Positions 1 through 64,000 of a DNA stretch of 64,000 bases are shown here, in pieces; the stretch's first letter is position 1, and every line of letters starts with the position of its first letter. The DNA is taken from contig NZ_JAPCKI010000006.1 of assembly GCF_028680575.1 (NCBI RefSeq), positions 62,001 to 126,000 on the forward strand. Reading direction: 5' to 3'. This DNA is from Acidovorax benzenivorans. Its GTDB lineage: Bacteria; Pseudomonadota; Gammaproteobacteria; Burkholderiales; Burkholderiaceae_C. The notes below the pieces were generated by a model. That model was not told where the DNA came from. It saw only the letters and a program-made list of their open reading frames with translations, and did not search any database. The position numbers and the translations under genes were made by a program.

Positions 1-204
1 GCGTGGGGCGGCGGCCAGCAAAGCAGCGTCGATACGCTGGCTGCCGGTGGTCAGCACGCCGTCTTTGTCGACGAGGCGCTCGGCCAGCTCGGCGGGCGTC
101 CAGATCACGTCGTCAGGGTTGTCTTCCACATCGAAATATTGGCGCAGGCGGTCCACGATGTCAGGAAAGATCGCGCGGGCGACCAGGATGCGGGGTTTGC
201 TCAT
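1..204 (-). CDS. 2-hydroxyacid dehydrogenase, N-terminal part, cut by window edge
   Basis: The first 68 residues are visible, beginning MSKPRILVARAIFPDIVDRL and including the stretch DKDGVLTTGSQRID. This matches the N-terminal catalytic half of D-2-hydroxyacid dehydrogenases of the glyoxylate/hydroxypyruvate reductase (D-glycerate dehydrogenase) type, which reduce 2-keto acids with NAD(P)H in the cytoplasm. The nucleotide-binding domain and active-site Arg/Glu/His lie outside the window, so the substrate cannot be judged. The ATG at 204 is preceded by AGGAG. The antiporter gene ends 17 bases upstream on the same strand, so the two are probably co-transcribed. Confidence 0.75.
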   Translation of the reverse strand, partial: MSKPRILVARAIFPDIVDRLRQYFDVEDNPDDVIWTPAELAERLVDKDGVLTTGSQRIDAALLAAAPR

Positions 205-221
205 AGCGCTCAAAACTCCTG

Positions 222-1634
222 TCAGCGAAACCAGATGAAAGTCATGACGACAAACAGCGGCACCAGGATGCCACCCGACCACAGCATGTAGCCAAAGAAA
301 CTGGGCATCTTCACGCCACGGTCTTCGGCAATGGCCTTGACCATCATGTTGGGGGCGTTGCCGATGTAGCTGTTGGCACCCATGAACACAGAGCCCGCCG
401 AGATGGCCGCCAGTGTGGGCGCCAGTGTGGTCATGAGTACGGCGGGGTCGCCACCAGCCGTGTTGAAAAACACCAGATAGGTGGGAGCGTTGTCCAGGAA
501 GGAACTGAGCAACCCAGAGGCCCAGAAGTACATGGCCGGGTCGGGTGCGCCATCAGGCCGCGTGACGGCCGCCACCACGGCGCCAAAGGGGCCGTTGACA
601 CCGGCCTTCAACATGGCGATGACGGGGATGATGGTGAGGAAGATGCCCGCAAACAGTTTGGCCACCTCCTGCATGGGGCCCCAGCTGAACTGGTTGTCCT
701 CATGCACCTTTTTCGGCGTGAGGCGCAGCGACACCAGCGCCACCAGGATCAGGCCCACGTCCCGCACGATACCGGGCAAGCCCACTTCGGCCCCGGCAAT
801 GGTGAACGACACGGAGGACTTCCACAGGCCACTGAGCAGCACCAGTACCACCACCACACCCAGCAGGGCAAAGTTGGCCTTGCCGTCAAAACCGACGGCT
901 CGGGTGTCGGGCGTCGGGTCGGCCTTGAGCACCTCTTCACGGCGGTGGTAGTACCAAGAGTCCATCACGAAAAAGATGGCCAGCAGCGCGCCTACCAAGA
1001 ACAGGGTCTCGGGGAAGATGTGGCTCACCGTCCAGAAGAAGTCCACCCCCTTCAAGAAGCCCAGGAACAGCGGCGGGTCACCCAAGGGAGTGAGCGAGCC
1101 CCCGGCGTTGGACACGATGAAGATGAAGAACACCACCACGTGCGCCGTGTGCTTGCGGTTGTCGTTGGCGCGGATCAGAGGACGGATGAGCAGCATCGAC
1201 GCACCCGTGGTGCCCATGACGCTGGCGAGCACCGCACCAATGGCCAGAATGGCGGTGTTGAGCGCCGGGCTGCCGTGCAGGTTGCCCCGGATGTAGATAC
1301 CCCCCGCCACGGTGAACAGCGCGGTGAGCAGGATGACGAAGGGAATGTATTCGGCCACCAGCGCGTGCACAAAACTCGCGCCCGCAGCGCCCGGACCAAA
1401 CACCACCGCAAACGGCAGCAAAAAGGCCAGTGCCCAGCCTGCAGCCACCTTGCCAAAGTGGTGGTGCCAGAAGATAGGCGCCAGCAGCGGCATGAGCGCA
1501 ATCGACAGCAGGATGCCCGCAAAGGGCACGCCCCACAACACAGACAGCGCACTGCCATCGATATCGGCCGCCAGGGCCAGGCCCGGCAACGCCGCCAGTA
1601 GGCCGGCAACCGCCAACCCGCGCGAGAGTTTCAT
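222..1634 (-). CDS. NhaD/CitMHS-type sodium:proton antiporter
   Basis: A 470-residue polytopic membrane protein of the ion transporter superfamily (putative citrate transport / sodium:proton antiporter family). The N-terminus MKLSRGLAVAGLLAALPGLA is a signal-like hydrophobic segment and about ten further hydrophobic stretches follow. Family-typical features are the motif NAGGSLTPLGDPPLFLGFLK in the middle and, near the C-terminus, SSFLDNAPTYLVFFN and GANSYIGNAPNMMVKA, which are the polar re-entrant segments of this fold. The likely role is Na+/H+ exchange or organic anion transport in the inner membrane; sequence alone does not settle which. It lies just upstream of the hydroxyacid dehydrogenase gene. 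Confidence 0.8.
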   Translation of the reverse strand: MKLSRGLAVAGLLAALPGLALAADIDGSALSVLWGVPFAGILLSIALMPLLAPIFWHHHFGKVAAGWALAFLLPFAVVFGPGAAGASFVHALVAEYIPFVILLTALFTVAGGIYIRGNLHGSPALNTAILAIGAVLASVMGTTGASMLLIRPLIRANDNRKHTAHVVVFFIFIVSNAGGSLTPLGDPPLFLGFLKGVDFFWTVSHIFPETLFLVGALLAIFFVMDSWYYHRREEVLKADPTPDTRAVGFDGKANFALLGVVVVLVLLSGLWKSSVSFTIAGAEVGLPGIVRDVGLILVALVSLRLTPKKVHEDNQFSWGPMQEVAKLFAGIFLTIIPVIAMLKAGVNGPFGAVVAAVTRPDGAPDPAMYFWASGLLSSFLDNAPTYLVFFNTAGGDPAVLMTTLAPTLAAISAGSVFMGANSYIGNAPNMMVKAIAEDRGVKMPSFFGYMLWSGGILVPLFVVMTFIWFR

Positions 1635-1660
1635 GATTCTTGTCTCCGTCTCATTGTCAA

Positions 1661-1693
1661 AAACAGGGGGGCGCAGGGCGATGGCCCCTGCGC
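1661..1693 (-). terminator. Rho-independent terminator after pncB
   Basis: An 8-bp stem (1671-1678 paired with 1686-1693, GCGCAGGG/CCCTGCGC) is followed on the minus strand by C-rich bases and TGTTTTT. It starts 8 bases after the pncB stop codon, so it probably ends pncB transcription before the antiporter gene. Confidence 0.6.
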
Positions 1694-1700
1694 AGCGCGG

Positions 1701-2921
1701 TCACACCGGCGAAGGAATGTCGAAGACCTGGCGCAGGTAGGCCAGGTATTTTTCGTCATCGCACATGCCCTTGCCGGGCGTATCGGACAGCTTGGCCACT
1801 GGCTGGTCGTTGCAGCGCGTCATCTTGATGACCACCTGCAGCGGTTCGTGCACGGGCGGGCTGCCCAGGTCGTTGGTCAGGTTGGTACCAATGCCAAACG
1901 CCAGCTGGCAGCGGCCACGGAACTGCTGGTACAGCTCGATGGTGCGCGGCACGGTGAGCGCATCGCTGAAGATCAGCGTCTTGGTCAGCGGGTCCACCCG
2001 GTTCTTGCGGTAATGGTCGAGCAGGCGCTCGCCCCAGGCAAACGGATCTCCACTGTCGTGCCGCGCGCCGTCGAACAGCTTGCAGAAATACAGGTCGAAA
2101 TCGCGCAAGAAGGCGCTCATGCCATACACGTCCGACAGGGCAATGCCCAGGTCACCCCGGTATTCCTTGGCCCACACCTCAAAGCCGAACACCTGGCTGT
2201 CGCGCAGGCGCGGGCCGAGCGCCTGGCAGGCCTGCAGGTATTCGTGCGCCATGGTGCCCAGGGGGGTCACGCCCAGCTTCATCGCATACAACACGTTGCT
2301 CGTGCCCGCAAACTGCCCAGGGCCTGCGGGGGCGCCGGGGCGGCGGTCGCCCGTGCCCAGACGAGCCACCAGCACGCGCAGCACTTCTTCATGCCAGGCA
2401 CGACTGAAGCGGCGGCGCGTGCCGTAGTCGGCGATCTTGAGATCAGACAGGCCCTCGCCCTGCAGCAACGCGATCTTGGCATCGAGCCGGCGGCGGCCTT
2501 CAGGGAAGTCGGGCACCTTCTGCGTGTTGCGAAAGTACACCTCGTTGATGATGGCCAGCACCGGGATCTCGAACAGGATGGTGTGCAGCCAGGGCCCGCG
2601 GATGGTGATATCGATCTCGCCGTTGTGCTGGGGCGTGACGGTGATGTATTTCTCGTTGAGCTTGAACAGCCCCAGAAAGTCCACAAAGTCGCTCTTGATG
2701 AATCGCAGCGACCGCAGGTAGGCCAGCTCGGCATCCTGGAACTGCAGGCAACACAGCGAACGGATTTCGTCGCGGATCTCGTTGGCAAACGGTGCCAGCT
2801 GCACGCCGGGGTTGCGGCACTTGAACTTGTATTCGACCTGAGCCCCCGGAAACTGGTGCAGCACCACCTGCATCATGGTGAACTTGTACAGGTCGGTGTC
2901 GAGCAGGCTGGTGATGATCAT
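1701..2921 (-). CDS. pncB: Nicotinate phosphoribosyltransferase
   Basis: A 406-residue protein that forms nicotinate mononucleotide from nicotinate and PRPP, using ATP, in the NAD salvage pathway. The start [20 protein letters not shown] is the conserved N-terminus of the family. The catalytic-core stretch [20 protein letters not shown] and the later [14 protein letters not shown] and [17 protein letters not shown] segments are also typical, and the length matches bacterial PncB. The frame stays open for 32 codons upstream, but ATG 2921 is chosen because the family alignment begins there and GAGG precedes it. It is transcribed alone, with a terminator just downstream. Confidence 0.95.
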
Positions 2922-3114
2922 GGACAGGGCAAGCCTCAGAAACCGCGCACGCGACGCACGCGATGTCCCGGCCGCAGACCGGGCAGCAAAGCCGCAAAGT
3001 GTAGGCCATCGCGGCACTTGGTGCAGGGGGTCGTCGGCAACGTCAGCCAGCGTTCAGCCACAGTCAGCACTTCAGCCGTTTCTGGCCCCGGCGCACATTG
3101 CACCTACGCCATTT

Positions 3115-3131
3115 GCTATCAAATAGATAGC
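3115..3131. repeat. Partial family-B repeat (GCTATC hairpin)
   Basis: GCTATC-AAATA-GATAGC forms a 6-bp perfect hairpin just past the 3' end of the thioesterase gene. The same GCTATC/GATAGC hairpin closes the family-B copy at 60453-60469, so I read this as a truncated member of the family. Confidence 0.5.
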
Positions 3132-3150
3132 TAACATCTACAACCGCCCG

Positions 3151-3633
3151 TCAGCCTGGCATGACCAGCGCTTGCAGCACGGTGCGCAAAGCGTCTGGCA
3201 TGGCCACCGGGCGGCGGGTCTCGCGGTCTACATACACATGGATGAAGTGGCCCGCCGCCGCAGTCAACGGCTCGCCTTGCGCAAACAGGCCCACCTCGTA
3301 GCGCACGCTGGAGCCTCCCAGCCGCGCCACGCGGATACCCGCCTCCACCGTCTGCGGAAACGCCAGCGGCGCGAAATAGTTGCACTGGGTCTCGATCACC
3401 AGGCCAATGGTTTCGCCCGCATGGATGTCGAGCACGCCCTGGTCGATCAGATGGGCGTTCACTGCCGTGTCAAACCAACTGTAGTACACGACGTTGTTCA
3501 CATGGCCATACACATCGTTGTCGGCCCAGCGGGTGGTGATGGGGCGGAACACGCGGTACGCGCTGCGTGGCTGTGGAGCCGGGCGGGCAGGTGCAGAAGA
3601 AGCGCTGGAAGAGGAGCTGGCGGCAGAGGTCAT
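3151..3633 (-). CDS. Acyl-CoA thioesterase, 4HBT/YbgC-like hotdog fold
   Basis: A 160-residue protein. After a low-complexity Ser/Ala/Pro-rich leader of about 24 residues comes the 4-hydroxybenzoyl-CoA thioesterase signature [20 protein letters not shown], with the catalytic Asp and the following GHVNN turn intact. Such enzymes hydrolyse acyl-CoA thioesters in the cytoplasm; the acyl chain preferred is unknown. Its ATG overlaps the stop of the HDAC-like gene upstream (four shared bases, ATGA), which indicates translational coupling. The Ser-rich leader is absent from most family members, so a later start is possible, but no other ATG precedes the domain. Confidence 0.85.
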
Positions 3634-4562
3634 GGCCGCACATTCTGCCAGCGCTGGTGGTACTGCCAGGCCACGCGCCAGGTGGTGAGCTGAGCCTGCA
3701 GCGTGTCCTCCAGGTTGTTGCCGTAACCGCCCGCCATCACAAACGCCATGGGGATGCGCCGCTGCCAGGCCCAGTCAAACACCCGCCGGTCGCGGGCCTC
3801 CAGACCATCGTGGCTGATGGCGAGACGACCCAGGCGGTCACCCACATGGGGGTCGGCACCCGCGAGATAAAAAACCAGGTCTGGCTTGCAGCGATGGTCC
3901 AGCGCCTCCAGGGCCTGGTCCAGGGCGTGCAGGTACTCATCGTCAGCACATCCATCCGGCAACTCCACGTCCAGGTCACTGGGCTCCTTGCGAAACGGAA
4001 AATTGCGCGCGCCATGCAACGACAAGGTGAACACGCTGTCGTCGCCCTGAAAGATATGGGCCGTGCCATTGCCCTGGTGCACATCCAGGTCGATCATCGC
4101 CACCTGCAGCGGCGCACCCGCCCCGCCCTGCTGGCGCTCGGCCTGCATCTGCCGGGCGGCCACGGTCACGTCGTTGAATACACAAAAGCCACTGCCCTTG
4201 TCGGCATAGGCGTGGTGGGTGCCGCCTGCCAGGTTGCCCGCCACACCTTCGCGCCACGCAGCGCGGGTGGCCGCCACAGTGGCGCCCACGGAGCGGCGAG
4301 CGCGCTCTGCCATGGCAGGACTCCAGGGAAACCCGATCTCCCGCTGTGCGGCGGGAGCCAGCGTGCCCTGGGCGATGGCGTCGATGTACTGCTGTCCGTG
4401 AACCCGCGCCAGTTCCTCGTCCAAGGCTGGCAGGGCTTCTTGCAACAACACGCCGGGCAGGTGCTGAGCGATCCGGTCACGCAGCATGCGGTACTTGGCC
4501 ATGGGGAAGCGGTGGCCTTCGGGCAAGGGCAACACGAAGTGGTCGGCATAGTAGGCGTGCAT
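3630..4562 (-). CDS. Histone deacetylase/acetoin utilisation superfamily hydrolase
   Basis: A 310-residue zinc amidohydrolase of the arginase/deacetylase superfamily. The visible metal and active-site elements are [19 protein letters not shown] (His-His pair), [16 protein letters not shown] (Asp-x-His zinc ligands) and [13 protein letters not shown] (third Asp ligand). Bacterial members deacetylate acetylpolyamines, small acetylated metabolites or lysines. The substrate here is unknown. The start is ATG 4562 ([17 protein letters not shown]), where the family homology begins; the frame extends 43 codons upstream into the phaP control region without relevant homology. It overlaps the thioesterase gene by four bases, so the two form an operon reading away from phaP. 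Confidence 0.85.
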
Positions 4563-4608
4563 GACGCAATTGTGGCAAGCCGGGGATTTCTGGGTGATCG
4601 TGTCTAAT

Positions 4609-4624
4609 TTGCTGCAGTGCAACA
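4609..4624. promoter_or_regulatory. Putative PhaR operator 1
   Basis: TTGCTGCAGTGCAACA lies 9 bases upstream of the phaP -35 box. It is nearly identical to the second site at 4669 and matches the TGC/GCA-rich operator type bound by the PHB-responsive repressor PhaR. The assignment is by motif resemblance only. Confidence 0.55.
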
Positions 4625-4632
4625 AAAAGCCC

Positions 4633-4660
4633 TTGCAATAGCGCAGCAAGTCCCTAAAAT
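4633..4660 (+). promoter_or_regulatory. phaP promoter, sigma70 type
   Basis: TTGCAA (4633-4638) and TAAAAT (4655-4660) are separated by 16 bases and lie about 100 bases before the phasin start. Putative PhaR operators sit on both sides, 60 bases centre to centre, an arrangement suited to strong repression. Confidence 0.6.
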
Positions 4661-4668
4661 TCAACCCA

Positions 4669-4684
4669 TGCTGCACTGCAACAT
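4669..4684. promoter_or_regulatory. Putative PhaR operator 2
   Basis: ATGCTGCACTGCAACA starts 8 bases after the phaP -10 box, so a bound repressor would cover the transcription start. The 14-base core TGCTGCACTGCAAC recurs exactly, in the opposite orientation, at 36939-36952 in front of an SDR gene. Confidence 0.6.
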
Positions 4685-4762
4685 GACTCACTAGGTCAAG
4701 GTCAGCGCAGATGTCTGTGAACCACCCCGGCCCCTTGGGCCCTCATTTTTAGGAGATATGAC

Positions 4763-5311
4763 ATGTCGCTGACCGCAGAACAAATCCTGGCATCCCACAA
4801 GGCCAACATCGAAACCCTGTTTGGCTTGACCACCAAGGCTTTCGAAGGCGTGGAAAAGCTGGTTGAACTGAACGTGACCGCTTCGCGCGCTGCCCTGTCC
4901 GAAGCCGCCAACCACACGCAAGCCGTGTTGGGCGTGAAGGACGCACAAGAACTGCTGGCCCTGCAAGCTGGCCTGTTCCAGCCCCTGGCTGAAAAGACCG
5001 CCGCTTACAGCCGCCACCTGTATGACATCGCTTCGGGCACGGGCGCCGAGTTCGGCAAGGCTTTTGAAGCCCAGGCCACCGACGCACAGAAGGCTTTCAC
5101 CAACCTGGTGGACAGCGCCGCCAAGAACGCCCCCGCCGGTTCCGAAACCGCCGTGGCCGTGATGAAGAGTGCCGTGTCGGCCGCCAACAACGCGTTTGAG
5201 TCGGTGCAAAAGGCTGTGAAGCAAGCGTCTGATGTGGCTGAAGCCAACTTCAACGCTGTGGCCAACACCGCCGCCAACGCTGCCAAGACGGCCGCTCCCC
5301 GCAAGCGTTAA
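4763..5311 (+). CDS. phaP: Phasin, PHB granule-associated protein
   Basis: A 182-residue phasin of the Phasin_2 family, which coats polyhydroxybutyrate granules and controls their number and size. It starts [20 protein letters not shown], continues with the family-typical [20 protein letters not shown] segment, and is almost wholly alpha-helical and Ala-rich with a basic tail (PRKR). There is no signal peptide. AGGAGATATGAC before ATG 4763 gives a strong ribosome binding site. It is a single-gene transcription unit with two PhaR-like operators around its promoter, consistent with derepression when PHB accumulates. Codon choice is strongly biased (AAG, GCC, CTG), as expected for an abundant protein. 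Confidence 0.95.
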
Positions 5312-5369
5312 TCGTCATACTTGCGGTCTGGAGTGCAACCTCTAGGCCGCATCCAGGGAATACCCTGAT

Positions 5370-5488
5370 AATTCAACCCATGCGCTGCTGACCTTGTCTA
5401 CAGCGCCCCAGTTGTCTCCTTGGATCCTCTCGAAACCCCCGTTTCAAGGATCCTTTTAAAGCCCGGTTTTACGACCGGGCTTTTTTTT
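5370..5488 (+). ncRNA. Candidate short RNA downstream of phaP
   Basis: A GATAAT box (5367-5372) and the 14 bases AATTCAACCCATGC (5370-5383) repeat the -10/start region of phaP (4658-4671). Downstream is a 12-bp stem-loop (5422-5453, GGATCCT plus GAAAC pairing with GTTTC plus AGGATCC), then a strong terminator ending at 5488. No convincing reading frame is present. A transcript of about 110 nt with two hairpins would result. No good -35 box is visible, so this could instead be a remnant of a duplicated phaP promoter. From 5489 to 5650 nothing recognisable was found. Confidence 0.25.
5461..5488 (+). terminator. Rho-independent terminator
   Basis: GCCCGGT/ACCGGGC stem (5461-5467 with 5474-5480) followed by eight T residues. 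It ends the phaP transcript or the candidate short RNA. Confidence 0.85.
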
Positions 5489-5650
5489 GGCCACTCCGCT
5501 GCACAGGCTTCCGCGACCAAGGCCGAAGCCACATGCGCGGGCTCCACGATGAGCCCATCTTTCCGGTGCGCTACACAGTCTCCAGACGGTGCCGCGCCCT
5601 TGCGCCACCTCAAATCCAGGCCCCAAATCCGGCCTTCAAATCGGGAATCT

Positions 5651-5672
5651 ATTAAGAATAATTCGCGTTTGC
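5651..5672. promoter_or_regulatory. Putative Fur box
   Basis: The AT-rich sequence ATTAAGAATAATTCGCGTTT, 41 bases before the iron-binding protein gene, resembles the betaproteobacterial Fur box (GAATAATTC-N-CATTTGC type) and stands out from the GC-rich surroundings. Iron-dependent repression of the downstream gene is inferred. Confidence 0.45.
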
Positions 5673-5712
5673 TTTATCATTGGAGCAGTTTCAACCCCGA
5701 AAGATGCAACCC

Positions 5713-6765
5713 ATGTCGAAGACTGTGAAAGCCTTGCTGAGCGCTTGTGCCCTGGCCGCCGCTGCAGGCGCCGTCCACGCCCAGGAACCAGTGGTCAACC
5801 TCTACTCGGCCCGCCACTACTCCACCGACGAAGCGTTGTACACCGGCTTCACCAAGGCCACAGGCATCAAGATCAACCGGGTGGACGCAGATGACGCTGG
5901 CATCCTGGCCCGCCTGAAGGCAGAGGGCGCCGCTTCGCCCGCCGATGTGATCTTGCTGGTGGATGCTGCCCGCCTGTACAAGGGCGAGGTCGATGGTCTG
6001 TTCCAGCCCATCCAGTCCAAGGTGTTGAACGACGCCATCCCCGCCAACCTGCGCAGCCAACCCGCGGCAGACGGCGGCATCTCGTGGTTTGGCCTGTCCA
6101 CCCGCGCGCGCGTGATCGTCTACAACAAGGTCAAGATGCAAAAGGCCGATGTGGACACCTACGAAGAGCTGGGTGACCCCAAGAACAAGGGCAAGCTGTG
6201 CATCCGTTCCGGCTCGCACCCCTACAACCTGAGCCTGTTCGGCGCCGTGACTGAGCATTTGGGCGAACAGAAGGCCGAGGCCTGGCTCAAAGGCATGGTG
6301 GCCAACCTGGCCCGCCCACCCAAGGGCGGCGACACCGACCAGATCAAGGCTGTGGCTGCAGGCGAGTGCGATATTGCCGTGACCAACACCTACTATCTGG
6401 CGCGCATGATGCGCTCGAACAAGCCCGAAGACGTGGCCGTGGTCAACAAGGTGGGCGTGGTGTTCCCCAACCAGGAATCCTGGGGCACGCACCTGAACAT
6501 CGCCGGCGGTGCGGTGGCCAAACACTCCAAGAACCAGGCCAATGCCATCAAGTTCCTCGAATACCTGGCCAGCCCCGAAGCGCAGAACTACTTTGCCAAC
6601 GGCAACAACGAGTGGCCTGCCGCAAAGGGCGTGACGCTGGACAACCCCGCCCTCAAGGCCATGACCGGCGGCAATCCTTTCAAGAGCGAGACCATCCCGA
6701 TCAGCGCGGTGGGCGCCAACACGACCAAGGTGCAGCAGATGCTCGACCGCGTGGGCTTCCAGTAA
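5713..6765 (+). CDS. Fe(3+) ABC transporter substrate-binding protein (FutA/FbpA-like)
   Basis: A 350-residue periplasmic protein. MSKTVKALLSACALAAAAGA followed by VHAQ is a signal peptide cleaved near residue 23. The mature part, VVNLYSARHYSTDEALYTGF and later CDIAVTNTYYLARMM, has the Tyr residues (YSARHY and the YY pair) that bind ferric iron in the FutA/FbpA family. It would deliver iron to an inner-membrane ABC permease, but none is encoded in this window, so it is an orphan here. ATG 5713 was chosen because it begins the signal peptide and has GAAAG 10 bases upstream; ATG 5704 is also possible. A Fur-like box lies upstream and a terminator downstream. Confidence 0.9.
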   Translation: MSKTVKALLSACALAAAAGAVHAQEPVVNLYSARHYSTDEALYTGFTKATGIKINRVDADDAGILARLKAEGAASPADVILLVDAARLYKGEVDGLFQPIQSKVLNDAIPANLRSQPAADGGISWFGLSTRARVIVYNKVKMQKADVDTYEELGDPKNKGKLCIRSGSHPYNLSLFGAVTEHLGEQKAEAWLKGMVANLARPPKGGDTDQIKAVAAGECDIAVTNTYYLARMMRSNKPEDVAVVNKVGVVFPNQESWGTHLNIAGGAVAKHSKNQANAIKFLEYLASPEAQNYFANGNNEWPAAKGVTLDNPALKAMTGGNPFKSETIPISAVGANTTKVQQMLDRVGFQ

Positions 6766-6783
6766 GCCGCCTCTGCCCCCACA

Positions 6784-6809
6784 AGCCCGGCCTGGTCCGG
6801 GCTTTTTTT
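6784..6809 (+). terminator. Rho-independent terminator
   Basis: AGCCCGG/CCGGGCT stem (6784-6790 with 6797-6803) with a run of T, 19 bases after the stop of the iron-binding protein gene. Confidence 0.9.
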
Positions 6810-6841
6810 CGCCTTCGGCATGGCTGGGAGATGCGCCATAA

Positions 6842-6862
6842 TTGACGTTTACGTTAACGTCA
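6842..6862. promoter_or_regulatory. Putative LiuR operator
   Basis: TTGACGTTTACGTTAACGTC is an imperfect palindrome with the TTACGTNAACG core of LiuR, the MerR-family regulator of branched-chain amino acid degradation in proteobacteria. It lies 18 bases before the SDR start codon. The assignment is by motif resemblance. Confidence 0.55.
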
Positions 6863-6879
6863 CTTACTGGAGACAACCC

Positions 6880-7638
6880 ATGGAAATCCAAGGCAAGGTA
6901 TTCATCGTCACAGGCGGCGCTTCGGGCCTGGGCGAAGGCACGGCACGCATGCTGGCAGCCCAGGGTGGCACCGTGGTCATTGCCGACATGCAGGCAGAAA
7001 AAGGCGAGGCCGTGGCCAAGGAAATTGGCGGCGCCTTCGTGAAGTGCGATGTGAGCAACGAGGCCGACGGCCAGGCGGTGGTAGCCAAGGCGGTGTCGCT
7101 GGGCAAACTGATGGGCCTAGTGAACTGCGCTGGCATCGCCCCCGCCGAGAAAACCGTGGGCAAAAACGGCGCACATGCGCTGGCCCTATTCAGCAAGACC
7201 ATCACGGTCAACCTGATCGGCAGCTTCAACATGATCCGCCTGGCCGCCGAAGCCATGAGCAAGAACGAGCCCGAGTCCACCGGCGAACGTGGTGTGTTGA
7301 TCTCCACCGCCAGCGTGGCCGCATATGACGGGCAGATCGGCCAGGCGGCGTACTCGGCGTCCAAGGGTGGCGTGGTGGGCATGACCCTGCCGATCGCCCG
7401 CGACCTGGCGCGCAATGGCATCCGCAACATGACCATCGCCCCCGGTATCTTCGGCACGCCCATGTTGTTCGGGATGCCCCAGGAAGTGCAAGACGCGCTG
7501 GCTGCTGGCGTGCCCTTCCCCAGCCGCCTGGGCACCCCACAGGACTACGCCAAGCTGGTGCGCCACATCCTTGAAAACGACATGCTCAATGGCGAGGTGA
7601 TCCGCCTGGACGGCGCCATTCGCCTGGCCCCGCGTTGA
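6880..7638 (+). CDS. SDR dehydrogenase, HSD10-like 3-hydroxyacyl-CoA dehydrogenase
   Basis: A 252-residue short-chain dehydrogenase. It has the N-terminal NAD-binding motif [11 protein letters not shown], the ADIQ-type acidic residue after beta-2 ([10 protein letters not shown]), the catalytic YSASKGG with an upstream [10 protein letters not shown] Ser, and [11 protein letters not shown]. These match HSD10-type 3-hydroxy-2-methylbutyryl-CoA / 3-hydroxyacyl-CoA dehydrogenases of isoleucine and fatty acid breakdown. The start is ATG 6880 ([13 protein letters not shown]), with GGAGA upstream; the frame extends 20 codons further but would overlap the operator. The LiuR-type site in its promoter supports a branched-chain catabolism role. 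Confidence 0.85.
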
Positions 7639-7667
7639 GCTGAGGCAGGGGTCGAGATTGGCCCTGC

Positions 7668-7735
7668 ATGCTATTTATTTAATAGCTGCTCAGGCATATT
7701 TCTCTAGCGCATAGTGCCTTTTTGGCACAAAGCTC
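7668..7735 (-). repeat. Family-B interspersed repeat, diverged copy
   Basis: Contains TGCTATTTATTTAATAGCTG then CTCTAGCGCATAGTGCC. Read on the minus strand this follows the family order (CTAG-containing inverted arms, then AGCAGCTAT). It lies in the 224-bp gap between the SDR gene and the convergent GGDEF/EAL gene. Confidence 0.6.
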
Positions 7736-7795
7736 GCCCACATGAGGGCCTGGAGAGGTTCCGCCCCCGCCACACACTCTTAGGAATCCGCCCAT

Positions 7796-7827
7796 CCGCC
7801 GCGCTGACAACGCGGCGGTTCTCTTTT
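7796..7827 (+). terminator. Likely terminator of the SDR transcript
   Basis: A perfect 8-bp GC stem CCGCCGCG/CGCGGCGG (7796-7803 with 7811-7818) followed by TTCTCTTTT. It lies between convergent genes; the T-rich tail is only on the plus strand. Confidence 0.6.
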
Positions 7828-7862
7828 GAGGGATTGCCTCGCGGCTTCTCCCGCCCCGCTTC

Positions 7863-10745
7863 TCAGCCCAATACCGCGTGGTTGGGGGCCAAAAGCCCGT
7901 CCAGGTCTGCCGCCGGCATGGGGCGGCTGAAGTAGTAGCCCTGCCCCGTGTCGCAGCCCAATCCTAAAAGCACGTCCCGCTGCGCGGCCGTCTCTACGCC
8001 TTCGGCAATGGTTTCCAGACCCAGACTCTGCGCCAGGCCAATGATGGCGCGCACGATGTGGGGTGCGCTGGGGTCATCGCCCAGGTGGCGCACAAACGAC
8101 TGGTCGATCTTGAGCTTGTGTACCTTGAGGCGCTGGATGTAGCTGAACGACGAATACCCGGTCCCAAAGTCGTCAATGGACAGCTGCACCCCCAGGTCAT
8201 ACAACTGTTGCACGATGGCAATCACCTGCTCTGGCGCATCCATGGCGATGCCCTCGGTCAGCTCCAGCTCCAACATCTGCGGCGGCACGCCGCTGTCGGC
8301 CAGCGCCCGGCTCACCACATCCACCAGGCCAGGATGGCGAAACTGCACCATTGACAAATTGACCGCCACCACGAGCTCGGTGCAGCCCGCATCTCGCCAC
8401 TGTCGCGCCTGGGCCAGCGCGGTGCGCAACACCCATTCGCCCATGCCCAGAATCTGGCCGCTGCTTTCAGCCACCGGAATGAACTCCGCTGGGCTGACGG
8501 AGCCCAGCTCCGGGTGGGTCCAGCGCAGCAAGCCCTCCACTCCCACCAATTGGCGGTCCCTCAACCGAATTTGCGGCTGATAGTGCAGCGTCAGCTGGCC
8601 CAGCACCAGGGCGCTGCGCAGAGCGTTCTCAATCTGCAGCACCCTGAGCGACCGCGCCTGCATATCTGCCGAGAAGAACCGGTAGGTGTCGCGCCCGGAC
8701 TCCTTGGCGCGGAACATCGCCGCATCGGCGCGCTGCGCCAGGGTTTCAAAGTCACCGCCATCCTCGGGGTACATCGCAATCCCAATTGATGACGTCACCA
8801 CCAACTCGTGGTGCTCCAGCTTGCAGATGCGGCGCACCTGCGCCTGAAGCTCTTCAGCCACATGGGCCGCCTGTTGTGCATCGGTCAAGGGCAGCACAAT
8901 GATGAATTCGTCTCCACCTTGCCGGGACACCGTGTCTTCGTCGCGCACCACCGACTGCAAGCGGTGCGCAATCTCGATCAGCAGCCCGTCGCCCACCTGG
9001 TGACCCAGCGATTCGTTCACGTTCTTGAAACGGTCCAGGTCCAGGTACAACAAGGCCAGCTGATGGCCGCTGCGTTGCGTCAATGCGAGTGCCTGGCTGA
9101 ACCGGGAGGCGAACATCGTGCGGTTGGGCAAGCCGGTCAGCACATCAAAGTTGATCAGCTTGCGAATGCGCTCCTCGTCCCGCCTGCGTTCCGTCACGTC
9201 TTCCTGCACGGCCAAGTAGTGGGTGATGCGGCCCTGTTCATCGTGCAGCGGCGAGATGATGGCTGACTCGTTGTACTCGCCACCGTTCTTGCGGCGATTC
9301 ACGAACTCGCCGCGCCACGGACGGCCCGACGTCAGGTGCTGCCAGAGATCGACATACACGCTGGCCGGTGTGGCCCCAGCGCTCAGCAGGCGCGGGTTGC
9401 GGCCTATCACCTCGTCGGGGCTGTAGCCCGTCGTGGCAGTGAATGCAGGGTTCACGTATTCGATTTTGCCGTCGGTGCTTGCGATGAAGATGGAGTTGGG
9501 CGCCTGCTCCACGGCATGGCGCAGCTTGCGCAAGGTGTCCAGCATCTGCACCCGCTGCGTGATGTCACGGGACAGCACCACAAAGTGGTCATCTGCTTCG
9601 TCGTCCATCGCCTTGCGCGCCACAGACAGCTCAAACCAGTGCTGACCGTCGGGCAAGTCCAGCGCGTATTGGAAGTCGCGGGCCAGGCCGTGCTCAGCCG
9701 CAGCATCGATCGCGGCCTGCGCCACAGCTGCGGCCGCTGGGGGCAAAACGTCGTGAATCGATCGGCCCACCACCTGGCTGGCTGGCATCAGCAGCAAGTC
9801 GGGCTGGCGCGTGTGGATCTGCACGTAGTGGCCATCGCGGGTCACCTCGAACATCAAGTCGGGCACCGCATCCAGCACGGCGCGCATGGCTTTGTCGGAC
9901 TGCTTGAGCACCCGATAGGGCGCCTCGATAGTGCCCACAAAGATGGCCCGGTAGAGGTAGTAATACCCCACCACCTTGTACAGATGGCCCAGCAGATTGA
10001 AGGGGTCGGTGGCGATGACGTAGAACGTGAAAAAGACCTCACTCAGTGCCATCACCCACACCGCAGCAAACAACCTCGCCACATCAAAGGCGGCACGCTC
10101 GCGCGCCCAGCGCAGCAGCAGCACCAGCGACGCTGCATACAAGGCGACCACACCGTATTCGGAGACGATCTTGAACCGCGTCAGCCCCTGGGCATCGTAG
10201 GTCTGTGGGTACCACTGCGGAAACCAGAACACTACGGCATGAATGGCGGCCACCACAGCCAACACCAGCGCCAACACCCCAAACCCGTCAGGGCTCGGAG
10301 CCGCCGCGTCGCCCGGCACGCGCCAGTGCAGCGCCACTGCACCCAGGAGCGTCAGCGCCCCCAGGTAGCGCGCGGGCAGCCAGAAATTGATCCCCTTGGC
10401 CACCGAGTTGGGCGTGATGTAGTCGGGCATGCCGGCAAACGACAGCATGTGCGAAAAATCCAGGACCGCCACCCCCAGAAAACCACAGGCCAGAATGAGG
10501 ACGTTGCGCTGCGGGTTGAGGCTGTGTGCCTTCCACCCCACCGCAAACACCAGTGCCGAAATGGCAATCGACAACGTCTCCAACACTTGGTGCAGCGTGA
10601 GGTAGTGCCCCACCCGCTGTGGACTGGCCACCGAAAAATAAGCCCACGCGGCGATCACCCCGCCGGTCAACAGATAAAGCACCGGCGCCACGGCTTTGAA
10701 GCTGGACAGGTGCTGCGGGTGGATCTGCAACCGAAAAAGGTTCAT
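7863..10745 (-). CDS. MASE3-PAS-PAS-GGDEF-EAL cyclic-di-GMP enzyme
   Basis: A 960-residue membrane sensor. Residues about 15-270 form several transmembrane helices of the MASE3 type, followed by two PAS domains (about 290-400 and 415-520; the second contains YVNPAFTATTGYSPDEVIGRN). The GGDEF domain has GGDEF at 610-614 preceded by the RDED inhibitory-site pattern. The EAL domain carries EGL at 737-739 and DDFGTGYSSF. Both catalytic signatures look usable: the second residue of EAL varies among active enzymes. It should make or break cyclic di-GMP in response to a membrane or cytoplasmic signal. The start is uncertain: ATG 10745 begins the homologous region, and the frame is open to 10916. Confidence 0.85.
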   Translation of the reverse strand: MNLFRLQIHPQHLSSFKAVAPVLYLLTGGVIAAWAYFSVASPQRVGHYLTLHQVLETLSIAISALVFAVGWKAHSLNPQRNVLILACGFLGVAVLDFSHMLSFAGMPDYITPNSVAKGINFWLPARYLGALTLLGAVALHWRVPGDAAAPSPDGFGVLALVLAVVAAIHAVVFWFPQWYPQTYDAQGLTRFKIVSEYGVVALYAASLVLLLRWARERAAFDVARLFAAVWVMALSEVFFTFYVIATDPFNLLGHLYKVVGYYYLYRAIFVGTIEAPYRVLKQSDKAMRAVLDAVPDLMFEVTRDGHYVQIHTRQPDLLLMPASQVVGRSIHDVLPPAAAAVAQAAIDAAAEHGLARDFQYALDLPDGQHWFELSVARKAMDDEADDHFVVLSRDITQRVQMLDTLRKLRHAVEQAPNSIFIASTDGKIEYVNPAFTATTGYSPDEVIGRNPRLLSAGATPASVYVDLWQHLTSGRPWRGEFVNRRKNGGEYNESAIISPLHDEQGRITHYLAVQEDVTERRRDEERIRKLINFDVLTGLPNRTMFASRFSQALALTQRSGHQLALLYLDLDRFKNVNESLGHQVGDGLLIEIAHRLQSVVRDEDTVSRQGGDEFIIVLPLTDAQQAAHVAEELQAQVRRICKLEHHELVVTSSIGIAMYPEDGGDFETLAQRADAAMFRAKESGRDTYRFFSADMQARSLRVLQIENALRSALVLGQLTLHYQPQIRLRDRQLVGVEGLLRWTHPELGSVSPAEFIPVAESSGQILGMGEWVLRTALAQARQWRDAGCTELVVAVNLSMVQFRHPGLVDVVSRALADSGVPPQMLELELTEGIAMDAPEQVIAIVQQLYDLGVQLSIDDFGTGYSSFSYIQRLKVHKLKIDQSFVRHLGDDPSAPHIVRAIIGLAQSLGLETIAEGVETAAQRDVLLGLGCDTGQGYYFSRPMPAADLDGLLAPNHAVLG

Positions 10746-10916
10746 GGGCGCCTGATGAATCTCGGAAGGCCGCTTGAGCGGTATGGCGGTGCGGCCGGAT
10801 ACCGACGATTCTTGCACAGGCCTCACCATTTGTAACAGCTTCAATCCCAGAGGCAATCGTTGTGCAGACGCAGCTTTCAAGGCACGCAAGTGAGCGACGC
10901 CACAGAAACAGGGCAT

Positions 10917-10951
10917 AAAAAAAACCGCTGCAGCCTTGCGACTGCAGCGGT
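10917..10951 (-). terminator. Terminator of the tRNA cluster
   Basis: ACCGCTGCAG/CTGCAGCGGT stem (10924-10933 with 10942-10951) followed on the minus strand by eight T residues, directly downstream of tRNA-Asp. Confidence 0.85.
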
Positions 10952-10958
10952 TTATATC

Positions 10959-11035
10959 TGGCGGAGTGGACGGGACTCGAACCCGCGACCCCCGGCGTGA
11001 CAGGCCGGTATTCTAACCAACTGAACTACCACTCC
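10959..11035 (-). tRNA. tRNA-Asp (GTC)
   Basis: 77 nt including an encoded CCA. The acceptor stem GGAGTGG/CCACTCC is perfect, the anticodon loop reads CTGTCAC (anticodon GTC) and the T-loop GTTCGAGTC is standard. It is the last of three tRNAs downstream of gltX. Confidence 0.97.
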
Positions 11036-11088
11036 TGGCAGGCAGCTTTTCGCTTGTATTTATCAACACAAGCCAAGTGCTACAAACT

Positions 11089-11164
11089 TGGCGACCCCAC
11101 GGGGATTCGAACCCCGGTACTCACCGTGAAAGGGTGATGTCCTAGGCCTCTAGACGATGGGGTC
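11089..11164 (-). tRNA. tRNA-Glu (TTC)
   Basis: 76 nt including CCA. The acceptor stem is GACCCCA/TGGGGTC, the anticodon loop CTTTCAC (anticodon TTC) and the T-loop GTTCGAATC. It lies close to gltX, the gene for its own synthetase. Confidence 0.97.
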
Positions 11165-11201
11165 AAAACCTTGGAACTAACCGAATTACAACTGACAAAT
11201 T

Positions 11202-11277
<76 letters not shown>

Positions 11278-11343
11278 CACTGAATGACTCCAAACACTTA
11301 GCATTTGTTGTCATCACCTGAGCCTTGAATTATAGACAGATTT

Positions 11344-12765
11344 TTAGCGGTTTCGCAAACGCGCTACAACTTTTTCGCGTCCGACCAGTTCCAGCACGGC
11401 ATCGACCGATGGCGTGTGAGCGGTTCCGACCGTCAGCACACGCGCGGGCATCGCCAACTGGGGCATCTTCAACCCCTGGGCAGCCAGCACCTGCTTGAAT
11501 GCCGCGCTGATGGAAGCCTTGTCCCATTCACATGCAGACAACGCATCAGCCAGTGCATTCAGAGCTGGGGCAATGGCCTCGGTGACATGCTGTGCACGCT
11601 CTGCATCTACCGGAGTCACGTCGCCATAGAACACCTGCGCCCAGTTGGCGAGCACGACTGTGGTGTCGCACCGGTCTTTGAACAGCGCGCAAATCCGGGG
11701 CAGGCGCCCATCAGCCAACGCCTCGGCCGAAACACCACGCGCCAGCAATTGCGGAGCAACCAGAGCAGCCAGCGCATCGTCGGCCATGGCTTTCAAGTGC
11801 TGAGCATTCACCCAGCGCAGCTTGGCTTCGTCGAATTGCGCCGCGCTGCGGCCTAGGTGATCCAGGTTGAACCACTGCAGGAACTGCTCGCGGCTGAAGA
11901 TCTCGTCATCGCCATGGCTCCAACCCAGGCGCGCCAGGTAGTTCACCATGGCATCGGGCAGATAACCTTCATCACGGTACTGCGTGACGGGCTTGGCGCC
12001 ATTGCGCTTGCTCATCTTCTCGCCCTGCTCATTCAGCACGGTGGGCAAGTGGGCATACACCGGTGGTTCCTCGCCCAGGGCGCGGAAGATGTTGATCTGG
12101 CGCGGTGTGTTGTTCACATGGTCGTCACCACGGATCACGTGCGTGATCGCCATGTCGATATCGTCCACCACCACGCAGAAGTTGTAGGTGGGCGTGCCGT
12201 CGGGGCGCGCGATCACCAGGTCATCCAGCTCATCATTGCTGATCTCGATGCGGCCCTTGACCTTGTCATCCCAGGCCACCACGCCCCCTTGCGGGTTCTT
12301 GAAACGCAGCACCGGCAAAACTCCCTCGGGAACAGGAGGAAGGGTCTTGCCTGCTTCAGGGCGCCAAGTGCCGTCGTAGCGGGGCTTCTCCTTGGCGGCC
12401 ATCTGTCGCTCACGCAGGGCATCCAGCTCGGCCACACTCATGTAGCAGTGATATACGTGGCCTGCCGCCTGCAAGTCTGCGAGCACAGCCTTGTAGCGGT
12501 CCATGCGCTGCATCTGATAGAACGGGCCTTCGTCGTGGTTCAGCCCCAACCAGGCCATGCCCTCGATGATGACGTCCACTGCCGCCTGGCTGGAACGCTC
12601 CAGATCGGTGTCTTCAATGCGCAGGATGAAATCTCCCCCCGTGGCGCGTGCAAACGCCCAGGGGTAGAGCGCCGAGCGGATGTTGCCCAGGTGGATAAAG
12701 CCCGTGGGAGACGGAGCGAACCGGGTGCGCACGCGGCCGGTGCTGGAAGCAGTGGTGTCAGTCAT
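11344..12765 (-). CDS. gltX: Glutamyl-tRNA synthetase
   Basis: A 473-residue class I synthetase that charges tRNA-Glu with glutamate. It has the HIGH-type motif in [20 protein letters not shown], the KMSKS loop as [13 protein letters not shown], and the C-terminal helical anticodon-binding region. The length is normal for discriminating bacterial GltX. The frame opens at a TTG three codons earlier, but ATG 12765 ([20 protein letters not shown]) is the likely start. Three tRNA genes, including tRNA-Glu, follow on the same strand and may share its transcript. Confidence 0.97.
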
Positions 12766-12914
12766 AACAATCAATTCTGGCCCTCAACGGGGCCAGTTTC
12801 ACGATGGAGTCAATTCAACAAGGCGCAGCCAGCCAGCCTGGCTGCCGCATTACCCATCCAACCCGAGGCCACACACGGTGTGCAACGGCCTGCGGTGGTT
12901 GCGCAAGTCCTTGG

Positions 12915-14420
12915 CTACGCTTCCTGTGCATTGGGCAAAGCAAGGCGCGAGGTGTCTTCCTCGCCCTCCTCTGCACCCACACGTCCCTCGTTGAGGCTGG
13001 CAATCCCTTCTGCAGTGATGTCGCCAGTCACATATACGCCGTCAAAACACGACGCATCGAACCCAACGATGGCGCTGTTGAGCGCGCCCACCGCCTTCTT
13101 CATGCCATCCACATCCTGGTAAATGAGCGCGTCGCAGCCGATGGCCTGGCGAATCTCTTCCACCGTGCGGCCATGGGCCACCAGTTCGCTGCTGGTAGGC
13201 ATGTCGATGCCGTACACGTTGGGGTAACGCACGGGGGGCGCTGCACTGGCCAGGTACACCTTGCGGGCGCCTGCGTCACGCGCCATCTGCACAATCTCGC
13301 GACTGGTCGTGCCACGCACAATGGAGTCATCCACCAGCAGCACGTTGCGGCCTTTGAATTCGCTGCCAATCACGTTGAGCTTCTGGCGCACTGACTTTTT
13401 GCGCACCCCCTGCCCCGGCATGATGAAGGTGCGGCCCACGTAGCGGTTCTTGACGAAGCCTTCCCGGTACGGGACGCCCAGCAGATGCGCCAGTTGTGTG
13501 GCGCTGGGGCGGCTGGACTCGGGAATCGGGATGATCACATCGATTTCGTTGGGCGGCACAGTGGACACCACCCGCTTTGCCAAGGCTTCACCCAGGTTCA
13601 GACGTGCCTGGTAGACCGAGATGCCGTCGAGCACCGAATCGGGCCGCGCGAGGTACACAAACTCAAAAATGCAGGGATTGAGCTGCGGGTTCTCAGCGCA
13701 CTGGCTGGCGTGAACCTGACCATCGAGCGTGATGAAAATCGCTTCGCCCGGATTGATGTTGCGTTCAAACACGTGGGAGGTGCCTTCCAGCGCCACCGAC
13801 TCGCTGCCCACCATCACCGTGCCGTCCTGGCTACGGCCCATGGCCAGCGGGCGGATGCCGTGGGGGTCGCGGAAGGCCAGCAGGCCGTGACCAGCGATCA
13901 GCGCGATCACGGCGTACGACCCCTTGATGCGCTTATGCACCGCACGCACGGCAGTGAAAACGTCCTCAGGCTGCAGAGGCACGCCACGCGTGGCGCGCTC
14001 GAGTTCGTGCGCAAACACGTTCAGCAGAACTTCCGAATCACTTTCCGTGTTGGTGTGGCGGTGGTCCGTCTGGAACAGCTCGGTGCGCAGTTCGCGGGCG
14101 TTCGTCAGATTGCCGTTGTGCACCAGCACGATGCCGAACGGGGCGTTGACGTAGAACGGCTGCGCCTCTTCTTCGCTGTAGGCATTGCCGGCTGTGGGGT
14201 AACGCACCTGGCCCAGGCCCACATTGCCCGGCAAAGCGCGCATGTTGCGGGTGCGAAAGACGTCGCGCACCATGCCTTTGGCCTTGTGCATGAAGAATTT
14301 GCGGCCCTGCTGGGTCACGATGCCCGCTGCGTCCTGGCCACGATGCTGCAAGAGCAGTAAGGCGTCATAGATCAGCTGATTGACGGGCGCAGGACTGACG
14401 ACGCCGACGATTCCACACAT
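12915..14420 (-). CDS. purF: Amidophosphoribosyltransferase
   Basis: A 501-residue enzyme for the first committed step of purine synthesis: PRPP plus glutamine to phosphoribosylamine. The N-terminal MCGIVGVV exposes catalytic Cys2 after Met removal (class II glutamine amidotransferase domain). The C-terminal phosphoribosyltransferase domain carries the PRPP loop VLLVDDSIVRGTTS. The extension ending EEGEEDTSRLALPNAQEA is short and acidic. It is last in the folC-dedD-cvpA-purF order conserved in many proteobacteria, 78 bases after cvpA. No operator for a purine repressor was recognised. Confidence 0.97.
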   Translation of the reverse strand: MCGIVGVVSPAPVNQLIYDALLLLQHRGQDAAGIVTQQGRKFFMHKAKGMVRDVFRTRNMRALPGNVGLGQVRYPTAGNAYSEEEAQPFYVNAPFGIVLVHNGNLTNARELRTELFQTDHRHTNTESDSEVLLNVFAHELERATRGVPLQPEDVFTAVRAVHKRIKGSYAVIALIAGHGLLAFRDPHGIRPLAMGRSQDGTVMVGSESVALEGTSHVFERNINPGEAIFITLDGQVHASQCAENPQLNPCIFEFVYLARPDSVLDGISVYQARLNLGEALAKRVVSTVPPNEIDVIIPIPESSRPSATQLAHLLGVPYREGFVKNRYVGRTFIMPGQGVRKKSVRQKLNVIGSEFKGRNVLLVDDSIVRGTTSREIVQMARDAGARKVYLASAAPPVRYPNVYGIDMPTSSELVAHGRTVEEIRQAIGCDALIYQDVDGMKKAVGALNSAIVGFDASCFDGVYVTGDITAEGIASLNEGRVGAEEGEEDTSRLALPNAQEA

Positions 14421-14498
14421 AGTTTTATTCCATCCGTTTGCGGGAACAGCCCCGCGGTCATCCAGCGACAGCAGCTTCTGGCCACTGCCGCTTCGATA

Positions 14499-14987
14499 TC
14501 ACGAAGGCAGATGCCTTCCAAATTCGTCCGGCAGCGCCGGTTTCAACCCCTTGAGCACTTCGGTCAAGACTGGTGCGCCCTGCGACTCCTGCCACCACGG
14601 TGCCTCGTGCACGGGGGTGATTCCAGCCACCACGGCCACCGCAAGCAACAAAACCAAGCCGCGCAGCACGCCAAAAACAGCGCCCAAGGTGCGGTCCGCA
14701 GGGCGCAGCCCTACTGCTTCCACCAGCTTCTTGGCCAGCCAGGCCAGAAAACCACACGCAAAAACCGAAGCCACAAACACCACAACGAAGCCAGCCGCAT
14801 ATCGCAGCGACTCGCCCGAACCACCCATGGGCAACAAGGCCGCCGCATCGGCGGCAAACCACTGAGCCACAAAAAACGACACCACCCAGCCCAGCACCGA
14901 TAGCACTTCAAAAACCAGCCCACGCCACGCACCAATCAGCATGGAGGCCAGCAACACGGCCACAAACACCCAATCCAGCGCAGCCAT
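14499..14987 (-). CDS. cvpA: CvpA family membrane protein
   Basis: A 162-residue inner-membrane protein with four hydrophobic segments, starting MAALDWVFVAVLLASMLIGA and containing the family's WRGLVFEVLSVLGWVVSFFV. CvpA is linked to colicin V production, envelope homeostasis and purF expression; its biochemical role is unsettled. The ATG at 14987 was preferred, but a TTG two codons earlier is possible and neither has a strong ribosome binding site. It is 25 bases downstream of the SPOR-domain gene, in the same operon. Confidence 0.9.
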   Translation of the reverse strand: MAALDWVFVAVLLASMLIGAWRGLVFEVLSVLGWVVSFFVAQWFAADAAALLPMGGSGESLRYAAGFVVVFVASVFACGFLAWLAKKLVEAVGLRPADRTLGAVFGVLRGLVLLLAVAVVAGITPVHEAPWWQESQGAPVLTEVLKGLKPALPDEFGRHLPS

Positions 14988-15012
14988 GGACAACCGGCAG
15001 TTCGATCAACGT

Positions 15013-15855
15013 TTACAGGGTCAGCACCGAAGCCGACAGGTCCAACGCCTTGATGCGCGCCGCTGCCTTGTCTGCCTCTGCCCGATTGGTGAACGGGCCC
15101 ACACGCACCCGAGTGCGTTTTCCGTCCTTGGTTTCCACCACCTGCGTGTAGGTCTTGAGACCCGCCCGCTCTACCTTGGTGCGGGCTTCGCGGGCTTTTT
15201 CAGCATCAGCGAAGGCGCCGACCTGCACGATAAAGCGCGCCTCTTCGGTACTCGCGGCCGCTGGCGCTTCGGTGCTACGGCCTTCCAGCAAGGCACGGGC
15301 CCGTGCCGAGTCATCGGCACGGGTGGGCTTGGGCTCGGGTGCAGGAGATGGCGCGGGGGCCACCGGCGGTTTGGCCTCGTGTTTTACCTCGGGTTTGGCG
15401 GGTGTGGCTGCTGGGGCTGGCGCAGGTTTGGCTGTTGCTGGGCGAGCGCTAGGCACCAGTTCTTCACCGTCGGCCAAGCCATTGGCGGCTGCAGTGCGCG
15501 AAGGCGTTGGCCGCTGCGCAGCGGCTGCCGGGGCCTGCTCTGGGGCGGCGGGTGCGGCAGGCTTGGCTGCGGTGGCTTCAGCCGCTGGCGCGGGCACCAC
15601 CAAAGGCGCCACTTTGTTCCGGTCCGGGATCTCGATGGGGATATCCACAGGAATAGGCCTGGGCTGGGTATCAAACAGCAGGGGAAATCCGATAACCCCC
15701 ACCAACACCAGCACCGCAGCGCCAATCAAGCGATGCCGGGCGCGGCGGCGCATCACTTCGATGCTCTCAGCCTGTGGTGTGCGCGGGCGCTTGGACGGCT
15801 TTTCGGCCTGTTGCTGCTCACCCTGACCGGGCCACCGGAACTTGAAAAATGCCAT
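15013..15855 (-). CDS. dedD: SPOR-domain cell division protein (DedD-like)
   Basis: A 280-residue single-pass membrane protein. A basic cytoplasmic segment (about 1-42) is followed by one transmembrane helix (LIGAAVLVLVGVIGFPLLF). Next comes a long Pro/Ala-rich periplasmic linker (about 80-200). The C-terminal SPOR domain has ARFIVQVGAFADAEKAREAR and RVRVGPFTNRAEADKAAARI. SPOR domains bind denuded peptidoglycan at the septum. The position between folC and cvpA is that of dedD in enterobacteria. Spacing is 22 bases from folC and 25 to cvpA. Confidence 0.88.
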   Translation of the reverse strand: MAFFKFRWPGQGEQQQAEKPSKRPRTPQAESIEVMRRRARHRLIGAAVLVLVGVIGFPLLFDTQPRPIPVDIPIEIPDRNKVAPLVVPAPAAEATAAKPAAPAAPEQAPAAAAQRPTPSRTAAANGLADGEELVPSARPATAKPAPAPAATPAKPEVKHEAKPPVAPAPSPAPEPKPTRADDSARARALLEGRSTEAPAAASTEEARFIVQVGAFADAEKAREARTKVERAGLKTYTQVVETKDGKRTRVRVGPFTNRAEADKAAARIKALDLSASVLTL

Positions 15856-15877
15856 GGACTAAGGACTCGTGAGGCGC

Positions 15878-17203
15878 TCACGCGCCCAGATGTTTGGCGT
15901 GCAAGCGGGGTGTTCCATTGATCAACACTCCACCCACCGTATAGAACGAGCCAAAGACCACGATTCTATCAGCGGGGTCTGCCGCAGCCACCGCAGCCTG
16001 CAAGGCCTGCATTGGGTCTGCGTGCAAGCTGGAGGTAACGTCCCGGCGACCACCTGCCACCATATGCACCGCATTCCACTTTTGTTGCAACACGGCGGCC
16101 GACTCTGCACGCGGGGTGGGCAGATCGGTGAAATACCAACGGTCCACCAGCGGCCCTACCTTGGCCAGCATAGGCGCCAGGTCCTTGTCCGCCATGGCAC
16201 CAAACACCGCGTGGGTGGTGGGAAAGAACCCCATCGCATCCAGGTTGGCCGTGAGCGCCGCCACGGAGTGCGGGTTGTGCGCCACATCCAGCACCAGCGT
16301 CGGCTGCCCCGGCACGATCTGAAAGCGCCCCGGCAACTCCACCATGGCCATGCCGTTGCGAACAGCCTGGGCAGTGACCGGGAGGCGATCACGCAACGCC
16401 TCGAAAGCCGCCAGCACACCAGAGGCGTTCACCAACTGGTTGGCGCCACGCAACGACGGATAGGCCAGCCCGGCATAGCGCCGCCCCCGGCCGGCCCAGC
16501 TCCACTGCTGCTTGTCGCCCGAAAAGTTGAAATCGTGCCCAAAACTCCACAGGTCTGCGCCAATCTCCCTGGCGTGGTCCACCACGCTCTGAGGAGCCAT
16601 GGGATCGCTCACGATGGCAGGACGGCCGGTGCGCATGATGCCCGCCTTTTCGCGGCCGATGCTCTCGCGGTCCGCACCCAGGAACTCCGTGTGGTCGATA
16701 TCGATGCTGGTGATGATGGCGCAGTCGGTATCGATCACATTGGTGGCGTCCAGGCGCCCACCCAGGCCGACTTCGAGAATCGCCACATCGAGCAATGCAT
16801 GGCTCATCAGCCGCAGGATGGCCAGGGTGGTGAACTCAAAATACGTGAGCGACACCTCGTTGCCGTTCTGCGTTCTGGCGCTCTCCACCGCATCGAAATG
16901 GGGCGCCAGGTCCGCCGCCGAGACGATTTCGCCATGCACGCGGCAGCGCTCTTCAAAATGCACCAAATGCGGCGAGGTGTACACGCCAGTACGATAGCCC
17001 GCCTGCAGGGCCACCGCTTCGAGCATGGCACAGGTCGACCCTTTTCCGTTGGTGCCCGCCACCGTGATCACCGGGCACTCGAACCGCAGCGCCATGCGGC
17101 GGGCCACTTCAGCGACCCGATCCAGGCCCATGTCGATGTTGCGGGGGTGCAGCTGCTCGCAGTGGCGCAGCCAGCCTTCCAGAGTGTGGGGTTTGGTTTG
17201 CAT
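15878..17203 (-). CDS. folC: Dihydrofolate synthase / folylpolyglutamate synthase
   Basis: A 441-residue Mur-ligase-fold enzyme that adds glutamate to dihydropteroate and to tetrahydrofolates. The family start MQTKPHTLEGWLRHCEQLHP, the P-loop VAGTNGKGSTCAMLEAV, and the ATP/substrate motifs GVYTSPHLVHFEER and LEVGLGGRLDATNVI are present. The DVAHNPHSVAALTANL motif of the C-terminal domain is also there. ATG 17203 was chosen because homology begins there; 26 further open codons upstream run into the divergent arsC-like gene. It is the first visible gene of the folC-dedD-cvpA-purF operon; accD, which often precedes it, is absent. Confidence 0.95.
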   Translation of the reverse strand: MQTKPHTLEGWLRHCEQLHPRNIDMGLDRVAEVARRMALRFECPVITVAGTNGKGSTCAMLEAVALQAGYRTGVYTSPHLVHFEERCRVHGEIVSAADLAPHFDAVESARTQNGNEVSLTYFEFTTLAILRLMSHALLDVAILEVGLGGRLDATNVIDTDCAIITSIDIDHTEFLGADRESIGREKAGIMRTGRPAIVSDPMAPQSVVDHAREIGADLWSFGHDFNFSGDKQQWSWAGRGRRYAGLAYPSLRGANQLVNASGVLAAFEALRDRLPVTAQAVRNGMAMVELPGRFQIVPGQPTLVLDVAHNPHSVAALTANLDAMGFFPTTHAVFGAMADKDLAPMLAKVGPLVDRWYFTDLPTPRAESAAVLQQKWNAVHMVAGGRRDVTSSLHADPMQALQAAVAAADPADRIVVFGSFYTVGGVLINGTPRLHAKHLGA

Positions 17204-17264
17204 ACAGCCTGGGATTGTCGCCGAGCCAGCATTCACCCCCGCGATTTCGAGGATGATGCGCGGC

Positions 17265-17648
17265 ATGAACACCGCCATCACCCTTTACGGCATCCCCAAT
17301 TGCGATACCGTCAAAAAATCCCGCACCTGGTTTGCAGAACAAGGGCTGGACATCCAGTTTCATGACTTCAAAAAACAGGGCGTTCCGGCCAACCAGCTTC
17401 CTGGCTGGTTGAACGCTGTCGGCTGGCAAAAGCTTGTCAATCGCCAGGGAACCACCTGGCGCAAGCTGGATGCCGCAATGCAGGCGACGGTGCAGGACGA
17501 CGCAAGTGCCAGCGCGCTGATGCAGCAACAACCCAGCGTGATCAAGCGCCCGGTGGTGCAATGGCAAGACGCCAAGGGCCTGCACGTCACGGTCGGGTTT
17601 GTACCCGAGCAGTGGCCCACCGGGCCGAACATGCGGCCCAAGGGCTGA
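17265..17648 (+). CDS. ArsC/Spx/YffB-family reductase-like protein
   Basis: A 127-residue thioredoxin-fold protein starting MNTAITLYGIPNCDTVKKSR, with the single N-terminal Cys of the YffB/ArsC family, and ending SVIKRPVVQWQDAKGLHVTV GF-type, where KRP is the family's conserved Arg-Pro region. Biochemical function of YffB proteins is uncertain; GSH-dependent thiol chemistry is assumed. GAGGATG lies upstream of the ATG. It is divergent from folC with 61 bases between the start codons. Confidence 0.85.
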   Translation: MNTAITLYGIPNCDTVKKSRTWFAEQGLDIQFHDFKKQGVPANQLPGWLNAVGWQKLVNRQGTTWRKLDAAMQATVQDDASASALMQQQPSVIKRPVVQWQDAKGLHVTVGFVPEQWPTGPNMRPKG

Positions 17649-17782
17649 CACAGGCTGGAGAACGCGGAAAATCGCACAAATCTTTACGCAGATTTACGCC
17701 CTCCAGGCCCCGAGTTGACCGTGCAGGCCTAAACTTTTCTGCAGTCCGGTGCGTTATGTACCGACCCCAAAGGAGTTTCTCC

Positions 17783-18445
17783 ATGAAAAAGATCGTGATT
17801 TTTTCTGCCCTGGCCGCCATCGCCACCCTGGCCAGCGCACAGGAACAGGGCCGTGTGCTGTCCGCCACGCCCATCATTCAGCAAGTCGGCATTCCGCAGC
17901 AGGTGTGCGGCAATGAAACCGTCTACAACGGCAACCGCACCACCGGCGCAGGCGCCGTGATTGGCGCGATTGCCGGTGGCGCTGTGGGCAACACTATCGG
18001 CAAGGGCAGCGGTCGCGCCGCAGCCACCGCCATCGGAGTGCTGGGTGGTGCCGTAGTGGGCAACCAGATCGAGGGCAACGGCCAGCCGCAGTACCAGAAC
18101 GTGCAGCGTTGCAACACCGAGACGTACTACGAAAACCGCACCGTGGGCTACAACGTGGTCTATGAATACGCGGGCCGCCAGTACACCACCCGCACCCAGA
18201 ACGACCCGGGCCGTTGGATCCCCGTGAACGTACAGCCCGCAGGCCAGACCTATTCGACCCAGCCTGACCCCTATGCGGCCCAGGGTGTTTACAGCCAGCC
18301 GGGTGTGGTGACCTCCACCTACCCCGTGCAGCCGGTGTACCAGGCGCCACCCACCTATGTCACGCCCCCGGTGACGGTGATTGAATACGGCTACGACAGC
18401 GGACGCCCCTATTACCCGCACCACCGCAACCCCTACTGGCGTTGA
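17783..18445 (+). CDS. Glycine-zipper 2TM domain outer-envelope protein
   Basis: A 220-residue exported protein. MKKIVIFSALAAIATLASAQ is a clear Sec signal peptide and AGGAG precedes the ATG. Residues about 58-95 (GAGAVIGAIAGGAVGNTIGK and GVLGGAVVGNQIEGNG) form the glycine-zipper 2TM motif of the Rickettsia 17-kDa antigen/SlyB-type family. The C-terminal third is rich in Tyr, Pro and Gln and low in complexity. No lipobox Cys is present, so it is probably periplasmic or outer-membrane associated without lipidation. The specific role is unknown. It is a single-gene unit with a strong terminator. Confidence 0.85.
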   Translation: MKKIVIFSALAAIATLASAQEQGRVLSATPIIQQVGIPQQVCGNETVYNGNRTTGAGAVIGAIAGGAVGNTIGKGSGRAAATAIGVLGGAVVGNQIEGNGQPQYQNVQRCNTETYYENRTVGYNVVYEYAGRQYTTRTQNDPGRWIPVNVQPAGQTYSTQPDPYAAQGVYSQPGVVTSTYPVQPVYQAPPTYVTPPVTVIEYGYDSGRPYYPHHRNPYWR

Positions 18446-18478
18446 GGTGGACGGCCGAGCAGCTCCACCCACAGACCA

Positions 18479-18502
18479 AAGAGCCCTTCGGGGCTCTTTT
18501 TC
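18479..18502 (+). terminator. Rho-independent terminator
   Basis: AAGAGCCC-TTCG-GGGCTCTT stem with a stable TTCG tetraloop and a T run, 33 bases after the glycine-zipper gene. Confidence 0.92.
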
Positions 18503-18607
18503 TTTGCACAAGCAGCGGCGGGCACAGGTTTCGTTGGCTCGCGCAGCCCGAGGCGTCAGCACCCTGCCCTAAAATCGCGGGTTTCCTCCATTCCTACCCG
18601 CGCATCC

Positions 18608-18925
18608 ATGACCACCGAAAAAATCGACGGCGTGTCCGTCACCACCCAGGCCAATGTGTACTTTGACGGCAAGTGCGTGAGCCACGGCATCACCTTTGCA
18701 GACGGCACGAAGAAGTCGGTGGGCGTGGTGCTGCCCGCAACGCTCACGTTCAACACTGGCGCGCCCGAGATCATGGAATGCGTGGCGGGCTCTTGCGAAT
18801 ACAAGCTGGCAGGCACCGATGCGTGGGTGAAGTCTTCGGCAGGCGAGAAATTCAGCGTGCCTGGCAACTCCAAGTTCGACATCCGCGTGACCGAGGCCTA
18901 CCACTACATCTGCCATTTCGGCTGA
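18608..18925 (+). CDS. ppnP: Pyrimidine/purine nucleoside phosphorylase
   Basis: A 105-residue single-domain cupin of the PpnP (YaiE/DUF1255) family, which splits nucleosides with phosphate into base and ribose-1-phosphate. Family features are NVYFDGKCVSHGITFADGTK near the start, GAPEIMECVAGSCEYKL in the core, and FDIRVTEAYHYICHF at the end. The length is normal. It is followed by a family-B repeat and then argG on the same strand. Confidence 0.92.
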   Translation: MTTEKIDGVSVTTQANVYFDGKCVSHGITFADGTKKSVGVVLPATLTFNTGAPEIMECVAGSCEYKLAGTDAWVKSSAGEKFSVPGNSKFDIRVTEAYHYICHFG

Positions 18926-18939
18926 GACGTTTCGGCTGA

Positions 18940-20348
<1,409 letters not shown>

Positions 20349-20363
20349 GCCTTAAAAGGGTAT

Positions 20364-20419
20364 TGATGGTCAAATTTGGCTCTAGTGCTTACTCTATAAG
20401 CGCTAGCAGCTATATAAAA
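20364..20419 (+). repeat. Family-B interspersed repeat
   Basis: GTCAAATTTGGCTCTAGTGC, then AAGCGCTAGCAGCTATATAA. The orientation is the same as in the copy upstream of argG, so argG is bracketed by direct repeats 1.4 kb apart. Confidence 0.85.
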
Positions 20420-20425
20420 GTGAGC

Positions 20426-20453
20426 AAAGCCACCGAACACGGTGGCTTTTTTC
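20426..20453 (+). terminator. Rho-independent terminator after argG
   Basis: AGCCACC/GGTGGCT stem (20428-20434 with 20441-20447) plus a T run. Confidence 0.9.
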
Positions 20454-20562
20454 ATGGTGGCCCAGCGGCCACACTGCGCATCTTTGTTCTCGCCAAAAAT
20501 ATCATTTAAATCATATCAACTGTACAATTATCACTTCATACACCACGTTGACGGAGCCATTC

Positions 20563-21087
20563 ATGCCCACTCTTTTCCTGCGCCTGAAGTCCGGTTTGCA
20601 CCGCACGCTTGCCCTGAGCGCCGCCCTGTTCCTGCTGAGCCCGGCGTGGGCGCTGCAGCCCCCTGCGGGGGCCGTGATCCTGACCATCTCAGGAAAGGTG
20701 GGGGACACCAACCAGGCCGGAGCCGCCGCGTTTGACCTTGCCATGCTGGAAGCCCTTCCCCAGCGGAGCTTTACGACGAGCACGCCCTGGTACAAGGAGC
20801 CCACAAAATTCACCGGCCCGCTACTGCGCGACGTGCTGGCTATGGCCAAAGCCAACGGCGTCACGCTGGAGGCCATGGCACTCAACGACTACAAGACCAC
20901 CATTCCCATGGACGACGCGCAGCAGTTCGACGTGATCGTGGCCCACCGCATCAACGACCAACCCATCTCGGTGCGCACCAAGGGGCCGCTGTTCATCATC
21001 TATCCGTTCGACACCACGCCTGAGCTGAAGGCGACCAAATACTATGGCCGCTCTGCCTGGCAGCTCAAATCCCTGAAGGTCGACTGA
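20563..21087 (+). CDS. Periplasmic molybdopterin-oxidoreductase-fold protein
   Basis: A 174-residue exported protein. The N-terminus (basic residues, then [17 protein letters not shown]) is a signal peptide. The mature part matches the small stand-alone version of the oxidoreductase molybdopterin-binding fold (SUOX type), with [40 protein letters not shown] and a C-terminal [15 protein letters not shown]. It lacks the Cys that binds molybdopterin in sulfite oxidase, so it is probably a ligand-binding or accessory protein. A TTG five codons earlier is open, but ATG 20563 follows GGAG. It ends 8 bases before a hybrid kinase gene, suggesting a periplasmic partner for that sensor. Confidence 0.75.
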
Positions 21088-21095
21088 GCCTCACG

Positions 21096-23549
21096 ATGCC
21101 CACTCACCGCGACAGTCGGCGCTACCTGCTATGGCTGGCCCTGGGCACCGTCATCATGGCGGCCGCCATGGCCGTGCTGCTGGTGCTGCAGTTCACGCAG
21201 CAACAAGCCATCCGCAAGAGCGCCGACCTGCGCAGTGACTCCCTCATCGCTCTGTCGTTCCAACTGGAGCGGGAGTTTCTTCGCCTGCGGCAGGCCGTTG
21301 ATGTCAATGCCCAGAGCCACGCATCGATCGACCTGGAAACACTCAGACTGCGAAGCGACATTTTCGCGAGCCGCCTGCAGCTGATGCAGGACACCCCCAG
21401 CACCATCGACCTGCAGGAGCGCGCGGAATACAAAAGCACCATGCCGCAGCTTGCCGCGCTGATGGGCGATGTGGATGCCGCCCTACTGCCTCCCAACGAA
21501 CCCACGCGCGCTCAACTGGCCAATTTGCTGCCCACCTTCAACGCCATCGGTCCCAACGTGCAGGAGCTGACCATGGTGGCCACCCGCCAAACGGCGGTAT
21601 TGTTGGAGCAGCAAGAGTTGACCATGCTCGACCAGAGTCGGCAGGTCATGGCGCTTATCCTGGCGCAGCTCGTACTGCTGCTAACCGCCGCTGCCTCGTT
21701 GGCCTGGCGCCATCACCGGATGGAGCAAGAGCGGCACGCCCTGCGACAGCTCACGCTCAACCTGCAGGAGGCCAACCTGGCGGCCGAGGCTGCCAACAGG
21801 GGCAAAAGCCAGTTCCTGGCCAACATGAGCCACGAACTGCGCACCCCCTTCAACGGCGTGCTGGGCATGTTGGGCCTGCTGGAGCGGACCGCGCTCACAC
21901 CAAGGCAGAAGGAATATGTAGGTACCGCGCGTGGCTCGGCCGACCATTTGCTCTCGCTGCTGAACGACATCCTGGACGTGTCCGCCATGGAGACGGGCAA
22001 GATGGCGATCCATCCGCATGCCACGGATCTGTACGCCCTGGGCGTCAGCGTCGAGCACCTGATGCAGCCCCTGGCCCGGCAGAAGGGGCTGAGTTTCCGC
22101 ATCCATCGCGATGCCGACGTGCCGCAATGGGTGTGCGCCGACAACACCCGACTCAAGCAGATCGTTCTGAACCTGATCACCAACGCCATCAAATTCAGCG
22201 AAAGCGGCACGGTAACGCTGCGTCTTTCGCGCGGTGAAGTAACGCTCCCGTCAGCCCCAACCGATGCCTTGGCAGAGCCCCCCGAATCAGCGTTGGCGGT
22301 CGAGGCGACTGTCACCTACCCCCTGCGACTGGAGGTCAGCGATGAGGGCATCGGCATGGACGCCGCAACCCTGTCCAAACTGTTCAGGCGCTTCACCCAG
22401 GGGGACGACAGCACGTCTCGCCGGTTTGGGGGCACGGGCTTGGGGCTGGAAATATCGCGCAACCTGGCGAGGCGTATGGGGGGGGATATCTCCGTGGCCA
22501 GCACGCCCGGCAAAGGCAGCACGTTCACCGTGGTACTGCCCCTGCCTATCACCACAGCGCCAGACACCATGCCAGAGCAGACCACGGACCAGCCAGCCGC
22601 CACGCGCCCGGCTGACATGCAGGGCCTGACCGTGCTGGTGGTAGACGACCACCTTGTGAACCGCAAATACATGGGAGCGCTGCTGGAGGACATGGGCCAC
22701 ACAGTGGTGTTTGCCGAAGACGGCGTGCAAGCCTGCGCCGCCGTGCAAAACCAGCGCCCAGACCTGGTGTTGATGGATCTGCACATGCCCATCCTGGACG
22801 GCTTCGATGCCACGCGCAGGATCCGTGTACAGGTAGGCCCCGAGCAATTGCCCATCGTGGCCTTGACGGCAGACGTGTTTGCGCAGACGCGAGACAAGGC
22901 TGCCGAGTGCGGCATGAACGGATTCGTCAGCAAACCGGTAGATGCCGCAACACTCCAGGCCACGTTGACCGGGTTCTTTGGCCTGCGCGGCGCGCCCGCG
23001 CTGCCGACCACCGACGCGCAGCACGCCACCGAGCAGATGGAACATGTCGCAGAGCCGGAAGTTGCTGCTGCGAAAACACCGCCAACCACCACCTCAGCCA
23101 CCTCCGCAGCCAGCGCATTGCCGCGCCCGCGAAAACGCTTCAGGCCCGGCGATTTGGCGGCCCACCTCGACATGGCGATGGTGGGGGATGTGTGCATTGG
23201 CGTGTCGGCCCAAGGCTACCGCTCGCTGCTGCGCAGCTATTTCACCGATGAGTCAGGCGCATTCGATGCCTTGCTGCAGGCCTTGCAGCAGGCGGATCAG
23301 GCGCCAGAGCATAGCCTGCGTGACGCCGCCCACTCATTCAAGGGCGCAGCGGCCAATCTGGGTTTTCACAAGCTGGCAGCGCTGGCCTTGCACCTGGAGA
23401 AGAATGGGGTCGAACCCGCAGAAGCACTCACGGTCCGAGCCGAGTTGCTGGACGCCTGGGGCATGGCCCACGCACTGTGCCTGCGCATAGGGCTGACCGA
23501 TGTCGAGGCGCCGCTAGAACGGCACAGCGTCGAAGCCGCTGGGCACTAG
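21096..23549 (+). CDS. Hybrid sensor histidine kinase (HisKA-HATPase-REC-Hpt)
   Basis: An 817-residue membrane kinase. The first transmembrane helix is about 9-33, a helical periplasmic sensor of about 160 residues follows, and the second helix is about 188-208. HisKA has phospho-acceptor His246 in [12 protein letters not shown]. The ATPase has [16 protein letters not shown] and [11 protein letters not shown]. The receiver has the acidic pair VVDD and phospho-Asp561 in [13 protein letters not shown]. The C-terminal Hpt domain has His746 in [16 protein letters not shown]. All catalytic residues are present, so a full His-Asp-His relay is expected. No separate output regulator is encoded nearby. 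The preceding gene, 8 bases upstream, encodes a probable periplasmic partner. Confidence 0.92.
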
Positions 23550-23632
23550 GCCCTGAACGCTGGAGCAGTCGCAGGCCCGCCTTCACAGGTGTTGCCCAAC
23601 ACACAGTGCTGAACGGGCAAAGGGCCTGCCGT

Positions 23633-24706
23633 TCAGACCACCACCGGCTCGGGCTCCAGCCGAATGCCAAAGCGCTCGTACACACTGGTCTGGATGGCCT
23701 TAGCCAGGGTCATCACCTCGCCCCCCGTCACGCTGTCAGCCCCCTGCCCCCGATTGACCAACACCAGGGCCTGCTTTTCGTACACCCCGGCCTTGCCGAT
23801 GGATTTACCCTTCCAGCCGCAGGCGTCAATCAACCAGCCCGCCGCCAGCTTGATGCTGCCGTCAGGCATGGGGTAATGCACGATCTTGGGCTCGCGGGCG
23901 ATGATGTCGGCGCACTGGTCCGGCGACACGGTGGGGTTCTTGAAGAAGCTGCCCGCATTGCCCACCACGGCGGGGTCGGGCAGTTTTGCGCGGCGGATGT
24001 CGCAGATCCAGTCAAAAATCTGCACGGCACTAGGGTGCTCCACGCCCGCTTCAGTGCGACGGCGCTCCAGGTCCAGATAGCCCAGCACCGGCTTCCAGGG
24101 CTTGGGCAGCCGAAAGCGCACATGGGTGATCACCGCCCGGCCTGCCAGCCCCATGCCGCGCGGCAGCCCGCTGCCGTCCTGCGCTTCAGAGGGCGCGTGC
24201 TTGAAAACGGAATCGCGGTAGCCAAAGCCGCATTGCGCGGCATCCAGGCTGAATGACTGGCCCGTGGCCAGATCGATGGCGTCGAGCGACTCAAAACGGT
24301 CCTGCAACTCCACACCATACGCGCCAATGTTCTGAACGGGCGATGCACCCACGGTGCCCGGGATCAAGGCCAGGTTCTCCAACCCCGGATAGCCGTGCGC
24401 CAGTGTCCAGGCCACTGCATCGTGCCAAACCTCGCCAGCGCCCGCCTCCACGATCCAGGCCTTGGGGGTTTCCTCCACCAGGCGCAGGCCCTTGATTTCC
24501 ATCTTGAGCACAACGGACTTCACGTCACCGGTCAAGATGATATTGCTGCCACCACCCAGCACAAATTTCGGTGCGGGCGCGAGTTGGGGGTCCGCCAGCA
24601 CAGCCAGCAGGTCGTCCACCGAACGCACACGTACCAGGGTTTGGGCGCGCGCGGCAATGCCGAAGGTGTTGCAGGGCTGTAAAGGGGCGTTTTTCTCGAC
24701 TACCAT
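23633..24706 (-). CDS. murB: UDP-N-acetylenolpyruvoylglucosamine reductase
   Basis: A 357-residue FAD enzyme that reduces UDP-GlcNAc-enolpyruvate to UDP-MurNAc in peptidoglycan synthesis. Family features are NTFGIAARAQTLVRV, the FAD loop KFVLGGGSNIILTGD, GYPGLENLALIPGTVGASPV, and the catalytic stretch VVGNAGSFFKNPTVS with the active-site Ser. The length and spacing fit type I (E. coli-like) MurB. The start is ATG 24706 (MVVEKNAPLQPCNTFGIAAR); a long open extension upstream is antisense to yajQ and has no homology. It is divergent from yajQ. Confidence 0.96.
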   Translation of the reverse strand: MVVEKNAPLQPCNTFGIAARAQTLVRVRSVDDLLAVLADPQLAPAPKFVLGGGSNIILTGDVKSVVLKMEIKGLRLVEETPKAWIVEAGAGEVWHDAVAWTLAHGYPGLENLALIPGTVGASPVQNIGAYGVELQDRFESLDAIDLATGQSFSLDAAQCGFGYRDSVFKHAPSEAQDGSGLPRGMGLAGRAVITHVRFRLPKPWKPVLGYLDLERRRTEAGVEHPSAVQIFDWICDIRRAKLPDPAVVGNAGSFFKNPTVSPDQCADIIAREPKIVHYPMPDGSIKLAAGWLIDACGWKGKSIGKAGVYEKQALVLVNRGQGADSVTGGEVMTLAKAIQTSVYERFGIRLEPEPVVV

Positions 24707-24790
24707 TGGTCCGATTGTCGCACCCGGCCTTTTGGCCCCCTGCGATCCGCCCCAATATCTGCACCTGTTTCCCCGAGATAGAGACCCACC

Positions 24791-25276
24791 ATGCCATCTT
24801 TTGACACCGTCTGCGAAGCCAACCTGGTCGAAGTGAAAAACGCGGTCGAGAACACCGCCAAAGAAATCGCCACCCGTTTCGACTTCAAGGGCACCTCCGC
24901 CAGCATCGAGATCAAGGACAAAGACATCACGCTGATCGGCGACGCAGACTTTCAGCTCACCCAGATCGAAGACGTGCTGCGCAACAAGCTCACCAAACGC
25001 AATGTGGACGTGCGTTTTCTGGACATGGGCGATGTGCAGAAAGTGGGCGGCGACAAGGTCAAGCAGGTCATCAAGGTGCGCAACGGCATCGAGAGCGAGT
25101 TGGCCAAAAAAATCCAGAAGCTGCTCAAGGAGAGCAAGCTCAAGGTTCAAGGCGCCATCCAGGAAGACAAGGTGCGCGTGACCGGTGCCAAGCGCGACGA
25201 CCTGCAGGCCGCCATGGCCCTGATCCGCAAGGATGTGACGGACGTACCGCTGTCGTTCGACAACTTCCGCGACTGA
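24791..25276 (+). CDS. yajQ: YajQ-family cyclic-di-GMP-binding protein
   Basis: A 161-residue protein with two ferredoxin-like folds, starting [20 protein letters not shown] with the family's [19 protein letters not shown] and ending [10 protein letters not shown]. YajQ proteins bind nucleotides; the Xanthomonas homologue binds cyclic di-GMP and modulates a transcription factor. The whole length matches the family. Its stop codon is one base from the ATG of the protease gene, which lies inside a family-A repeat. Confidence 0.95.
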
Positions 25277-25277
25277 T

Positions 25278-25410
25278 ATGAAGCAACTCCCCCCTGAGGC
25301 CCTGCGGGCCTTCCCCCCGCTCTCGCAGCGCGGAGCGCTGCGGGCAGGGGGACGCCGCCAGCGCGGCGGGGCGGCCCTTGCGCAGCGGCTCTCACCGGGG
25401 CTGCGCCGGT
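25278..25410 (+). repeat. Family-A ORF-carrying repeat, copy 1
   Basis: Aligned with 41956-41830 on the minus strand. Both copies begin TGA-N-ATGAA(A/G)CA followed by CCCCCTGAG. They share GCGGGGCGGCCCTTGCGC (25366-25383 and 41857-41874) and end at GGGCTGCGCC. The reading frame from its ATG is open through the copy and continues into the protease gene. Confidence 0.8.
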
Positions 25411-26048
25411 ATCAGCGCCTCCTCGCCCTGTGCATCGGGTTGCTACTGGGCCCCACCTGGGCGCATGCGCAGGCTGTGGCGCTGGCGGGTGTACTGGGCA
25501 GCAAGGCGCTGATCGTGGTGAATGCCAGCCCGCCCAAGGCGGTGGGCGCGGGAGATGAGTTCCAGGGGGTGAAAGTCATCGCCGTCGCCAAGGACGAGGC
25601 CACCGTCGAAATCCAGGGCGCGCGGCGCACGCTGCGGCTGGGCGAGGCGCCCGTGAGCGTGGGAGGACGCAGCGGCAGCGGCAAGCGCATTCTGCTGGTG
25701 GCAGATGGCCGAGGTCACTTTGTGAACAGCGGCACCATCAACGGGCAGGTGATGCAGTACATGGTAGACACCGGGGCCTCGACTGTCGCCATCGGGCGGC
25801 CGGATGCGGAGCGCATGGGCCTCAACTACCAAAGCGGCCAGCCGGTGCGCGTGAACACCGCCAATGGCGTCGCCCAGGGCTGGCACATGAAGCTCGACTC
25901 CATCCGCATTGGCGACGTTGAGGTCTTTGGCGTGGAGGCCATCATCACCTCGCAGCCCATGCCCTATGTGCTGCTGGGCAACAGCTTCCTGAACGAGTTC
26001 CAGATGACCCGCACCAACGACCAGATGGTGCTGGAAAAGCGCCACTGA
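25278..26048 (+). CDS. Retropepsin-like aspartic protease with repeat-derived N-terminus
   Basis: A 256-residue exported protein of the clan AA / TIGR02281 single-domain aspartic protease family, with the catalytic motif MVDTGASTVAIGRPDAERMG and a C-terminal YVLLGNSFLNEFQMTR. The signal-type hydrophobic core (LLALCIGLLLGPTWAHAQ) sits at residues 48-65. The preceding ~44 residues are translated from a family-A repeat and are Arg/Pro-rich. No ATG, GTG or TTG occurs in frame between ATG 25278 and a TTG inside the hydrophobic core, so translation appears to begin within the repeat. The ATG is one base after the yajQ stop, and translational coupling is likely. Confidence 0.8.
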   Translation: MKQLPPEALRAFPPLSQRGALRAGGRRQRGGAALAQRLSPGLRRYQRLLALCIGLLLGPTWAHAQAVALAGVLGSKALIVVNASPPKAVGAGDEFQGVKVIAVAKDEATVEIQGARRTLRLGEAPVSVGGRSGSGKRILLVADGRGHFVNSGTINGQVMQYMVDTGASTVAIGRPDAERMGLNYQSGQPVRVNTANGVAQGWHMKLDSIRIGDVEVFGVEAIITSQPMPYVLLGNSFLNEFQMTRTNDQMVLEKRH

Positions 26049-26064
26049 CGCCTGTACACCCGCA

Positions 26065-27084
26065 ATGTCTGCACATCCCTCCTCCACCCACGCGCACTCC
26101 GAAGGGGAGTACGAAGACCTGCTCAGCCTCTGGTCCGACCTGGAGTCGGCCCTGTCGGTGCTGCTGAGCCGGCCACTGCAGGTGCAGGACTTTCCGGGCA
26201 AGGTCAGGCAGTTTGATGCCTGGCTGCAAGACCTGGTGGCGCACGACATCGACGCGGCGCTGTACCTGATGTTCCAGCACGCGTCCACATCGACCGTGGG
26301 TTACAGCGCATCGCACGCGCTGGTGTGTGGCACGCTGTGCCACATCATGGCGCTGGAGCTCAAGCTGCCGCAGCGCGAGCGCGACAGCCTGGTGCGGGCC
26401 GCGCTCACCATGAACATCGGCATGACGGCCCTGCAGGACGAACTGGCCGTGCAGCGCGAGCGCCCCACGGCCGAGCAGCAGGAGGCCATCAAGAGCCACC
26501 CCGAAGACAGCATGCTGCTGCTGGAACGCCTGTTCATCAACGATCCGCTCTGGCTGGACGTGGTGGGGCAACACCATGCCAGCATTGCCGAACGCGTGCC
26601 TTTGGCCCACCAGGAGCCGATAGACCGGCTCACCCGCATCCTCGGCACCATTGACCGGTATGCCGCCATGATCAGCCCGCGTAAATCCCGCGCCGGGCGC
26701 AGCGCCACCGATTCGGTGCGCGCCATCGTGGGGCAAGAGGTGGACCAACGCGACGAGGTCAGCTACACCCTGGTGCGGTCGATCGGCCTGTGCCCCCCGG
26801 GCACGTTTGTGAAGCTGGACAACGGCGAGACCGCCATCGTGCTGCGCCGCAGCGACAAGGCCAACCACCCGCTGGTGGCCAGCCTGCTCGACAACACCGG
26901 CAACCACCGCAGCCAGCCCAGCCTGTACCAGACCGCGAGCGGCAAGCCCCGCATCCAGTCTGCCCTGGCCCGGTCTGCGGTGAGCCTGGAACTCAACCAC
27001 CGCACCATGGTGCGGTTGGGGCTGTACGCCGCGCAGCACAGCGCAGGGCTGCGCGGACTGGTAACTGCGCCCGGCGTACTCTGA
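26065..27084 (+). CDS. Degenerate HD-GYP-like domain protein
   Basis: A 339-residue cytoplasmic protein that aligns with the HD-GYP phosphodiesterase fold (about residues 85-225). Recognisable remains are SHALVCGTLCHIMALEL, HPEDSMLLLE, VVGQHHASIAER and LGTIDRYAAMI. The HD pair of the HDIGK-type motif is replaced (AALTMNIGMTAL) and the GYP motif is missing, so several metal ligands are gone and cyclic di-GMP hydrolysis is doubtful. It may act as a signalling adaptor. It starts 17 bases after the protease gene and follows yajQ, so the three genes probably form one transcript. Confidence 0.7.
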   Translation: MSAHPSSTHAHSEGEYEDLLSLWSDLESALSVLLSRPLQVQDFPGKVRQFDAWLQDLVAHDIDAALYLMFQHASTSTVGYSASHALVCGTLCHIMALELKLPQRERDSLVRAALTMNIGMTALQDELAVQRERPTAEQQEAIKSHPEDSMLLLERLFINDPLWLDVVGQHHASIAERVPLAHQEPIDRLTRILGTIDRYAAMISPRKSRAGRSATDSVRAIVGQEVDQRDEVSYTLVRSIGLCPPGTFVKLDNGETAIVLRRSDKANHPLVASLLDNTGNHRSQPSLYQTASGKPRIQSALARSAVSLELNHRTMVRLGLYAAQHSAGLRGLVTAPGVL

Positions 27085-27098
27085 CGCTCGCGCTCGCA

Positions 27099-27120
27099 CC
27101 TCAGCGCCTGAGGCTATTTT
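27099..27120 (+). terminator. Weak terminator after the HD-GYP-like gene
   Basis: CCTCAG-CGC-CTGAGG hairpin followed by CTATTTT, between convergent genes. Confidence 0.45.
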
Positions 27121-27125
27121 CTCGA

Positions 27126-27788
27126 TCAGTGTTTGGCTTTGGCCTCGTCGGCCGCGGGCTTGGCCTTTTTGCTGCCCAGACGTGATTCCTTGCCGGCCAT
27201 CAGGCGCTGAATGTTCTCGCGGTGCCGCCAGGCCAGCAACAGCGCCATCGCCACGATAGACGCTGCAATGGTGCCCTCTGCATACCAGACCACGCCATCC
27301 ACCAGCAGGTAGTACACCGGAGCAAACGCGGCGGCAACCAGCGAGGCGAGCGAGGAGTAGCGAAAGAAGAACGCAATGATGAGCCAGGTGGCCGCCGTGG
27401 CCAGGCCCAACCAGCCGCTAATGCCCACCAGCACCCCCAGCGCCGTCGCCACGCCTTTGCCTCCTTCAAACCGGAAGAACACCGGCCACAAGTGCCCCAG
27501 GAACGCGGCGAGCCCCACCAGAGCCACGGTGCCATCTTCCAGCCCATAAGGGTGGCCAAACCACATCACCAGCGCCACGGGCAGCCAGCCCTTCATCGCA
27601 TCGAGCAGCAGCGTCACGATGGCCGCAGCCTTGCTGCCCGAGCGCAGCACATTGGTGGCGCCCGGGTTCTTGCTGCCGTAGGTGCGCGGGTCGGAGAGGC
27701 CCATGACGCGCGTCACGATGACGGCAAACGACAGCGAGCCCAGCAAGTAGGCGGCCACGGTGGCAAGAAGGGGGTAAACGGCGGTCAA
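27126..27788 (-). CDS. plsY: Glycerol-3-phosphate acyltransferase PlsY
   Basis: A 220-residue inner-membrane protein that acylates glycerol-3-phosphate from acyl-phosphate in phospholipid synthesis. The conserved motifs are [14 protein letters not shown] with [34 protein letters not shown] (the GGKGVAT loop), and several hydrophobic helices. The C-terminal tail after about residue 195 is charged ([15 protein letters not shown]). The start codon is TTG at 27788: GAGGAA lies 8 bases upstream and no in-frame ATG exists early enough. Confidence 0.93.
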
Positions 27789-27850
27789 AGCAATTCCTCA
27801 GTGATCGGTGGGATGGGCTTCAGGCAGGCAACCTGGCGTTGGACGGCGGC

Positions 27851-28342
27851 CTATTCTGCCAGCGCGCACTGCACCGGCTTGGCACCCAGCAGTTGCACAC
27901 ACACCTGCGGGTCGATCTGCACCAGAAAGCCCCGGCGCCCGCCATTGATGGCAATGCGGGACAACGCCAGGATGGTTTCTTCGATATAGACCGGCATGGT
28001 GCGCCGGGTGCCAAACGGAGACGTGCCCCCCACCAGGTAGCCGCTGTGTCGGTTGGCCACCTCGGGTGCGCAGGGCTCGACCGATTTGGCACCAATCTGG
28101 CGCGCTAGGTTCTTGGTGGAGACCTTGCGGTTGCCGTGCATCAGCACCAGAAGCGGCTTGGCGTCTTGGTCCTGCATGACGAGCGTCTTGACCACGGTGA
28201 ACGGGTCCAGTCCCAGCACCTCGGCGCTGTGCATCGCGCCGCCATGCTCCAGGTACTCGTAGGGGTGTTCGGTGAACGCCACCTTGTTCGCTTTGAGCAA
28301 CTGGGTGGCTTGCGTCTCGGAAACGTGTTCTTTCTTGGCCAT
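27851..28342 (-). CDS. ybaK: YbaK/EbsC-family Cys-tRNA(Pro)/Cys-tRNA deacylase
   Basis: A 163-residue editing protein that hydrolyses mischarged Cys-tRNA(Pro). Typical features are KTLVMQDQDAKPLLVLMHGN, the substrate-pocket Lys in KVSTKNLARQIGAK, and YLVGGTSPFGTRRTMPVYIE. ATG 28342 (MAKKEHVSE) fits the family start; a GTG seven codons earlier is also open and neither has a strong ribosome binding site. It is followed by plsY on the same strand, 62 bases on. Confidence 0.9.
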   Translation of the reverse strand: MAKKEHVSETQATQLLKANKVAFTEHPYEYLEHGGAMHSAEVLGLDPFTVVKTLVMQDQDAKPLLVLMHGNRKVSTKNLARQIGAKSVEPCAPEVANRHSGYLVGGTSPFGTRRTMPVYIEETILALSRIAINGGRRGFLVQIDPQVCVQLLGAKPVQCALAE

Positions 28343-28413
28343 GGTGTGGTGCGGATAGGGCACCGATGGTATCCGTATCCAAATGTGAGCGTGCTGAAAT
28401 CCGCGGCGATGTG

Positions 28414-29373
28414 TCAGAACACCGGGGCAGGCGCTGCGGCGGCCTTGCGGCGCCGCCCCACCTTGCGCTTGCCGTACTCCTCAATGGCCACCACCAGCGC
28501 TTGCGTGAACTGCTGCACCAGGGCCGACGGCACCCGCCCCTCGGCCGCCAGTACCTGCAGGCGCCGCTGCTGCAACTGGGCTTCGTCAAATGGCCGGGCC
28601 GCCAGCAGGCCCGCCTCCACCCAGCGCGCCGCCGTGAGGTAGCTGGCCAGCACCACATCCTGCCCGCTCAGCAGTGGCAGCAGTGCCGACGAAAAATTGC
28701 TCTCCACCGCCGGCACATACCGCAGACCCTGCACCGCGCAGCTCAGGTCGAACAACTGGCGCCCTGTGGTGTTGCCCGCGCCCAGCAACAGCGGGTAGCG
28801 CACCACATCGGCCACGCTCACGCTGCGCTGGCGGGCCAGCGGGTGCTGCGCAGGCATGATGGCGTAGATGGGTGCAATGGCCGAATGCAGCACCTGCAGG
28901 CCCTTCTCGGGCGCCATGCTGTATTTGAGCGCCAGATCGACCTCGCCCCGCAGCACCAGGGCCGACACCTCCTGCGGTACCGCCACCTGCAACTGCAGTT
29001 GCACCTGCGGGTGCGCCTGCCGAAACCTCGCCATGACCAGCGGCATGAAAGCGGCCGCAAACCCTTCGGTACAGGCCAGCCGTACCCGCAAGGCGCCTTG
29101 AGCCGACAGGTTCTGCAACTGCTCGACCAGCTCCAGCGCCTGCGCATCGTGTGCACTGGCGTGGGCCAGCAGGCGGGTGCCCGCCTCGGTGAGGGTCATG
29201 CCCCGGGCCTGGCGCTCGAACAGCACCACGCCCAGGCTGTCCTCCAGCTTGCCCAACTGGCGGCTCACGGCCGAAGCAGCCACATGCAGGCGCTGCGCGG
29301 CCTGGTTGACAGAACCGGTGCGCGCTACCTCCAAGAAGTGGCGCAAGGGCAGGCTAAGCAATGAAATGGCCAT
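28414..29373 (-). CDS. LysR-family transcriptional regulator
   Basis: A 319-residue regulator. The N-terminal winged helix-turn-helix is LRHFLEVARTGSVNQAAQRL continuing to AASAVSRQLGKLEDSLGVVL, and a periplasmic-binding-like effector domain spans about 90-290. The C-terminus is basic (KRKVGRRRKAAAA). It is divergent from the Bug-protein/M20-peptidase genes with 177 bases between start codons and probably controls them; the effector is unknown. The start is ATG 29373 (MAISLLSLPLRHFLEVAR); the frame remains open far upstream, antisense to the Bug gene, which is not coding. Confidence 0.9.
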   Translation of the reverse strand: MAISLLSLPLRHFLEVARTGSVNQAAQRLHVAASAVSRQLGKLEDSLGVVLFERQARGMTLTEAGTRLLAHASAHDAQALELVEQLQNLSAQGALRVRLACTEGFAAAFMPLVMARFRQAHPQVQLQLQVAVPQEVSALVLRGEVDLALKYSMAPEKGLQVLHSAIAPIYAIMPAQHPLARQRSVSVADVVRYPLLLGAGNTTGRQLFDLSCAVQGLRYVPAVESNFSSALLPLLSGQDVVLASYLTAARWVEAGLLAARPFDEAQLQQRRLQVLAAEGRVPSALVQQFTQALVVAIEEYGKRKVGRRRKAAAAPAPVF

Positions 29374-29550
29374 GGCTTTTTTAATCACAAAAAGGCAATG
29401 GTCAGTTGCCAAATCTCTATTCCAAGCAATGGTAAACCAGCATCCATCTTGCATGGCTTGAGGCTCCAATTCACCCATGCCCTTGCGCGTGCGCTGCGCA
29501 GCCATTGCTGTCACGCCGCTCGCTACCGGGGCCTTACCACCGGAGTCCGC

Positions 29551-30549
29551 ATGAAACGCCTTGTTCGAGCCTCGTTGTTGTCCGCCGCCCTGGCCGTCCT
29601 CGCCAGCGCCAGCAGCCTTTCGTTTGCCCAGGCCACCCCGCCTTCCGACGCCTGGCCTCAGCGCCCCATACGCATGGTGGTCCCCTTCCCGCCTGGCGGG
29701 GGCACTGACGCGGTGGCCCGTGCGCTTGGGCAAAAACTGGCCAGCCGCCTGGGCACACCGGTGGTGATCGACAACAAACCAGGCGCATCCACCATCATCG
29801 GCACCGAAGCCGTTGTGCGCGCCGAGCCCGATGGCTACACACTGCTGGTTTCGGGCTCCACCAGCTACACGGTCAACCCTGCCTTGCGCAGCAAGCTGCC
29901 CTACAACCCTGCCACAGACCTTGTGCCCGTGGCCACCGTTGCCAGAGCACCGCTGGTGCTGGTGGTCAGCGCCAATGCACCCTACAAGGACCTGAACGCG
30001 CTGATTGCTGCTGCTAAGGCGGCACCCAAGGGCATCCACTACGCCACCTTCGGATCGGGCTCTGGCCCGCATCTGGCGGGCGCGCTGCTGGAACAGGCCG
30101 CCAGCATCCAGTTGCAGGACGTGCCCTACCGGGGCAGCAGCCAGTCGCTGATGGCTCTCATCGGCGGTGAAATCCAGCTGGGCATCGACACCGTCGCTGC
30201 CGCCGCACCGCAAGTGAAGGCTGGCAAGCTGCGCGCACTGGCCATCGCAGGCAAGTCCCGCTCCAGCATGCTGCCCGGAGTGCCCACCGTGGCAGAACTC
30301 AAACTGCCCGACGCAGTATTCGACGCTTGGTATGCCATCGCCGCACCCGCCAAAACACCCCAGCCCGTCATCAGGAAGCTGGTGGCCGAAGTGGAAGCCG
30401 TCACCCGCGACAGTGGCATGCAGGAGCAAATGCGCGCCCAGGGCATGGAGCCCGTGCACCTGGGGCCAGTGGCCACGCGCGCAGTGATCGACGACGAGGT
30501 CGGCCGCTACCGCGCTCTGGCCCACCGCGCCAAAATCGTGGTGGAGTGA
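29551..30549 (+). CDS. Bug-family (tripartite tricarboxylate) solute-binding protein
   Basis: A 332-residue periplasmic protein. The signal peptide is MKRLVRASLLSAALAVLASA, cleaved near SLSFAQA. The family signature WPQRPIRMVVPFPPGGGTDA and VVIDNKPGASTIIGTEAVVR, DVPYRGSSQSLMALIGGEIQ and GVPTVAEL are present. Bug proteins bind carboxylates or amides with high affinity; most are not next to a permease, and none is here. The start is ATG 29551 with CGGAG upstream. The M20 peptidase gene follows after 32 bases, so the ligand may be the peptidase substrate or product. Confidence 0.92.
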   Translation: MKRLVRASLLSAALAVLASASSLSFAQATPPSDAWPQRPIRMVVPFPPGGGTDAVARALGQKLASRLGTPVVIDNKPGASTIIGTEAVVRAEPDGYTLLVSGSTSYTVNPALRSKLPYNPATDLVPVATVARAPLVLVVSANAPYKDLNALIAAAKAAPKGIHYATFGSGSGPHLAGALLEQAASIQLQDVPYRGSSQSLMALIGGEIQLGIDTVAAAAPQVKAGKLRALAIAGKSRSSMLPGVPTVAELKLPDAVFDAWYAIAAPAKTPQPVIRKLVAEVEAVTRDSGMQEQMRAQGMEPVHLGPVATRAVIDDEVGRYRALAHRAKIVVE

Positions 30550-30581
30550 GCGCACCACTGACACCGCCAAGGACCCGCACC

Positions 30582-32006
30582 ATGAACCGACAACAACTGA
30601 TCGACAACGTCCAGCGCTACTTCGACGACGGCCGATTTGCCACCGACCTGCGCCGCCGCGTGGCCTGGCGCACTGAAAGCGACACCGGCAAGGTGCCGCC
30701 CGAGCTGCACACCTACCTCACCGACGAAATGGTGCCCTGGCTCACACCCCTGGGTTTCGAGTGCCAAGTGCTCGACAACCCTTTGCCACAGGGCGGCCCC
30801 TTTCTGTTGGCCCGCCGGGTGGAAGACCCGGCCCTGCCCACCGTGCTCACCTACGGACATGGCGACGTGGTCAACGGGCAGGACAGCCAGTGGCGCGAAG
30901 GCCTCTCGCCCTGGGAGCTGACCATCGAAGGCGAGCGCTGGTATGGCCGGGGCACGGCCGACAACAAGGGCCAGCACACCGTGAGCCTGGCCGCACTCGC
31001 CCACTCCATCGAGACCCGGGGCGGCCGCCTGGGCTACAACGTGACGCTGCTCATGGAGATGGGCGAAGAGGCGGGCTCCCCCGGCCTGGCCGCCTTCTGC
31101 GAGCAGCACAGCGGCGCGCTGAGAGCCGACCTATTTTTGGCCAGCGACGGCCCCCGTGTGAACGCGGACCATCCCACCCTCTTCCTGGGTTCACGCGGAG
31201 CCATCAACTTCTCACTCGCCGTGCGCAGCCGCGACAAGGCCTATCACTCCGGCAACTGGGGCGGCGTGTTGGCCAACCCAGCCACGCAGCTCACCCATGC
31301 ACTGGCCACGCTGGTGGACGCGAAGGGCCGCATCCTTGTCAAAGGCCTGCTGCCGCCTGCGGTGCCCGACAAGCTGCGCACGGCACTCAAAGACGTGGTG
31401 ATCGGCGTTGGTGCCGATGACCCGGCACTCACACCCGGCTGGGGCGAGCCCGGGCTCACGCCCGCAGAACAACTGGTGGGCTGGAACACACTGGAGGTGC
31501 TGGCGCTGGGCGCGGGCAACGCGCAGCGGCCCATCAACGCCATCCCATCGCAGGCGGTGGCGCATTGCCAACTGCGCTTTGTGGTGGGCACCGATTGGCA
31601 GAACGTACAAGCCACGCTGCGCGAGCACTTGGACGCACATGGCTTCAGCCAGGTCGAGATCACCATGGGCATGCACTGCGGAGCCACGCGGCTGGACCTG
31701 CACAACCCCTGGGTGGACTGGACGATGGCCTCGCTGCAGGCCAGCGCAGGCCAGCCCGCCACGCTGCTGCCTAACCTGGCTGGCTCACTGCCCAACGACA
31801 TCTTTGCCGACCAGTTGGGCCTGCCCACGCTGTGGGTGCCGCACTCCTACCCCGCCTGCGCCCAGCATGCGCCCAACGAACATTTGCTGGCGTCCGTGGC
31901 ACGAGAAGGTCTGGCGGTGATGGCTGGGCTGTTCTGGGATCTGGGTGAGGCCCAGGGGACCCCATGGACCGAAGGGCGCACCACCCGCCAGGAGGCCACT
32001 GCCTGA
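30582..32006 (+). CDS. M20-family metallopeptidase/deacylase
   Basis: A 474-residue zinc hydrolase of the ArgE/DapE/carboxypeptidase group. The metal sites are visible: TYGHGDVVNGQ (first His-x-Asp), RGTADNKGQHTVSLAAL (bridging Asp), MEMGEEAGSPGL (catalytic Glu pair) and a late His (PACAQHAPNEH). A dimerisation domain lies about 190-360. It cleaves an amide or peptide bond of an unknown N-acyl amino acid or dipeptide. AAGGA precedes the ATG. It probably forms an operon with the Bug protein under the divergent LysR regulator. Confidence 0.88.
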   Translation: MNRQQLIDNVQRYFDDGRFATDLRRRVAWRTESDTGKVPPELHTYLTDEMVPWLTPLGFECQVLDNPLPQGGPFLLARRVEDPALPTVLTYGHGDVVNGQDSQWREGLSPWELTIEGERWYGRGTADNKGQHTVSLAALAHSIETRGGRLGYNVTLLMEMGEEAGSPGLAAFCEQHSGALRADLFLASDGPRVNADHPTLFLGSRGAINFSLAVRSRDKAYHSGNWGGVLANPATQLTHALATLVDAKGRILVKGLLPPAVPDKLRTALKDVVIGVGADDPALTPGWGEPGLTPAEQLVGWNTLEVLALGAGNAQRPINAIPSQAVAHCQLRFVVGTDWQNVQATLREHLDAHGFSQVEITMGMHCGATRLDLHNPWVDWTMASLQASAGQPATLLPNLAGSLPNDIFADQLGLPTLWVPHSYPACAQHAPNEHLLASVAREGLAVMAGLFWDLGEAQGTPWTEGRTTRQEATA

Positions 32007-32032
32007 CCGCAGCGCGCACAGACTCGCAGAAA

Positions 32033-32065
32033 AAACAAAGGGGCCCGCATGGCCCCTTTGTTTTT
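32033..32065. terminator. Bidirectional terminator
   Basis: A 12-bp stem (AACAAAGGGGCC with GGCCCCTTTGTT) with A and T runs on the two sides, between the convergent peptidase and aldo/keto reductase genes. Confidence 0.9.
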
Positions 32066-32102
32066 CGCTCTTGCCGATTCGCAGGGCCACGCCCTGCCCC
32101 GG

Positions 32103-33164
32103 TCACAGCGCCGGGTCGCGCAGCTCCCAGCGAATCGCATCGATGGCCTTCAGCACCTCGGGCGACAGCGTCGTGCCCCAGGCGTTCAGGTCTTCCTCCA
32201 GCTGGGCCACCGACGTCACGCCGATGATGGTGCTGGCCACTTGCCACTTGGTGTAGCAGAACGCCAGCGCCATCTGCGTGGGGGTCATGCCGTTGGCACG
32301 CGCCAGTGCGTTGTAGCGGCGCGAAGCCGTGAGCGCCTCAGGGCGGCCCCAGCGCTGCTTGCGCACGGATTCATACGATGCAATGCGCGCACCCTTGGGG
32401 GCGGTCGGTCCGGTAATACCGCTTTCGTCGTACTTGCCAGTCAACAGGCCAAAGCCCAGCGGCGAGTAGGCCAGCAGCGACACATTCAGGCGGTGGCAGG
32501 TTTCATCCAGGCCGTTTTCCCAGGTGCGGTTGATCAGGCAGTACGGGTTTTGCACCGTGGCCACGCGCGGCAGGCCGTGCTGCTCGGCCAGGCGCACGAA
32601 TTCGTGCACGCCATACGGAGTTTCGTTCGACAGGCCGATGTAACGCACCTTGCCCGCCTTCACCAGTCCTGCCAGCGCTTCGAGCTGCTCGCGGATGGGC
32701 GTGGTGGATGTTTCTTTGGAAGGGTCGTAGTACAGGTTGCCAAAGGCGGGCACGTGGCGCTCGGGCCAGTGGATCTGGTAGAGGTCGATCACATCGGTCT
32801 GCAGGCGGCGCAGACTGGCCTCGCACGACGCCACGATGTCGGCCGGGGTCATGCCCTTGCCCTCGCGCACCCAGGGCATGCCGCGCGATGGGCCGGCCAC
32901 CTTGGTCGCCACCACCAACTTCTGGCGCGCACCGGGGTTCTTGGCAAACCAGTTACCAATGATGGTTTCGGTCGCGCCAAAGGTCTCGGCCTTGGCGGGC
33001 ACCGAATACATCTCGGCCGTGTCGATGAAGTTCACACCCCTTGCCAGCGAGCGGCTGAGGATGTCGTGGGAATCAGATTCGTTGACCTGCTCACCAAAGG
33101 TCATGGTGCCCAGGCAGATGGGGGTGACGTGCAGGTCGCTCTGACCGAGTTGGATGTTGTTCAT
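32103..33164 (-). CDS. Tas-like NADP(H)-dependent aldo/keto reductase
   Basis: A 353-residue TIM-barrel reductase. NIQLGQSDLHVTPICLGTMT starts the fold, GVNFIDTAEMY carries catalytic Asp and Tyr, VVATKVAG the Lys, and QIHWPERHVP the His. The length and the long loop with VPAKAETFGATETIIGNW match the E. coli Tas subgroup. The substrate is unknown, probably an aldehyde or ketone. The ATG is at 33164. It follows the DLH/SnoaL gene on the same strand with 122 bases between, so it may or may not belong to that cluster. Confidence 0.9.
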   Translation of the reverse strand: MNNIQLGQSDLHVTPICLGTMTFGEQVNESDSHDILSRSLARGVNFIDTAEMYSVPAKAETFGATETIIGNWFAKNPGARQKLVVATKVAGPSRGMPWVREGKGMTPADIVASCEASLRRLQTDVIDLYQIHWPERHVPAFGNLYYDPSKETSTTPIREQLEALAGLVKAGKVRYIGLSNETPYGVHEFVRLAEQHGLPRVATVQNPYCLINRTWENGLDETCHRLNVSLLAYSPLGFGLLTGKYDESGITGPTAPKGARIASYESVRKQRWGRPEALTASRRYNALARANGMTPTQMALAFCYTKWQVASTIIGVTSVAQLEEDLNAWGTTLSPEVLKAIDAIRWELRDPAL

Positions 33165-33286
33165 GCGGACTCCGTTGGCAAGCCGCGCAGTTTACGGGCT
33201 GCCAGCAAAGTCTGCAGGCTTGGGCTTGCACGCCCGTATCACTGGGTTTGCCGCACACAACATGCGGCAAACCCTGCGGTGTCTAT

Positions 33287-34507
33287 TCACCGTTCCATCA
33301 GCCCGTTCGACGGCAGCGTTTCATCCAGCAATTTGCGCGCTGTCTCCACCCCTGCCACGGGCAGGCCGTTGGGATCCAGCAACCCCACCTGCACAAGCAC
33401 ACTGGCCTGGTCCCAGTAGATATGCTCGTGGTAGAGCTTGTCGCCACGAAACTTGACCACCGCCAGCAGCGGTATTTCCACCCTCCGGCCCGTGGGCGCG
33501 ACGCCGGGCAGCATCCACGGGATCTCCGTGGTGTGGGTGAAGCAAAACAGCATTTCATCCACCACCTGCGTAGCCCCCACCGTGCGCGAGATAGGGGTCA
33601 GGCTGGTATCAGGTGGGTTGCTGTTGACGAAGTGCCGGGTGTAGAAGTCGTGCAAATGCCGGTAGCCCACACCGCCCGTCATGGTGGGGATGTGGTTCAC
33701 ATAGGGCTCCGCCACCATGGTGGACATGGTGGCGTCCACATCGCGCGTGGAGAACTCGTATTCGCAATGTTTGTCCCACAGGGCCGAGAGATCGTAGTGT
33801 GGCCCCATTGCGCGTCGCAAGGCAGCCACGCTGCGCTGGTGTGCCATCAGGGCCGACGGCTTGTGGAAGTGGTCGCCACCCACGCGTGCAAACGCATGGT
33901 CGGTGCCGGGGTAGATGTACAGCTCCACATTCTCGCGGCCAGAAAGGGCCTGCACGATGGCCTCGCGCGCGGGCGGCGGGCAAAAGCCGTCAAGCTCAGC
34001 GATGTGCAGCACCAGGCGGCACTGGATATCAGCGGCTTCGGCCAGCGCAGCTTCTATGCCCACGCCGTAGTAGCCTACGGCCACGTCAGCATCGGTGCGG
34101 CAGGCCGAGAGGTAGGCCAGCTTGCCACCGAGACAGAAGCCCAACACCCCCACCTTGCCGCCATGCGCCTGGACCTCTGGCCTCGCTCGTAAAGATGTGA
34201 TGGCTGTCTGCAGGTCCTGCACGCCCGTGGCTTCGTCAAAGCCCTGGTAGAGCGCAAATGCGCGCGGCATATCCTTGGTTGCATCGAGTTCTACAGCGGG
34301 CTCCTGGCGCCAGAAAAGATCGGGTACCAGCACCACGTATCCCTCCTCTGCATAGTAGTCGGCGACGTCACGCATGGTGCCGTTCACCCCAAAGATTTCC
34401 TGCGCAAGCACCAGCCCCGGTCCACCGCCAATGGCCGGGGTGGCGAGGTAAGCGCGAAAGCTGCCGCTGCCGTCTGTGGCTTCGAGGGTGATCCATTGTC
34501 CTGGCAT
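33287..34507 (-). CDS. Dienelactone hydrolase fused to SnoaL-like domain
   Basis: A 406-residue two-domain protein. Residues 1-235 form a dienelactone hydrolase with an intact Cys-Asp-His triad: Cys125 in VGVLGFCLGGKLAY, Asp173 in IAELDGFCPP and His204 in PGTDHAFARVG, plus the acidic QEIFG near residue 37. Residues about 245-400 resemble SnoaL/NTF2-like polyketide cyclase folds (HLHDFYTRHFVNSNP, EMLFCFTHTTEIPWMLPGV, GDKLYHEHIYWDQASVL). The hydrolase half would open a lactone ring; the SnoaL half may bind or isomerise a related compound. ATG 34507 begins the homology. It lies 43 bases downstream of the flavin monooxygenase gene. Confidence 0.88.
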   Translation of the reverse strand: MPGQWITLEATDGSGSFRAYLATPAIGGGPGLVLAQEIFGVNGTMRDVADYYAEEGYVVLVPDLFWRQEPAVELDATKDMPRAFALYQGFDEATGVQDLQTAITSLRARPEVQAHGGKVGVLGFCLGGKLAYLSACRTDADVAVGYYGVGIEAALAEAADIQCRLVLHIAELDGFCPPPAREAIVQALSGRENVELYIYPGTDHAFARVGGDHFHKPSALMAHQRSVAALRRAMGPHYDLSALWDKHCEYEFSTRDVDATMSTMVAEPYVNHIPTMTGGVGYRHLHDFYTRHFVNSNPPDTSLTPISRTVGATQVVDEMLFCFTHTTEIPWMLPGVAPTGRRVEIPLLAVVKFRGDKLYHEHIYWDQASVLVQVGLLDPNGLPVAGVETARKLLDETLPSNGLMER

Positions 34508-34550
34508 GTTTGGAGTCCTTCTAGATGGTGATAGTGGTTTCGTGAAGGGT

Positions 34551-36098
34551 TCAGGAAGCCGCAGCCCCCGAGGTAGCTTGGGGCGCTGCAACAGCGACGG
34601 AGGCATTCGCATGCCGCGCCAGCAGTTGCCGGGTGACCACCGCATAGTCCGCCGGATTCACCGGCCCCAGCCATTGCTTGAAGCGGGTGAGCACGCCGAG
34701 CGGCAGCCCCATGTCCTGCAGTAGTTCGTCGATGTTGTGCACCGAGAACGGGATGATGTTGGTGCCTTTGGAGTGCTTGCCATCCGTGCGCTCCTCCATC
34801 CACGCCAGGCGCCGATCAATCTGGGCATTCATCGCGTCTTGTGTCGGCAGTTGCAGCCCACCACGCAAGTGGTTGGCCAGCCACAACGCGCCGATCTCGC
34901 AGTTGAGCTGGCTGAAGAACGAGGAGTTGTAGCCGTTGAACGCCAGGCGCGGCATGCCCACGGGCAGGATGGACCGGTACAGCCGGAAGTTGCCGCGCGC
35001 ATCGGTCACACGCTGCAGCACGCTACCATCGAAGAACGGCACCTGCTGGTGCCAGCCCGTGCCGCAGACCACGATGTCGGCAGGCACCGTTTCACCGTTG
35101 CTCAGCACGGCCTGTCCGGGCTTCAGGGTCTGGATGCTCACGCCTTTTCGCACGCCCAATTCGCCAGCGGCCACCTTCTCGTAGAAGCCGTCGGTCACCA
35201 GGCTCACGGTGCTGCGGGCGATGGTTTCGAGCGGCGTGCCCGGGTGCAGGCCGATCTCGCGCAGCTTGAGTTGGCGCGTGACCACCGATTCCACGCTGCC
35301 CAGCATGGAGTTGCGCACCGGAAGGCCCGGCCCGTGCAGGAATTTCTCGAAACCCTTGGGCTCGATGTACTTGAACAGCGCCTCGCCCATGCGCGTGAGC
35401 AGCAGGAACTTGAAGTTCAGCACGTTCATGAACTTCTTGGGGATCTTCCAGATCAGATGGCGCGCGAGTACCGTGGTGCTGGCACTGTCGGCCGCAATGG
35501 CATTGGCCACGTCGCACGACGACTTGCCGTAGCCCACCACCAGCACATGCTTGCCGCGCGCCTCGTTCGCATCGTTGAACTGGCTGGTATGGCACACACG
35601 CCCACCTGCGGCCACGAAGGCATCCACCCCCGGGTACTGCGGCACCGCAGGCTCGCTGAAGATGCCGTTGCACACCACCAGGTAATCAAAGCGATACACC
35701 TCGGCCGTCAAGGCGCCGCCCTGCCCCGTCGCTGCGCGGCGCGCCTTCACGGTCCACACACCGGCCTCTTCATCGAGCACCGCGCTCTCCACCGTGGTGG
35801 ACATGCGCAGGGACGGCACCAGTCCGAAGTGCTCGGCATACGACTGCAGGTAGGCCTGCACCTGCTGGCCCGAGGGCCACTCGGGGTAGTCAGCCGGCAT
35901 CGGAAAGTCCGACAGCGCATAGGTGGTGCGCGGGTTCTGCGTGGTCAGGCCTGGGTAGCGGCGCGAGGCGGCCCACACGCCGCCCACGTCAGGCTCCTTC
36001 TCGAACACCGTCACCTCAAAGCCAAAGGCGCGCAGCACCTTGGCGGTGGAAAGGCCGGCAAAGCCGGCACCGATGATGCCTACGGATCTGATGGTCAT
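34551..36098 (-). CDS. Flavin-containing monooxygenase
   Basis: A 515-residue class B flavoprotein monooxygenase. The FAD motif is VGIIGAGFAGLSTAKVL at the N-terminus and the NADPH motif HVLVVGYGKSSCDVANAI in the middle. The FMO-type fingerprint appears as GGRVCHTSQF, which fits FMO-like rather than classical Baeyer-Villiger enzymes. It would insert oxygen into a ketone, amine or sulfide. GGAGCAGTC precedes ATG 36098. It lies between the SDR gene upstream (10 bases) and the DLH fusion downstream, as expected for an alcohol-ketone-ester/lactone-acid route. Confidence 0.9.
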   Translation of the reverse strand: MTIRSVGIIGAGFAGLSTAKVLRAFGFEVTVFEKEPDVGGVWAASRRYPGLTTQNPRTTYALSDFPMPADYPEWPSGQQVQAYLQSYAEHFGLVPSLRMSTTVESAVLDEEAGVWTVKARRAATGQGGALTAEVYRFDYLVVCNGIFSEPAVPQYPGVDAFVAAGGRVCHTSQFNDANEARGKHVLVVGYGKSSCDVANAIAADSASTTVLARHLIWKIPKKFMNVLNFKFLLLTRMGEALFKYIEPKGFEKFLHGPGLPVRNSMLGSVESVVTRQLKLREIGLHPGTPLETIARSTVSLVTDGFYEKVAAGELGVRKGVSIQTLKPGQAVLSNGETVPADIVVCGTGWHQQVPFFDGSVLQRVTDARGNFRLYRSILPVGMPRLAFNGYNSSFFSQLNCEIGALWLANHLRGGLQLPTQDAMNAQIDRRLAWMEERTDGKHSKGTNIIPFSVHNIDELLQDMGLPLGVLTRFKQWLGPVNPADYAVVTRQLLARHANASVAVAAPQATSGAAAS

Positions 36099-36108
36099 GA
36101 CTGCTCCT

Positions 36109-36909
36109 TCACGCCATCAGTTTGGGAATGGCAGGCTCATGGGATTCAGGCCCCATCGCCGAGTAGCCGCCGTCGCACGCGTAGTCGGCGCCGGTCACGA
36201 AGCTGGCCATGTCCGAGCACAGGAAGAGCACCACATTGGCGACCTCGGCCGGGTCGCCCACGCGGCGCAGCAGGTGGAAGGGCGCGGCCACGCGGTCGGT
36301 CTTGGCACGGTCGCCCCCGGTGAGCTGGTCCATGATGGCGGACCAGGTCCAGCCGGGTGAGACGCTGTTCACACGCACACCCTCACCCGCCAGGTCCATG
36401 GCCATGCTGCGCGTGAGCTGCACCATGGCCGCCTTGCCCACCGGGTAGAGCCAGCGCCCGGTCTGCGCTACGCCCGAAGAGATGCTGGTGAAGTTGACCA
36501 CCGCCCCGCCCCCGGCCTGCTGGAAATGCGGGCGCACGGCCTTGAGCACCATCACCGCGCTGACCAGGTTGACGTTGAGCGAGGCCAGCCAGTCCGCGCG
36601 CGGCGAGGCGATGCCGTCGTCCAGATAAGAACATGCCAGGTTCACCAAGTAGTTCACCCCGCCATGGCGCGCTGCGGCCAGCGCCACGCAGGCGGCCACC
36701 TCGGCGTCATCGGTGATATCGGTGCGGCTGAACAGCACCCCATCACCCAACTCGTCCGCCAACGCCTGCCCGGCCTCGGCGTTGATGTCGGCCACCATCA
36801 CCTTCACCCCAACCTGGTGCAATGCACGCACCACCCCGGCACCGATGAGAGTGGCGCCCCCGGTCACGATCGCGCTCTTGCCGCGCATGCCTTCGAATCC
36901 CTGGACCAT
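36109..36909 (-). CDS. SDR-family oxidoreductase
   Basis: A 266-residue short-chain dehydrogenase. The cofactor loop TGGATLIGAGVVRAL is slightly unusual (usually TGxxxGxG), Asp in MVADINAEAG favours NAD, and catalytic residues are Ser in FTSISSGVAQ and Tyr/Lys in LYPVGKAAMVQ. AGGAG precedes ATG 36909; the frame is open eight codons further but that start lacks a site. It is the first gene of the SDR-FMO-DLH unit and has an exact PhaR-like 14-mer 30 bases upstream. The substrate is unknown, probably a secondary alcohol. Confidence 0.87.
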   Translation of the reverse strand: MVQGFEGMRGKSAIVTGGATLIGAGVVRALHQVGVKVMVADINAEAGQALADELGDGVLFSRTDITDDAEVAACVALAAARHGGVNYLVNLACSYLDDGIASPRADWLASLNVNLVSAVMVLKAVRPHFQQAGGGAVVNFTSISSGVAQTGRWLYPVGKAAMVQLTRSMAMDLAGEGVRVNSVSPGWTWSAIMDQLTGGDRAKTDRVAAPFHLLRRVGDPAEVANVVLFLCSDMASFVTGADYACDGGYSAMGPESHEPAIPKLMA

Positions 36910-36938
36910 GCTGACTCCTGTGGCTTTTTGCAATGACT

Positions 36939-36952
36939 GTTGCAGTGCAGCA
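36939..36952. promoter_or_regulatory. PhaR-like operator before the SDR gene
   Basis: GTTGCAGTGCAGCA is the exact reverse complement of the 14-base core of the phaP operator at 4670-4683. It lies 30-43 bases upstream of the SDR start codon. It is either a PhaR site or a chance match in GC-rich DNA; the identity over 14 bases is notable. Confidence 0.4.
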
Positions 36953-37157
36953 GCGGTAACACGCCGTCACATCCGCCCCCATGCACCCGGTGCTAACGCT
37001 CTTGCGCAGCACCCGGGGCATGCACAAGAATAGAAAAGCAGCCCGCGCTCCTGCATCCCGAAAGCGCAAGGCGTATCCCACAAACGCATGTTTTCGCGCC
37101 CCAGCCGTGGCGTGTTTCGTGCTTGCCCAAGAACCAACACCCGACCGGCCAAACCGC

Positions 37158-38198
37158 ATGCATACCGCCCAGCAGAACAGCACCGCGCCCCCGCTACCGC
37201 TGGAGCGCTATCGCCTGTTCGACAGCCACGACCTGGACGAGGCGCGCGAGTTCGTGGGCCGCGTGTTCTGCCCACATGACCTGGCCACACTGCGCCCAGG
37301 CGCGCAGCTTGACGCCTGCCACCACAGCGTGCCGCTGCACCACGACGCGAGCTTGAACTACGTGCAATACGGGCCGGCAGTGCGCATTGAGCCCGGCCAT
37401 TTGGCAGGCTTCTATCTGCTGCAGATTCCGCTGCGCGGCGGTGCCATGGTGCGGTGCGGCAGCCAGGCCGTGGAATCGCATGCGCTCATGGCCTCGCTGC
37501 CATCCCCCACCGAGGCGCTGTCTATGCACTGGCATGACGACAGCCCACAATTCATCGTCAAGATAGACCGCGCGGCCATGCAATCACGCTTGTCTGCCCT
37601 GCTGCAGGCGCCCTTGCACCAGCCACTGGTGTTTGATCTGGGCGTGGACTTGAGCAACCCGGCGCTCGCGGGCATGACGAGTTTCATTGCCTACCTGCGC
37701 TCTGCGGTAGAAACCAATGCCATTCTGCTGGGACACCCGGTGCTGGCCGAACAGGCCGAGAACCACCTGCTCACCAGCTTGCTGCTCTCCACGGGGCATA
37801 ACTACTCAACGGCACTGGCCTCGGGTGCATTCAGTTCTGGCGCAGCGCCCACGGTGCTGCCGCGCGTGGTCAAGCGTGCGCAGGAGTACATGCACAGCCA
37901 GTTGGAACAACCCATCACCCTGGCCGATGTGTGCGCGCATGTGGGCGTCAGCGCCCGCTCTCTTCAACAGACCTTTGCACAATGCACGGGTAAAAGCCCC
38001 ATGGCCTTCCTTCGGGATTTGCGGCTTGATGCCGCCCGCACGGCGTTGCAAAGCAAGTTTGCAGAACGTGCACCGCAGGTGTCAGACATCGCCGCACGCT
38101 ATGGATTTTTTCACCTCGGCCACTTTGCCGAGGGCTACCGCCGACGCTTCGGCGAGACGCCCTCAGAGACACGCCAGCGTCTGGGCCCACCGCACTGA
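37158..38198 (+). CDS. AraC-family transcriptional regulator
   Basis: A 346-residue regulator with an N-terminal AraC-binding-like domain (about 30-215), as in regulators of aromatic dioxygenase operons. The C-terminal two-helix DNA-binding domain (about 240-345) has PITLADVCAHVGVSARSLQQ and VSDIAARYGFFHLGHFAEGY, followed by RRRFGETPSE. The start is ATG 37158 (MHTAQQNSTAPPLPL); upstream open codons lack homology. It is divergent from the SDR-FMO-DLH genes and convergent with the reductase gene, 7 bases apart. Confidence 0.88.
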   Translation: MHTAQQNSTAPPLPLERYRLFDSHDLDEAREFVGRVFCPHDLATLRPGAQLDACHHSVPLHHDASLNYVQYGPAVRIEPGHLAGFYLLQIPLRGGAMVRCGSQAVESHALMASLPSPTEALSMHWHDDSPQFIVKIDRAAMQSRLSALLQAPLHQPLVFDLGVDLSNPALAGMTSFIAYLRSAVETNAILLGHPVLAEQAENHLLTSLLLSTGHNYSTALASGAFSSGAAPTVLPRVVKRAQEYMHSQLEQPITLADVCAHVGVSARSLQQTFAQCTGKSPMAFLRDLRLDAARTALQSKFAERAPQVSDIAARYGFFHLGHFAEGYRRRFGETPSETRQRLGPPH

Positions 38199-38205
38199 TC
38201 CCCGC

Positions 38206-39303
38206 TCACCCCGGCTGTGCCACGAAGGCATCTGCAAAGAACAGGGTGGACTGCATACCAGCCAAGGCCGTAAAGTCGCGCCGCGCGGCATTCACCATGG
38301 CGGGCGCACCGCAGGCATACACCTCATGCTGCGACAAATCCGGATGGTCCTGCAACACGGCCTGATGTACCCAGCCCATACGCCCCGCCCAACCATCGGC
38401 TTCGGGGGAGTCTGACAGCACCGGCACATAGGTCAGGCGTCCCTTCAAGGCCTGCTCCCATTCCTTGCAAAGGTCATGCAGATACAGGTCCTGCCGCGCG
38501 CGGCCGCCCCAGTACAGGGTGATGCGGCGCCTGCTGGTGGTGGCAAGGAGTTGCTCCACCAGAGCCTTGACGGGCGCAAAGCCAGTTCCGCTGGCCAACA
38601 AGATGGCGGAAGCATCGGTGGCAGTGTGCATGCCGAAGGTACCAAACGGCCCCTCGATGCGCAGCACATCGCGCACCTTGAGTTTGCCGAACACCTGGTC
38701 CGTGAAAAAGCCTCCCGACAGGTGGCGGATGTGCAGCTCCAGCAGGTCAACGCCTTCACGCGCCGGGGTGGCCAGCGAATAGCTGCGACGCCGGTTGCCA
38801 GGCAGCAGCACATCCACATACTGGCCCGCCGCGTAGTGCAGGCGCTGGCCTGCGGGCGGTTGCAACTGCACGCGCATCACATCGGGTGCAAGACGCTCCA
38901 TGGCCACCACCCGCACCGGTAGCTTGCGCACCTCGATACCCGGAATGTGGGGAATCTCGGCACACTCCAGCTGCAGGTCACCCGCTGCGGCCGAGCAGCA
39001 CAGCAGGCGTTGGCCTTGGGCGATATCTCCAGCTGTCAAAGCGGTGGGTAAGGCCCCCGCAATGCCCTGGACCTGCCCCTGCAGCACCCGCGCCCTGCAG
39101 GCACCGCAGCTGCCTGTTTTGCATTGGTGCGGCAAGCGGATGCCTGCGCGCGCAGCGGCGTCCAGCAGGCTCTCGCCAGCCAGCGCCACAAACATCTTGC
39201 CGGCCGGCAGCAGCGTGACGCTGTGCTCCTGCGCACGGAGTTCAGCGCATGCCTGCGCAGATGGCGATTTCTGTAGATCCAAGTCCACATCACAGTCCAG
39301 CAT
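38206..39303 (-). CDS. Oxygenase reductase component, 2Fe-2S ferredoxin plus FAD/NAD
   Basis: A 365-residue electron-transfer protein. Plant-type ferredoxin cysteines are Cys61, Cys66, Cys69 and Cys102 (LPHQCKTGSCGACRARVLQG, LLCC). The FAD domain has RRRSYSLATPA, and the NAD domain has ILLASGTGFAPVKALVEQLL and YACGAPAMV. The layout equals that of ring-hydroxylating oxygenase reductases (NagAa-like) and CDP-6-deoxy-glucoseen reductases. It lies 17 bases after livF, so it closes the same operon as the oxygenase subunits and probably feeds electrons to the Rieske ferredoxin. The start is ATG 39303; the frame is open 28 codons upstream, within livF. Confidence 0.9.
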   Translation of the reverse strand: MLDCDVDLDLQKSPSAQACAELRAQEHSVTLLPAGKMFVALAGESLLDAAARAGIRLPHQCKTGSCGACRARVLQGQVQGIAGALPTALTAGDIAQGQRLLCCSAAAGDLQLECAEIPHIPGIEVRKLPVRVVAMERLAPDVMRVQLQPPAGQRLHYAAGQYVDVLLPGNRRRSYSLATPAREGVDLLELHIRHLSGGFFTDQVFGKLKVRDVLRIEGPFGTFGMHTATDASAILLASGTGFAPVKALVEQLLATTSRRRITLYWGGRARQDLYLHDLCKEWEQALKGRLTYVPVLSDSPEADGWAGRMGWVHQAVLQDHPDLSQHEVYACGAPAMVNAARRDFTALAGMQSTLFFADAFVAQPG

Positions 39304-39320
39304 GGTCAGCCCTTCAACCC

Positions 39321-40040
39321 TTACACCGTGAGGTAAAGCGCCCACAGGCTGCGGTCTGCATTGAGCGCAGCAGAGTCGCCCTGCCACACCACCCGCCCGC
39401 GCTCCAGGATCACATGGCGGTCTGCCAGGTCCACCAGCCGGTGCACGTATTTGTCCACCACCAAAATGGTTTGCCCTGCCTCTTTGAGCGTGGCCAGGCA
39501 GCGCCAGATCTCTTCGCGGATCACGGGCGCCAGCCCCTCGGTGGCTTCATCCAGGATGAGCAGGCGCGGGTTGGTGGACAGCGCTCGGCCAATGGCCAGC
39601 ATCTGCTGCTCGCCCCCCGATAGCTGGTTGCCCAGATTGTTCTGCCGCTCCTTCAGGCGCGGAAACACACCGTAGATGCGCTCCAGGTCCCACGCATCGC
39701 GCAGGCCATTGCGGCGGTCGGCAAAGGCCACCAGATGCTCGCGCACAGTGAGGTTGGGAAACACGTGGCGCCCCTCGGGCACGATGGCCAGGCCCAGACG
39801 GGCGATGGCATCGGTCTTGAGCCTGCTGGTCGCCTCCCCTGCAAAACGGATGCCACCGGCTGTAGGGCGCAGCGCACCGACCAGGGCCTTGATGGTGGTG
39901 CTTTTTCCCATGCCGTTGCGGCCGAGCAGCGAAACCACTTCGCCTGCCGCGATCTGAAGGTCAATGCCAAACAACACCTGGCTCACGCCATAGCCAGCCT
40001 CCAGGGCCAGGCAACTCAACAAGGGCTCTGGCGCGCTCAT
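39321..40040 (-). CDS. livF: Branched-chain amino acid-type ABC transporter ATPase
   Basis: A 239-residue LivF-type ATPase. It has Walker A SLLGRNGMGKSTTIKALVG, signature NQLSGGEQQMLAIGRAL, and Walker B PRLLILDEATEGLAPVI. It energises a HAAT-family importer in the inner membrane. It overlaps livG by four bases. In this operon the transporter lies between the oxygenase subunits and their reductase, so its substrate is more likely an aromatic acid than leucine; this is inference. Confidence 0.93.
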   Translation of the reverse strand: MSAPEPLLSCLALEAGYGVSQVLFGIDLQIAAGEVVSLLGRNGMGKSTTIKALVGALRPTAGGIRFAGEATSRLKTDAIARLGLAIVPEGRHVFPNLTVREHLVAFADRRNGLRDAWDLERIYGVFPRLKERQNNLGNQLSGGEQQMLAIGRALSTNPRLLILDEATEGLAPVIREEIWRCLATLKEAGQTILVVDKYVHRLVDLADRHVILERGRVVWQGDSAALNADRSLWALYLTV

Positions 40041-40795
40041 GCGGTGGTCTCCAGGGTTTCGGTGCCCAGGTATACGGCCTGCACCTCAGGGTGGTTGCGG
40101 ATCTCGTCGGGTGTACCAGCGGTGAGCACGCGGCCATACACCAGCACCGAGATGCGGTCGGCCAAGCGAAACACGGCCTCCATGTCATGCTCGATGAGCA
40201 GCACCGCCATGTCCTTGCGCAGGGCCTCGATGAGATGCACCATCTGTTGCGACTCACCTGGCCCCATGCCCGCCATGGGTTCATCCAACAGCAGCAGCTT
40301 GGGGGCAGCCGCCAGCGCCAGCGCCACATCCAGCATGCGCTGCGCGCCATGCGGCAAGGCACCCGCCGTCTCAGCAAGGCTGTGCTGCAGCCCTACGCGC
40401 TCTGCCAGTTGCTCTGCCTTGACGTACAGATCACTGGCTTGTGAGCGTGGCTGCAGAAAACGGAAGCTGGAGCCACTGTGCGCTTGCACGGCCAGCAGCA
40501 GGTTGTCACGCACGGTCTGCGCAGGAAAGATGCGTGTCACCTGGAAGCAACGCGTCAGCCCGTGGGCCACACGGCGGTGCATGGGCAGCGGCGTGATGTC
40601 CACGCCGTCGAGCAGCACACGCCCCGCGTCGGGCTGCAGCAGGCCCGAAATCTGGTTGACGAGCGTGGTCTTGCCCGCGCCGTTGGGGCCAATCAGCGCG
40701 TGGATCTCTCCCCGCTCCACCGACAGGCTCACATGGTCCGTCGCGACGAGGCCGCCAAAGCGTTTGACCAGTCCTTCGACTTGAAACAGGCTCAT
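40037..40795 (-). CDS. livG: Branched-chain amino acid-type ABC transporter ATPase
   Basis: A 252-residue LivG-type ATPase starting MSLFQVEGLVKRFGGLVATD. It has Walker A ALIGPNGAGKTTLVNQISG, the family's TRCFQVTRIFPAQTV, signature LPHGAQRMLDVALALAA (LPHGAQR replaces the usual LSYGQQR) and Walker B KLLLLDEPMAGMGPGE. The start is ATG 40795, overlapping the livM stop by four bases (ATGA). It works with LivF, LivH and LivM. Confidence 0.92.
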   Translation of the reverse strand: MSLFQVEGLVKRFGGLVATDHVSLSVERGEIHALIGPNGAGKTTLVNQISGLLQPDAGRVLLDGVDITPLPMHRRVAHGLTRCFQVTRIFPAQTVRDNLLLAVQAHSGSSFRFLQPRSQASDLYVKAEQLAERVGLQHSLAETAGALPHGAQRMLDVALALAAAPKLLLLDEPMAGMGPGESQQMVHLIEALRKDMAVLLIEHDMEAVFRLADRISVLVYGRVLTAGTPDEIRNHPEVQAVYLGTETLETTA

Positions 40796-41787
40796 CGGGC
40801 ACTCCTTGCACGCAGGTCTGCCAGCGCGGCCAGGCCCTTGGGCGCATACAGCGCGGTAGCGATCAGGAGCACCCCCAACGGCATGTGCCAGTAGTCGGTG
40901 TTGAGCTTGAGTACCTCTTCGAGCGTGAGCCACACCCCAGCCCCCACCGGCCCGCCCCAGCGCCGGCCCAGGCCACCGATCACCACCATCACAATGAGCG
41001 TGGCCGATTGTGTCCAGTGCATCATCGACGGGCTCACGAAGCTGTTGCCTGTGGCCAGCAGCGCACCAGCCAGGCCGGCCACGGCACCCGCCAGCACAAA
41101 CGCGGTGAGCTGCAGCAGGTACACCGGGTAGCCCAGCGCCCGCATGCGGGTCTCGTTGTCGCGAATGCCTGCAAGCGCTGCGCCAAAACGCGAGGCCGTA
41201 GCCCGGTCAAGCCACCACAGCACCAAAGCCACGAGTGCCAGTACCACCCAATACAGCGTGGACTCATCAGCCCCGTTGAGCCCCAGGCCCAGCAGCGGCC
41301 GCATGGGCAGGGTGTAGCCGTCGTCGCCGCCATAACTGCGCAGCGACACAAAAACGAAGTACAGCATCTGCGCAAAAGCCAGCGTGATCATGATGAGGTA
41401 CACGCCCTTGGTGCGCAGCGATACAGCGCCAATCAGCAACGCCGCCAATGCCGCCAATGCCATGGCAGCAGCCCACACAGCCCAGGCCGATGTCACGCCC
41501 GCGTCCGAGAGCATGACCACCGCATAGGCCCCCACACCCACGAACCCGGCATGCCCCAGCGCCACCATGCCACCAAAGCCCATGATGAAGTTCAGGCTGG
41601 CGGCGGCCAGCGCCACCACCAGCACCCGGCGCACGAAGCCGATGTAGAAATCCAGGCCCAGGGCCGATGCCACCAGCGGGAACAGCGCTAACGCCACCAG
41701 CAGGGCCAGCGGCAGCAGGATGCCGCGCCAGCGCTGTGTGACCACGGGCGGCAATATGGCGGAAGAAGAAGTCAGGGAGGAGGACAT
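40792..41787 (-). CDS. livM: Branched-chain amino acid-type ABC transporter permease
   Basis: A 331-residue permease with about nine hydrophobic segments. The LivM hallmarks are LNFIMGFGGMVALGHAGFVG (near residue 65) and a C-terminal VVIGGLGRRWGGPVGAGVWL, where GGLG and the following Gly face the ATPase. The start is ATG 41787; ATG 41808 is an alternative that would overlap the repeat frame. The TGA of a 55-codon frame carried by a family-A repeat lies one base before the ATG, and GGAAAA in that frame could serve as the ribosome binding site. Confidence 0.9.
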   Translation of the reverse strand: MSSSLTSSSAILPPVVTQRWRGILLPLALLVALALFPLVASALGLDFYIGFVRRVLVVALAAASLNFIMGFGGMVALGHAGFVGVGAYAVVMLSDAGVTSAWAVWAAAMALAALAALLIGAVSLRTKGVYLIMITLAFAQMLYFVFVSLRSYGGDDGYTLPMRPLLGLGLNGADESTLYWVVLALVALVLWWLDRATASRFGAALAGIRDNETRMRALGYPVYLLQLTAFVLAGAVAGLAGALLATGNSFVSPSMMHWTQSATLIVMVVIGGLGRRWGGPVGAGVWLTLEEVLKLNTDYWHMPLGVLLIATALYAPKGLAALADLRARSAR

Positions 41788-41788
41788 A

Positions 41789-41956
41789 TCAGTTTTCCAC
41801 GGTGCCATGCGCCACCCACGACGCGTGAAACTGGCGCAGCCCAAGCCAGTGCCCCCGCGCAAGGGCCGCCCCGCGGCGCTGGGGGCGTCCCCCTCCCGAC
41901 TCGCGCAGCGAGACGAGAGAGGGGGAAGGCGCGAAGCGACTCAGGGGGTGTTTCAT
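41789..41956 (-). CDS. 55-codon ORF carried by family-A repeat at the livH-livM junction
   Basis: The frame starts ATGAAACACCCCCTGAG one base after the livH stop and ends TGA one base before the livM ATG. The product would be MKHPLSRFAPSPSLVSLRES and then an Arg/Gly-rich part containing RPQRRGAALA. The residues align in the same frame with the N-terminus of the aspartic protease at 25278. Whether the peptide has a function is unknown. Translation of this frame would keep ribosomes moving from livH to livM. Confidence 0.35.
   Translation of the reverse strand: MKHPLSRFAPSPSLVSLRESGGGRPQRRGAALARGHWLGLRQFHASWVAHGTVEN
41830..41956 (-). repeat. Family-A ORF-carrying repeat, copy 2
   Basis: It matches copy 1 (25278-25410) along its length, with small insertions and deletions in the middle; see the shared 18-mer at 41857-41874. 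It separates livH from livM, genes that often sit only a few bases apart. Confidence 0.8.
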
Positions 41957-41957
41957 C

Positions 41958-42878
41958 TCAGCCCTTGGCAGAAAACAGCCCCGCAGGGCGAAAAGACAGC
42001 ACTGCAGCCATCAGCGCGTACATGGCCACCTCGGCACACAGCGGCCCCAGGTCAGCAGCCACGGCGGGCGGCAAGGTAGCGCGCAGTAGCAGCGGCAGGA
42101 AGGCGCGGCCAATGGTGTCCACCAGGCCCACCAGCAGCGCGGCCACAAAGGCGCCCCGCACCGAGCCAATGCCGCCAATGACAATGACCACCAGCGCGGG
42201 AATCAAAATGGACTCACCCATGCCCACCTGCACGGCCATGATGGGCCCCATCAGCGCACCAGCCAATGCGGCCAGCGCAGCACCCAGCAGAAAGATGCCA
42301 CTGAACACACGCTTGACGCGCACGCCCATCAGCTCGGCCATCCATCGGTCAGACGCCCCAGCCCGCACCAGCATGCCCACGCGGCTGTGGTTGACCAGCA
42401 GGTACAAGAGCCCTGCCACCAACACCCCTGCGCCCAGCACCACCAGGCGGTAAGAGGGGTAAGGCAGCCCGGCAAACAGCTCCACCGGCCCCGCCAGGGC
42501 TGCGGGCGTGGGTGCCATGACGGGGGACGGGCCCCACACCATCTTCACGGCATCGTCGGCCACCAGAATCACGCCGAACGTGGCCAGCACCTGGGCCAGG
42601 TGGTCACGCCCATACAGGCGGCGCATCAGCGTCACCTCCAGCAGCACCGCCACCAGCATGGTGGCCGCTATGGCCACCAGCACGGCGCCCGCCAGCGAAC
42701 CGCTTTGCACATGCACTGTGGCCGCCACATAGGCCCCCACCATGAACAGCGAGCCATGCGACAGGTTCATCACGTCCATGATGCCGAAGACCAGCGTGAG
42801 GCCCGCAGCGATGAGGAACAGCATGAGCCCATAGCCCGCGCCGTTGAGCAACTGCTCGAAGACAAGTATCGGATTCAT
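41958..42878 (-). CDS. livH: Branched-chain amino acid-type ABC transporter permease
   Basis: A 306-residue permease with about eight hydrophobic segments. Hallmarks are GLMLFLIAAGLTLVFGIMDV and MNLSHGSLFMVGAYVAATV near the N-terminus and VVIVIGGIGSVRGAFVAALL near the C-terminus. It pairs with LivM in the membrane. The ATG is at 42878, 35 bases after the binding-protein gene. Confidence 0.93.
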   Translation of the reverse strand: MNPILVFEQLLNGAGYGLMLFLIAAGLTLVFGIMDVMNLSHGSLFMVGAYVAATVHVQSGSLAGAVLVAIAATMLVAVLLEVTLMRRLYGRDHLAQVLATFGVILVADDAVKMVWGPSPVMAPTPAALAGPVELFAGLPYPSYRLVVLGAGVLVAGLLYLLVNHSRVGMLVRAGASDRWMAELMGVRVKRVFSGIFLLGAALAALAGALMGPIMAVQVGMGESILIPALVVIVIGGIGSVRGAFVAALLVGLVDTIGRAFLPLLLRATLPPAVAADLGPLCAEVAMYALMAAVLSFRPAGLFSAKG

Positions 42879-42913
42879 GGTGCGCTAGGGCCTGTTCAAG
42901 TGGGCTGCCACGA

Positions 42914-44125
42914 TCACTTCAACGGGCACTGGCTGGCATAGGCATCGCCATAGTTTTCCAGCACCGTCTTGATGGTCTTGTTGGTCACGCGGCCTTCAGC
43001 GTTCTTGCCGATGGTGCGCAGGTAGAAGTTCTGCACCGGGTAGTGGTTGTTGGCGTATCGGAACGTGCCGCGCACCGAAGGGAACTGCGCCTTGGCAAGG
43101 GCCTTGATAAGAGCCTCCTTGTCGCTCACCTTGCCGCCCACGGCCTTCACTGCGGCGTCCATGGCTGCGATCACGTCGTAGGCCTGTGCTGCATAGATGG
43201 ACGGATAGCGGCCGCCGTATTCCTTGCGGAAGGCTGCCACAAAGGCCTTGTTCGGCGCGTTGTCCATGTCGTGCGCCCAGTGCGTGGTGTTGAACAGGCC
43301 CAGCATGGGATCGCCCACCGCACCGATGATGTCCTCGTCGGCCGAAAAACCGCTGGTGACCAGCGTGATGTCCTTGGACAGGCCTGCACCCACAAACTGC
43401 TTGATGAAGTTGATGCCCATAGCACCGGGCAGGAAGAAATACACCGCATCAGGCTTGGCCGCGCGCAGCTGGGCCAGCTCGGTGGCGTAATCGATCTGCC
43501 CAACCTTGGTGTAGATCTCGTCGGCCACCTGGCCTTTGTACTTGCGCTTGAAGCCGGTGATGCCGTCCTTGCCCGCCGGGTAGTTGGGCGCCATCACCAC
43601 CATGCGGCCAAACTTCTGATCGGCGGCAAACTGACCGGCGGCCTCATGGAATTGGTCATTCTGGTAAGCCGTGCCAAAAAAGTAGGCATTGCATTGGGCG
43701 CCTGCGAGCTGGCTGGGACCGGCGTTGTTCGACAGGTACGGCACCTTGGCCGCGAACAACGACGGCGCCACGGCCAGCGCCACATTGGAGGCGATGGGAC
43801 CAGTGAACAGGTCGATCTTCTCGCGCTGCACAAAGCGGTCCACCAGCTGCTTGGCCTGGTCGGGGCTGCCGGCCATGTCGGTTTGCACAAACTCGACCGG
43901 TTGGCCGCCCAGCTTGCCCCCGAGCTGCTTGATCGCCAGGGCAAAGCCGTCACGCGCCTCGGCACCGGGGCCTGCAAACGGGCCCGAGATATCGAGCGCC
44001 ATGCCGACCTTGATGGGGCCGGACTGCGCAATCGCAGATACGCAGGTGCAGGCCGCCAGGGCTACCAGGGCCGTCAGGCGCGCCACAACGTGCACGCGAG
44101 AGGATGAGCGAAATGTGAGAGCCAT
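42914..44125 (-). CDS. ABC transporter substrate-binding protein (LivK/aromatic-acid type)
   Basis: A 403-residue periplasmic protein with a signal peptide (basic start, LTALVALAACTCVSAIAQ). The mature part starts IKVGMALDISGPFAGPGAEA, a type I periplasmic-binding fold, with FTGPIASNVALAVAPSLFAA and YSIYAAQAYDVI-type helices later. Proteins of this subgroup often bind benzoate, hydroxybenzoates or related acids. The ATG at 44125 has AAGGACTGAAG upstream. It sits between the Rieske ferredoxin gene (95 bases upstream) and livH, tying the importer to the oxygenase. Confidence 0.9.
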   Translation of the reverse strand: MALTFRSSSRVHVVARLTALVALAACTCVSAIAQSGPIKVGMALDISGPFAGPGAEARDGFALAIKQLGGKLGGQPVEFVQTDMAGSPDQAKQLVDRFVQREKIDLFTGPIASNVALAVAPSLFAAKVPYLSNNAGPSQLAGAQCNAYFFGTAYQNDQFHEAAGQFAADQKFGRMVVMAPNYPAGKDGITGFKRKYKGQVADEIYTKVGQIDYATELAQLRAAKPDAVYFFLPGAMGINFIKQFVGAGLSKDITLVTSGFSADEDIIGAVGDPMLGLFNTTHWAHDMDNAPNKAFVAAFRKEYGGRYPSIYAAQAYDVIAAMDAAVKAVGGKVSDKEALIKALAKAQFPSVRGTFRYANNHYPVQNFYLRTIGKNAEGRVTNKTIKTVLENYGDAYASQCPLK

Positions 44126-44220
44126 CTTCAGTCCTTGTCTAACAACGTTCAAAAGAAAATCGGTGTGAACCACCCGGTTTGCCAACACCCGCCGTGCGGT
44201 CGTTGGCACCACCAAAGGCG

Positions 44221-44568
44221 CTACACGCCCACCTCAACCCGCCCCGCCACCACGCGCACCGGGAAGGTGCGCACCGCTTCGGTGACCGGGGCCTTGCAAG
44301 GGGCACCCGTGCGGATGTCAAAGGTGCCCTGATGCAAGGGGCATTCCACACAGCCGTCTTCCACGTAACCGTCGGACAACTTGGCAGCACCGTGGGTGCA
44401 CAGGTCGTACAGGGCGTACAGACCCTCTCCTTCGCGGAACACCGCCACGGGCAGGCCGCCCGCCACCACGGGCCAGACGGCGCCGTCCGGGAAGTCATCG
44501 GGCTCGCCCACGTCATGCCAGGCGGCGCTGGCGTGCTCGGTGGTATCAATGTCTGTGGTTGTTTGCAT
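44221..44568 (-). CDS. Rieske-type ferredoxin component of ring-hydroxylating oxygenase
   Basis: A 115-residue soluble Rieske protein. The 2Fe-2S ligands are Cys57/His59 in DLCTHGAAKLSDG and Cys76/His79 in VECPLHQGTFDIRTG. It should shuttle electrons from the flavoprotein reductase to the oxygenase. The start is ATG 44568 (MQTTTDIDTTEHAS), eight bases after the beta-subunit gene; upstream open codons overlap that gene. Confidence 0.93.
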   Translation of the reverse strand: MQTTTDIDTTEHASAAWHDVGEPDDFPDGAVWPVVAGGLPVAVFREGEGLYALYDLCTHGAAKLSDGYVEDGCVECPLHQGTFDIRTGAPCKAPVTEAVRTFPVRVVAGRVEVGV

Positions 44569-44576
44569 GGCGGATC

Positions 44577-45062
44577 TCAGATAGGGGTGGCCAACAAGGT
44601 GGGCACGCGCAAGGTGTCGTACACCACCCGCTTGCTGCGGTAACGCCACTCGCCTTCGTGTTGCACCACCTCGTCGAGGTAGGTGCCCGCCTGGTACACG
44701 CTGGAATCACCGGCCTGGCCGGTGATCACCACGATGTAGCTCGACTGCGTGCGCACCACGCCGTCCTCCACACTGGTGATGACCAGGCCCGACGTGGCGT
44801 GGCGATAGGCATGGTCCTCAAAGATGTTGGCGTGGCGCAGGGAGAGCACACGGTCGCGCAACATGCCGGCATTGCGGCAGTACACGATGGGAGCAGGAAA
44901 GCCCGCATCGAAGTTCTCTTTGGGGATGATTTCGTAGCGGCAGTCCTCCACAAAAAAGCCAGGCCAGTCTTCCAGCCGGTTGCTGTCCAGCGCGCTCACA
45001 TAGCGGTGCTGCAGCTCCAGCAGCTCGGTCCACAGTTGCAGTCGTTGTTGTTGTGTTGTCAT
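44577..45062 (-). CDS. Ring-hydroxylating oxygenase beta (small) subunit
   Basis: A 161-residue NTF2-fold subunit with the family's LLELQHRYVSALDSNRLEDW, FFVEDCRYEIIPKENFDAGF and RVLSLRHANIFEDHAYRHAT. It supports the structure of the alpha-beta hexamer. It resembles small subunits of salicylate 5-hydroxylase and anthranilate dioxygenase. It starts 12 bases after the alpha-subunit gene. Confidence 0.92.
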   Translation of the reverse strand: MTTQQQRLQLWTELLELQHRYVSALDSNRLEDWPGFFVEDCRYEIIPKENFDAGFPAPIVYCRNAGMLRDRVLSLRHANIFEDHAYRHATSGLVITSVEDGVVRTQSSYIVVITGQAGDSSVYQAGTYLDEVVQHEGEWRYRSKRVVYDTLRVPTLLATPI

Positions 45063-45074
45063 CTCGGTGGTTCC

Positions 45075-46355
45075 TCAATAGCCCATCAGCTTCTGGTAGC
45101 CCACCCAGAAGCGGCGGATCAGGTTTTCGGTGATGACGGTGTCTTGCTGGTCTGGCGCCTCGCGCGCCATGGCGATGTAGGAATGCTTGTCGCCATCGCG
45201 CACCGTGCCCCGCTGCACCAGCTCGGTGGCCTCGGTGTCTTCCATCGAGATATAGCCCGCAGGCCCCACCAGGTTGGCCTGCAGCAAGCGCAACTCGCGC
45301 ATCTCGGGCGTGTCGTCCTCGTAGCCAAAAAAGTGGAACACCAGCTCGAAGTTGCTGGGCCCTTTGGGCAGCAGCTGGCGCGCCACCAGCGTGTTGTGGA
45401 TCTGTTGCACCACCAGCTGCGGAAAGATGGGCTGGATGTGGTTGGTGGTCATCTCATCGAACTCCTTGATCTGCCCCAGCAGCGTCGGGTCTTCGAGCGA
45501 GAAGCCTTCGTCCATCGAGCGGATGTTCTGCGCGCTGTAGGCCGCAGCGGTATCCGTCTCCACCTCGGGCTTGGTCACGGTGATGATGCTGTGCAGGCCA
45601 TGGTTCGCATCGGGGATCGAGCGCGCCTTCATGCCCACGCGGAAGATGTTGAAGGTGGTGTGGAACAGGTGCAGCAGACTCGCGTGGTAGGGGTCCTTCA
45701 CGTTCTCGAAGTACAGCTTCCAGTTCGACTTGGAGTACTGCCGCGTGCAGCCCAGGTAGACGATGGGCTTGTGGAAGATGCGGTCGATCCATGGGCGCAT
45801 CTGCTCGCCCAGGTAGTCGGGCAGCGGCGGGGTTTGGTCGCTGAAGGTGGCAAACAGCAGGCCCTTGTAGCTGTCCACACGCAGCTTGTGCAGGTTGTGT
45901 TCCTCGGGCTTGAAGTCCTTGGGCATGCCGACCATGCCCTTTTGCCCCCGGCGAAACGGCACGCCCTGCAGGTCGCCGTTGGCCGCAAAGCTCCACTGGT
46001 GGTACACGCAGGTGTGGCTGGCGGCGTTGCCGCGCTTTTCGCGGCACACCATGGCGCCACGGTGGGCGCAGCGGTTGACCCAGCACGAAAGGCCTTCCGG
46101 GGTGCGGGTGACCACCACGGGCGTGTCGCCAATGAACGTGGATTTGAAGTCACCCACGTTGGGGATCTCAGCCTCCAGGCCCAGAAAGCTCCACACGGGG
46201 CCACGGAAGATGCGCTCCTGCTCGCGGTCGTAGACCTCTTGCGCGCTGAACACGCGGTACGGTACGTTGGAGCCATCAGGCTGCGGGAAAAACACCTGGC
46301 GCTGGGCCTTCAGCGAGGCGGGTGGTGCGACTTCAACAACGGGGATTTCAGACAT
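45075..46355 (-). CDS. Rieske non-haem iron oxygenase alpha subunit (salicylate/anthranilate type)
   Basis: A 426-residue catalytic subunit. The Rieske centre ligands are Cys96/His98 (NRCAHRGAMVC) and Cys116/His119 (HTCVYHQWSF). The mononuclear iron site is Asp221-His224-His229 in NVKDPYHASLLHLFH. The N-terminal run VPYRVFSAQEVYDREQERIF and GPVWSFLGLEAEIPNVGDFK resemble large subunits of salicylate 5-hydroxylase and anthranilate 1,2-dioxygenase, but the exact substrate cannot be told. ATG 46355 follows AGAGGTG. It is the first gene of a minus-strand operon running through beta, ferredoxin, ABC importer and reductase to 38206. Confidence 0.92.
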   Translation of the reverse strand: MSEIPVVEVAPPASLKAQRQVFFPQPDGSNVPYRVFSAQEVYDREQERIFRGPVWSFLGLEAEIPNVGDFKSTFIGDTPVVVTRTPEGLSCWVNRCAHRGAMVCREKRGNAASHTCVYHQWSFAANGDLQGVPFRRGQKGMVGMPKDFKPEEHNLHKLRVDSYKGLLFATFSDQTPPLPDYLGEQMRPWIDRIFHKPIVYLGCTRQYSKSNWKLYFENVKDPYHASLLHLFHTTFNIFRVGMKARSIPDANHGLHSIITVTKPEVETDTAAAYSAQNIRSMDEGFSLEDPTLLGQIKEFDEMTTNHIQPIFPQLVVQQIHNTLVARQLLPKGPSNFELVFHFFGYEDDTPEMRELRLLQANLVGPAGYISMEDTEATELVQRGTVRDGDKHSYIAMAREAPDQQDTVITENLIRRFWVGYQKLMGY

Positions 46356-46545
46356 GGGCAACACCTCTTGGATGGGGATACCTCCATGCTAAAAATCGCA
46401 GCGCACTCGCGCTATCCAGTATCGGCACGGTGTGCGCAACGCCTGTCCAGTTCTTGCAAATCTGATGGGAGTTGCGCGGCGCTGGAGCACGCGGCAGCGC
46501 CCACTCCATGCAGGGGACATGCAGCAGACGGGGTAGCCGGGGAAG

Positions 46546-47550
46546 CTACGCGCCAGCCGTCTGGCTCGGCAGCTCGCCGAAGCGCTCGCGGTAGTAGCTC
46601 GAAAAGCGGCCCAAGTGGCCAAAGCCAAACTCCAGCGCGGCATCTGTCACGCAGTGGCCCGGCTGCTCCAGCAACCGCGCACGCACGGCGTCCAGACGGC
46701 AGTTGCGCAGCAGCGCCATGGGGGACTCGCCATGGTGGCGCTGGCATAGCATGTTCAACCCGCGCACGCTCACGCCAGCGGCACGCGCCAGGTCTTCCAG
46801 CGCCACGGGGGCGCTGAGGCGGCTGCGCATGTAGTCATCCAACCGTTCCAGGCGGCGCAGGTCGCCTGCGGCAGCGGCACTGGAAGGCAGTTCGATCTGC
46901 GGCACCGAGGGCTGTGTGAGCACCGGCATGCCCTGCGCACAGGATGCAAGGAACAGCGCCACATTGCTCTCCATGTGATCCACCCAGCGCGCATGGGCGG
47001 CGCTCTCCACCGTCTGCTGGCTCACGTGCAGCAGCGACTGCATCAGAAAATGCCACTGCTGCCCCTGCACCGATGACAGCGCAACGATGGGGTGCACAAA
47101 ACGGGTGTCGTTCTGCAGAGATTCGGGCGCCCAAGCCCGCAACAACTGGCACGGCACCTTGAGGATGAGCTGGCGTGCCCCCTGCTGCCAGCGCATGCGC
47201 AGGTCGCGACGCGGCGCGATGAGCGCGGCGGCCCCCGCAGGCAGGCGGATCGGTACACCATCCGACACCATCTCGGCCGCGCCCGACAACGACAGATGCA
47301 CCAGGACAAAGTCATCGAAAGGGCGCGGGCGGATTTCCACCTCTGCACCGTATTGCAGCATGAACATCTGCAACTGGCGGATGCGCACCTTGGACAGCGC
47401 AGTGTCCACCGCACCACTGCACCATTTCAGGCCATGGTCCGAAAACTCGCGAGCCACCAGGTCATGCGAATCCACCCTCGCGTTCGAGGTGAACACTGGC
47501 CGCCGCTGCAGGGCGGACAGGTCCAGAGACAAGGCAGACGGGGACGCCAT
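46546..47550 (-). CDS. AraC-family transcriptional regulator
   Basis: A 334-residue regulator with an N-terminal AraC-binding-like domain (about 25-200; FDDFVLVHLSLSGAAEMVSD, LIAPRRDLRMRWQQG). The C-terminal domain has VALEDLARAAGVSVRGLNML and VTDAALEFGFGHLGRFSSYY plus RERFGELPSQ. It lies immediately upstream of the oxygenase operon on the same strand, 190 bases before the alpha-subunit ATG, and is its probable regulator. An FNR-type box lies 54 bases upstream of its start, and AGAGG precedes the ATG at 47550. Confidence 0.9.
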   Translation of the reverse strand: MASPSALSLDLSALQRRPVFTSNARVDSHDLVAREFSDHGLKWCSGAVDTALSKVRIRQLQMFMLQYGAEVEIRPRPFDDFVLVHLSLSGAAEMVSDGVPIRLPAGAAALIAPRRDLRMRWQQGARQLILKVPCQLLRAWAPESLQNDTRFVHPIVALSSVQGQQWHFLMQSLLHVSQQTVESAAHARWVDHMESNVALFLASCAQGMPVLTQPSVPQIELPSSAAAAGDLRRLERLDDYMRSRLSAPVALEDLARAAGVSVRGLNMLCQRHHGESPMALLRNCRLDAVRARLLEQPGHCVTDAALEFGFGHLGRFSSYYRERFGELPSQTAGA

Positions 47551-47603
47551 TAGAAAAGACCTCTTCGTGGGAATGGGCGCAGCACATTCGACGACGTACC
47601 GCT

Positions 47604-47617
47604 TTGATATGCATCAA
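47604..47617. promoter_or_regulatory. FNR/ANR-type box
   Basis: TTGATATGCATCAA is a perfect match to the FNR consensus TTGAT-N4-ATCAA. It is centred about 60 bases upstream of the AraC start and would make its expression respond to oxygen. A Crp-family relative could bind the same site. Confidence 0.65.
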
Positions 47618-47618
47618 A

Positions 47619-47867
47619 ACAGCAATTTCCATACCCAATGGGTTTGATCCGTCTTTTGCCCGTTGCAGGCCCTTTGCACGGGCGGGCCACATCCCATCGC
47701 GCTCCAAGGCTTTCGCTGCCTGCGCAGCCCTCATTGCCTTGAGCCACCTAGGCGACAGGCTCCGCCCCACGGCTGGCGGGCACCCGACGTAACATTGCTG
47801 CCACACCGGATGCGCGCTTTGCAGCCACCTGCGCAGCCCCGCCCCACACTGACCGCCCTGCCCCTCC
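47619..47867. other. Non-coding stretch between AraC and alpha/beta hydrolase genes
   Basis: Apart from the FNR-type box at its left edge, I found no convincing reading frame, hairpin terminator, tRNA or repeat here. It should contain the promoter of the hydrolase gene, but no clear -35/-10 pair was recognised. Confidence 0.5.
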
Positions 47868-48776
47868 ATGTACCAAGCCCTCAAATCCTCCCGCAGCAGC
47901 ACGCTGGCGCTGCGCCACCTGAACTACCACGTCCGCCACTGGGGCCCCGGGCAGAGTGATCTGCCCACGCTGGTGCTGGTGCACGGCTGGATGGACGTGA
48001 GCGCCTCCTACCAGTTCACGGTGGATGCGCTGCAGCAAGAGCGCTGCATCATCGCGCCCGACTGGCGCGGCTTCGGGCTCACGTCCAGCGCGCAGGCTGA
48101 CCATTACTTTTTTGCCGACTACCTGGCCGACCTGGACCTGCTGCTGGACCACTACGCGCCCGGCGAGGCCATCGATCTCGTTGGCCACAGCATGGGCGGC
48201 AACGTGGCCATGATGTACGCCGGTGTGCGGCCCGAACGCGTGCGCAAGCTCGTCAACCTGGAAGGCTTTGGCCTGCCCACCACACGGCCCGCGCAGGCGC
48301 CCACGCGCTATGCGCAATGGATCGACGAAATCAAGCAACTGCACCAGGGCACCAAGGACCTGAAGACCTACGACAGCGCCGACGGCGTGGCCCGCCGCCT
48401 CATGAAGACCAACCCGCGACTGTCGGAAGACAAGGCGCAATGGCTGGCCCAGCACTGGGCGCGGCCCAACGCGCAGGGGCAATGGGAAATCCTGGGCGAC
48501 CCGGCGCACAAGATCACCAGTGCGCAGCTGTACCGCGTGGACGAGGCCCTGGCCATCTACGAGCGCATTGCTGCCCCCGTGCTGGCCATCGAAGCCAGTG
48601 GCGACAGCCTGGGCCAGTGGTGGAACGGCCGGTACACCCTGGACGAGTACCACCAGCGCCTGACCCATGTGCGCACCTGTCGCACGGCCGTTGTGGAAGA
48701 CGCGGGCCACATGCTGCACCACGACCAGCCCGAGCAGGTAGCGCAGCTCATGGAGCAGTTCCTGAACGAAGCGTAG
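47868..48776 (+). CDS. Alpha/beta hydrolase
   Basis: A 302-residue alpha/beta-fold hydrolase. The oxyanion-region motif is LVLVHGWMDVSASYQF, the nucleophile elbow LVGHSMGGNVAM (catalytic Ser), and the late His lies in VVEDAGHMLHHDQPEQVAQL; an acidic residue is in APVLAIEASGDS. No signal peptide is present. The substrate (ester, lactone or epoxide) is unknown. It is read away from the AraC gene and is followed by a family-B repeat and prfB. Confidence 0.88.
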   Translation: MYQALKSSRSSTLALRHLNYHVRHWGPGQSDLPTLVLVHGWMDVSASYQFTVDALQQERCIIAPDWRGFGLTSSAQADHYFFADYLADLDLLLDHYAPGEAIDLVGHSMGGNVAMMYAGVRPERVRKLVNLEGFGLPTTRPAQAPTRYAQWIDEIKQLHQGTKDLKTYDSADGVARRLMKTNPRLSEDKAQWLAQHWARPNAQGQWEILGDPAHKITSAQLYRVDEALAIYERIAAPVLAIEASGDSLGQWWNGRYTLDEYHQRLTHVRTCRTAVVEDAGHMLHHDQPEQVAQLMEQFLNEA

Positions 48777-48782
48777 CCAGAG

Positions 48783-48846
48783 TTTGAATCAAATTGGCCG
48801 CTAGCGCTTATACACAAAGCGCTAGCCGCTATCATTTTTGAAAATT
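48783..48846 (+). repeat. Family-B interspersed repeat, best-preserved copy
   Basis: Contains ATCAAATTGGCCGCTAGCGC, then AAGCGCTAGCCGCTATCATT and TTTGAA; the GCTAGCGCTT/AAGCGCTAGC arms form a strong hairpin. The first block of 20 bases is identical to the copy inside pepN (reverse strand). Confidence 0.9.
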
Positions 48847-48977
48847 CATCCTTGAAGTTTTCCCGTTTGGCAAGCGCTCTGGGACGCCAGCTACCCAGCC
48901 AGGGGACATTGAGGGGGCCGTGGCCCTTCCCATGAGAAAATCGCGGGTTATTCCACATAACACCCAGGACAAGAATC

Positions 48978-50082
48978 ATGGACGCAGAACGCATCAACCT
49001 CATTGGCACCACCCTCAGCGACCTGGCTCTGCGCACGCAAGAGTTACGGAGGTATCTTTGACTTCGATGCCAAATTTGAACGCCTGCGCACGGTAAACGC
49101 ATCGCTGGAAGACCCTGCGGTCTGGAACGACCCCAAGAAGGCCCAGGAGCTGGGCAAGGAACAAAAGTCGCTCTCCAGCGTAGTCGTCACACTGGACAAG
49201 CTCACCCGCGATCTGGCCGACAACGCCGAGCTGTATGAGATGAGCAAGGAGGAAGGCGATGAAGCCGGCCTTTTGACCATCGAGTCGGAGGCCGCCACGA
49301 TGCGCGCAGCGGTGGAAGAGCTGGAGTTCCGCCGCATGTTTCGCAACGAGGCGGATCCGCTCAACTGCTTTGTGGACATCCAGGCAGGCGCTGGCGGCAC
49401 GGAAGCCTGCGACTGGGCCAGCATGCTGCTGCGCCAGTACCTCAAGTACGCCGAACGCAAGGGCTTCAAGGCCACGGTCGAAGAAGAAACTCCGGGCGAC
49501 GTGGCCGGCATCAAGAGCGCCACGATCAAGATCGAAGGTGAATACGCCTTCGGCCTGCTGCGCACCGAAACCGGTGTGCACCGCCTGGTGCGCAAGAGCC
49601 CGTTCGACAGCTCGGGCGGCCGCCACACCTCGTTCGCGTCGCTGTTCGTGTACCCCGAGATCGACGACTCCATCGAGATCAACATCAACCCCGCCGACGT
49701 GCGCACCGACACCTTCCGAGCCTCCGGCGCGGGCGGCCAGCACATCAACAAGACCGACTCGGCCGTGCGCCTGACGCACATCCCCACGGGCATCGTGGTG
49801 CAGTGCCAGGACGGCCGCAGCCAGCACAGCAACCGCGACGTGGCATGGCAACGCCTGCGCAGCCGCCTGTACGACTTCGAGATGCGCAAGCGCATGGAAG
49901 AGCAGCAGAAGCTGGAAGACACCAAGACCGACGTGGGCTGGGGCCACCAGATCCGCTCGTATGTGCTGGACAACAGCCGCATCAAGGACCTGCGCACCAA
50001 CGTCGAAATCTCGGCCACGCAGAAGGTGCTGGACGGCGACCTGGACGCCTTCATCGAAGCCTCTTTGAAGCAAGGCGTCTAA
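48978..50082 (+). CDS. prfB: Peptide chain release factor 2, programmed +1 frameshift
   Basis: RF2 recognises UGA and UAA stop codons. Translation begins at ATG 48978 ([20 protein letters not shown]), reads 27 codons to an in-frame TGA at 49059-49061, shifts +1, and continues with GAC at 49060 to the stop at 50082, giving about 367 residues. The SPF anticodon-like motif ([13 protein letters not shown]) and catalytic GGQ ([14 protein letters not shown]) are present. A tRNA-independent reader that ignores the shift would split the gene. The family-B repeat lies upstream and the HAD phosphatase gene follows after 3 bases. Confidence 0.96.
49047..49062 (+). promoter_or_regulatory. prfB autoregulatory frameshift site
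   Basis: ACGGAGGTATCTTTGAC around this position contains an internal Shine-Dalgarno (GGAGG), the slippery CTT and the in-frame TGA followed by C. This is the known RF2 feedback site: low RF2 lets the ribosome slip forward past the UGA. Confidence 0.95.
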
Positions 50083-50085
50083 GCG

Positions 50086-50766
50086 ATGCGGATGCGCACC
50101 GACGCCATCATCTTCGACATGGACGGCACCATGATCGACTCCATGCCCTGGCACGCCCAGGCGTGGGTCGAGTTCGCTCGCCGCCGGGGCATGGACATCG
50201 ACGTGCCCGACCTCATGGCACGCACCACGGGCCGCAACGGCACCGAGTGCATCGTGGAGCTGCTGGGGCGCCCCGTGTCGCAAGACGAGGCCGACGCGCT
50301 CACGCACGAAAAAGAAACCATCTACCGCGAGCTGTTCGCCCCGCGCTTCTCTGAAGTGGCGGGTTTTCGTCAGTTCGCAGCCCAGGTGCGCACGCGCGGC
50401 CTCAAAGTGGCGGTGGGTACAGCGGGCGACATCGGCAACGTGGAATTCGCCTTGGGCCACCTAAAGCTGGAACCTGCGCCGCAAGCGATCGTGCGCGGCG
50501 ACGAGGGCCTGCCCGGCAAGCCCCAGCCCGCCATCTTTCTGGAGGCGGCACGCCGCATCGCAGCAGCCCCCGAGCACTGCATCGTTTTTGAAGACGCGCC
50601 TTTTGGCATCGAGGCTGCACGCCGCGCCGGCATGCGCGCCGTGGCCATCTGCAGCACCCACACGCCCGAGCAATTGGCCGGGCCCCATGTGCTGGCCGCC
50701 GTGCGCGACTACACCGAACTCATGAACACCGACTTTCTGGAGAGTATCCATGTTGCAACTGCATAA
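50086..50766 (+). CDS. HAD-superfamily phosphatase (beta-phosphoglucomutase-like)
   Basis: A 226-residue HAD hydrolase. Motif I is IIFDMDGTMIDSMPWH with the nucleophile Asp, motif II TAGD in KVAVGTAGD, motif III Lys in GLPGKPQPAIF, and motif IV VFEDAPFGIEAARRAG. A helical cap domain lies about 18-90. It dephosphorylates a sugar phosphate or similar compound. The gene follows prfB by 3 bases and overlaps the pepN start by 17 bases, so the three are probably co-transcribed. Confidence 0.88.
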   Translation: MRMRTDAIIFDMDGTMIDSMPWHAQAWVEFARRRGMDIDVPDLMARTTGRNGTECIVELLGRPVSQDEADALTHEKETIYRELFAPRFSEVAGFRQFAAQVRTRGLKVAVGTAGDIGNVEFALGHLKLEPAPQAIVRGDEGLPGKPQPAIFLEAARRIAAAPEHCIVFEDAPFGIEAARRAGMRAVAICSTHTPEQLAGPHVLAAVRDYTELMNTDFLESIHVATA

Positions 50767-53503
50767 AGCAGACGGAAGCGAAGACGGCGCAGCCCCGGCC
50801 ATCGCCATCCGCCGCGAGGACTACACCGCCCCCGCCTACTGGATCGACAGCGTCGAGCTGACCTTCGACCTGGACCCCAACAAAACGCGCGTGCTCAACC
50901 GCATGGTGCTGCGCCGCAACCCCGACGTGGCTGCGCAGCCGCTCAAGCTCGACGGCGACGACCTGAACCTGGCGCGCGTGCTGGTCAACGGCCAGGGCAC
51001 CTCGTTCAAGATGGAAGGCTCCCGCCTGGTGCTGGAGAACCTGCCCGAAGGTTCTGAACCTTTCGCGCTGGAGATTTTCACCACCTGCTGCCCCGCCAAG
51101 AACACACAGCTCATGGGCCTGTATGTGAGCCAGGGCACCTTCTTCACGCAGTGCGAGGCCGAGGGCTTTCGCCGCATCACCTACTTCCTGGACCGCCCGG
51201 ATGTGATGGCCAGCTACACCGTCACACTGCGCGCCGACAAGGCCCAGTACCCGGTGCTGCTCTCCAACGGCAACCTGGTGGACAGTGGCGTGCTGGAAGA
51301 CGGCCGCCACTTTGCCAAGTGGGTGGACCCACACAAGAAGCCCTGCTACCTGTTCGCCCTGGTGGCGGGCAAGCTGGTAGCCCGCGAGCAGAAGATCAAG
51401 AGCCGCTCGGGCACTGACCACCTGCTGCAGGTGTATGTGCGCCCAGGCGATCTGGGCAAGACCGAACACGCCATGAACTCGCTGATGTACAGCGTGGCCT
51501 GGGACGAAGCCCGCTTCGGCCTGCCGCTGGACCTGGAACGCTTCATGATCGTTGCCACCAGCGACTTCAACATGGGCGCCATGGAGAACAAGGGCCTGAA
51601 CATCTTCAACACGAAGTACGTTCTGGCCAGCGAGGCCACGGCCACCGACACCGACTTCGCCAACATCGAAAGCGTGGTGGGCCACGAATATTTCCACAAC
51701 TGGACGGGCAACCGCGTGACCTGCCGCGACTGGTTCCAGCTCTCCCTGAAAGAAGGCCTCACAGTCTTCCGTGACCAGGAATTCAGCATGGACCTCGCGG
51801 GCAGCCCCTCGGCCCGCGCCGTCAAGCGCATCGAAGACGTGCGCGTGCTGCGCACTGCGCAGTTCCCCGAAGACGCAGGCCCCATGGCCCACCCGGTGCG
51901 GCCCGACAGCTACGTCGAGATCAACAACTTCTACACCGTCACCATCTACGAAAAGGGTGCCGAGGTCGTGCGCATGCAGCACAACCTGGTGGGCCGCGAA
52001 GGCTTCGCCAAGGGCATGAAGCTGTACTTCGAGCGCCACGACGGCCAGGCCGTGACTTGCGACGATTTTGTGCAGGCCATCGCCGATGCCAACCCGGCCA
52101 GCCCGCTCACGCAGCACCTTGCGCAGTTCAAGCGTTGGTACAGCCAGGCAGGCACGCCCCGCGTGCGCGCCACAGGCCGCTACGACGCCGCCACGCGCTG
52201 CTACGCGCTCACGCTGTCGCAAAGCTGCGCACCCACACCCGGCCAGAGCGAGAAGCAGCCTTTCGTCATCCCGGTGGAACTCGGCCTGATCGATGCCACC
52301 ACCGGTGCCGCCCTGCCCTTGCAGCTGGCTGGTGAGGGCTCCGAGAGCGCCAATGCCACCACTTCGCGGGTGATCGTGCTTACAGAGGCATCGCAGACCC
52401 TGACCTTCACCAACCTGGATGCCGAGCCCGTACCGTCGCTGCTGCGCGGTTTCAGCGCCCCCGCGGTGCTGGACATCGACTACACCGATGCGCAGTTGCT
52501 CACACTGCTGGCGCACGACGCCGACGCCTTCAACCGGTGGGAAGCGGGGCAACGCCTTGCGCTTCGCACCGCTATCAATGCAATAGCTGATGGCGCAATG
52601 GGAATAGGCGCTAGCGGCCAATTTGATCATCAAATTCTTGCTGCGGAATTTGTGGATGCCATGCGCAGCGTGCTGCGCAACCCAGCGCTCGACGCGGCCT
52701 TCAAGGAACTGGTGCTCACGCTGCCGTCCGAAACCTACATCGCAGAGCAGCTTGACGTGGTGGACCCACAGCGCATTCACGCTGTGCGCGAAGCCATGCG
52801 CGAGCAGTTGGCTCTGTCGCTGCAGGCCGACTGGGAAGCGGCCTGGGAGCAAAACCAGGACACCGGTGGCTACAGCCCCGACCCCGTGTCGTCGGGTCGC
52901 CGTGCGCTCAGCGGCCTGGCGCTGCACATGCTGTGTATCGCTGCGCAGAAGACGGGCGATGTGGTCTGGCCCGGCAAGGCCTACCAGCGCTTCAAGGTGG
53001 CCACCAACATGACCGACCGCTTCAACGCCCTCACGGCCCTGGTGGCCAGCGGCAGCGAACTGGCGCCCCCCGCGTTGGCACGCTTTCATGCGCTGTTCAA
53101 GGACGAGCCCCTGGTCATCGACAAGTGGTTTGCATTGCAAGCCGGTGCACCCGACCGCGGCGGCAACGTGCTGCCCGCAGTGCGCCAGCTCATGGCGCAC
53201 CCAGACTTCAGTCTGAAGAACCCCAACCGCGCACGCAGCGTGATCTTCAGCTACTGCAGCGCCAACCCCGGCGCGTTCCACCGGTCGGATGCCGCTGGCT
53301 ACGTGTTCTGGAGCGACCGCGTGATCGAACTGGACGCCATCAACCCCCAGGTCGCCGCCCGCTTGGCGCGCGCGCTCGACCGCTGGAAGAAGCTGGCGGC
53401 CCCCTGGCGCAGCGCCGCCCGCGAAGCCATTGCCCGCGTAGCCGCCAAGCCGGATCTGTCCAACGACGTGCGCGAGGTGGTGACCCGCGCACTCGCCGAA
53501 TAA
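50750..53503 (+). CDS. pepN: Aminopeptidase N, M1 family
   Basis: A 917-residue zinc aminopeptidase. The GAMEN exopeptidase motif is in [13 protein letters not shown], and the zinc site is His312-Glu-x-x-His316 with Glu335 ([19 protein letters not shown]). N-terminal beta, catalytic, immunoglobulin-like and C-terminal helical domains have the lengths of E. coli PepN. Residues 608-629 (codons 52571-52636) are translated from a family-B repeat; they fall between the conserved [11 protein letters not shown] and [13 protein letters not shown] helices of the C-terminal domain, where E. coli PepN has an unrelated linker of similar length. The frame is intact. Confidence 0.95.
52571..52636 (-). repeat. 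Family-B repeat read in frame inside pepN
   Basis: The minus strand reads AATTTGATGATCAAATTGGC, CGCTAGCGCC and ATCAGCTATTGC in the order of the intergenic copies. It is 66 bases (22 codons), a multiple of three, and encodes [20 protein letters not shown] followed by QI without a stop. Confidence 0.85.
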
Positions 53504-53526
53504 ACCACGACCGAGAAGAGACCGAC

Positions 53527-54534
53527 ATGGCAAAAAGCATCAGCCTGACCCGCTACCTTGTTGAACAGCAACGGGTGGACGGACTCATCCCCTCGCAACT
53601 GCGCCTGCTCCTGGAAGTGGTGGCACGCGCCTGTAAGAGCATCAGCCACGCCGTGAACAAAGGCGCGCTGGGCGGCGTGCTGGGCACGGCCAGCAGCGAA
53701 AACGTGCAGGGCGAGATCCAGAAAAAGCTCGACATCATCGCCAACGAGGTGCTGATCGAAGCCAACGAATGGGGCGGCCACCTGGCGGCCATGGCGTCCG
53801 AGGAAATGGACGGCATCTACCTGGTGCCCAACCGCTACCCGCAAGGCGAATACCTGTTGCTGTTCGATCCCCTGGACGGCTCCAGCAACATCGATGTGAA
53901 CGTGAGCATCGGCACCATCTTCAGCGTGCTGAAAAAGCCCGATGGTGACCGTGGCGTGGAGGAAGGCGACTTCCTGCAACCCGGCACCCAGCAGGTGGCC
54001 GCGGGCTACTGCATCTACGGCCCGCAGACCACGCTGGTGCTCACCGTGGGCGACGGCGTGGCCATGTTTACGCTCGACCGCGAACAGGGCTCCTTCGTGC
54101 TGACCGAAGAAAACGTGCGCATTCCCGAGGACACCAAGGAATTCGCCATCAACATGAGCAACATGCGCCACTGGGACGAGCCCGTGAAGCGCTACATCGA
54201 CGAATGCCTGCAGGGCAAGGACGGCCCGCGCGGCAAGGACTTCAACATGCGCTGGATTGCCAGCATGGTGGCCGACGTGCACCGCATCCTGACCCGTGGT
54301 GGCGTCTTCATGTACCCCTGGGACAAACGCGAGCCCAACAAGCCCGGCAAGCTGCGTCTGATGTATGAAGCCAATCCCATGAGCTGGTTGGTCGAACAAG
54401 CTGGCGGCGCTGCCACCAATGGCAAACAACGCATCCTCGACATCCAGCCCACCCAGTTGCACGAACGCGTCAGCGTGATCCTCGGCTCAAAAAATGAGGT
54501 CGAGCGCGTGACCAGCTACCATTCCACGCTATAA
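53527..54534 (+). CDS. fbp: Fructose-1,6-bisphosphatase class 1
   Basis: A 335-residue enzyme of gluconeogenesis and the Calvin cycle that removes the 1-phosphate of fructose 1,6-bisphosphate. The metal-binding motif is [40 protein letters not shown] and [20 protein letters not shown] are also typical. The start is ATG 53527 ([19 protein letters not shown]), 23 bases after pepN; upstream open codons overlap pepN in another frame. tRNA-Thr follows 11 bases after the stop. Confidence 0.96.
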
Positions 54535-54545
54535 TTCGAGGCTAA

Positions 54546-54621
54546 GCCGGTGTAGCTCAGTCGGTAGAGCAGCTCATTCGTAATGAGAAGGTCGGGTGTT
54601 CGATTCATCTCTCCGGCACCA
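54546..54621 (+). tRNA. tRNA-Thr (CGT)
   Basis: 76 nt including CCA. The anticodon loop TTCGTAA in CTCATTCGTAATGAG gives CGT. The acceptor stem GCCGGTG/CTCCGGC has a T-T mismatch at the sixth pair, and the T stem has two G-U pairs, so it is slightly weaker than usual. Confidence 0.93.
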
Positions 54622-54625
54622 AATG

Positions 54626-54658
54626 AAAGCCCTGATTCGCAAGAGTCAGGGCTTTTTT
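54626..54658 (+). terminator. Rho-independent terminator after tRNA-Thr
   Basis: AAAGCCCTGA/TCAGGGCTTT stem-loop followed by a T run, starting 5 bases after the tRNA. Confidence 0.92.
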
Positions 54659-54967
54659 CTTGGCCCCTTCTGACGCAAGAGCTCCGCCCGCCGCGACGCC
54701 ACAAAACTGCCGACATACCGCGCAGACAAACACTCTGCCGGGAACAGCGATACAGCATCGCCAGTGGCACACAACCCCTCCCAGCACACCTCCCGCCGTC
54801 AACGACGGTGCCTCACACACATCGCGCCGCGCGGATGGCAGCTTAGATGTTTGCAAACATCCGCAACTGATGCAGACTGTGCGCTTCAGACGGCTGTCAC
54901 AGGATGCCCCGCCAACTGGCGGCAGACTGCACACCGAAGTCCCACACCCTCCACAACCAGCACCATC
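54659..54967. other. Non-coding stretch, 309 bases
   Basis: No supported gene was found between the tRNA-Thr terminator and the small gene at 54968. The only clear signal is the palindrome at 54846-54861. Open frames here lack start sites and homology. Confidence 0.5.
54846..54861. promoter_or_regulatory. Perfect 16-bp palindrome, possible operator
   Basis: GATGTTTGCAAACATC is a perfect inverted repeat with no loop, about 107 bases upstream of the small gene at 54968. The form suits a dimeric repressor (TetR/LacI-like), but no regulator can be named. Confidence 0.4.
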
Positions 54968-55174
54968 ATGAGTGTCGAACGCAGAGGCAGCATGGACCGC
55001 CGCACCAGCCAGGATCGCCGCCAGGAAGAAAAAGGCCCACCCACCAATTTTGAGCGGCGGCGAGCCATTGAGGCGCGCCAGCCCGAGTTGACGGAACTGC
55101 ACATGAGCGAGGATGAACTCAGGGCATTGGGTTTTGTACCCGCGCCCAAAAGCAACCCGCGAACAACCGGCTGA
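54968..55174 (+). CDS. Small basic protein of unknown function
   Basis: A 68-residue frame, MSVERRGSMDRRTSQDRRQE at the start and ELHMSEDELRALGFVPAPKS near the end. The first half is very rich in Arg, Asp and Glu with repeated DRR/ERR units; the second half looks like one acidic helix. No signal peptide or known domain was recognised. It is supported by a plausible ATG, third-position GC use like that of neighbours and isolation between two units. It could still be a chance frame. Confidence 0.45.
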   Translation: MSVERRGSMDRRTSQDRRQEEKGPPTNFERRRAIEARQPELTELHMSEDELRALGFVPAPKSNPRTTG

Positions 55175-55248
55175 GCCTTGCGCCAGGCCCGTTTGCAGGC
55201 ATCCCCGCGCCGCATACAACAGGACGACAAGAACGGCGTGAGGTGCGC

Positions 55249-55578
55249 CTACCCGTCTACGCCAGAGACCGGCAAGCCGATCAAGCGATGCGCCACCATA
55301 TCCAGCGCAGGCCTTGCATTGCCTTGTTTGTCCGTCCAGACACGAGGATTCAGACTGCCAGACAGCGCCACCGAATCACCGTCACGCAGTTGATGAAGAG
55401 ACATGCAGAGCCCCTCGTCAAAGGCGATGACATTGACGAAAAGCACTTCGCCCTCTGCCGTGCTGGCTCGCACCTTCGCCAGGGTGTAGGCCTTGCCCGC
55501 CTTGTCCGTGCGGCGCTCTGCCTCACCATATAGCCGTCCGGCCACCAAGCCATCAATCATCAAGGTCCCCATGCCCAT
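55249..55578 (-). CDS. Single-stranded DNA-binding-like OB-fold protein
   Basis: A 109-residue OB-fold protein. LMIDGLVAGRLYGEAERRTD begins strand 1, followed by KAGKAYTLAKVRAS, VLFVNVIAFDEGLCMSLHQL and RDGDSVALSGSLNPRVWTDK, the SSB layout. It is shorter than housekeeping SSB (about 160-180 residues) and lacks the acidic Pro-Phe tail, so it is probably an accessory SSB like those of mobile or repair systems. The start could be ATG 55578, 55572 or 55560. No phage or conjugation genes are nearby. Confidence 0.7.
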   Translation of the reverse strand: MGMGTLMIDGLVAGRLYGEAERRTDKAGKAYTLAKVRASTAEGEVLFVNVIAFDEGLCMSLHQLRDGDSVALSGSLNPRVWTDKQGNARPALDMVAHRLIGLPVSGVDG

Positions 55579-55772
55579 CGTGGGCTTGTTGTTGCGCCTC
55601 TACCGCAGCAGCCTGCAATCACTGTCTCGCTGATGCAGCCGCCAGCACAGAGGCGCCCGCTACCGCCGCATTCTCGGTTCCTGAGCAAAAGCACAGCGCG
55701 ACTTTGCAGAAACGTAAACACTACCATCGACCAGCAACGCCAGAGCCAATGAAGCCAGTGGAGAGAAAAAGC

Positions 55773-55806
55773 AAAAAAGCCCGGCTCCTTTCGGAACCGG
55801 GCTTTT
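55773..55806 (-). terminator. Terminator after tRNA-Pro
   Basis: GCCCGGTTCC/GGAGCCGGGC-type stem with a GAAA-like loop and six T residues on the minus strand, just past tRNA-Pro and closing the translation/IHF operon. Confidence 0.88.
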
Positions 55807-55814
55807 GCTATCAA

Positions 55815-55891
55815 TGGTCGGCGTGGCGGGATTCGAACTCGCGACCCCTTGCACCCCATGCAAGTGCGCTACCAGGCTGCGCTACACGCCG
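55815..55891 (-). tRNA. tRNA-Pro (GGG)
   Basis: 77 nt including CCA. The acceptor stem is CGGCGTG/CACGCCG, the anticodon stem-loop CTTGCATGGGGTGCAAG gives anticodon GGG, and the T-loop is GTTCGAATC. It lies 30 bases after the MerR gene. Confidence 0.96.
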
Positions 55892-55921
55892 ACAAGACTT
55901 AGATTATATGGGGAAAAAAGC

Positions 55922-56359
55922 TCAGTTCAGAGAAAGTAGCGCACGAATTTCAAATAATTCTTGGCGCACTGCGTTGGAGTCCAGGGAGTAGCCTGCTGCG
56001 ACGATAGACAGATCGCGCGCACTGTCCACCAGCATGCTGGGCAGTTCGGCATCCTGCGCCGTAGCCGATTCATCAGCGCCCGTAGCGCCTTCTCGCGATG
56101 GATGCGAAAGCTCCTGCAGGCGATTGCGCGCCCCGCTGATGGTGAAGCCCTGGTCATACAGCAAGTCACGGATGCGGCGAATCATCAGCACCTCATGGTG
56201 CTGGTAATAACGCCGGTTGCCACGCCGCTTCATGGGTCGCAGCTGCGTGAACTCCTGCTCCCAGTAACGCAACACATGCGGCTTGACGCCACACAGCTCC
56301 GCAACCTCACCAATCGTGAAGTATCGCTTGGCAGGAATGGAAGGGAGGGTGGTGCCCAT
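55922..56359 (-). CDS. MerR-family transcriptional regulator
   Basis: A 145-residue regulator. RYFTIGEVAELCGVKPHVLR and YWEQEFTQLRPMKRRGNRRY make the MerR winged helix, and IRRIRDLLYDQGFTISGARN follows. The C-terminal part has no metal-binding cysteines, so it belongs to the non-metal group found next to ihfA in betaproteobacteria. The start is ATG 56359 (MGTTLPSIPAKRYFTIGEV); a TTG five codons earlier is open. It lies 97 bases after ihfA, in the same operon. Confidence 0.9.
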   Translation of the reverse strand: MGTTLPSIPAKRYFTIGEVAELCGVKPHVLRYWEQEFTQLRPMKRRGNRRYYQHHEVLMIRRIRDLLYDQGFTISGARNRLQELSHPSREGATGADESATAQDAELPSMLVDSARDLSIVAAGYSLDSNAVRQELFEIRALLSLN

Positions 56360-56456
56360 GAGATGCGGGTTCAAACGGGAAAGCTTTCAAGCGTACTGCA
56401 GACCAGCCTGCGCCGCCAGCCACCATGAACATCTTGGCAACAAAAACGGCACAAAT

Positions 56457-56783
56457 TCACGCAACAGCTGCCGTCTGGATCTGCTCTTTGAGCTTGCTGC
56501 TGGCGTGAAAAGTGACAACGCGGCGCGCCTTGATGGGAATGGCCTCCCCCGTGCGCGGATTGCGGCCGGGACGAGGTGCTTTGGTGCGGATTTGAAAGTT
56601 GCCAAACCCCGACAGCTTCACGTCCTTGCCTTCGACCAGGCTTTGGGCAATCAGGTCGAAAAAGGCGTCGATCATGTCCTTGGATTCACGCTTGTTCAGG
56701 CCGATTTGATCGAACAACAGATCCGCCAACTGCGCCTTGGTCAGCGCTGGTGTCTCCAGGCTTTCAACTGCGAATTCGATCAT
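56457..56783 (-). CDS. ihfA: Integration host factor alpha subunit
   Basis: A 108-residue DNA-bending protein that forms a heterodimer with Ihf[21 protein letters not shown] begins the fold, and [20 protein letters not shown] then [20 protein letters not shown] form the DNA-embracing arm with its Pro. It lies 25 bases after pheT, the conserved position of ihfA in proteobacteria. Confidence 0.96.
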
Positions 56784-56808
56784 GGCTCATCACTCCCCTT
56801 GGACATCA

Positions 56809-59256
56809 TCACACCCGCAGACGAGCGCCCGCGCGCTGCGTCAACTGCGTTATCACGGATTGCATGGCCGCGTCGATTTCAGCCTCGGTGAGCGTGGCTT
56901 CATCGCGCCCCAGGGTGAGGCGTACGGCCAAGCTCTTCTCGCCGGGAGCCAGGCCGCCTGCTGGCGCTTCTTCGCCCGCACGCAGCACTTTGGGCCGGTA
57001 CACGTCAAACAGCACCGCAGAGCGCAGCATGCCACCCGGAACGGCCTGCTCCACCGCGCCCATGATGTCGGCGTGCGTCACACGCTCGGCCACCACCACG
57101 GCCAGGTCGCGCTCAACAGCCTGGTGTTTGGTCACTGACTTGAACTGTGGCACTGCACGCTGCAGCACGGCATCAAGCTCCAGCTCGAACATCACCGGTG
57201 CCAGCGGCAGATCCCACGACTGGCGCCACTGCGGGTGCAATTCGCCGACAAAACCAATGGCGCGCCCATCGACCAGCACGCGTGCGCAACGGCCGGGGTG
57301 CATGGCGGGGTGAGTGCCAGGCTCGAACGTCGCGCACAACGGTGCCAGCAGAGCTTCCACATCGCCCTTCACATCAAAGAAGTCGATGGACTGTTCCTTG
57401 CGCCCCCATTGCAGCATGTCGTTCGGGCCATAGGCCAAGCCCGACACACGCATAGGCTGGTGAAAGCCTTCGACCGTGGTGTCGGTATTGCGCACGCTGC
57501 CGTCGCGCAGGAACACACGGCCCAGCTCGAAAACGCGCACCCGCTCGGCCTTACGGTCCAGGTTGAACTTCAAAACTTGTAGCAGCGAGCCCAATAAAGT
57601 AGAGCGCATCACGCTCATCTGGCTTGCAATCGGGTTGAGCAGCTTGATGGGCTGCAAGTTGGCGGCCAGCTCATGCTCCCAACGCTCTTCCACAAAGCTG
57701 AAGTTGATCGTTTCCTGGTATCCCAGGGCTGCCAGCGAACGGCGCACCGCAAACGGGCTGCGTGTGGACTCAAGCGCCAGCTTGGGCGTGATAGGCGCCA
57801 GAGGCGGCGTGGTCGGCAGGTTGTTATAGCCCACCATGCGGGCGACTTCTTCGATCAGGTCTTCCTCGATGGTGATGTCAAAACGAAACGACGGCGGAGT
57901 GACCGTGAGCGTACCTTCGCCCTGCACCACGGGCAGGCCCAGGCGGGTCAGCGCGTCGGCGCACTGGGCTTGTGTCAGCGGCATACCGATGACCTTGGCG
58001 GCACGCGCCACGCGCAACGTGACGGGCTGTGGCACAAACAGGTTTACCGCTTGGTCATCCATGGGGCCACACGCTGTGTCGGGCGTACCGCAGATATCGA
58101 TGACGAGTTGGGTGATGCGCTCGATGTGCTCCACCGTCAGGCTGGGGTCTACGCCGCGCTCGAAACGGTGACCGGCATCGGTCGAGAAGTTGAAGCGGCG
58201 CGAGCGGCCTGCAACCGCCTTGGGCCACCAGAACGCGGCCTCGATGTAGATGTGCCGGGTGTCGTCAGACACCGCCGTGGCGTCACCACCCATGATGCCA
58301 GCCAGCGATTCGACCTGGCTGTCATCGGCGATCACACCCACCTTGTCGTCCACCGTGATGGTGTTGCCATTGAGCAGCTTGAGTTGCTCGCCCGGCTTGC
58401 CCCAGCGCACATCCAGGCCACCATGGATCTTGTCCAGATCAAAAATGTGCGACGGGCGTCCCAACTCAAACATCACATAGTTGGAGATGTCCACCAGCGG
58501 CGACACCCCACGCTGACCGCAGCGCGCCAGACGGTCCAGCATCCATTGCGGGGTGGCAGCCCGCGTGTTCACGTTGCGCACGACACGGCCAGAGAAGCGA
58601 CCACACAGGTCAGGTGCACTCACCTTCACGGGCAGTTTGTCCGTCAGCTTGGCGGCCACAGCAGGGAACGAAGGGCGTTGCAGCGGCGTACTCGTCAATG
58701 CGGACACTTCACGCGCGATGCCATAGACGCTCAGGCAATGCGCTAGATTGGGCGTGAGCTTGAGCGTGAACAGCGTGTCGTCGAGGTTCAGGTGCTCACG
58801 GATGTCCTGGCCCACAGGGGCCGAGGCATCGAGCTCCAGCAGGCCGCCGTGGTCTTCCGACAGCTTGAGCTCACGGGCGGAACACAACATGCCTTGGCTC
58901 TCCACGCCACGCAGCTTGCCTACCTTGATGAGGAAAGGCTTGCCATCATCGCCAGGCGGCAGCTCGGCGCCCACCAGTGCGCAAGGCACCTTGATGCCCA
59001 CGCGGGCATTGGGTGCACCACAGACGATGTTCAGCAGGGCGCCCTGCCCCACATCCACCTGGCACACACGCAGGCGGTCGGCGTCGGGGTGCTGCACCGC
59101 CTCCTTGATCTCACCCACCACGATCTTGGTGAAAGGTGGGGCCACGGGACGCAGTTCCTCCACCTCAAGGCCCGCCATGGTCAGCGTTTCAGCCAGCTCG
59201 GCCGTCGTCAAAGGGGGGTTGCAGAACTCACGCAACCAGGATTCAGGAAATTGCAT
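56809..59256 (-). CDS. pheT: Phenylalanyl-tRNA synthetase beta subunit
   Basis: An 815-residue subunit that carries the tRNA-binding and editing domains of PheRS. It starts [20 protein letters not shown] and continues with the tRNA-binding domain ([17 protein letters not shown]), B3/B4 editing domain, B5 domain ([20 protein letters not shown]), and the C-terminal anticodon-binding domain ([20 protein letters not shown]). The length is normal. It works with PheS as an alpha2beta2 enzyme and lies 72 bases after pheS. Confidence 0.97.
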
Positions 59257-59328
59257 AGTCGGACACTCTTGTACAGAAGGTGCGCAGCGCGGCCACCGGG
59301 CTCGCGCGCGGAGCGAAGTCGGCGGGCT

Positions 59329-60381
59329 TTACTGGAACTGCGACAGGAAGCGGATGTCGCCGTCAAAGAACAGGCGCAAGTCGTTGACGCCGTAACGCAG
59401 CATGGTCAGGCGGTCTGGCCCCATGCCGAATGCAAAGCCGATGTACTTCTCAGGGTCGAGGCCCATGTTGCGCACCACGTTGGGGTGCACCTGGCCCGAG
59501 CCAGCCACTTCGAGCCAACGGCCAGCCAACGGGCCCGCCTGGAACTGGATGTCGATCTCGGCGCTGGGCTCCGTGAACGGGAAGAAGCTGGGACGGAAGC
59601 GCAACACGAGGTCGTCGCTTTCAAAAAACGTGCGGCAGAAATCCGTGAAGATGACCTTCAGGTCCTTGAAGCTCACGTTTTCACCAATCCACAGGCCTTC
59701 GCACTGGTGAAACATGGGCGAGTGCGTAGCGTCGCTGTCCACGCGATAGGTGCGGCCCGGCGCGATGACGCGGATTTCGGGCATAGCCTGACCGGCATCC
59801 AGCGTGGCGCGGTGTTTCTTGACATGCTGCACCGCATGACGGATCTGCATGGGGCTGGTGTGTGTGCGCAGCAGGTTGGGGGCGGTGGCAGTGCCGCCTT
59901 CCACATAAAACGTGTCGTGCATGGAGCGCGCGGGGTGGTCTTCCGGCGTATTCAATGCGGTGAAGTTGAACCAGTCGGTTTCGATCTCAGGGCCTTCGGC
60001 GACGTCAAACCCCATGGAGCCGAAGATGCCCTGGATGCGTTCGAGCGTGAGCGATACCGGGTGCAGGCCACCCTGCCCGCGCTGGCGGCCTGGCAGGCTC
60101 ACATCCAGTGCTTCGGCCTTGAGCTGCAACTGAAGTTCGGCATCGGCCAGGGCCTGGCGACGCGCGGTCAGCGCAGCCTCGATGGCCTGCTTGGCAACGT
60201 TGATGGCGGCACCGCGGGATTTCTTTTCCTCGACGGACAGTTGCGCCATGCCCTTCATGAGCTCGGTCACGCGGCCCGACTTGCCCAGAAACTGCGCCTT
60301 GGCGTTTTCGAGGTCAGCGGGGGTTGCGCTTTGGGCAAACAGTTGCGTCGCGCTCTCGACCAGGGAATCCAACTCGTTCAT
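59329..60381 (-). CDS. pheS: Phenylalanyl-tRNA synthetase alpha subunit
   Basis: A 350-residue class II catalytic subunit. It has an N-terminal coiled coil (about 1-90), motif 2 in [20 protein letters not shown], and motif 3 in [39 protein letters not shown] matches the Phe-binding region, where the residue after the FTEPS segment sets specificity. The start is ATG 60381. It lies 101 bases after rplT, with a family-B repeat in between. Confidence 0.97.
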
Positions 60382-60389
60382 ATCGACTC

Positions 60390-60470
60390 TTGAAAATGAA
60401 CAAGGGCTAGTGCCTTTTCAAGCCCTAGCCCTTGCTGTTATTGCGCAAGCAGCTATCAGAACGATAGCCG
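60390..60470 (+). repeat. Family-B interspersed repeat in the rplT-pheS gap
   Basis: Contains GGGCTAGTGCC, a hairpin with CCTAGCCCTT, then GCGCAAGCAGCTATCAGAAC and GATAGC. The orientation is opposite to the surrounding genes. It fills most of the 101-base gap and may act as an RNA hairpin between the two cistrons. Confidence 0.75.
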
Positions 60471-60482
60471 CTCATCGTGAAC

Positions 60483-60842
60483 TCAAGCAGCCAGCTTGGC
60501 CTTGACTTGCTCCACGATGCTGCCAAAGGCAGCCTTGTCGTGCACTGCGAGGTCGGCCAGCATCTTGCGGTCGATCTCGATGGATGCCTTCTTCAGGCCG
60601 TTGGCGAACTGGCTGTAGGTCAGGCCCAGTTCACGGGCAGCGGCGTTGATACGAGCGATCCACAACTGGCGGAACACGCGCTTCTTGGTGCGGCGGTCAC
60701 GGTAGGCATATTGCCCAGCCTTCATTACCGCCTGTTTGGCGATACGGAAGACGTTACCGCGGCGACCACGGAAACCCTTAGCAAGGGCGAGAACTTTCTT
60801 GTGACGGGCACGGGCCGTTACACCACGTTTGACGCGAGGCAT
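60483..60842 (-). CDS. rplT: 50S ribosomal protein L20
   Basis: A 119-residue ribosomal protein, starting [20 protein letters not shown] and followed by [20 protein letters not shown]. The basic N-terminal helix contacts 23S rRNA and the globular C-terminal part ([20 protein letters not shown]) is conserved. It lies 26 bases after rpmI. L20 often regulates this operon by binding its own mRNA leader. Confidence 0.98.
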
Positions 60843-60868
60843 GTATGTACTCCTTGTTCGTCAGTAAA

Positions 60869-61072
60869 TTAAACGCCCATGCCGGGCAGCATCTGTGAAA
60901 TCGAGCCCATATTGGTCTCGTGCACAGCAACCGCACCACGCAGATGGCGCTTGTTCTTGGTGGTCTTCTTGGTCAAGATGTGACGCTTGAAGGCTTGACC
61001 GCGCTTGACGGTGCCACCGGGACGAACGCGGAAACGTTTTTTCGCGCTGCTCTTGGTCTTCATTTTGGGCAT
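60869..61072 (-). CDS. rpmI: 50S ribosomal protein L35
   Basis: A 67-residue ribosomal protein, [20 protein letters not shown] with [33 protein letters not shown] precedes the ATG. It is second to infC in the conserved thrS-infC-rpmI-rplT order. Confidence 0.98.
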
Positions 61073-61105
61073 GTGAATGCTCCTTTTTCATTGTGCTCGC
61101 GAGGC

Positions 61106-61207
61106 GTTTGCAGACCGATCTGCAAACTTGTTGGCCCCGAGCCACTTTTATCGAAGGGCTTACACCCTCCGCTCGGCAGTGCTCGAAAGCACCGCCTTTT
61201 CGAGCAC
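61106..61207 (-). promoter_or_regulatory. Structured leader upstream of rpmI
   Basis: The 182-base infC-rpmI gap holds two strong hairpins: GTTTGCAGA/TCTGCAAAC (61106-61127) and GTGCTCGAAA/TTTCGAGCAC (61179-61207). Neither is followed by a T run on the minus strand, so they are not terminators. A role as an L20- or L35-responsive translational control leader is inferred from the gene context. Confidence 0.4.
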
Positions 61208-61254
61208 CGCGCCCTTGCAGACGCATTGCTCAAACGCTGAAACTGCCCTGCAAC

Positions 61255-61857
61255 CTAAGCTGCTGCGCCGGTTGCCGGCGCCGCGCCTTCAGCCGCAGGT
61301 CTGCCCGCAGGCTTCTTCTTGCCCGGCGCAATCATCATGATCATCTGGCGGCCTTCCAGCTTGGGAAACTGCTCGATGATGATGCTGTCTGCCAACTCGT
61401 CGCGAATCCGGTTCAGCAAAGCCAAGCCGAGTTCCTGGTGCGTGATTTCGCGACCGCGAAACCGCAGCGTGATCTTGCACTTGTCACCATCCGCCAGAAA
61501 ACGGCGGATGTTGCGCATCTTGATGTTGTAGTCGCCATCGTCCGTCCCGGGGCGGAACTTGACTTCCTTGATCTCAATGACCGTCTGCTTGGCTTTGGCT
61601 TCTGCCGCACGCTTTTGCTCTTGGTACTTGAACTTGCCGTAGTCCATGAGGCGGCACACTGGGGGATTCGCCGTGGCGGCGATTTCCACCAGATCCACGT
61701 CCAACTCACCGGCCATGCGCAAGGCCTCCATGAGGCTGACAACACCCAAAGGCTCGTTATCAGGCCCGGACAGGCGAACTTCCGGGGCCATGATTTCACG
61801 GTTCAGGCGGTGCTTGCGCTCTTCCCGGTGGCGACGATCACGAAATTCAGTAGCGAT
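61255..61857 (-). CDS. infC: Translation initiation factor IF-3, AUC start
   Basis: A 200-residue factor that prevents premature subunit joining and checks the initiator codon. The N-terminal domain begins [20 protein letters not shown] and continues to the linker ([20 protein letters not shown]); the C-domain has [20 protein letters not shown]. The first ATG in frame (61791) would remove 22 residues of the conserved N-domain. AAGGAAG at 61870-61864 lies 6 bases before ATC 61857, so an AUC start is most likely. IF-3 genes commonly use AUU-type starts for autoregulation. The C-terminal tail is Ala/Pro-rich. Confidence 0.93.
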
Positions 61858-61869
61858 GGCTATCTTCCT

Positions 61870-61900
61870 TGAATCAAAATGCTACAAAAAAAGTAGCTAC
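61870..61900. repeat. Short family-B-related hairpin, thrS-infC gap
   Basis: TGAATCAAAATGCTACAAAA then AAAGTAGCTACTTCC. GCTAC/GTAGC pairing resembles the GCTATC/GATAGC end of the family, but the match is short and overlaps the infC ribosome-binding region. Confidence 0.35.
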
Positions 61901-61944
61901 TTCCGCACAGTCCGCGAGCGGCAAAGCAGTTTTTGTGTTCAAAA

Positions 61945-63864
61945 TCAGGCTTTGGTGGCGATGTCACTAGCGATCAACTCAATGAACGCATCCACAGACA
62001 TCACACCGAGGTCACGATTACCCCGGGCTCGCACTGCGACGGCTCCTGCCGCCTTTTCCTTGTCGCCTGCGACGAGGATGTAGGGCAGCTTTTGCATCGA
62101 ATGCTCCCGTATTTTATACGTAATCTTCTCGTTGCGCAGATCCAGGACCACCCTAAGGCCTTGATTGGGCAGCGCTTTTTGCAGTTTTGCTGCGATTTCA
62201 CGACAGTAATCGGACTGCGCATCCGTGATGTTGAGCACCGAAACCTGCACAGGAGCAAGCCATGTGGGCAAGGCGCCTGCGTGCTGCTCGATCAGAATCC
62301 CGATGAAGCGCTCCAGACTGCCCACGATGGCGCGATGCAGCATGATGGGCCGATGGCGGGCGCCATCTTCGCCCACAAACTCCGCATCCAAACGCTCCGG
62401 CATGTTCGGATCCACCTGGATCGTGCCGCACTGCCAGGGGCGCCCCAACGCATCCTTGAGCGTGTACTCAATCTTAGGCCCGTAAAAGGCGCCCTCTCCG
62501 GGCAGGTACTCGAACTCACAACCGGACGCCTTCAACCCCTCGGCCAACGCGCTCTCGGCACGGTCCCAGCTTTCCTCGCTACCGATGCGCTTCTCAGGTC
62601 GTGTGGACAGCTTGTAGATGATGTCCGTGAACCCGAAGTCCTTGTAGACCTTTTGCAGCAACGTAGTGAACGCCACCACTTCGGACTGAATCTGGTCTTC
62701 GGTGCAAAAGATATGGCCGTCGTCCTGTGTAAAGGCACGCACACGCATGATGCCGTGCAGGCCACCGGTCGGCTCATTGCGATGGCATTGGCCGAACTCG
62801 CCAAAACGCAGAGGCAGGTCGCGGTAGCTCTTGATACCCTGCTTGAAGATGATGATGTGCCCGGGGCAGTTCATCGGCTTGAGCGCGTAGTCGCGCTTTT
62901 CCGATTCCGTCACAAACATGTTCTCGCGGTACTTGTCCCAGTGGCCGGTCTTCTCCCAAAGCCCCTGATCCAGGATCTGCGGCCCCTTGACCTCCTGGTA
63001 ACCGTTGTCGCGGTACACGCGGCGCATGTACTGCTCCACCTCTTGCCAGACCGTCCAGCCCTTGGGGTGCCAGAAGACCGTGCCAGGCGAGTGCTCGTCG
63101 ATGTGGAACAGGTCCAGCTCGCGCCCCAGCTTGCGGTGGTCGCGCTTCTCGGCCTCTTCCAGCATTGTCAAATACTGCTGCAATTCATCTTTGGTGGCCC
63201 AGGCCGTGCCATAGACCCGCTGCAGCATCTCGTTGCGATGATCTCCACGCCAGTAGGCGCCAGCCACCTTCATGAGCTTGAAGAACTTGAGCTTACCGGT
63301 GCTGGGCACGTGGGGGCCGCGACACAGGTCTTCGAAACTGCCTTCGCGGTACAGGCTCACATCTTCGTTGCTGGGGATGCTGGCAATGATTTCTGCCTTG
63401 TAGTGCTCACCCAGGCCCTTGAAGTACGCCACCGCCTCATCACGCGGCAGCACGCGACGCACCACAGGCTCATCCTTGGCCGCCAATTCGGCCATGCGTT
63501 TTTCGATGGCAACAAGATCTTCGGGCGTGAAGGGGCGCTTGTAGGCAAAGTCGTAATAAAAGCCGTTTTCGATCACCGGACCGATGGTGACCTGCGCATC
63601 AGGAAACAGCTCCTTGACCGCGTAGGCCAGCAAGTGCGCGGTGGAGTGACGGATCACCTCCAACCCATCTGCATCCTTGGCCGTAATGATGGACAGCGGA
63701 CTGTCAGCCGCAATCTGGTAACTGGTGTCCACCACCTTGTCGCCAATCTTGCCCGCCAATGCGGCCTTGGCCAGACCCGAACCGATGGAGGCGGCCACTT
63801 CGGCCACCGTGACGGGGCCTGGAAACTCGCGCTGCGAACCGTCGGGAAGCGTGATGTGAATCAT
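61945..63864 (-). CDS. thrS: Threonyl-tRNA synthetase
   Basis: A 639-residue class II enzyme. It has the N-terminal TGS domain ([20 protein letters not shown]), an editing domain with SxH/HxxxH-type residues ([20 protein letters not shown]), the catalytic core (motif 2 [20 protein letters not shown]; motif 3 [20 protein letters not shown]) and an anticodon-binding C-terminal domain. The length is normal. It is the first visible gene of the translation operon, with a terminator-like hairpin in its leader. Confidence 0.97.
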
Positions 63865-63930
63865 GGGAGTAACTCTTTCTTTTCAATCAATGCAATGGGT
63901 GCGGGCACGCGCCAGGCCCAGAAAACAAAA

Positions 63931-63958
63931 AAGCGCGGAACAGGTCCGCGCTTTTTGG
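63931..63958. terminator. Terminator-like hairpin in the thrS leader
   Basis: AAGCGCGGA/TCCGCGCTT (63931-63939 with 63945-63953) has T runs on both strands: CTTTTTGG on plus and GCTTTTTTGTTTT on minus. It lies 67 bases upstream of the thrS start. It may end an upstream gene outside the window, or act as an attenuator for the thrS operon. Confidence 0.65.
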
Positions 63959-64000
63959 AGGTGTGTGCAATCTCGTGCAGGCGCGAACAGCCAGCCTCAA

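Follow-up and report, generated by a model that had tools for sequence, protein, structure and literature searches.

Insertions within bacterial operons are usually polar. The window analysed here, a stretch of 64,000 nucleotides from Acidovorax benzenivorans, carries on its minus strand a repeat placed between two adjacent permease genes, and an open frame spans this insert from end to end. The question raised by the locus is what such a frame does between two cistrons. The livH-like gene ends in TGA (41960-41958) and is followed by a single spacer base, G (41957), and by the ATG of the repeat frame (41956); the 55 codons of the frame end in TGA (41791-41789), and then come one spacer base, T (41788), and the livM-like ATG (41787), all on the minus strand. 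Reading of the minus strand thus confirms the one-base spacers that had been claimed for both ends of this frame in an earlier, sequence-only reading. Both permeases belong to PF02653 (branched-chain-amino-acid-type), and they score under the curated NCBIfam cut-offs for LivH/LivM and for UrtB/UrtC, so that 'livH/livM' is used here as a loose name. The features of the junction are as follows.

41958..42878, minus strand: upstream gene, livH-like ABC permease (PF02653), stop TGA at 41960-41958
41789..41957, minus strand: complete repeat copy inserted at the junction, opening with the spacer base next to the livH stop and closing with the terminal TGA, R2 score 176.4 bits
41789..41956, minus strand: bridging frame of 55 codons, with one base between the livH stop and its ATG and one base between its TGA and the livM ATG
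41827..41948, minus strand: conserved core CCCCCTGAG...GCCAGTTTC with hairpins 1-4, R1 match, limits approximate and set by eye
41926-41941, minus strand: hairpin H1, limits approximate, by eye
41889-41925, minus strand: hairpin H2, limits approximate, by eye
41851-41888, minus strand: hairpin H3, limits approximate, by eye
41830-41850, minus strand: hairpin H4, limits approximate, by eye
41793..41798, minus strand: GGAAAA, Shine-Dalgarno-like, within the conserved 3' end GGA-n-ACTGA (alignments A2 and A3 of complete copies)
40792..41787, minus strand: downstream gene, livM-like ABC permease (PF02653), ATG at 41787, start set from orthologs

The inserted feature is a complete copy of a hairpin-rich repeat of the Comamonadaceae, which measures about 175 bp when complete. 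Copies were collected with two models: R1, a covariance model built on 29 copies, and R2, a frame-blind DNA model of complete copies. Complete copies span 157-192 nt (50 R2 loci), and their consensus is stop-N-ATGAARC(G)ACAA-CCCCCTGAG-hairpins-GTTTCATGCG-hairpin-GGAnAACTGA-N-ATG, from which single copies vary; the ends of the element are defined on the left by (C)TGA followed by (R)ATGAAAC, and on the right by GGAnAACTGA followed by N. Pairing within the hairpins is well supported, as paired changes affect both sides in 11 of 29 pairs of the plain alignment A1, and cells with double changes number 142 in A3 versus 43 in shuffles, A3 being fitted to the model and hence favourable to it. In helices 2-4 of A3, 9 one-sided cells stand against 137 two-sided ones and G-U intermediates are almost absent, which suggests either that the hairpins are important as DNA structures or that they are subject to templated correction. 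The last hairpin in A3, unlike helices 2-4, shows many G-U intermediates. Some copies of the window's own genome, scoring about 36-68 bits (e.g. L081, L086 and L105), carry a second type of module (such as CACCCGGTGGCCTGGCAAAGCCAGTTCCACGGGTG) in place of hairpin 3 between the same 5' and 3' parts, and the repeat family is modular in this sense. Terminal inverted repeats were not apparent by eye, and Rfam gave no match on the repeat, either in 10 loci at E<=5 or in the window at the gathering score.

The repeat is abundant, and its position relative to genes is highly regular. The window's own genome (G000, 5.49 Mb) contains 107 R1 matches at E<1e-3, with core lengths mostly of 97-148 nt and a shortest partial match of 37; a first DNA search of this genome had given at least 41 matches, with 40 of 118 candidates scored. 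Ninety-seven of the 107 copies lie in sense and begin between -8 and +15 nt from the stop of an upstream gene that runs in the same direction, genes being called with a home-made hexamer caller retrained on these loci, on which the gene starts rest; an earlier pass over the same genome had placed 98 copies near a stop, with six stops set by hand. The same holds for three other genera, in which 56 of 57 copies are in sense and within -8 to +15 nt of the upstream stop, the other one being at 25 nt; these 57 are the first-listed copies of G118 (20), G049 (20) and G050 (17), incomplete copies included, and the counts leave out three stretches of G036 and most loci from the wider scans of the family and order and from the pattern scan. 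For comparison, in an 800-kb stretch of a related genome (G026), 5% of random intergenic positions on a random strand fall 0 to 15 nt from a sense stop, while placement after every intergenic or stop-codon TGA brings 464 of 2892 positions (16%) near a sense stop, and placement after CTGA 42 of 655 (6.4%). Placement at stop codons is thus more frequent than chance, and the copies of both sets strongly support the earlier proposal of an element that targets stop codons or survives there. The copy of the window that follows yajQ also begins one base past a stop, as had been noted (TGA 25274-25276, T 25277, ATG 25278).

Comparison of related genomes dates the insertion and reveals mobility. Among 47 genomes of the genus, 11 livH orthologs were found at >=90% amino-acid identity; the livH/livM junction contains the repeat in two of them (G000 and G008) and is empty in nine, including G026, whose LivH shows 100% identity across the matched region and whose empty junction reads TGA-G-ATG. 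The copy between livH and livM is thus a recent insertion. Two relatives, G013 and G025, have an empty livH/livM junction and instead carry a repeat match some 75 nt ahead of livH (L139 1303-1419 and L137 1304-1425). Sixteen G000 sites have both flanks in the G026 stretch, and of these 4 are shared and 12 are restricted to G000; at the latter, comparison with G026 by eye puts the upstream stop on the same codon in nine cases and no more than one codon away in three. One further genome, G326, harbours six copies that are 95-100% identical over 171 nt and have unrelated flanks; one of them (L291) is a head-to-tail dimer that repeats every 175 bp, its two 57-codon frames being linked by TGA-G-ATG. 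These near-identical copies, one in tandem, point to recent mobility. CTGA is present at both the left and right borders of all six, and elsewhere the left side is NTGA or lacks TGA. Duplication of the whole TGA-N-ATG junction as a target was considered for the liv site and set aside, since N differs between the two borders in most readable copies, while a duplication of (C)TGA alone cannot be told from the element ends.

As for its distribution, at E<=1e-6 R1 detects the repeat in 18 of the 120 family genomes searched (17 of 119 genera) and R2 in 51 of 399 genomes at E<=1e-20 (18 of 141 genera); across the order, R1 matches 7 of 300 genomes at E<=1e-4, all within the window's own family. A pattern scan returned at least 80 loci, and the matches listed include Acidovorax, Paracidovorax, Paenacidovorax, Delftia, Diaphorobacter, Comamonas, Simplicispira, Giesbergeria, Ottowia and other Comamonadaceae or Burkholderiales, together with one Nocardiopsis that is probably a chance match. 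Phages gave no match to the repeat, and two plasmid records match it partially. A RAYT was considered as mobiliser and rejected, in that the presence of a Y1 transposase does not track the element over the 120 genomes: Y1_Tnp (PF01797) occurs in 80 of them, including 16 of the 18 element-positive ones, and the element-positive G066 and G140 are not among the 80. The sole Y1 (RAYT-like) transposase found in G000 lies at L200 1132-1827 on the minus strand, and the only R1 match of that contig is about 65 kb off.

The sequence-only reading had also proposed that the element carries an ORF that preserves ribosome flow, and here the outcome depends on which copies are considered. Among co-directional copies of G000, 14 of 30 frames open through the repeat end between -4 and +5 nt from the next start, versus 3 of 53 for other frames; the TTG start behind one of the 14 (C1:52704) is doubtful, and the livM start was miscalled and is counted as a miss. 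A first pass with hand-set starts had given 16 of 24 versus 1 of 45 for other frames, and of 126 ordinary G026 spacers 100-220 nt long, 9 are bridged. Over the 57 copies of the three other genera there was no excess of exact bridging (8/28 versus 11/48 in other frames), and because of this negative result the claim was moved to complete copies and to the contrast between co-directional and convergent genes described below. When complete copies are picked by their right end alone (18 of 164), 12 of the 16 with a left ATG or GTG bridge exactly. A further set comprised 46 complete copies from 26 genomes, found with R2, with four copies used earlier left out and with six near-identical G326 copies and some ortholog pairs included; 28 of these have a terminal stop-N-NTG, all 28 have a left ATG or GTG, and 22 bridge exactly (19 of 25 when the near-identical G326 copies count once). 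The bridging frames have 52-58 codons, mostly 55-57, and among 50 complete copies the distance between the upstream stop and the start of the frame is +1 nt in 18 copies, -4 in 16, 0 in 6 and -1 in 4.

The distance from start to terminal stop keeps the register in 33 of 44 complete copies; with the commonest length excluded (171 nt, to which all G326 copies belong), 17 of 28 do so (p=0.0027 versus one third). This register is partly inherited from in-frame master copies. The bridging frame is open in 30 of 33 copies and the two other frames in 25 and 26; as these are nearly as open, openness alone is not special and proves little. The sister copy at the same junction in G008 (L132) has 58 codons and a stop 17 nt ahead of the livM ATG, so that on its right side the exact spacing of one base has not been kept. 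The proposed ORF therefore appears to stand in form, as stop-N-ATG...TGA-N-ATG in register in most complete copies with a terminal stop-N-NTG, and it does not hold as exact bridging in the sister copy or over the 57 copies.

If the frame serves the next cistron, its retention is expected mainly where a cistron follows. The DISCRIMINATING test compared through-frames before co-directional and before convergent genes in 154 copies with a sense upstream stop, from G000 and the three other genera; the contrast was devised post hoc and subsequently stratified by score, stop type and spacer offset, and some of the copies are orthologs. A through-frame is present in 76 of 124 copies before a co-directional gene (75 if frames running off the end of the locus are excluded) versus 3 of 30 before a convergent one (p=2.7e-7). 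The association is found in G000 (42/77 versus 1/20) and in the three other genera alone (34/47 versus 2/10, p=0.003). By stop type, the counts are 67/95 versus 2/17 after TGA and 9/29 versus 1/13 after TAA or TAG (p=0.13). Convergent copies of G000 score lower (median 58 versus 84 bits), and within this genome the counts are 17/36 versus 0/14 below 80 bits and 25/41 versus 1/6 at 80 bits or more (p=0.08). By spacer offset, they are 71/104 versus 3/16 at 2 or more (p=0.0002) and 5/20 versus 0/14 at -8 to 1 (p=0.06). With an offset of at least 3 and a TGA stop, start codons are equally frequent (77/79 versus 7/7) and openness differs (61/79 versus 2/7, p=0.013); given the equal start codons, the difference in this stratum lies in openness. 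Among co-directional copies, the distance to the next gene had no significant effect (64/100 at <=90 nt versus 12/24 beyond, p=0.25). The contrast is as expected if bridging is selected, and it is the second respect in which the proposed preservation of ribosome flow seems to be borne out.

The amino acids of the frame show no sign of constraint. Codon-position periodicity was absent in 17 copies of the commonest frame, in which the synonymous share of codon differences is 0.237, against 0.216 and 0.241 in shifted frames, and two frames are in use, by 18 and 12 of 30 phaseable copies. At one locus of the window the frame runs on into a downstream gene, with the following features.

24791..25276, plus strand: yajQ, stop TGA at 25274-25276, name taken from the earlier reading
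25278..25413, plus strand: second repeat copy of the window, core 25290-25413, ATG one base past the yajQ stop
25278..26048, plus strand: fusion of 256 codons, the repeat frame continuing into an aspartic protease of clan AA that is intact (PF13975, TIGR02281)

The ATG of this copy is the only in-frame ATG or GTG ahead of a signal-peptide-like stretch, and the repeat frame has become the leader of this intact gene. If the protease is expressed, the repeat frame is translated there. Such cases are rare, as a repeat frame that starts with ATG or GTG and runs at least 240 nt past the repeat occurs in 4 of 164 copies (107 of G000 and 57 others). At C22:486824 (L092 950-1711, minus strand) the frame enters a GspJ-like pseudopilin, with TIGR01711 under its cut-off and the prepilin motif above; this locus was rejected as a clear second leader fusion, since a TTG that lies at the repeat's last two bases could plausibly serve as the native start and would then yield an ordinary six-residue prepilin leader. 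The remaining two of the four long frames have alternative ATG starts.

Taken as a whole, the evidence inclines us, by a modest degree, to the view that this is a mobile, apparently non-autonomous repeat of the Comamonadaceae whose open frame hands ribosomes on to the next gene and so avoids polarity. The repeat would land in the gap between two genes, after the stop of the first and before the start of the second, re-creating stop-N-start at both borders; its movement might proceed by single-stranded DNA hairpin transposition aimed at (C)TGA. Ribosomes finishing the upstream gene would start again at the ATG of the repeat, translate across the hairpins and then initiate anew at the next gene, aided by the Shine-Dalgarno-like GGA end. 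Polarity and loss of coupling would thereby be avoided, and insertions in operons tolerated or even kept, the peptide itself not being the product. Judged from the architecture, the complete form of the repeat is built as a bridge between cistrons, and ribosome bridging is the best-supported reading. The wider proposal, that the repeat represents a new operon-adapted class of mobile element that inserts at the stop signals of translation, with a disposable frame that solely passes ribosomes on and makes an insertion of about 175 bp silent, is put forward more tentatively and falls somewhat short of even confidence.

The strongest competitor, unlikely on balance, is a selfish element with codon-like ends by chance, its frame having no role and its position resulting from the choice of (C)TGA as target together with the purging of harmful insertions. 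The left end would then merely happen to be ATGAAAC and the right end ACTGA, the masters would be open, and G+C-rich hairpins rarely hold stops. Such an element would account for CTGA at both borders of every G326 copy, for the comparable openness of the other frames, for the unconstrained amino acids, and for the lack of excess bridging over the 57 copies and of a significant distance effect. It does not readily account for the register kept among length variants, or for the co-directional versus convergent contrast, which is also seen at similar spacer offset; moreover, (C)TGA targeting alone predicts just 6-16% of copies at stop codons.

An improbable alternative is a REP-like 3' element, whose stable structure within 15 nt of the stop would stall ribosomes at termination, hold up exonucleases or determine polarity in the operon; bridging would then be secondary. 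The position agrees with it, in that E. coli REPs within 15 nt of stop codons reportedly stall ribosomes (an observation attributed to Liang 2015), and the hairpins are conserved. On the other hand, the single-strand fold of the livH/livM copy is not stabler than shuffles (z -0.76), the near-skipping of G-U in helices 2-4 points to DNA hairpins, and start codons at both borders are left unexplained. Integron attC sites and intrinsic terminators are likewise hairpins just past stop codons, and the resemblance in siting is the point in their favour; either identity is very improbable, attC being disfavoured in that none of 50 copies carries both core motifs (GTTRRRY and RYYYAAC) on the sense strand and a terminator by the lack of a T run after hairpin 4 (A3, by eye), and a co-directional gene comes next in 124 of 154 copies. 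The least probable explanation, a small-protein gene family dispersed between genes, is favoured by the occurrence, across many genera, of similar peptides some 55-58 residues long, but it is rejected on codon statistics, with neither periodicity nor synonymous excess, two frames used, and no Pfam or NCBIfam match of the liv copy at E<=0.001.

The bridging repeat shares features with several known systems. Non-autonomous elements of the IS200/IS605 type have subterminal hairpins and a fixed short motif at the insertion point, and the present repeat also has hairpins near both ends, shows no terminal inverted repeats by eye and may have a fixed short motif at insertion; it differs in that it was found without a linked Y1 transposase, lies at stops in the sense orientation only and has a bridging frame. 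Rickettsia palindromic elements lie inside genes, add residues and are compatible with translation; both are palindromic repeats tolerated by translation at the insertion site, but the Rickettsia elements are intragenic, whereas this repeat lies between genes, the yajQ fusion excepted. REPs are short hairpins. REPs and BIMEs resemble the repeat in their many short palindromic copies, extragenic and often just 3' of genes. In E. coli, REPs within 15 nt of a stop numbered 446 of 4,072 in one survey and 260 of 496 in an earlier one, according to PMC12306157, and at this distance are said to stall ribosomes (Liang 2015, cited in PMC12306157 and PMC5082802). Relative to these figures, more than 90% of the copies described here are within 15 nt of a stop, and start/stop borders, an SD-like end and a bridging frame are not described for REPs in the available text of these sources.

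The nearest published element found is the Beta-proteobacterial repeat element (BRE), likened here by description and not by sequence letters. BRE is a dispersed G+C-rich intergenic repeat of Bordetella and of the Comamonadaceae Polaromonas, Delftia and Acidovorax, which sometimes touches gene ends and is sometimes in tandem, with a size of 75-91 bp in Bordetella and with no function proposed in the accessible part of the account (Hot et al. 2011, PMC3110155). The present repeat is likewise found in Comamonadaceae and in tandem (L291), as compared with the description available in that source; its complete form is, by contrast, about 175 bp, and neither a frame nor a stop-codon rule is described for BRE in the accessible text (PMC3110155). 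In the open-access literature, no account of sense placement at stop codons or of a bridging frame was found for such a repeat, and earlier publication is possible. The element is a BRE/REP-like repeat with a new property.

If ribosome bridging is true, a passage frame by which an insertion silences its own effect would be a new solution to operon polarity, and it would help to explain why repeats build up exactly at stop codons. Reading-frame content without protein function would become a selectable trait. The repeat also supplies genes with ready-made start codons and leaders, as at yajQ, and the role of intergenic repeats inside operons, a long-standing question, would become directly testable.
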